Origin: Clostridia bacterium
Lineage (GTDB): Bacteria > UBA6262 > WVXT01 > JAUXBS01
Assembly: GCA_030618495.1 (NCBI GenBank)
Contig: JAUXDE010000020.1
Location: forward strand, 1 to 19,233
Length of the DNA: 19,233 nucleotides
Direction: 5' to 3'
In this document: positions 1 to 19,233 of the stretch, in pieces
How positions within the stretch are numbered: the first letter of the stretch is position 1
Layout: every line of letters starts with the position of its first letter
The notes under the pieces: generated by a model
What the model was told of the DNA's origin: nothing
What the model saw: the letters and a program-made list of their open reading frames with translations, nothing else
Databases searched by the model: none
Position numbers and translations under genes: made by a program

Positions 1-94
1 AGTCGAAGATTTCTTCAATCTTACCTGCCGGTTTTATTTCTTCTATCACGGCATTCCTGGATATTATTTTACCAAATAAATTACTATTATACAT
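1..94 (-). CDS. 5' end of next gene, possibly aminodeoxychorismate synthase component I (partial)
   Basis: An open reading frame starts with ATG at 94 and runs off the left edge of the window, giving 31 residues that begin MYNSNLFGKIISRN and end KIEEIFD. The start overlaps the end of the upstream glutamine amidotransferase gene by 8 bases in another frame, which is typical of translational coupling. The visible residues do not resemble the start of TrpD. Because PabA is often followed by its partner PabB, a PabB-like chorismate-binding enzyme is the best guess. No catalytic motif falls inside the window, so the assignment rests on context only. Confidence 0.45.
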   Translation of the reverse strand, partial: MYNSNLFGKIISRNAVIEEIKPAGKIEEIFD

Positions 95-650
95 GATTAA
101 TAAAGTTTCTTATAACGTCCAATCCCCTTTTTGTCATGAATGATTCCGGATGGAACTGTATTCCTTCCACTGCATATGATTTATGCCTTATACCCATTAT
201 AACGTTGTCGTGTGTCCTTGCGGTTACTTCAAGGCATTCAGGAATATTTTCAACAACCAGTGAATGGTATCTCGCCCCGACAAAAGGGTTTTCAATGTTT
301 GTGTATATGGTTTTTGAATCGTGGTAAACGAGCGATGTTTTCCCGTGAACAACTTCATCCGCGCGTCTTACAGTGGCGCCGAAAACCTCGCATATGCACT
401 GGTGTCCGAGACAAACGCCGAAGATGGGTACCTTGCCGGCAAAATGTTTGATAACTTTTTTAGATACCCCGGATTCTGCGGGAGTCCCGGGGCCGGGGGA
501 TATTACGATTTTGTGGGGATTGAGTTTTTTTATACGGTTTATGTCAACCTTATCGTTGCGCGCTATAAAGGTTTCCGCTCCAAGCCGGCCAAATGCCTGG
601 TAAAGGTTGTACGTGAAAGAATCATAATTATCAATCAGGACTATGCGCAT
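87..650 (-). CDS. pabA: Glutamine amidotransferase, PabA/TrpG (aminodeoxychorismate or anthranilate synthase component II)
   Basis: This 187-residue protein is a complete class I glutamine amidotransferase. It hydrolyses glutamine and passes ammonia to a chorismate-binding partner, making either 4-amino-4-deoxychorismate (folate) or anthranilate (tryptophan). Visible motifs are DNYDSFTYN at residues 7-15, SPGPGTP at 51-57 (oxyanion region), GVCLGHQ with catalytic Cys80, and HPES with His167 and Glu169, so the triad is complete. The length is normal for the family. The start at 650 has only a weak GAGGG-type ribosome site. It lies 31 bp behind the beta-helix/OmpA gene and overlaps the next gene by 8 bp. 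PabA and TrpG cannot be told apart reliably here. The pabA symbol is chosen because the next gene does not begin like trpD. Confidence 0.93.
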   Translation of the reverse strand: MRIVLIDNYDSFTYNLYQAFGRLGAETFIARNDKVDINRIKKLNPHKIVISPGPGTPAESGVSKKVIKHFAGKVPIFGVCLGHQCICEVFGATVRRADEVVHGKTSLVYHDSKTIYTNIENPFVGARYHSLVVENIPECLEVTARTHDNVIMGIRHKSYAVEGIQFHPESFMTKRGLDVIRNFINHV

Positions 651-681
651 TGGGAGCAGACCCTCTGGTTATATATGTTGA

Positions 682-3600
682 TTATGCTTGCTTGGTTAGT
701 ATGAATTCCACTCTTCTGTTATTATGCCGGCCTTCCACGGAATCGTTAGTGGCAACGGGTTTCTGTCCGCCAAATCCTTCATGTTTTATTCGTTCAGCCT
801 CAAGTTTTTTAACGTTTACCAGGTATTCTTTTATGCTCTTGCCTATATTCCCGGAAAGTTGCATGTTGTACGTGGGATTCCCCGTGTTGTCCGTATGAAC
901 GTTTATTTCGATGTTATGTTTCTCAAAACTCTTTATTGCTTCTCCGATTCTCTCAAGATTGGGAAGGCTTTCATCGCTGAAGGTTTCTTCAACAAGGTCG
1001 AATTTTATTGCTTCTTCAAGAACGGTAATGACAGTCTTCTTCCCGCCTTCAATCGTTTCCTCGTTCATTGAAACCCCTTCTATGGTTTTTATTTCTTCTA
1101 CGGGGTCTCCACCGGGGGCTGAATCGATTGCGCTTTCAAGAACAACCTGGCCGGGAGTTCCGGGTGATTCTGTTGAAGATGCGGTTAGCGTTGGAGCAGT
1201 GCGCGATACGGGCACGCCTTCTTCTTCAAATGCTTCTTCCCTCTTTTTGTTGTCTTTAAACACATTGCTTCCGTCAATGTTTGCGCCGGTAAGGCTGCCC
1301 ATCATTAATGCTACTTCATTCTTTTCAATGTTATTTAAAGTGATTTCGGGGGTTGAGTGATTAATGAACTTAATCCCTGTATTCTTGCTGTTCTTGATAG
1401 CGTTTTCGTTTATTACGGGGGATGATGATTCAAGGCATACAATTCCATAATAGTTGTCTTCAATTGAATTCTTTTCGAAAGTAGGTTTTGAAGAGTTTTT
1501 GCAGGTTAATCCTGCCTTATTTTCTTTGAATTTGTTGTTTGACAGCAATGAGCTGTTATCATCAAAACAGGTGATGCCGGAATTGTTTTTTTCGAAACTA
1601 TTTTCCTTAATGATATGCTTGATGGAATCCCGGCAGATTATACCTGAATCAATTGAGTTATTTATCTTATTCGATGTTATAGTCAGTTCTGTTGAAGTTT
1701 CTAAATCAATACCGTTGTTATTGCCGGTCAGGGTATTTCCTCTGACGACAGGTTTTGAGGCGTCCTGACAATTGATAGCCAGCTTGCTTCCCCTTATCCT
1801 GTTGTTTTCAACGGATGGCTCGGACGAATTTAAACAGGTAACACCTATTCCGTTGTTTCCTATATTGTTATCTTTTATGCCGGGTTTTGAGTTGTCCCTG
1901 GAAATAATACCGCAGTTCTTACTCTCCTGTATATTATTTTTTGTTATTTTGGGAGTGGATGAGCCCCCGCATTCTATGGCGACAAGATTTCCCTTTGAGA
2001 CGTTATTGCTAATGATTTTGGGGCTGGAGGAATCAATGCAATTAATTCCGACAGCGTTATTGTTGTTTATAGCGTTGGAGGTTATTCTTGCGGAAGAACT
2101 ATTTTCGCACAATATTCCACCGGCGCCGTTGTTCGCAATGCGGTTGCTGTCAATTATGGGCGCGGAATCATCTGATATTTTTATCGCAAACCCGGTATTG
2201 TTTTCAATTATACTGTTCTTGATGCCGGGAGTTGAAGAATCATAGCATTTTATCGCATCAACTGCCCCTGAAACTTCACAGAGGTTAATCACAGAGCCCT
2301 TTGCTTTTCCCATGAATATGATACTTCCCCAACCCTCTTTACCGATTACTACCGGGGCGCCTTCTCTTCCTTCCGCTAAGAGTTTTCCATAAACGATTAT
2401 ATCGCACTTCCCGTTGTTTGATATAAGTTTTCCGTTATGCTCTATTGCCGCATCATTGTCGCATGAATCGGCATTGAATGCAACAGTGGTTCCCGGGCGC
2501 AGGGTTAACGTTTTACCTTTGCTTATGATAACATCCCCAGTTACCGTTACCGCTCCCTTCCACTTCATATCCCTTTTTAATTCACCGGATACCCTCTGTG
2601 TTTTTTCTTTATTCTTCCTGAAGATGCTGAAAATATGAATGAAGTAATCCTTGTCGGGAACAGGGAGCAACGTGCGGACCTTTTTGCGGGTATCCTGCGG
2701 GGCGAGGTTTATTATTCTGCCGATAAATTGCGATATTACCCTTATAGCAATTGCAAGGTTATTAAAGAATGTCTTTATTACAGCCCATACGGCGCTAATT
2801 ATTCCACCAGTGAATTTCATCAGGGGGACGGGCATTTTGTCTTCAACAAATTCGATAATGCCTCCGGAGAGATTTTTGGTTATAGAGACAAACGGTTTTA
2901 GAAGTAAACTTACGACGGGCCGGATTTTTGACCAAATAAAGTAAAGCGCGTCGTCAAGCTTCCTGTAAACGAGTCCCATAACCCGGTAAACCTTGTTTAT
3001 TGTTTCTGAAGCGGAAATCATGATAAACAATAATACTAAAAACAGGAATGCCTTAATTATTCTTATGAACAAAGGATCCGTTTCAGTTTTTGATTTTTCT
3101 CTTGCAGCCGCGAGCTGTTTTTTTACGTACTTATCCTTCATTGCCTGTTTAAAGGATTTTGATTTGTTGATATTTTCATATACCTTTACAGCACTGCGAA
3201 ACTTGTTCTCTTTTTTATAGCTGTCGGCAATTCTTAGCATTGCTCCGAATTCATATTTGTTGAGTCCGGCATGCTTATTGCAGAGCTTCAATATCCGCTT
3301 GTTTGATTTCCTGTAGAGTTTGTTGTCAATTTTGCCCAGCGCCTTCCCATGCACCATTTTAACGAATTTCTTCACTACCCATTCAGTATCTTTCTTGTCC
3401 TCAGAGTATTTGCTTATTGAACTGTATGTATTTATCGCCTCTTTGTATGACTTGTTGTCAGCATAACTGCCTGCAAGCTTGCATAGGAGTTGGGGTATTT
3501 TTTCCTTTTTGATGGTCTTTTTGTGAAGTTTAAATATGAGTTGATATGAAAGCAGCGCGAGTTCATTGTTTTCAAGGTATTTACTGCTGTCTTTTGCGAT

Positions 3601-4626
3601 TTCCTCAAGCTCTTCAACCGTAGCCTGAATTTTCTTTTCCTTTACGTTGTTGAGGAATTCCCGGTACATCCCGCTGAGTTGTTTCTTGTTTCCGGAAAAC
3701 TTGTAAATATATTTCCTGTAATTAAAAAACTTTACCAGGTCGTTTTCGGCAGGATGTTTGTTGATGAGCCGGTTGAATAAATCAGCTGTGATTTCCTTTG
3801 CTTTCTCGTTTTTTCGCAGAAGAGCATAAGTCCCCTTCGTATCTTCTGATAGGAAACACCGGTCAATGCAGTCCTTCCCCTCACTGAGTTTTTCTTCTAT
3901 TGCGCCCGGGTTTGCCGCGCCTTCCAGTAACTGTTTTGAACCGTCTACCCAGTCTCTTATTTCGTAATGCCATATGATTCTTATGTCCTGGTTGGGATTG
4001 GTGTTGGTTATCATCCACTTAACGTTATTAGCGCCTATTTCATAGCCTTTCGGCATAACAGAGCATATAAAATCAGTATCAACATCCTTGATGTTTATTG
4101 ACAGTTTATTTACCTTGCCCTTCCACAACTTGGCCGGTTTCAGGATATAAGTAAGAGTACTGAGGCCTGAAGAGTCTTTTTTCATATTTATGGTATAAGT
4201 ATGTCTTATGTATCTTTTGCTCCCTGAGTTAAGCTTAATCCACGATGTGTAAACCTTGCCATAACTCATTCCCTTGATTTTTGAATTGGCCCTTGCCCTT
4301 TTAAGCGATTTCTTTCTTATTTTTTTTGACACGTAGGTTTTGAATTCCCTGATTTTAATGCCGTTTTTTGTGGATGCGGGTCTTGGAAATCCGAATTGAA
4401 AGGTCTTGGTCTTTCCCGTGTTTTGGTATAGAGCCTTGCAGTCAACGTCCCATTCACCGTCATTGGCTTCAATTTCGATGTTTGCGTGCAGGAGCCTTAC
4501 CGATGAGTTCCACGCGGGGTAGACTATGTTCTTCCCGACAAAGTAACCGTCAACGGCAAAAACAGACGAGGAAATGCAGGTCAATAATATTGTTATGATA
4601 ATCCTGATAAAAACCATTTTTTTCAT
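682..4626 (-). CDS. Large exported protein: N-terminal domain, helical repeats, membrane segment, right-handed beta-helix and OmpA-like C-terminal domain
   Basis: This 1314-residue protein starts with a signal peptide (about residues 1-24, ending SSSVFA). An N-terminal beta-rich domain (about 25-230) faintly resembles the DUF4424 type. Helical, TPR-like repeats with many Lys and Asn residues cover about 240-510. A hydrophobic segment lies at about 519-542, followed by amphipathic helices to about 660. A right-handed parallel beta-helix starts near 690 with a pGT-type cap. It has about 14 rungs of 22-24 residues, each marked by a (D/N)SSxP-like turn, between about 790 and 1130. An OmpA-like domain (about 1200-1314) shows HTDNTG, GFGGQKP and GRHNNRRVEF. 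OmpA domains bind peptidoglycan, but the usual DAP-contacting Arg is Ile1261 here. The start ATG overlaps the TGA of the TadZ-TadA gene, so the two are coupled. The exact function is unknown; a wall-anchored component or accessory of the pilus is an inference. Confidence 0.85.
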   Translation of the reverse strand: MKKMVFIRIIITILLTCISSSVFAVDGYFVGKNIVYPAWNSSVRLLHANIEIEANDGEWDVDCKALYQNTGKTKTFQFGFPRPASTKNGIKIREFKTYVSKKIRKKSLKRARANSKIKGMSYGKVYTSWIKLNSGSKRYIRHTYTINMKKDSSGLSTLTYILKPAKLWKGKVNKLSINIKDVDTDFICSVMPKGYEIGANNVKWMITNTNPNQDIRIIWHYEIRDWVDGSKQLLEGAANPGAIEEKLSEGKDCIDRCFLSEDTKGTYALLRKNEKAKEITADLFNRLINKHPAENDLVKFFNYRKYIYKFSGNKKQLSGMYREFLNNVKEKKIQATVEELEEIAKDSSKYLENNELALLSYQLIFKLHKKTIKKEKIPQLLCKLAGSYADNKSYKEAINTYSSISKYSEDKKDTEWVVKKFVKMVHGKALGKIDNKLYRKSNKRILKLCNKHAGLNKYEFGAMLRIADSYKKENKFRSAVKVYENINKSKSFKQAMKDKYVKKQLAAAREKSKTETDPLFIRIIKAFLFLVLLFIMISASETINKVYRVMGLVYRKLDDALYFIWSKIRPVVSLLLKPFVSITKNLSGGIIEFVEDKMPVPLMKFTGGIISAVWAVIKTFFNNLAIAIRVISQFIGRIINLAPQDTRKKVRTLLPVPDKDYFIHIFSIFRKNKEKTQRVSGELKRDMKWKGAVTVTGDVIISKGKTLTLRPGTTVAFNADSCDNDAAIEHNGKLISNNGKCDIIVYGKLLAEGREGAPVVIGKEGWGSIIFMGKAKGSVINLCEVSGAVDAIKCYDSSTPGIKNSIIENNTGFAIKISDDSAPIIDSNRIANNGAGGILCENSSSARITSNAINNNNAVGINCIDSSSPKIISNNVSKGNLVAIECGGSSTPKITKNNIQESKNCGIISRDNSKPGIKDNNIGNNGIGVTCLNSSEPSVENNRIRGSKLAINCQDASKPVVRGNTLTGNNNGIDLETSTELTITSNKINNSIDSGIICRDSIKHIIKENSFEKNNSGITCFDDNSSLLSNNKFKENKAGLTCKNSSKPTFEKNSIEDNYYGIVCLESSSPVINENAIKNSKNTGIKFINHSTPEITLNNIEKNEVALMMGSLTGANIDGSNVFKDNKKREEAFEEEGVPVSRTAPTLTASSTESPGTPGQVVLESAIDSAPGGDPVEEIKTIEGVSMNEETIEGGKKTVITVLEEAIKFDLVEETFSDESLPNLERIGEAIKSFEKHNIEINVHTDNTGNPTYNMQLSGNIGKSIKEYLVNVKKLEAERIKHEGFGGQKPVATNDSVEGRHNNRRVEFILTKQA

Positions 4627-6710
4627 TGAAACATCCCCATGTCAACATCATATCCCATTGACTTAAGTTCCCCGAGAAACCCGGGGACGAAACCCGTGTT
4701 CTTGAAATCACCCTTAATCCTGCCGTTTCTATCTATGCCTTCCTGGCAGAAAGTGAATATGTCCTGCAGGGTGATTACGTCCTGCTCTATTCCGGTAACT
4801 TCGCTTATCTGCGTTATTTTTCTTGAACCATCGCCCAGGAACCTTGTGACCTGTACGATTAGCTGTATTGCAGAAGCAATTTGTTCCCTGATTGCCTTGA
4901 CGGGCAGTTCCATGCCTGCCATAAGAACCATCGTTTCAATTCTTGAGAGCGCATCACGCGAGGAATTTGAGTGAACGGTGGTTATTGAGCCGTCGTGCCC
5001 GGTGTTCATTGCCTGGAGCATGTCAAGAGCTTCGCCGCCGCGGCATTCGCCGATAACTATCCTGTCAGGTCTCATTCTGAGGGCATTTCTTACAAGGTCA
5101 CGTATAGTAATGGCTCCCTTACCCTCAATGTTAGGAGGTCTTGCTTCAAGTCTTATTACGTGTTCCTGGGGCAGTCTCAATTCCGCGGAATCCTCTATCG
5201 TTATTATTCGCTCGGTTGGCGGGATGAAGCCTGAAATGATGTTCAGGAGAGTTGTTTTCCCTGTTCCTGTGCCTCCGGATATTATGACGTTCTTCCTGCA
5301 CTTCACGCATAGTTTGAGGAAAGCTGCCATTTTCTCATCAATCGTTCCGAGATTTATCAGGTTATCGATGCTAAGTACTTCCTTTGCGAACTTCCTTATG
5401 GTCAGGGTAGGCCCTTCAAGGGACAACGGGCTTATTATTGCATTTACCCTGGAGCCGTCAGGAAGCCTTGCATCAACGTACGGGGAACTCTCGTCTATCC
5501 TTTTCCCCAGCGGGGTAACAATGCGCTCTATAACCCTTAAAATATGATGATTATCAATAAATGCTTTGCCTGACTTTTTTATGCATCCGTTTATTTCAAT
5601 GTATATTCTGTCGGGAGCATTGACCATGATTTCGGTTATTTTTTCATCAGCCAGAAGTCCTTCAAGCGGTCCGAGTCCCAACACTTCGTCCATTATTTCT
5701 TTTACGAGTGATATTCTTTTCAATCGCGTGGAAGTCTTGATTTTTTCCCTGTCCAGGATTTCCCCGATTTTCTTTTCAACATCTCTATGCAGGGCTTCGG
5801 ATACATCGTTGTCTTTAAGGTCCATCTCCTTTACGAGCTGCCTGTGGACACGTATTATTATTTCATCCCTGCCGTCTTTCTTGTCGGATGAGGTAATTTG
5901 CCTTGAAGGAATACCGCTTTCTTTTACGGCTTGAATACTCCTGTCGTCAGAATCCTCCGTAAAAAGCAATTCCCCCTTTCTGTCCCTCCCTGAATGTATC
6001 TGGCCTGCCATTTTTTCTATGGCTGTTGACAGCGGAGTTTTTTTCCTGTTCACCGCGAACGGGATTTCCTTATTAATTGATTCAAGGACGGTTTCCTGTT
6101 CTTCGGGAACATTGATGAAAATGTCCCTCTTCAGGTATTTTTCTATATCAGACTGGCTGATTCCTGATTTTCCGTTTGTACGGTTAAGCACTATCCTTGT
6201 TTTAAAGGCCGGGAAGTGAAGCTCGGTTAGTTTGTCAAGGATGAACCCGCAGTGATTTACAGATAAGGTATCGGGAGTGGCGACAACCAGCGCCAGGCTG
6301 GTGTTGTCAAGGGTGGACAGCAGTTCCCCTGAAAAACCCTGCCCCATGTCGATAATTATATAATCAAATTCATTTTTTAACTGCCTGAGTAGTACGGTTA
6401 AAGAAGGTTTCCCGGTTTCTTTTTCATGAATGCCCGATATAACCCTGACTCCATGGATGGGTTTTATTTTTTCCTTAAGAGAATTATCTCCGGACCGGGT
6501 ATCAGTATTGATATTAAGGTCTTTAATTGTAGTGATTTTATGAATGTTGAAAATAGTTGCAGAATCCCTGCCAAACAGGAAATTGAAGTCAAGCAGGGCC
6601 GTTTCGTTATTTTTTTCCTTTGCAAGGTTAACAGCAAGGTTTGAAGCCAGCACTGTTTTGCCTACCCCACCCTTACTTGAAAGAAATGTAATGACTTTAC
6701 CCTTTTTCAT
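4623..6710 (-). CDS. tadA: TadZ-TadA fusion: ParA/MinD-like localisation ATPase joined to the pilus assembly ATPase
   Basis: This 695-residue protein fuses two Tad components. Residues 1 to about 240 are a ParA/MinD-type ATPase with deviant Walker A SSKGGVGKT (signature Lys13) and an IIDMG Walker-B-like strand, as in TadZ/CpaE but without a receiver domain. A charged linker leads to a CpaF/TadA secretion ATPase (about 290-690). This part contains LGPLEGLLADEKITEIMVN, Walker A GGTGTGKTT (about 478-486), an Asp-box-like ITIEDSAELRL, Walker B DRIVIGE (about 548-554) and a His-box region TTVHSNS. The hexameric ATPase powers Flp pilus assembly at the cytoplasmic face, and TadZ positions the machine. 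A -10 box lies only 10 bp before the ATG and there is no Shine-Dalgarno sequence. The gene begins the second Tad transcription unit, behind a terminator, and overlaps the next gene by 4 bp. Confidence 0.95.
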   Translation of the reverse strand: MKKGKVITFLSSKGGVGKTVLASNLAVNLAKEKNNETALLDFNFLFGRDSATIFNIHKITTIKDLNINTDTRSGDNSLKEKIKPIHGVRVISGIHEKETGKPSLTVLLRQLKNEFDYIIIDMGQGFSGELLSTLDNTSLALVVATPDTLSVNHCGFILDKLTELHFPAFKTRIVLNRTNGKSGISQSDIEKYLKRDIFINVPEEQETVLESINKEIPFAVNRKKTPLSTAIEKMAGQIHSGRDRKGELLFTEDSDDRSIQAVKESGIPSRQITSSDKKDGRDEIIIRVHRQLVKEMDLKDNDVSEALHRDVEKKIGEILDREKIKTSTRLKRISLVKEIMDEVLGLGPLEGLLADEKITEIMVNAPDRIYIEINGCIKKSGKAFIDNHHILRVIERIVTPLGKRIDESSPYVDARLPDGSRVNAIISPLSLEGPTLTIRKFAKEVLSIDNLINLGTIDEKMAAFLKLCVKCRKNVIISGGTGTGKTTLLNIISGFIPPTERIITIEDSAELRLPQEHVIRLEARPPNIEGKGAITIRDLVRNALRMRPDRIVIGECRGGEALDMLQAMNTGHDGSITTVHSNSSRDALSRIETMVLMAGMELPVKAIREQIASAIQLIVQVTRFLGDGSRKITQISEVTGIEQDVITLQDIFTFCQEGIDRNGRIKGDFKNTGFVPGFLGELKSMGYDVDMGMFQ

Positions 6711-6720
6711 ATAGAAAGCA

Positions 6721-6726
6721 ATTATA
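6721..6726 (-). promoter_or_regulatory. -10 box for tadZ-tadA
   Basis: A perfect TATAAT on the minus strand ends 10 bp before the ATG at 6710. With 17-bp spacing the -35 would be TTGTTT, a weak match. The predicted transcript would start about 4 nt before the start codon, so the mRNA is probably leaderless or nearly so. Confidence 0.5.
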
Positions 6727-6745
6727 TAAAAAAAATGCCTTCAAA

Positions 6746-6777
6746 ACAACAAAAAACCGCAGAAATAATTTCTGCGG
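6746..6777 (-). terminator. Rho-independent terminator after the 59-residue protein gene
   Basis: CCGCAGAAA-TAA-TTTCTGCGG (6757-6777) is a perfect 9-bp stem with a 3-nt loop. On the minus strand it is followed at once by TTTTTTGTTGTTTT. It separates the upstream Tad operon and small gene from the tadZ-tadA unit. Confidence 0.88.
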
Positions 6778-6826
6778 TCATGGTTTTGTTATTTAAATCA
6801 TACAGAAGAAGAAGAGTTTTCTGTGA

Positions 6827-7006
6827 TTAATTAGTCAACAGGCTCCTTTTGACGCAGGATACATTCTTTTTATTGTTTTTTCTTTTGGAGGGAAGAGGCT
6901 TCTTTGACAGCTTTTCCTGTCCATTGTCAATTACCACGGGAAAGAATATTACCCTTTTTTCTCCGTTTCCCATCGTTACTTGCATTTTTAGTATTCTCTT
7001 AACCAT
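6827..7006 (-). CDS. Small basic protein of unknown function (59 residues)
   Basis: The reading frame encodes 59 residues beginning MVKRILKMQVTMGNGEKRVI and ending in a Lys/Arg/Asn-rich tail. An upstream in-frame ATG at 7048 exists. The start at 7006 is preferred because a strong AAAGGAG sits 8 nt before it, and because a TATAAT at 7054-7059 would place the transcript start at the upstream ATG. The first half could form two or three beta strands and the second half is basic and probably flexible. There is no signal peptide and no recognised domain. It is followed by a clear rho-independent terminator and is a separate small unit between the two Tad transcription units. Good ribosome site, promoter and terminator argue that it is a real gene, but its role is unknown. 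Confidence 0.65.
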   Translation of the reverse strand: MVKRILKMQVTMGNGEKRVIFFPVVIDNGQEKLSKKPLPSKRKNNKKNVSCVKRSLLTN

Positions 7007-7053
7007 TTTAATGACTCCTTTCGAGAACCAGTGTTCATTCGCCTTCATTAATA

Positions 7054-7059
7054 ATTATA
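7054..7059 (-). promoter_or_regulatory. -10 box for the 59-residue protein gene
   Basis: TATAAT on the minus strand lies 48 bp before the preferred start codon at 7006. No convincing -35 hexamer is seen at 16-18 bp spacing, so this is a partial promoter call. Confidence 0.4.
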
Positions 7060-7270
7060 ACACAAGATTGTATAGTTTTTGTAATAAGTGCGTAAAATCA
7101 CATAATTGTTATTGTCGATAAGAGTACAGAATTACTCAAATTATATAACAATATACTTTAAGTGTTAAACATCACGTTTGTATGCTGGTTTTAATTTCAG
7201 GAAGTACTTCAAACGGTTTGTGGTAAGATTGCCAGGTTATATTTTTAAAAGAATTTTCTCAAAGAAAACC

Positions 7271-7283
7271 TAATACTACACTA
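7271..7283. repeat. Left copy of a 13-bp inverted repeat flanking the 7285-8031 gene
   Basis: TAATACTACACTA here is the reverse complement, with one mismatch, of TAGTGTAGTGTTA at 8060-8072. The two copies sit just outside the stop codon and in the 5' leader of the gene between them. They could be protein-binding sites, traces of an inserted cassette, or chance in AT-rich DNA. Confidence 0.4.
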
Positions 7284-7284
7284 G

Positions 7285-8031
7285 TTAAAAACCAATGCCT
7301 GCCTTTATGAATAGAACCAACTGGTCAATGCTTATTTCTGCAACGTCTAACATGGTGCTCAATTTCAATTGGAAGCCTTTTTCTGATGAACCGAATTTTA
7401 TTCCAGGGAAAAAGATAAGTGAACCTGAGCCAGGCAGATAAACTGTTTCAACCATTAAACTCGTTGATTCACGCGGGGACGTATATATAGCAAACCTGAA
7501 ATCATTACGTATAAGCCCCATCTGCAGAGATAATCCAACAGCTTCCTTGATTACAGTAGTACCCATAATATAAAGGTCAGTAGCAGTAGTTAATGTGTTT
7601 CCGGAGAAATTCAATAACTGTATAACGAACCCCAGGCCTGTTGATTCGTACGCCGGCAAGAGATTCACTTTACAGTTAAGGTGAATCTCAGGGAGGTTTA
7701 TACTGCCATCGCTTATAATATTATCAAAAGACTGGATATTTAAGCCCATTTCCGTGTTCCTGGACAAACCGTACAGCAGGGATGCCCCCATGCTGGAGAT
7801 GAAACTATTTATAACGTTCCCAATGTCGGTACTCAGCATTTGACCTATATAGAAACCCGAATAACCCTCAAACCTAAAGCTCTGTTCATTGACGGTTCCA
7901 GCCAATGTTGTTGTCATCAATCCCGACGTTTCACATAAGTAAGTAGACTGGGCAAACATCGCTTTAGGCACAAACCCCGCAATTAGCAACGCAAGCAAAA
8001 TCCTGACAACTGATCTTTTTCTTTGATTCAT
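7285..8031 (-). CDS. Exported beta-barrel-like protein of unknown function
   Basis: This 248-residue protein has a clear signal peptide (MNQRKRSVVRILLALLIAGF, with cleavage likely after AMFA near residue 27). The mature part is rich in alternating polar and hydrophobic strands and Gly/Ser turns, without long hydrophobic helices. It ends in GIGF, and a terminal aromatic residue is the usual recognition signal for beta-barrel insertion by BAM. An outer-membrane barrel is therefore the best structural guess; no family is recognised. The start at 8031 has a strong AAAGGAG 7 nt upstream. A consensus sigma-70 promoter lies about 70 bp before it, so it can be expressed independently of the Tad operon whose last gene, the secretin, ends 167 bp upstream. 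A link to the pilus is only contextual. Confidence 0.8.
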   Translation of the reverse strand: MNQRKRSVVRILLALLIAGFVPKAMFAQSTYLCETSGLMTTTLAGTVNEQSFRFEGYSGFYIGQMLSTDIGNVINSFISSMGASLLYGLSRNTEMGLNIQSFDNIISDGSINLPEIHLNCKVNLLPAYESTGLGFVIQLLNFSGNTLTTATDLYIMGTTVIKEAVGLSLQMGLIRNDFRFAIYTSPRESTSLMVETVYLPGSGSLIFFPGIKFGSSEKGFQLKLSTMLDVAEISIDQLVLFIKAGIGF

Positions 8032-8059
8032 AATTTTCTCCTTTTCATTTTTTATTATA

Positions 8060-8072
8060 TAGTGTAGTGTTA
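8060..8072. repeat. Right copy of the 13-bp inverted repeat flanking the 7285-8031 gene
   Basis: TAGTGTAGTGTTA lies in the 5' leader of the 7285-8031 gene, between its promoter and ribosome site. It pairs with 7271-7283 with 12 of 13 matches. Confidence 0.4.
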
Positions 8073-8099
8073 CTATACCATAATTATAACATCATTGTC

Positions 8100-8128
8100 A
8101 TTATACCACAATTTTTCCATTTTGTCAA
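8100..8128 (-). promoter_or_regulatory. Consensus sigma-70 promoter for the 7285-8031 gene
   Basis: On the minus strand TTGACA (8123-8128) and TATAAT (8100-8105) are separated by exactly 17 bp, a perfect match to the housekeeping consensus. Transcription should begin near 8093, giving a leader of about 60 nt that holds one copy of the 13-bp inverted repeat and the AAAGGAG ribosome site. Confidence 0.88.
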
Positions 8129-8198
8129 GTTAGAATATTGTTAGATTTTGGGGCAGGTCTTAAGGTGGGACAAAAAAGTCCTTATTATATAAGTTATT

Positions 8199-9629
8199 TT
8201 ATTCCTCTATATCCTTCTTTTTTTGTTTCAATTTCTCATAGCCCAGTTCCTGCCCCTTGTTGATATCGGTAAGTTCAAGAGGTATTTCCCTTGCGCGTAC
8301 AATTCTTGGAGTGATGAACATAAGGAGTTCTTTCTCTATTACCTCTTCTTTTGTTGTTTTAAAGAGTAGTTCAATGATGGGTATATAGCCCAGGATGGGA
8401 AACCTTGAGACTGTTTTTACCTTCTTGTTCTTTAAAAGCCCGGCTATCATCAGTGTTTCATCCGGTTTCATGTTTACGTTAACGTCTGCGTAACTTTTGT
8501 TGAGGGCGGCAACGGCAACGGTAGTACGCAGCTCATCAAGTTCGCTCAAAACGGCATTGATATGCAGTTTAATGTTTTCCTCGCCGTTAATCCTGTATAA
8601 TAGGGGTTCAATCTCAAGTTCTATGCCGAAGTTCTTCCACTCTATAGTGGGCACTCCCTGTGATGATAATACACCGTATCCTCTTTCCCCTCCGGACATG
8701 AACTTTGCTTTACCCCCGTTTACCGTTACGAGTTTTGGCCTGGCAAGCATCTTTCCCCTGCCCTGTCCTATCGCTGCGTCAAGGGCGTTGTCAATGTTTA
8801 ATATGGAGGAGAATATACTCGACCTCGACTGGTTAATGAAATTGCTTCCGAAGCTTAAGCTTGACGTGAACCTGGCCGGGGATATGAGGTTTAAATCAAG
8901 ATTAGAAGTGAATTCCGCGCTCATCTCGTATATCTTGACGTCCACCTGTATGAGCTTGTCGCTTCCTATCCTTAATCCGTTTACTACTTTCTTGCTGAAC
9001 ATCTTTGCAACCTTTTTGGCTCTTTCCCTGTCCTCTTCCGTTGGGACCATGCCGTCAAGAAAGATTGTTTTATTCACCATCTTTACGTCAACCGTATCAC
9101 TGCCTATTATTTCAGCTATCCTGAATGCCGAGGTTTCCCTGAGAATTTTACTCGGCTTAAGGAAGTTCATCACCATGTCACCGTGGGAAAGAATTACTTT
9201 CTGAAGCCGTTTCATGTCATCCTGGGTGTCATATTCGCCTTCCAGCAAAATCTTGCCCCCTCTTACCGGTTTCATCCTGACCAGCCTCATTATGTCTTTG
9301 CCTAAGAAAGATTCTATTTCCTTTATTAGTTCCCCGGTATCAACGGGGATTACTTCAAGGTCATATTCGGTCATTTTATCGTTATTATCCCATATCTCAA
9401 GGGTTGTTGAACCGCCTGATTTAGCAACTACCCGCACCTCCTGCGATGAAATGATGCTGAAATCAGCTATGTCGGGATTGCCGACAGCAACGCGTTTGAC
9501 GTCATCAACTTTTATGGTCTTTGACTGGCCTGCGACCATTTCAAACCTTATCCCCGAAAAAACGGAAGCGGGAATAAGGAAAAATATAAGAATATTGATT
9601 AGGATAACATTTAGTAATGTTTTCTTCAT
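8199..9629 (-). CDS. cpaC: Tad pilus outer-membrane secretin (CpaC/RcpA)
   Basis: This 476-residue protein forms the outer-membrane channel through which the Flp pilus emerges. A signal peptide (about 1-25) is followed by a pilus-type secretin N-domain with the motif KRVAVGNPDIADFSII (about 44-60). BON-like and ring-forming segments follow (about 95-215). The C-terminal secretin domain (about 240-450) contains ARPKLVTVNGGKAKFMSGGE, a gate region, and the family signature around FPILGYIPIIELLF near the end, closing with ELLMFITPRIV. The length is normal for CpaC/RcpA. The start has AAGGAG 5 nt upstream. It is the last gene of the flp operon, 11 bp behind cpaB, which is the usual neighbour. No clear terminator is seen between its stop and the promoter at 8100-8128. 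Confidence 0.95.
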   Translation of the reverse strand: MKKTLLNVILINILIFFLIPASVFSGIRFEMVAGQSKTIKVDDVKRVAVGNPDIADFSIISSQEVRVVAKSGGSTTLEIWDNNDKMTEYDLEVIPVDTGELIKEIESFLGKDIMRLVRMKPVRGGKILLEGEYDTQDDMKRLQKVILSHGDMVMNFLKPSKILRETSAFRIAEIIGSDTVDVKMVNKTIFLDGMVPTEEDRERAKKVAKMFSKKVVNGLRIGSDKLIQVDVKIYEMSAEFTSNLDLNLISPARFTSSLSFGSNFINQSRSSIFSSILNIDNALDAAIGQGRGKMLARPKLVTVNGGKAKFMSGGERGYGVLSSQGVPTIEWKNFGIELEIEPLLYRINGEENIKLHINAVLSELDELRTTVAVAALNKSYADVNVNMKPDETLMIAGLLKNKKVKTVSRFPILGYIPIIELLFKTTKEEVIEKELLMFITPRIVRAREIPLELTDINKGQELGYEKLKQKKKDIEE

Positions 9630-9640
9630 TTTGACTCCTT

Positions 9641-10450
9641 TTATCTCACTTTTTCTATTTTCTTTTCGTTCCTCCTTATTACCTCAACAGATTTTAAGTG
9701 TTCCTTTCTTTTTTTGTTGAGGGTTGCTTTTAAATCAAAGAGTTCCTTGAATTTTTTCTTCTTAAGCTCCAGTATGTCAGTGTCATCAGAGGTTCTTAAT
9801 GACAGGGTGATAACTGTTCCGCTGTTAATTGCCAGTGAAAGGATTTCAGATTCATCGGGTGTAACAACAACCGTTACGCTGCTGTAATGACCTGAAATAG
9901 TGTTTTTGCTAAGCGCGCTGCCAACAGCCAGGACATGAACGTTCTGAAGCAAGGTATAGGTTGTCGGTCCCGAGTAAGAGCCCGAAAGGTTTTCTTTAAA
10001 AGTCCCTATTATATCCACCCTGTTACCGGGTTCAAGCAACCCCGAAAGGCCGTTTACGCCTATAACAGGAAGCGATAGCGCCCTGAGTCCCTTGCCGGGT
10101 ATTTTTGATGACAGGTTATCCCTCTTATCGTTAATTTGATATGCAGTTAATTGCGCTCCTTTTACGATATCTTTAACCGCAATCTGCCCGACTGCTTCTT
10201 CCCTGCAGGATAATGCCATGGGCATGGCGGATTTTTCACTTAGCTTCTTTACAGAAATCATATCGTCCCTTAAAACGGTTTCTGCCGGAATATCCTCCAG
10301 CGCAATCACGACGTTCACCTTAATATTCTTTGCCCTGTCATGCAAATTGTTTTTTAGTTTGCTTTCAACACGATAGACGTAAATACTGATCAAGATAATG
10401 CCCAGAATCCCCGAGGCAATTGAATAAATTAAAATTCTTTTTTGTTTCAT
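9641..10450 (-). CDS. cpaB: Tad pilus assembly protein CpaB/RcpC
   Basis: The protein has 269 residues from the start chosen here. An in-frame ATG 33 nt upstream would overlap the preceding gene; the ATG at 10450 has AAAGGAG 5-6 nt upstream and gives the usual N-terminus MKQKRILIYS followed by one membrane helix. A SAF domain follows (IPAETVLRDDMISVKKL, then GQIAVKDIVKGAQL). Next comes the CpaB/RcpC segment with LSLPVIGVNGLSGLLEPGNR and VDIIG, and VVVTPDESEILSLAINSGTVITLSLR. CpaB/RcpC acts in the periplasm with the secretin, and some members bind peptidoglycan through the SAF domain. The basic, Lys-rich C-terminal tail is longer than the core domain needs. The gene sits between a small exported protein and the secretin. 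Confidence 0.93.
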   Translation of the reverse strand: MKQKRILIYSIASGILGIILISIYVYRVESKLKNNLHDRAKNIKVNVVIALEDIPAETVLRDDMISVKKLSEKSAMPMALSCREEAVGQIAVKDIVKGAQLTAYQINDKRDNLSSKIPGKGLRALSLPVIGVNGLSGLLEPGNRVDIIGTFKENLSGSYSGPTTYTLLQNVHVLAVGSALSKNTISGHYSSVTVVVTPDESEILSLAINSGTVITLSLRTSDDTDILELKKKKFKELFDLKATLNKKRKEHLKSVEVIRRNEKKIEKVR

Positions 10451-10452
10451 TT

Positions 10453-10836
10453 TTACTCCTTTCCCGAAATTAATAATGCGCATGTATAATTATCCTGGTC
10501 TGTATAGAAACAAATATACCATTGACTGTTGTTCTTGGTCATTATTATGATAGCTAAATCCATTGAATTTGATACTTCTTCTGAAATCCGCGGTTTTTTC
10601 CAGCCATTCGCAAGCAGGTAAGATTCGTAATAATTGAAATTAATATCAACACTTCCCTTGTTCCTGTAAATTCCCATAACCGGAGTATCACCTTCGGTCA
10701 GTAGAACCTTTTCCGAGCCGGGAAAAATCGGCAAACCGCAGAATATGTTTGTTCCGTTTGTTTTGCCGGGCGCGCCCGGGACAAACGCCAGGAACGCGGA
10801 GGTAATCAATATTATGATAAGCAGCGCTTTTCTCAT
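10453..10836 (-). CDS. Small exported protein with a GW-containing fold, Tad-associated
   Basis: This 127-residue protein has a signal peptide (MRKALLIIILITSAFLAFVPG). The mature part is a small soluble domain containing LPIFPGSEKVL, then VDINFNYYESYLLANGWKK and three or four further strands. Small secreted proteins with a PGSE-like turn and a YxxxLxxxGW helix are often seen in pilus and secretion loci, though I cannot name a characterised member. Two cysteines in the C-terminal half (ICFY and TCALL) could form a disulfide. Its ATG overlaps the TGA of the upstream pseudopilin gene by 4 bp and it ends 2 bp before the cpaB start, so it is firmly inside the operon. A periplasmic accessory role is inferred from the context. 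Confidence 0.75.
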   Translation of the reverse strand: MRKALLIIILITSAFLAFVPGAPGKTNGTNIFCGLPIFPGSEKVLLTEGDTPVMGIYRNKGSVDINFNYYESYLLANGWKKPRISEEVSNSMDLAIIIMTKNNSQWYICFYTDQDNYTCALLISGKE

Positions 10837-11321
10837 TTTATTATGTATTTCTCCTGTTCCTCAAGGTATTTATTGGAAACACTAACGTCATTCATCATAT
10901 TGTTGATTGAACCGGAGAGAAATGCTGTTTTTCTTATCTTGTTAATAAAATCCCTCGTGTTCCAACATCCCCTCAAAACGTAAATATGACTTTTAATTTG
11001 TATAGTGTCCTTATCATTGAATGATTTTTTTAGTATATGCGGAATTTTTACCGACTCCCCTTCCGTGGATACCAAGTCGCCGTAGGCGATATTTCCCATA
11101 AATGACGCAAGGCTGTTAAATAAAAAATTCCGCTTAGGAGTTTTGGAGGGTTTTGAAAGCATTTCCTGCCTGATTTTTATTTGTTGATTGATTTTTGCCA
11201 TGTTGCACTTTGCCATGAATGACAAACCTATGAATAATACAATAAACAATGAAATCATCACCATGACCGCCTCAATCATTGCCTGCCCGTTGTGATATTC
11301 AATTTTTAATGGTCCAGGCAT
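10833..11321 (-). CDS. TadE/TadF-like pseudopilin
   Basis: The protein has 162 residues. A short leader ends HNG and is followed by QAMIEAVMVMISLFIVLFIG, a hydrophobic helix with Glu at position +5 after the predicted cleavage. That matches the class III prepilin pattern (G, then xxxxE). After the helix comes a charged soluble domain with two cysteines. TadE and TadF are minor pilins processed by the TadV/CpaA peptidase and needed for Flp pilus assembly. This protein fits that role by position and architecture, although the soluble part is not clearly recognised. It overlaps the upstream TadG-like gene by 16 bp and the downstream gene by 4 bp. The start has AAAGGA about 11 nt upstream. Confidence 0.8.
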   Translation of the reverse strand: MPGPLKIEYHNGQAMIEAVMVMISLFIVLFIGLSFMAKCNMAKINQQIKIRQEMLSKPSKTPKRNFLFNSLASFMGNIAYGDLVSTEGESVKIPHILKKSFNDKDTIQIKSHIYVLRGCWNTRDFINKIRKTAFLSGSINNMMNDVSVSNKYLEEQEKYIIK

Positions 11322-12808
11322 GAAATATTATTTCCTTTGCTTTTTATATAATCCAACAAAATGTTTCGGTCTGACCCGTTAATGTCAGAATCCGACAGCT
11401 GACCCCATAAATTGACTTTTTCGATACCGGCTTCGTACGGGGGCAGGCTTATTAACATATCCCTGATGTCATTTGAAACTTTTTTTATTCTTACTTTCCC
11501 ATGCTTTCTTCTCGTGCGCCTGAATATTCTTGCCTGGGAAACCGAATAGATCGTAGGTGGTTTAATGCTGAAAATATTTGAAATATGGTTCCAGGGGAAC
11601 TCTTCTTTCCGTGATTTATAGGTTAATACCACGCAGGCTTCATCATGCTTAATATCCTCATCCCTAACCCACGGGAGCGGTACGTTCTCGGGAATCAATG
11701 AGGAGAATTTGGAGGCAAGTTCCCTTATTTCTTCAATTACAGAATATACCTCATCCTTAAAGACCGGTTCCCACTTATAACACCAGAATGATTCATGTTC
11801 GGAATATCCCCACCTGAACCCTTCTTCCAGGTGTTCCCATTCTTTAGGCCAGTTAATTACAGGTTTGTCTTTGATTTTAGGTTCTTTTATATACCAGTAT
11901 TTTTTAGAAGGGTCACTATTGGGCCACAAATAAGTAACGAGTCTCTTTTCCGCTTTCCAGCTTATGACCTCATCGTCGTCATGTTCATCGGGGAAGTACG
12001 TAAAAGTCTTGAATTTTTCAGGATATTGAGGGTATGAAGACCGCTTGCTTAGGTCAGCCGGCTTGGGGCCATAAAACTTTCCTACCTTCTTTGCCTCCTT
12101 CCAGGGCAGAGTATATTGTCCGGTTTCGAGATTGAACGTTGCGCGCTGTTTCCATTTCTGATGCCAGTTGACTCTTTTTACCGTTGTGTCATGTTTGTCC
12201 GGAACCTCAATGGTTTTCATTCCTTCCAGGGTTTTTCTATCCCTGTTATTTTTCTTCTTTGGGGGCTTCATGAGTTCTTCCCAGGTTGCTTCATGGGCGT
12301 ATAAGCCTATTGCGTGTTTATTGCCGCTTATATTGGAAAATGAAGGCACGGGGACGGCAACCCCCGAAGAGTTATTGATATTAATGATATGCATTGCCTC
12401 GCCAAAGGCAATCCCCGACCAGGGTAGTCGCGCGAACCGGCCCTGTATTCCGGATATTTGCTGGGCTGTTCTCCAGCATCTTTCTATTGCTTTAAAAAGG
12501 AATGCTGAAATAGGGGCGTTGCCTGATGACAGCGCCATCAAAAGCGCAGGCAGAAGGATTGCAATTGAAATATAACAGGCTTCAATGCCGTTGTTCATCG
12601 CAACAAGTATGTTCAGTCCCCTGGCCTGCCACGTTGCAGCAGACAGGGCAGCGCTGTCAGCTACATTTTGCAAATGAATTTTTGTCCTTATTATATCACC
12701 TATTCCCAGCGCATAAAAAAGAAAAGCCAGTAGTAGCGGTATTACTATTACCGCCAGAACGAGCGCCTGTCCTTTATTGTTGCCGGTATTTTTAAAAAGA
12801 TTGAACAT
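11306..12808 (-). CDS. TadG-like pilus assembly protein
   Basis: This 500-residue protein begins with a TadG-type N-terminus: NKGQALVLAVIVIPLLLAF, a membrane helix, then IHLQNVADSAALSAATWQ. This is the conserved opening of the putative Flp pilus assembly TadG family. A second hydrophobic stretch (about 79-92) follows. The remaining 400 residues are soluble, unusually rich in Trp, Lys and Pro (for example between about 190 and 370), and do not show the von Willebrand domain that some TadG proteins carry. The start at 12808 has AAAGGG 8 nt upstream and overlaps the tadE stop by 17 bp. It overlaps the next pseudopilin gene by 16 bp. It probably sits in the inner membrane and reaches into the periplasm. 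The soluble domain is unrecognised. Confidence 0.82.
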   Translation of the reverse strand: MFNLFKNTGNNKGQALVLAVIVIPLLLAFLFYALGIGDIIRTKIHLQNVADSAALSAATWQARGLNILVAMNNGIEACYISIAILLPALLMALSSGNAPISAFLFKAIERCWRTAQQISGIQGRFARLPWSGIAFGEAMHIININNSSGVAVPVPSFSNISGNKHAIGLYAHEATWEELMKPPKKKNNRDRKTLEGMKTIEVPDKHDTTVKRVNWHQKWKQRATFNLETGQYTLPWKEAKKVGKFYGPKPADLSKRSSYPQYPEKFKTFTYFPDEHDDDEVISWKAEKRLVTYLWPNSDPSKKYWYIKEPKIKDKPVINWPKEWEHLEEGFRWGYSEHESFWCYKWEPVFKDEVYSVIEEIRELASKFSSLIPENVPLPWVRDEDIKHDEACVVLTYKSRKEEFPWNHISNIFSIKPPTIYSVSQARIFRRTRRKHGKVRIKKVSNDIRDMLISLPPYEAGIEKVNLWGQLSDSDINGSDRNILLDYIKSKGNNISCLDH

Positions 12809-13400
12809 TAAATATCCCTTTACTATCAGGAGTAAACGGCGGGCCTATTTCCACGGGCATTGTGGCTTCCCCGGTAATTGCGATAAAAGGCGATTCACCT
12901 TTTACGCCTTCAAGTGTACCCTTACCGGATTTAAACAGTTTTCCAATCAAGGGAATTGCCGGTTTGTGCCAGTAGGTCAAACGAACGGTTAACTCCGGGT
13001 ACTTATCCCTCATACATACTCTTCTCATGTTGATAAGCGTATTCTCATCAGGAGATTCAATGCTTAAGGCCAGTCTTGCGTTTTTCATCCTTTCAGTATA
13101 TGCTGACATGTTCTCTCCTTCGGAGGCTCCGGGAAAAGCGTCTACTTTATCCCCTGCAATCGGGCTCATTGACCTCAATGCCGCAAGCCTGATTTTTTGA
13201 ATGTTAAACGTGCCGTCTTCATTGTAGTTTACTATTCCAACCCTGCATGAAGTGTAAGCGGCATAGTTAACAAGCATTTTAATGCTGTAAATTACCGCGA
13301 ACTGTACTGTTCCCAAAATAGTAAACATCAGGAAAGAAATAACCAGGACAAATTCAATCAGAGTTTGACCTTTATTGAATTTCATATCATTTGAATTCAT
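12792..13400 (-). CDS. tadE: TadE-like pseudopilin
   Basis: The protein has 202 residues. The leader MNSNDMKFNKG is followed by QTLIEFVLVISFLMFTILGT, a hydrophobic helix with Glu at +5 and Phe at +6 after the predicted cleavage site. The TadE motif continues with YAAYTSCRVGIV. The remaining periplasmic part has a conserved-looking segment with Trp and Pro (LTYWHKPAIPLIG). TadE pseudopilins are cut by TadV/CpaA and are needed for pilus assembly. The start lies 1 bp after the cpaA stop, with AAGGA 9 nt upstream. The stop overlaps the TadG-like gene by 17 bp. The length is typical to slightly long for TadE. Confidence 0.88.
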   Translation of the reverse strand: MNSNDMKFNKGQTLIEFVLVISFLMFTILGTVQFAVIYSIKMLVNYAAYTSCRVGIVNYNEDGTFNIQKIRLAALRSMSPIAGDKVDAFPGASEGENMSAYTERMKNARLALSIESPDENTLINMRRVCMRDKYPELTVRLTYWHKPAIPLIGKLFKSGKGTLEGVKGESPFIAITGEATMPVEIGPPFTPDSKGIFNVQSF

Positions 13401-13401
13401 C

Positions 13402-13914
13402 TTAAAGATTCCTTAATAAAACAATAAGAGTCCCGATGGATATGGCAAGCCCGAAAGGTACCGGGTAGCCGGCATTTCCGTCAGGATGCTCAGTTTTCAA
13501 TCCCGGGACTACAAATGAACGAAAGAAACGCAGTACTTTATTCAAGCTATTAGTTAATTCCTTATTCTTAAAAAGAATAAGCAATGATATGAGCACAGCA
13601 ATAAACAATGAAAATACAATACTTTGAAGTAGAAACGAATATCCTTTCAACGCTCCTATTGCGGCAAAAAGTTTCAGGTCGCCTCCACCTATACCCTTGA
13701 TTATGAAAAACGGCAAAAACAATACTGTACCGACAAGTAAACCTATGATACTGTCAGTCAATCCGTTTAAGCCCAAGAATAAGTAATTTAATACTATTGC
13801 GGCGAATATTACAGGAAATGTTATAAGATTGGGAATCCTGCCGTAAGTGATGTCCGAGTATCCTGCGATAATCAGAAACAAAATGAGTACATATTCCATG
13901 CAATCAATCTGCAA
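13402..13914 (-). CDS. cpaA: Prepilin peptidase CpaA/TadV
   Basis: This 170-residue membrane aspartic peptidase cleaves the leaders of Flp pilin and TadE-type pseudopilins. The two catalytic aspartates are visible: DITYGRIPN (Asp21) and the GGGDLKLFAAIGALKG motif. It lacks the N-terminal methylase domain of classical PilD, as expected for TadV/CpaA. About five to six membrane helices can be traced. The start is TTG at 13914, chosen because AAAGGA lies 7 nt upstream. The in-frame ATG five codons later has no ribosome site. It lies 11 bp behind flp and 1 bp ahead of tadE, so pilin, peptidase and pseudopilin are co-transcribed. Confidence 0.93.
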   Translation of the reverse strand: MQIDCMEYVLILFLIIAGYSDITYGRIPNLITFPVIFAAIVLNYLFLGLNGLTDSIIGLLVGTVLFLPFFIIKGIGGGDLKLFAAIGALKGYSFLLQSIVFSLFIAVLISLLILFKNKELTNSLNKVLRFFRSFVVPGLKTEHPDGNAGYPVPFGLAISIGTLIVLLRNL

Positions 13915-13925
13915 ATGAATTTCCT

Positions 13926-14162
13926 TTATTTAAGCTGGCCTATATCGCTTGCGCCCTTGTCTGAATCGTACTGTGATTCAGCTTTCTTTGTCTGCTCTGT
14001 AATTGCTTTTCCCGCTTTTACACCGGAATCCCTGCTTTGTTTGCCGATAAGCCTGATAACAACAATTGCCGCTATTATCACAAGCGCAATGATAATAATA
14101 TACTCTGTCATACCCTGCCCCCTAATACCGAGTTTTCCGCAAATTCTTTGTTTTTTTCCCAT
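13926..14162 (-). CDS. flp: Flp-type pilin (class III prepilin)
   Basis: This 78-residue prepilin is the likely major subunit of the pilus. A basic leader (MGKKQRICGKLGIRG) precedes QGMTEYIIIIALVIIAAIVV, so cleavage after Gly15 gives a mature pilin with Glu at +5 and Tyr at +6, the hallmark of Flp pilins. The hydrophobic helix is followed by a charged tail of about 40 residues, on the long side for Flp. The ATG at 14162 has GGAGG 9 nt upstream, and a promoter with TTGATT and TATAAT lies about 35 bp before it. It is the first gene of the operon that runs to the secretin. Confidence 0.95.
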   Translation of the reverse strand: MGKKQRICGKLGIRGQGMTEYIIIIALVIIAAIVVIRLIGKQSRDSGVKAGKAITEQTKKAESQYDSDKGASDIGQLK

Positions 14163-14196
14163 GTTCCTGCTACCTCCATTCTTTAATTAAAAAATA

Positions 14197-14224
14197 ATTA
14201 TATAAAATATAATATATAAATCAA
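14197..14224 (-). promoter_or_regulatory. Promoter of the flp-cpaA-tadE-cpaBC operon
   Basis: TTGATT (14219-14224) and TATAAT (14197-14202) are spaced by 16 bp on the minus strand. The start of transcription would lie near 14190, about 28 nt before the flp ATG and including its GGAGG ribosome site. The same TTGATT-N16-TATAAT arrangement precedes the 16620-17330 gene. Confidence 0.7.
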
Positions 14225-14291
14225 CTTATATTTACGGAACAGATTGGAGGGTATATATCAGGAAAATCAAAGAATGGCATATTTGATTTGT

Positions 14292-14311
14292 TGACGATAA
14301 AACTCTCGTCA
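14292..14311. other. Small hairpin upstream of flp
   Basis: TGACGA-TAAAACTC-TCGTCA is a perfect 6-bp stem with an 8-nt loop in the 279-bp gap between the zinc-ribbon gene and flp. No U-tract follows on either strand, so it is not a typical terminator. It might be an operator or part of a leader. The rest of the gap is AT-rich and, apart from the flp promoter, shows nothing recognisable. Confidence 0.3.
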
Positions 14312-14441
14312 GGGTTGTATCCTATAGGTCGTAAATGTATTATAAAACTGATTATAATCTGAAAAGGATTAATTAAATTATTTTAAATTCGGAATGAAAA
14401 ACGGGAATGAAGCAATCAGGAATTTATGCTATTTTTGAAAC

Positions 14442-14654
14442 TCAGCTGCCGGTGAAGAAATCAAATATATTTCCGAGCTTACTGCTTTCAGCTGCGTAGA
14501 ATTCCGTGTATTTGCATTTGTTGCAGGTTACAGAAGTGAACTTTTTTCCCTGCACGTCAAATATCTTGCTCCAGAACCCGCCTGCGGCGCGAATCTCGCC
14601 AATCTCGCAGGCGTTATTTGCGCACTTGGGACATTTAAAATTCAGTTGATTCAT
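14442..14654 (-). CDS. Small zinc-ribbon protein (predicted nucleic-acid binding)
   Basis: This 70-residue protein has two CxxC knuckles (Cys8/Cys11 and Cys44/Cys47) that would bind one zinc ion. Between them are the family-typical GGFWSKIFDVQGKKF and, after the second knuckle, YTEFYAAESSKLGNIFDF. This matches the small zinc-ribbon family annotated as a predicted nucleic-acid-binding protein (DUF2082-like). The cellular role of that family is not established. The start has GGGAGG about 5-10 nt upstream, and the gene lies 45 bp behind the lipoprotein gene. It is cytosolic, with no signal peptide, and probably unrelated to the pilus. Confidence 0.85.
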   Translation of the reverse strand: MNQLNFKCPKCANNACEIGEIRAAGGFWSKIFDVQGKKFTSVTCNKCKYTEFYAAESSKLGNIFDFFTGS

Positions 14655-14699
14655 TTGTTCCCTCCCAGGTCTTTAATCTTCAGGTATTTCGGTCGGTTA

Positions 14700-15425
14700 T
14701 TAATGAGTTTTTGTTTTTATTATGGTTGCCTTTTCCCTCAGTCCCTTAATCCACTTTTCTTTATGTTTTTCAACTTCCTTAGCGTATATTTGCTGTTTTA
14801 ACAGTTTATGGATATCCGTTTTGTTATCCCGGTAGAAATTCTCAATTTCCTTCTCGGTGGGATTTGATATTCCATGAGTTACTTCCCTGTCGATTAGTTT
14901 CTGAGCCGCAATCTGGTTTTTTACCATTTTCCTGTGTGTATCCGTTATGACAGTATTTTTAGGTAAAATATTATTCACTTTAAGCTCTTCTATCGTCTCA
15001 TCAACTTCTTTGACTGAAACAGATATTTTCTTTTCCTGTATTTCCTGAAGAACTAATAGTTCATTGATAAGATTATTAAGGTATTGTTCTTTTGCTTCCT
15101 TGAGTTTTTCAGGAGATTCATTCTTCATTTTTTCCAGGTTGCTTTTTCCAAGAATCATTAAAAGTTTTTCGTTGAATTCGCTTTCCAGTATTACCGTACC
15201 GTTAATGGTAGCAAGCGTCCTTTCTCCTGGAGGTATAACAGCGCCGGGATATTCCTTCCGGGTTGTTCCACTGTTATATAATCCTATTTCGGTGTCTCCT
15301 GCCTTTTCAAATGCCTTCAATTCCTCTTTTGCCGCGGGAGCTGGAGTTTTTCCTGCATCCTTGCCCTTGCAGGACAGGTTGAGCAGCAGGAACAGCATTA
15401 AAACCAAGGTTGTCTTTCTTTTCAT
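14700..15425 (-). CDS. SurA_N-like lipoprotein chaperone without a PPIase domain
   Basis: The protein has 241 residues from the ATG at 15425, which has AAAGGA 9 nt upstream. An ATG 18 nt further upstream lacks a ribosome site. The N-terminus (MKRKTTLVLMLFLLLNLSC) looks like a lipoprotein signal with Cys19, though Asn occupies the usual Leu position of the lipobox. After a Lys/Ala/Pro-rich linker, residues from about 70 (LATINGTVILESEFNEKL) form a SurA/PrsA N-terminal chaperone domain. The C-terminal helix ends EKWIKGLREKATI, as in that family. No parvulin-type PPIase domain lies between. It may escort exported proteins such as the neighbouring barrel-like ones; that is inference. It is downstream of the MITE-like element, which now separates it from the paralogous pair. 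Confidence 0.8.
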   Translation of the reverse strand: MKRKTTLVLMLFLLLNLSCKGKDAGKTPAPAAKEELKAFEKAGDTEIGLYNSGTTRKEYPGAVIPPGERTLATINGTVILESEFNEKLLMILGKSNLEKMKNESPEKLKEAKEQYLNNLINELLVLQEIQEKKISVSVKEVDETIEELKVNNILPKNTVITDTHRKMVKNQIAAQKLIDREVTHGISNPTEKEIENFYRDNKTDIHKLLKQQIYAKEVEKHKEKWIKGLREKATIIKTKTH

Positions 15426-15473
15426 GTTTTTAGGTCCTTTCATTAATATTATGATATACTTAGAATCTATACG

Positions 15474-15477
15474 CTAG
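15474..15477. repeat. Target-site duplication, left copy (CTAG)
   Basis: CTAG flanks the MITE-like element directly. The second copy is at 15741-15744. Because CTAG is a palindrome and both termini begin with CG, a 2-bp TA duplication is an equally consistent reading. Confidence 0.8.
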
Positions 15478-15740
15478 CGTGGTGCTTCTAACATATCTTT
15501 ACATATGCTGAAAGTATTTTGTTTCAGCGTCAAGGAACGAAGAGTGAGAATACTGTACGTATGTGAAAGATGAGTGACGCTGACGATGGACAAAAGACGA
15601 TAGCCCTTCGGGAAGGGCATCATTTGGACGTATTCTGCGTTTATCCTCTTCACCATATTCTCGATATGCTTTCATCGTCTTTCCTTGAATCCGTCTCAAA
15701 GCTTGCCCTTCATATGTCAAGATATGTTAGAAGTACCACG
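15478..15740. mobile_element. MITE-like non-autonomous insertion element, 263 bp
   Basis: The ends are inverted repeats of about 30 bp with 28 matches (15478-15507 and 15711-15740), each beginning CGTGGTRCTTCTAAC. The flanks are CTAG duplications. Joining the flanks without the element restores the 3' end of the 15727-16605 gene so that it aligns with its tandem paralog at 16620, so the boundaries are independently supported. The interior has several hairpins: CTGAAA/TTTCAG, CAGCGTCA/TGACGCTG and GCCCTT-CGGG-AAGGGC. A minus-strand reading frame of 73 codons spans most of it (15499-15720) but matches no transposase I know. A CTAG or TA duplication would fit mobilisation by an IS5-group or IS630-type transposase; no parent is visible here. 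Confidence 0.88.
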
Positions 15741-16605
15741 CTAGGTTTATCGTAATTACCGGTTCGTTTTTATTAACATACATTATATCCGGGAGTATTT
15801 CAAACCTGTTTTTTACAGCCAGGTTCATTTTTTCCAGGTTTACGGTTCCAAGTATGCAGGATATCAAGCCATATAACGCGCCTATTTTTAAACATGTTCC
15901 AAGTGTTTCAGGTTCGATAAATGCATCATCTTCAAGAATATTGATTAATCCTGCTATATATACACTATTAAACACCGGTGTTAAAAAGTTTAGAAATAAA
16001 TCACTGGCGTAAGACTCATTAAGGCCGTGCTCGCCACTTTTTCGGACGCGATATAAATAGTCATAGGGACATTCTTTTTTGAGCATATAATACGGTATAT
16101 AGCATATAGTTGCAGCCCCGGCAATTACTCCCAAAACCAGGATTACTTCTGGTGGTGAAAGAATCAGACTTTCAATACCACTGCCCACACAACCTTCCGT
16201 ACAAGCTTGTCCACAGCCTTCCACACAAGCTTCCCCGCAAGCCGGGTCTTGTCCAACATTTGATATTATTGATACTAATAAGAGAAGGGCATAAGCTGTA
16301 CCGAATCCAAGAGCGCCAAAGGTTTTATTAAGAAAAACAAGTTCTGTTGAAATGGCATATTTTCTGTTATTATTTAATCGGGCTTTATAATAATATTTTT
16401 TATGTTCATTAAAGAGATAGTACTTATATCGAGGTACTTCTATATCTTCGAAGTATCTTGGGTCTAAGTTTTCCTGGAAAATATCTCTTTCTAATTCTTT
16501 AATAAATGATTCTTTATTCAACTTCTCGGCAAAAGCATAAGAGAAGTTGCCGAATACAAAGACAAAAACATAACATAATAGTATCAATCTACATTTAGTT
16601 TTCAT
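15727..16605 (-). CDS. Exported protein with a cysteine-ladder insert, paralog of the upstream gene; C-terminus rewritten by a MITE
   Basis: This 292-residue protein has a signal peptide (about 1-27, ending YAFA). It is homologous to the neighbour at 16620-17330 along most of its length: shared elements include YKYY, RKYAISTELVFLNKTFGALG against RKYTLSPELAFIDKTLGACG, an LxxMNL-type stretch, and the C-terminal IMYVNKNEPVITINLA. Several hydrophobic segments and a terminal Phe suggest an envelope, possibly outer-membrane, protein. It carries an insert absent from the paralog, with Cys123, 127, 131, 135 and 139 spaced exactly four residues apart. The final WYF and stop codon are supplied by the inverted repeat of the MITE-like element; the ancestral end would have been YRF. 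There is no obvious Shine-Dalgarno sequence and the gap to the upstream gene is 14 bp. The function is unknown. Confidence 0.8.
   Translation of the reverse strand: MKTKCRLILLCYVFVFVFGNFSYAFAEKLNKESFIKELERDIFQENLDPRYFEDIEVPRYKYYLFNEHKKYYYKARLNNNRKYAISTELVFLNKTFGALGFGTAYALLLLVSIISNVGQDPACGEACVEGCGQACTEGCVGSGIESLILSPPEVILVLGVIAGAATICYIPYYMLKKECPYDYLYRVRKSGEHGLNESYASDLFLNFLTPVFNSVYIAGLINILEDDAFIEPETLGTCLKIGALYGLISCILGTVNLEKMNLAVKNRFEILPDIMYVNKNEPVITINLAWYF
15741..15744. repeat. Target-site duplication, right copy (CTAG)
   Basis: This is the second CTAG. It now encodes part of the Leu and Ala codons near the end of the 15727-16605 gene. Confidence 0.8.
16189..16248. repeat. Five tandem 12-bp units encoding a CxxxC ladder
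   Basis: Five degenerate 12-bp copies (for example acaaccttccgt, acaagcttgtcc, acagccttccac) encode on the minus strand the four-residue units DPAC, GEAC, VEGC, GQAC and TEGC of the protein at 15727-16605. Alternate units are the most similar, so a 24-bp duplication is also visible (19 of 24 matches between 16188-16211 and 16212-16235). Confidence 0.85.
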
Positions 16606-16619
16606 GGTTCGTATTATTG

Positions 16620-17330
16620 TTAGAATCTATACGCCAGGTTCATTGTCATTACCGGTTCGTTTTCATTAACGTACATTATATTCGGGTAGAGTCCAAGCCT
16701 TCGTTCAGTATCAAACTGCATGTTTTCAAGGTTTCTCATCCCGATTATAGTCGTTAATACCCCGTAAAGTATGCCTGCCCCCATGCTTATATTCATTACG
16801 CCTTTGTTTACTTCAGTTTCGCCATTGAAGATGTTAATCGTCGCGCCCACGTATAAACCGGAAATCCATGAAGTTATTATGTGTTTTGACACTTCAAGGA
16901 AGTAATTATCGGCTAAGCCGTATTCATACGGTTCGCTGTTAATCCTGAAATCAAACGGGCTTTCCTTTTTACTGAACATGTAAAATGTGCTGAGACCCCC
17001 AAAGACTAATCCTGCGTAGAAGGAAAATTCATCTACCATAGAACCGTTGTAAAGAAAGAACAGGAATAACGTATAACCGCCTCCACAGGCGCCAAGGGTT
17101 TTGTCAATGAATGCCAGTTCAGGTGACAGGGTGTACTTCCTGCCGGATTCCTTCAGGGATTTATAGTATATGTTCTTGTAATCCTTCATGAAGTAGTACT
17201 TATAGGAACTAACTTCTTTCTCCATGAATAACCTGTCTTCAGCTCTTCCTGCAAGCGCGCGCGTGAAACTGCCGGATGAGATACCGAGAATAAGGATTAC
17301 TGATATTAGTCTGATAATAGTTTTATTCAT
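16620..17330 (-). CDS. Exported protein of unknown function, paralog of the downstream gene
   Basis: This 236-residue protein has a signal peptide (MNKTIIRLISVILILGISSG, with cleavage likely after ALA near 27). The mature part opens with YKYYFMKDYKNIYYKSLKES and then LSPELAFIDKTLGACGGGY. Four moderately hydrophobic Gly-rich segments follow, and it ends IMYVNENEPVMTMNLAYRF. The terminal Phe fits outer-membrane insertion, but the hydrophobic segments would also fit inner-membrane helices, so its location is open. It is the first gene of a two-gene tandem duplication. Its promoter (TTGATT-N16-TATAAT) ends 11 bp before the ATG and there is no Shine-Dalgarno sequence. No known family is recognised. 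Confidence 0.8.
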   Translation of the reverse strand: MNKTIIRLISVILILGISSGSFTRALAGRAEDRLFMEKEVSSYKYYFMKDYKNIYYKSLKESGRKYTLSPELAFIDKTLGACGGGYTLFLFFLYNGSMVDEFSFYAGLVFGGLSTFYMFSKKESPFDFRINSEPYEYGLADNYFLEVSKHIITSWISGLYVGATINIFNGETEVNKGVMNISMGAGILYGVLTTIIGMRNLENMQFDTERRLGLYPNIMYVNENEPVMTMNLAYRF

Positions 17331-17341
17331 TTTTGATTAAT

Positions 17342-17369
17342 ATTATATAATTTATGCTTTAAAAATCAA
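17342..17369 (-). promoter_or_regulatory. Promoter of the paralogous gene pair
   Basis: TTGATT (17364-17369) and TATAAT (17342-17347) are spaced by 16 bp on the minus strand. The predicted start lies about 5 nt before the ATG at 17330, suggesting a leaderless or near-leaderless transcript. It is divergent from the ispH promoter. Confidence 0.65.
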
Positions 17370-17381
17370 AGACAATTTTCC

Positions 17382-17410
17382 TTGTTTATTACCTTTCATT
17401 ATTGTATTAT
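17382..17410 (+). promoter_or_regulatory. Putative promoter of ispH
   Basis: TTGTTT (17382-17387) and TATTAT (17405-17410) are spaced by 17 bp. The -10 matches 5 of 6 consensus bases and the -35 matches 3 of 6. The start codon follows at 17436 behind AAAGGA. Confidence 0.45.
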
Positions 17411-17435
17411 ACTCACAAAGAGGTCAAAGGACAAC

Positions 17436-18278
17436 ATGAAAATTAATCTTGCAAAATCAGCGGGTTTCTGTTTTGGCGTCAAACGCGCCATTAAAATCGC
17501 CCACAGGGCCGCAAAAACATATGATAACGTTTTTATGCTCGGTGATATAGTGCATAACGAAGACGTTGTAAGGAAGATAAAGTCCGCGGGTATTAAAAAA
17601 GTGAATAAACTGGTCCGGGGCAGGGGCAAGACGATTATAGTCCGCGCCCACGGGGCGCCAAAAAGAACCTTTGAAAAGGCTTGCTCACTCGGTTATGATA
17701 TCATTGACACAACCTGTACTATGGTTAAGGAAATACACAGGATAGCCGAGGATATGGAGGAAAAAGGTTTCAGGATAATAGTTATAGGGGATAAAGCCCA
17801 TGATGAGGTAAAGGGAATAGTAGGCCATCTGAAGTCAGGGGCAGTGATTGTAGACAGCCCTAAAAACATTCCTTTTAACAGGTTTTGTAAGTCCGACAAG
17901 GTATGCGTTGTCGTCCAGTCTACCCAGAATATTAAAAAGGTAAAGGAAATAGTCAAAGTCCTGAAAAGAAGAATAAAAAACCTCAGGTTCTTCAACACCA
18001 TTTGCAAGCCGACCACGCTGAAGCAGAAGGAAATAACAGAAATGCCCCTTAATAACGATATCATGATAATCATCGGCTCAAAGACCAGCGCCAACACCAA
18101 AAGGTTATACGAGATTTCACGCTCTCTTAATAAGAAGAGTTACTGGATACAGTCAAGCGGTGAAATAAAACCCTCATGGTTCAGGAATGCAGGCAGTGTA
18201 GGAGTTACCTCAGGCGCTTCCACTCCCGACGAAACCACGAAAAGCGTTATAAAGTATTTAAAGAAAATCGATTTTTAA
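17436..18278 (+). CDS. ispH: 4-hydroxy-3-methylbut-2-enyl diphosphate reductase (IspH/LytB)
   Basis: This iron-sulfur enzyme performs the last step of the MEP pathway, reducing HMBPP to IPP and DMAPP in the cytosol. The start at 17436 is chosen because AAAGGA lies 4 nt upstream and the protein then begins MKINLAKSAGFCFGV, as is normal for the family; a longer frame extends to 17382. The protein has 280 residues. Cluster ligands are Cys12 (GFCFGV), Cys94 (DTTC) and Cys190 (NTIC). Substrate-binding His40 (VHNE), His72 (AHGAP) and His122 with Glu124 (AHDEV) are present, as are GSKTSANTKRL and SGASTPD. It is the only plus-strand gene in the window. It is divergent from the paralogous pair and convergent with tonB, with an 11-bp gap. 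Confidence 0.97.
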   Translation: MKINLAKSAGFCFGVKRAIKIAHRAAKTYDNVFMLGDIVHNEDVVRKIKSAGIKKVNKLVRGRGKTIIVRAHGAPKRTFEKACSLGYDIIDTTCTMVKEIHRIAEDMEEKGFRIIVIGDKAHDEVKGIVGHLKSGAVIVDSPKNIPFNRFCKSDKVCVVVQSTQNIKKVKEIVKVLKRRIKNLRFFNTICKPTTLKQKEITEMPLNNDIMIIIGSKTSANTKRLYEISRSLNKKSYWIQSSGEIKPSWFRNAGSVGVTSGASTPDETTKSVIKYLKKIDF

Positions 18279-18289
18279 GAAGATAGTTA

Positions 18290-18871
18290 TTATTCAAGTT
18301 CGAACTTGACCGGAACGATAAACCACACAGAGGCGGGTTTGCCATTTATTTTTGGCGGAGTGAACTGCCATTTCTTAACTGCTGCTACAGATGAGTCATT
18401 GAAGAGCATGTGCTCGCTGGGTTCTATTATTTCAACCTTCCCGACATAACCGTAGTAATTAATCATGAATTTAATGATGACCCTGTCCTCTACGCCGGCA
18501 AGCCTTAACCTTTCAGGGTATTTCGGCTTCTGCATTGACATAATCCTGGGGACGTCATCCAGGTCTTCAAGTTCGTATGCATAATCCTCAGGCGGCGGTG
18601 GTTTGGCGTCTTTGTTAAGGTTCACCGTGTCATCGGGAAGTTTTGGAGGAGATTTCTTTTCCTTCTTGATTTCTTCCTTTTTCTTTGGGGGTGGCTGCAT
18701 CCTGAATAAATCAACGCTGTATATCTTCTTGCTTGTCCTGGGCCTTATAAAGGTAAAATAGGGGACCAGGATAAGCAGTGTCAAATTCAGTATTAGCGAG
18801 TAAACAAGAGGCTGTTTTAAATCCTCAAGTAAACCTCTGATGTCAACTTTTGTTCCGTATACTCCGTTCAT
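18290..18871 (-). CDS. tonB: TonB energy transducer
   Basis: This 193-residue protein links the inner-membrane ExbB-ExbD motor to outer-membrane TonB-dependent receptors. A membrane anchor lies at about 21-43 (LVYSLILNLTLLILVPYF). A Pro/Lys/Glu-rich periplasmic spacer with PPPKKK and PPPPED spans about 58-100. The C-terminal TonB domain (about 112-193) reads KPKYPERLRLAGVEDRVIIK, then GYVGKVEIIEPS, AAVKKWQFTPPKINGKP and VPVKFEL. This closely follows the family pattern. An unusual 20-residue cytoplasmic N-terminus precedes the anchor. It lies behind exbD, separated by 146 bp that contain a large inverted repeat. AAAGG lies about 5 nt upstream of the ATG. Confidence 0.93.
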   Translation of the reverse strand: MNGVYGTKVDIRGLLEDLKQPLVYSLILNLTLLILVPYFTFIRPRTSKKIYSVDLFRMQPPPKKKEEIKKEKKSPPKLPDDTVNLNKDAKPPPPEDYAYELEDLDDVPRIMSMQKPKYPERLRLAGVEDRVIIKFMINYYGYVGKVEIIEPSEHMLFNDSSVAAVKKWQFTPPKINGKPASVWFIVPVKFELE

Positions 18872-18903
18872 AACCCTTTAATTTCCTTTTTATTTCCATC
18901 TCC

Positions 18904-19019
18904 AACTGAAAGATATGTTGATGAGGAGGCTTAACTACGAAAGGTTAAACCACAGCGCTTTCGTAGTTTAGAGCGAGCCTCTCACGTGAGCGACCTCCGA
19001 ATCAACATGTCTTTCAGTT
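18904..19019. repeat. 116-bp inverted-repeat element between exbD and tonB
   Basis: The ends AACTGAAAGAYATGTTGAT pair over 19 bp with one mismatch (18904-18922 with 19001-19019), and GGAGG/CCTCC extends the stem. Inside are GAGGCT/AGCCTC and the perfect 11-bp stem AACTACGAAAG/CTTTCGTAGTT around a 14-nt loop, plus the palindrome CTCACGTGAG. No U-tract follows, so it is not a standard terminator. The TAA stop of exbD uses the outermost bases of the repeat. A small MITE-like or palindromic element, or an RNA structure tuning tonB relative to exbBD, are both possible. Confidence 0.75.
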
Positions 19020-19233
19020 ACTCCTCATCTTCCCGTCTTTCATAAGCCGTGGCTATTGAAAGCCGCTGAGCTCCATACTTCTTTGCCTCGTCCAGCACGT
19101 CGACTACCGGCCCGAGCTTTGAATCCACATCGGTGTTTATTATCACCATGTCGTCCGGAGACTTGATAATCCGCATTGACAGGGCTTTCTTGAAGGATTC
19201 CCAGTCCATCTGCTTGCCTTCCAGGAAGAACTC
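19018..19233 (-). CDS. exbD: Biopolymer transport protein ExbD (C-terminal part)
   Basis: The frame is open at the right edge of the window. The 71 visible residues begin EFFLEGKQMDWESFKKAL and continue with SPDDMVIINTDVDSKLGPVVD and AKKYGAQRLSIAT. This is the periplasmic domain of ExbD, including the conserved strand-helix pattern with a (I/V)NTDVDS-type motif. ExbD works with ExbB as the proton-driven motor for TonB. The missing N-terminus would hold the single membrane helix. The stop codon lies at the junction with the inverted-repeat element, and tonB follows. Confidence 0.85.
   Translation of the reverse strand, partial: EFFLEGKQMDWESFKKALSMRIIKSPDDMVIINTDVDSKLGPVVDVLDEAKKYGAQRLSIATAYERREDEE

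Follow-up and report, generated by a model that had tools for sequence, protein, structure and literature searches.

Gene content of the locus

The window (the whole stretch of DNA analyzed here, 19,233 nucleotides) is a whole contig, C25; the genome comprises 1.69 Mb in 179 contigs and is 98% complete. It carries the following genes and features.

87–650, minus strand: pabA/trpG amidotransferase gene, directly downstream of the composite gene; same neighbor in the sister species
682–4626, minus strand: composite envelope protein, whole gene, 1314 aa
4623–6710, minus strand: fused TadZ-TadA ATPase (tadZA), 695 aa
6755–6779, minus strand: putative intrinsic-terminator-like site upstream of tadZA
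8199–9629, minus strand: Tad secretin (RcpA/CpaC)
9641–10483, minus strand: CpaB/RcpC
11306–12808, minus strand: TadG-like protein
12792–13400, minus strand: TadE-like pseudopilin
13402–13914, minus strand: TadV prepilin peptidase
13926–14162, minus strand: Flp-like pilin, 78 aa, related to pilin ORFs on contig C65

Reading of the open frames revealed that the composite gene is real, with 1314 codons in a single stop-free frame and even GC and GC3 across its length. Its ATG (start at 4626) and the tadZA stop (4623; the TGA of the 695-aa ORF) share a 4-nt ATGA, which upholds the translational coupling to TadZ-TadA claimed in an earlier note on this DNA, and because of this overlap a terminator between the two genes is impossible. 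A small conserved ORF is followed by a terminator-like hairpin (6779–6755) immediately before tadZA, which suggests that tadZA and the composite gene form their own transcription unit; pabA probably belongs to the same unit, which would be separate from the tadV-tadE-tadG-cpaB-secretin operon. The count of promoter-like matches was near chance. What comes after the same ORF in the sister species is not tadZA but an apparent lipoprotein gene. No CpaD/RcpB or TadD gene was recognizable within the window.

The part comprising residues 1–589 is joined to the remainder in this genome only, and the join is known from a single metagenome contig, as would be expected if the 1–589 and 590–1314 parts had been fused by assembly error. 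We consider such an error highly improbable, given the one open frame with its even GC and GC3, the overlap of the composite with tadZA, and a sister-species ORF that extends upstream of residue 590 up to its contig end. In that ortholog the amphipathic region, beta-helix and OmpA domain lie within one frame, which excludes assembly error for these joins. We conclude that the composite is real and intact, an envelope protein of unusual multi-domain build that is so far known from one genus.

Domain build of the composite protein

Pfam, profiles, hydropathy and modeling confirmed the build described earlier, in which a signal peptide, a beta-rich N-terminal domain, helical repeats, a membrane segment, amphipathic helices, a 14-rung beta-helix and an OmpA domain are joined in one protein.

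4555–4626, minus strand: signal peptide, residues 1–24 (SSVFA/VDG), without a good lipobox; sequence and hydropathy
3955–4554, minus strand: DUF4424-type beta-sandwich domain, residues 25–224; relatives and profile
3082–3954, minus strand: helical (TPR-like) repeats, residues 225–515; weak Pfam TPR_6/SNAP matches, and helices in a low-confidence model
3004–3072, minus strand: transmembrane segment 1, residues 519–541; hydropathy
2590–3000, minus strand: amphipathic, positively charged helical region, residues 543–679
2764–2832, minus strand: candidate second membrane crossing, residues 599–621; the ortholog keeps the hydrophobicity
1291–2589, minus strand: right-handed beta-helix, N-terminal cap and 14 rungs, residues 680–1112, with a stacked-cysteine position; Pfam, model and sequence
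1042–1290, minus strand: linker, residues 1113–1195; low pLDDT
685–1041, minus strand: OmpA-like domain, residues 1196–1314; Pfam and PDB matches
844–846, minus strand: Ile1261 codon, in the place of the peptidoglycan-clamp Arg; motif from PMC5104382

Pfam analysis of the full-length composite gave no name to the N-terminal part, and the N-terminal domain alone matched PF14415 with E=0.0075, below the Pfam gathering score. The domain also matched exported DUF4424-like proteins from unrelated genomes (G018, G041 and G149; E 1e-12) that themselves match DUF4424, and a profile of six domains (the composite and five relatives), each of which matches PF14415, matched the DUF4424 structure PDB 4g2a with E=5e-14. 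These matches of the relatives and the profile identify the beta-rich domain as DUF4424, a secreted beta-sandwich found in proteins of which nearly all are secreted (PMC3848476). Known DUF4424 proteins (PF14415; lpg2210, PDB 4g2a; PMC3848476) likewise have a signal peptide and then the same beta-sandwich, but they are about 300–360 aa long, alone or with YARHG, and, unlike the composite, none has been described with a beta-helix or OmpA domain. Among the relatives, G149 also has TPR, and G018 and G041 have a C-terminal transmembrane segment. The TPR_6 and SNAP matches of the composite itself (residues 332–498) were weak and under the gathering score; apart from the ortholog, the N-terminal half matched only DUF4424-like and TPR proteins in a 386-genome set. 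An AlphaFold2 model of residues 25–700 without relatives was poor (pLDDT 43).

The beta-helix matched Pfam Beta_helix (PF13229, E=1.7e-41) as well as NosD (PF05048), 14 rungs of 22–24 residues each were readable within residues 785–1106, and its AlphaFold2 model reached a pLDDT of 94 (blocks of ten). The modeled domain resembles generic right-handed beta-helices, the nearest solved fold among the best matches being NosD (7osf; target-normalized TM 0.47), and the PF13229/PF05048 matches together with the model place it in the NosD type. Its cap and rung pattern is that of NosD and other right-handed beta-helix proteins (PF05048, PF13229), and an exported 400-aa paralog on contig C79 shares 39% identity and the stacked cysteines with it. 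Whereas these relatives are standalone exported proteins, the composite domain sits between a membrane region and an OmpA domain. A signal peptide or hydrophobic leader starts all five inspected proteins with the same cap (C79 of this genome and those of loci L184, L186, L187 and L188). The composite domain may have derived from a standalone exported protein by duplication. The gene after C79, as well as that after L187, reads like an NAD kinase, and this common neighbor makes the standalone exported protein look old. Those candidates from elsewhere that were examined for a match to both beta-helix and OmpA proved to be carboxypeptidase-regulatory or Ig-like domains joined to OmpA, with no beta-helix.

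The C-terminal domain matched OmpA (PF00691, E=1.3e-14 at residues 1215–1304) and PDB OmpA domains (E to 1e-13), with low confidence for this part in the second AlphaFold2 model. Peptidoglycan binding by the OmpA fold needs the motif TD(x)7NxxLSxxRA, in which Asp, Asn and Arg are critical (PMC5104382). The composite motif is TDNTGNPTYNMQLSGNIG, with Asp1246 and Asn1254 retained and Arg replaced by Ile1261; the sister-species motif, TDNAGNPAYNLELSKNIG, has Ile for Arg too, and LSxxRA reads LSGNIG/LSKNIG in the two species. In comparison, the clamp Arg was present in 23 of 23 other OmpA domains. MotB of this genome also has it (LSAARA), so the wall is probably ordinary. No part of the protein is better conserved between the species than the OmpA domain: identity is 71% there, 58% in the beta-helix and 43% in the amphipathic region. 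This suggests a constraint on the domain, probably from a partner that differs from the usual DAP site. Since the key peptidoglycan-binding residue is lost, the likely binding partner is another protein or an unusual ligand in the wall, and use of the domain as a simple peptidoglycan anchor is doubtful. Tp0624 of Treponema pallidum (PMC5104382) is also multi-domain and genus-restricted, and the DAP-binding motif of its C-terminal OmpA-like domain is likewise altered; however, it has lost Asp rather than Arg, carries other N-terminal domains and has no Tad link.

Distribution and the dispersed Tad genes

A search of genome contigs with the whole composite gave no match, and a search with the two-species alignment matched only the sister species. 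The sole ortholog (G001, same genus; record JAUXBS010000117.1) shows 57% identity over residues 590–1311; its contig ends inside the gene, leaving the tadA side unreadable, and pabA/trpG follows as in the window. With that side unreadable, the ortholog counts neither for nor against the refuting condition named in the earlier note, homologs mostly outside Tad loci. tadZA was not found in the 76%-complete sister genome, and four sister-family genomes contained neither the composite nor Tad genes. Among Tad loci from other families, about 40 in all, we found no similar composite protein, so that the suggested survey for the same domain order beside tadA yielded none; in two of the 40, tadB-tadC are followed by a gene for an OmpA-domain protein of roughly 200 aa. 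Neither the domain combination nor its position after tadZA was described in the literature searched, in agreement with the earlier remark that no described Tad component has such a build. The domains, of four kinds, are all individually known; their combination is new, in one genus so far. The TadZ-TadA fusion itself is no novelty: full-length matches with 42–49% identity are common across many families.

Only as regards position is it correct to describe the composite as taking the place of tadB and tadC. tadC is located on contig C57, where the contig end truncates it; two FHA-domain genes and then a GAF/PAS gene come after it, and contig C102 of the sister species has the identical order tadC-FHA-FHA-GAF/PAS. 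Contig C15 encodes a T2SS/type IVa protein with two domains; otherwise tadC is the only T2SSF protein in the genome. tadB was found in neither this assembly nor that of the sister, and most likely lies in a gap beyond the contig ends. Contig C65 contains Flp-like pilin ORFs, and next to them lie a gene encoding PEGA-like repeats and a protein kinase tail; in this genome, Tad genes are thus split over several contigs. Functional replacement of the TadB/TadC inner-membrane platform by the composite, for which the position after tadA is the sole support, has a negligible probability: tadC with its FHA neighbors refutes it in simple form, the sister species has tadC too, and the composite gave no match to the T2SSF domain (PF00482). 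Nor is the lack of an adjacent tadBC peculiar to this locus. For 40 surveyed tadA genes of other families with room downstream, the tally was 33 with tadB/tadC no more than three genes away, one with a fused TadC-type domain and six with no tadB/tadC there. The Kil (Tad-like) apparatus of Myxococcus is likewise split, with TadB/TadC homologs in a second cluster away from the ATPase and with accompanying FHA proteins (PMC8460266); in contrast to the present genome, it has no composite of such build, and its ATPase has an FHA domain, not TadZ.

Topology and possible role in the Tad machine

Hydropathy bore out the signal peptide and a single strong transmembrane segment (519–541). The signal peptide and the DUF4424 domain place the N-terminus outside the cytoplasm, so the topology is indeed as puzzling as the earlier note had found it, with one strong segment after an exported N-terminus. 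That note held that the amphipathic stretch must cross back or lie on the membrane; exported relatives favor a crossing at about 599–621, whereas the positive charge after this segment opposes it. The second segment is only marginally hydrophobic (residues 599–616: Eisenberg mean 0.58, moment 0.23), and that of the sister has a mean of 0.62 but is more amphipathic. In a second, largely overlapping 385-genome set, the transmembrane and amphipathic region matched only the sister species, and the remaining matches started at or near the beta-helix cap. Because AlphaFold2 was poor for residues 25–700 and low for the OmpA part, our topology claims are not based on models. We consider the C-terminal half probably periplasmic and a second crossing at about 599–621 likely.

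The converse arrangement, with one transmembrane segment, amphipathic helices on the inner membrane face and, in the cytosol close to the TadZA motor, the beta-helix and OmpA domain, would fit the single strong segment and the 16 Lys/Arg against 6 Asp/Glu in residues 622–690, and the lost clamp Arg would suit a domain that never meets the wall. It nevertheless seems quite unlikely. The periplasmic N-terminal half is Lys/Arg-rich too (101 versus 54), and since the composite is basic throughout up to residue 622, charge is a weak guide to topology. The signal peptide or hydrophobic leader before all five inspected same-cap beta-helices argues for two crossings, and the C79 paralog among them has the same stacked cysteines, which removes these as a sign of a cytosolic beta-helix. 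To our knowledge, every characterized OmpA domain is periplasmic.

Other Tad systems have separate accessory proteins, namely the OmpA-like CpaD, the TPR protein TadD and the bridge CpaI. We tentatively favor a role for the composite as a genus-specific, inner-membrane-anchored envelope scaffold working with the Tad (type IVc) pilus machine. Its DUF4424 and helical-repeat domains would lie in the periplasm, the chain would cross the inner membrane at 519–541 and probably return at about 599–621, and the beta-helix and OmpA domain would extend into the periplasm as a stiff arm, so that the composite would hold the Tad machine in the envelope in the role of those separate proteins. This role is suggested by the overlap with tadZA, by the Tad set of the genome (TadV, TadE, TadG, CpaB, secretin, TadZA and Flp in the window; tadC and FHA on C57), by the lack of recognizable CpaD/RcpB or TadD genes in the window, and by the strong conservation of the OmpA domain; both halves are of extracytoplasmic type, judging from the exported beta-helix relatives and the almost invariably secreted DUF4424 proteins. 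OmpA-like proteins also serve Tad machines elsewhere, as in the two surveyed loci and in Caulobacter, where CpaD, an outer-membrane lipoprotein with an OmpA-like fold, is thought to anchor the secretin (PMC13170226). CpaD differs, however, in that it is a lipoprotein of 225 aa whose gene follows that of the secretin, whereas the composite, an inner-membrane protein of 1314 aa with the OmpA domain at its C-terminal end, is encoded after tadZA, and that domain lacks the clamp Arg.

Against the scaffold role, the link to tadZA was seen in one genome, as the sister contig ends in the gene and no tadZA was found there; the surveyed Tad loci of other families have no such protein, the DAP-clamp Arg is missing, and the second membrane segment is marginal with positive charge after it. 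The neighbor common to both species is pabA, a non-Tad gene, which would suit a general envelope-integrity protein with no Tad role whose position between tadZA and the pab genes is accidental. The rearrangement of the region upstream of tadZA in the sister species, the scattering of this genome's Tad genes over several contigs and the resemblance of the composite's parts to general envelope proteins all favor such a protein, which we regard as the main alternative, plausible but doubtful: the stop/start overlap implies joint translation with tadZA in this genome, and the sister-family genomes without Tad genes are also without the composite.

A bolder form of the scaffold role, which we think rather unlikely, is that outer, periplasmic and inner-membrane Tad accessory parts (pilotin/TPR, bridge and OmpA-like anchor) have merged in one beta-helix-armed, membrane-anchored protein, co-translated with TadZ-TadA and making no canonical use of the OmpA clamp. 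If true, such a merged, envelope-spanning protein would have no counterpart among the Tad components described so far. Envelope attachment of Tad machines varies by lineage, with CpaD in Caulobacter and TadD in Pseudomonas, and we know of no report of either in Kil. One protein combining the accessory functions would show another solution for holding Tad machines and would give a single target for testing the job of the accessory layer. The altered motif of the composite also cautions against taking all OmpA domains as cell-wall anchors.

Genes around tadZA and a membrane-protein pair

Three features lie between the upstream Tad operon or its secretin gene and tadZA, the fused TadZ-TadA ATPase gene, and two membrane-protein genes lie elsewhere in the window:

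6755-6779 (-): strong terminator-like hairpin, between upstream Tad operon and tadZA
about 6850-7030 (-): small conserved ORF (...RVIFFPVVI...), about 55-60 aa, in the same interval as the hairpin
7285-8031 (-): exported protein, 248 aa, between secretin gene and tadZA
15727-16605 and 16620-17330 (-): neighbouring membrane proteins, 292 and 236 aa

The sister species of the same genus keeps the small ORF, but in a rearranged setting. The 248-aa protein, for which Pfam gave no match, has an ortholog there (47% identical) with three genes inserted beside it. The two membrane proteins, apparently related to each other, had no convincing Pfam match.

Related genes on other contigs and in other loci

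Further genes were found on other contigs of the source assembly and in two surveyed Tad loci:

contig C57, L011 7088-10744: tadC, two FHA genes, then a GAF/PAS gene
contig C65, L180 4456-5400: two tandem Flp-like pilin ORFs
contig C79, L049 4340-5542: standalone exported beta-helix protein
L143 6405-7013 and L145 6132-6743: proteins with an OmpA domain, each about 200 aa, immediately 3' of tadB-tadC

The sister species keeps the order of the tadC cluster. Such a cluster suggests that the pilus platform is under phospho-dependent control. Upstream of the pilin ORFs are a PEGA-like-repeat gene and a kinase tail, and the sister species (L179) has a pilin-like match with similar neighbours. The C79 protein is 39% identical to the beta-helix of the composite envelope protein, and stacked cysteines are common to both. 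A NAD-kinase-like gene follows the beta-helix gene on C79, as in L187, a locus of another family. Gene order is similar between L143 and L145.

Label of the sister-species record

The database label Clostridia on the sister-species record (L155) looks wrong, because the genus carries genes of a two-membrane bacterium (secretin, TonB and SurA-like).

Follow-up and report, generated by a model that had tools for sequence, protein, structure and literature searches.

A MITE-like element in a Clostridia bacterium that replaced the last codons of one gene and supplies the stop codons of others

At the locus described here, a gene had its last codons exchanged by a mobile element, and the protein kept the same length and the same terminal residue. 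The locus lies in a window of 19,233 nucleotides, the whole stretch of DNA from a Clostridia bacterium that was analysed. A sequence-only reading of it had proposed a MITE-like insertion that kept a terminal Phe, and had suggested that the end of the element might serve generally as an in-frame, barrel-like protein terminus. The features of the locus are the following.

14700..15443, minus strand: gene of a SurA N-terminal-domain protein, next on the same strand (ORF and family search)
15460..15477, minus strand: original end of the gene, CTA GCG TAT AGA TTC TAA, left as a relic between the element and the SurA-like gene
15474..15507, plus strand: left terminal inverted repeat including CTAG (inverted-repeat comparison)
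15475..15743, no strand assigned: MITE-like element, 269 bp including the two TA target copies (15475-15476 and 15742-15743)
15711..15744, minus strand: right terminal inverted repeat including CTAG, which gives the gene TGG TAC TTC TAA (inverted-repeat comparison)
15727..16605, minus strand: target gene, 292 aa, with a signal-peptide-like start, ending ...NLAWYF-stop (ORF and family search)
16620..17330, minus strand: tandem paralog, 236 aa, 35% identical, ending ...NLAYRF-stop (insertion-free comparison)

When 15477-15743 was taken out of the window, the last 66 nucleotides of the resulting empty site were identical at 59 positions to the tandem paralog, which at 35% protein identity takes the place of a true insertion-free allele. 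On the minus strand, with the element and one TA (the duplicated target) removed, the site reads ...GTAATTACGATAAACCTAGCGTATAGATTCTAA, and the flanks joined with a single TA give the tail MYVNKNEPVITINLAYRF-stop, compared with MYVNENEPVMTMNLAYRF-stop in the paralog. The reconstructed gene encodes ...NLAYRF-stop and the filled gene ...NLAWYF-stop, with 292 residues in both readings. These results bear out four statements of the sequence-only reading: the joined flanks align closely with the 3' end of the paralog, the insertion-free gene would end in LAYRF, the inverted repeat supplies TGG TAC TTC TAA to give LAWYF-stop, and both protein length and terminal Phe were kept. Between the 18-nt relic in the left flank and the tail of the paralog, 17 of 18 positions agree, and the element end itself was the only other near match in the window at 14 or more of 18.

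The insertion point is the TA of a CTAG within the fifth-last codon (CTA, Leu). The element had been said to have landed at CTAG, and this motif indeed stands at both 15474-15477 and 15741-15744; what needed refining was the target, since the duplicated sequence is best read as the TA inside CTAG. At this locus alone, CTAG is indistinguishable from the end of the inverted repeat because it is its own reverse complement, and other copies of the element settled the question for TA. A 4-bp CTAG duplication was set aside, as ATAG or TTAG stands at the ends of other copies and CTAG is self-complementary.

The arms of the element are inverted repeats of 34 nt that are 94% complementary, and its 269 bp contain no ORF of 80 aa; it is short and has no transposase gene. 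Each strand folds as a single long hairpin (z -6.7 and -7.8). An Rfam search returned no match. We conclude that it is a MITE-like, non-coding and non-autonomous element, a new family that exemplifies a known kind. The consensus terminus of the family is (C)TA-GTGTRGTG...CTAACATA, from which the window copy departs by GCG for GTG at both ends and by TAC for TGC at the coding end only. At positions 15478 and 15740, C replaces the T of the family (TAGCGT, not TAGTGT), and at the coding end this T-to-C change restores the original Ala codon GCG of the gene. The matched changes at the two ends suggest that one repeat converted the other or that the progenitor was a variant.

BLAST and the terminus pattern located the element at about 41 places in the 1.69-Mb genome, a count in which a few places may be two halves of one copy, as many contigs break inside the element; the assembly consists of 179 contigs, many of them broken at repeats. 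The degenerate terminus pattern, allowing up to one mismatch, found 52 termini and its reversed control none. Many copies have decayed, and others are up to 93% identical to the window copy. The element also occurs in the sole genus relative (G001) and was absent from the order relatives and the other genomes searched. The expectation that further copies with the same ends exist was thus confirmed in both genomes. An exact interior 27-mer was found only in CSMAG_2805, a MAG entered as a Clostridia bacterium, within a contig collection in which the records of the window's own genome are possibly absent, and the terminus pattern had no match in viral contigs. The family looks genus-restricted. 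Many copies sit just upstream of start codons, for example at +11 for a recA-like gene and at +12 for a surE-like one (names read from sequence), and in the window the first ATG of the SurA N-terminal-domain gene lies 31 bp past the left TA of the element.

A long copy on contig C92, considered as a longer autonomous form, proved to consist of part of the element fused to a second repeat family, and trp genes follow it. This second interspersed family, whose junctions carry TTGTACTCTGTCTCATAAATT, adjoins half copies of the element at L051:3380-3650 (C92), L018, L025, L027, L041 and L010, as if the two had recombined or become nested. In some element copies, a short repeat of the CCCTTCGACTTCGCTCAGGA type is nested as well (L014:180-260, L012, L023).

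The copies further define the target. TA-G is found at 32 of 56 element ends, one side often being mutated in older copies, and the base before TA is C at 22 of the 36 ends with an intact TA, whereas C precedes TA at a background rate of 10% in the same DNA. This bias agrees with the preference of IS630 for TA in CTAG reported in the title of Tenzen and Ohtsubo (1991), as given in the reference list of PMC2170065. Of the features that would mark an IS630/Tc1-mariner-derived MITE, a TA target duplication and a CTAG preference were thus found, and a cognate IS630 transposase with matching ends was not. The IS630 transposase domain PF13358 was absent from this genome and G001, and PF01609-type transposases were absent from all six phylum genomes (this genome and five relatives). 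Across the same six genomes, NF033545 gave a single weak, sub-threshold match, in this genome, to an ORF with a helix-turn-helix and an apparent rve-type catalytic region, which is therefore not IS630. A 328-aa transposase with a helix-turn-helix and an apparent rve-type catalytic region is encoded at the end of contig C116 (L144:880-1866) and is, as far as seen, unrelated to the element. Because no IS630 transposase was found, we term the element IS630-like and not IS630-derived. The mobiliser may have been lost or lie in unassembled sequence, and its type is suggested by the target and the ends of the element.

At 13 of the about 41 places, the element end supplies the stop codon of the adjoining gene; recognised families account for 11 of these genes. 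The census excludes a ribD end on contig C170, whose match of only 18 bp may be due to chance. In the rows below, TAG stands for TA plus the first G of the element.

pgpA-like gene, contig C10: stop at TAG, nothing added
yidC, contig C95: stop at TAG, nothing added
DsbD_2 protein gene, contig C112: stop at TAG, nothing added
RtcB family gene, contig C41: stop at TAG, nothing added
dapA, contig C70: stop at TAG, nothing added
AcrB family gene, contig C103: stop at TAG, nothing added
unnamed ORF, contig C49: stop at TAG, nothing added
histidine kinase gene, contig C178: V, then stop
TIGR00725 protein gene, contig C52: V, then stop
NifU_N protein gene, contig C116: VW, then stop
glmM-like gene, contig C42: VCCL (four residues), then stop, in the same frame as the window gene
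rlmD/trmA-family methyltransferase gene, contig C1: VCCL (four residues), then stop, in the same frame as the window gene
window gene, 15727..16605, minus strand: AWYF, then stop

The RtcB family protein matches its profile to the last position (961 of 961), and its end coincides exactly with the TAG of the element; the insertion therefore hit the native stop codon and left the protein unchanged. The NifU_N-domain ORF (L046:3346-3636), which ends VW-stop within the element, covers its profile to position 86 of 127, and in this copy the insertion may have truncated the gene. The window gene alone among the 13 ends in Phe: seven of the other twelve gain nothing and the rest gain V, VW or VCCL. 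Most element ends carry TGTAGTG or TGTGGTGA and reach a stop before any Phe in the frame of the window gene. The family consensus would read LVWCF in this frame, Ala and Tyr being peculiar to the window copy. Counting the copies at gene 3' ends in the frame that gives WYF-stop therefore returned the window gene only, the two other genes in the same frame ending VCCL-stop.

Insertions in the stop codon or the last five codons numbered 13, where about 4 of 41 were expected (P about 1e-4) from an approximate background of TA sites in about 160 kb, with element copies masked and long ORFs taken as genes. Since short genes and edge genes escape it, this background overestimates intergenic DNA, and the 13 sites were tallied post hoc. 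We therefore speak of a moderate enrichment of gene-end sites. Such enrichment is expected if insertions into stop or last codons are nearly neutral.

The protein encoded by the target gene had no match in Pfam or NCBIfam. It contains several hydrophobic, helix-like segments, and AlphaFold2 models built from two sequences only were mostly helical without a barrel, at very low confidence (mean pLDDT 36 and 41). A C-terminal Phe with alternating hydrophobic residues is the tail motif of BAM-dependent outer-membrane barrels, and both features can be read in VITINLAWYF of the target and VMTMNLAYRF of the paralog. The tail thus has a beta-signal-like alternate-residue pattern before and after the insertion, and it may matter to the protein, for which an outer-membrane barrel is at most a possible fold. 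G001 has ispH (73% identical) and lacks the paralog pair beside it. The protein family was absent from all relatives searched, and a scan of the assembled-contig collection for the paralog found nothing. Elsewhere in the window, a single 695-aa ORF (4623-6710, minus strand) apparently joins a MinD/CpaE-like and a TadA/CpaF-like ATPase, in a cluster that reads as Tad-pilus-like.

How the present tail arose and why it was kept could be explained in several ways. That no insertion took place, the gene and its paralog having diverged while the repeat arose in place, is refuted by the relic tail and by the dispersed copies of the element; we found no evidence in its favour, and its probability is vanishing. 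Selection for the terminus itself, with an in-frame, outer-membrane beta-signal-like ending that favoured insertions at the 3' ends of barrel genes, is very improbable. The window gene does keep its end Phe, residues 3, 5, 7 and 9 counted back from the C-terminus are hydrophobic, and TAC (Tyr) occurs at the coding end alone, the other end keeping TGC. However, twelve of the 13 genes lack a terminal Phe, the eleven with recognised families belong to cytosolic or inner-membrane families and include no outer-membrane barrels, most termini stop too early in this frame, and the barrel nature of the target is itself unproven. The family-wide, barrel-like terminus envisaged from the sequence was not supported.

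The hairpin could instead have been kept at 3' ends for a role in RNA stability, processing or termination, the peptide tail being incidental. The strong folding of both strands and the placement of 13 of the about 41 sites at gene ends, above the approximate background, are consistent with such a role, and a comparable action on mRNA has been reported or proposed for NEMIS/Correia and YPAL (PMC2229807). Nevertheless, such folding is common to any inverted-repeat element, the many copies just upstream of start codons are what random intergenic survival would give, and many copies have decayed; we consider this role unlikely. It is also distinctly improbable that the ends of this genus-specific MITE repeatedly replace the stop or last codons of housekeeping genes and are kept as a useful 3' end of hairpin plus stop, with occasional selective tuning of the tail (here the changes from Val to Ala and from Cys to Tyr).

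Very probably, a non-autonomous element of the TA-target (IS630/Tc1-mariner-like) kind inserted into the last codons, and the change of tail was tolerated. This miniature transposon entered the TA of CTAG in the fifth-last codon, where its inverted repeat, by chance open for three sense codons after Ala, replaced YRF-stop by WYF-stop. The insertion would have persisted through the mildness of the change, with the same length, the same last residue and the alternate hydrophobic positions kept. The empty site, the copies, their end sequences and the stop codons are direct observations; the tail change was presumably neutral or near-neutral. The element is found in or at the last codons of roughly a dozen genes since TAA and TAG both contain TA, insertion there always rebuilds TAG, and in two of the three frames translation meets a stop no more than about five codons from the element end. 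At this single locus the terminal Phe is a coincidence that was tolerated, and it is not a function of the family.

The original tail and the element end after TAG are alike at 9 of 14 positions, which is unusually high: exactly 9 of 14 occurred in 2 of about 1,500 TAG-following 14-mers, and higher scores were rare and mostly element ends. Plain chance explains this likeness poorly, whereas selection for tolerated sites would explain it, and it fits the survival of an insertion that altered little.

According to Croucher et al. (2011; PMC3049150), BOX repeats contain the extreme 3' end of 36 pneumococcal genes together with the stop codon, and there was no strong evidence that these genes are truncated. 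Like the BOX repeats of Streptococcus pneumoniae, the present element is a small interspersed repeat at gene 3' ends that supplies the stop without clear damage to the protein, but BOX has another sequence, a modular boxA/B/C architecture and another host. The RUP element of S. pneumoniae, for which IS630-Spn1 is the presumed mobiliser (PMC2229807), shares the TA at its ends, the inverted repeats, the non-autonomous nature and the lack of a through-going open frame. In contrast to our element, RUP measures 107 bp, is reported as intergenic, and has its cognate IS630 in the genome, where we found none. In-frame fusions of bacterial MITEs to genes, among them Correia/NEMIS, RPE and YPAL, were reviewed by Delihas (PMC2229807). 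In these, too, element sequence enters the neighbouring protein; they add longer peptides, whereas the present element adds zero to four residues and a stop.

The supply of stop codons by such elements is therefore already described, and the window locus is a clean and well-resolved example of it. With the relic tail and the paralog side by side, it reveals that a mobile element rewrote the C-terminus of a protein without breaking the protein. The genome-wide census illustrates how stop codons can come to harbour a TA-targeting element without its being noticed, and the finding would matter more if the hairpins proved to set the 3' ends of mRNAs.
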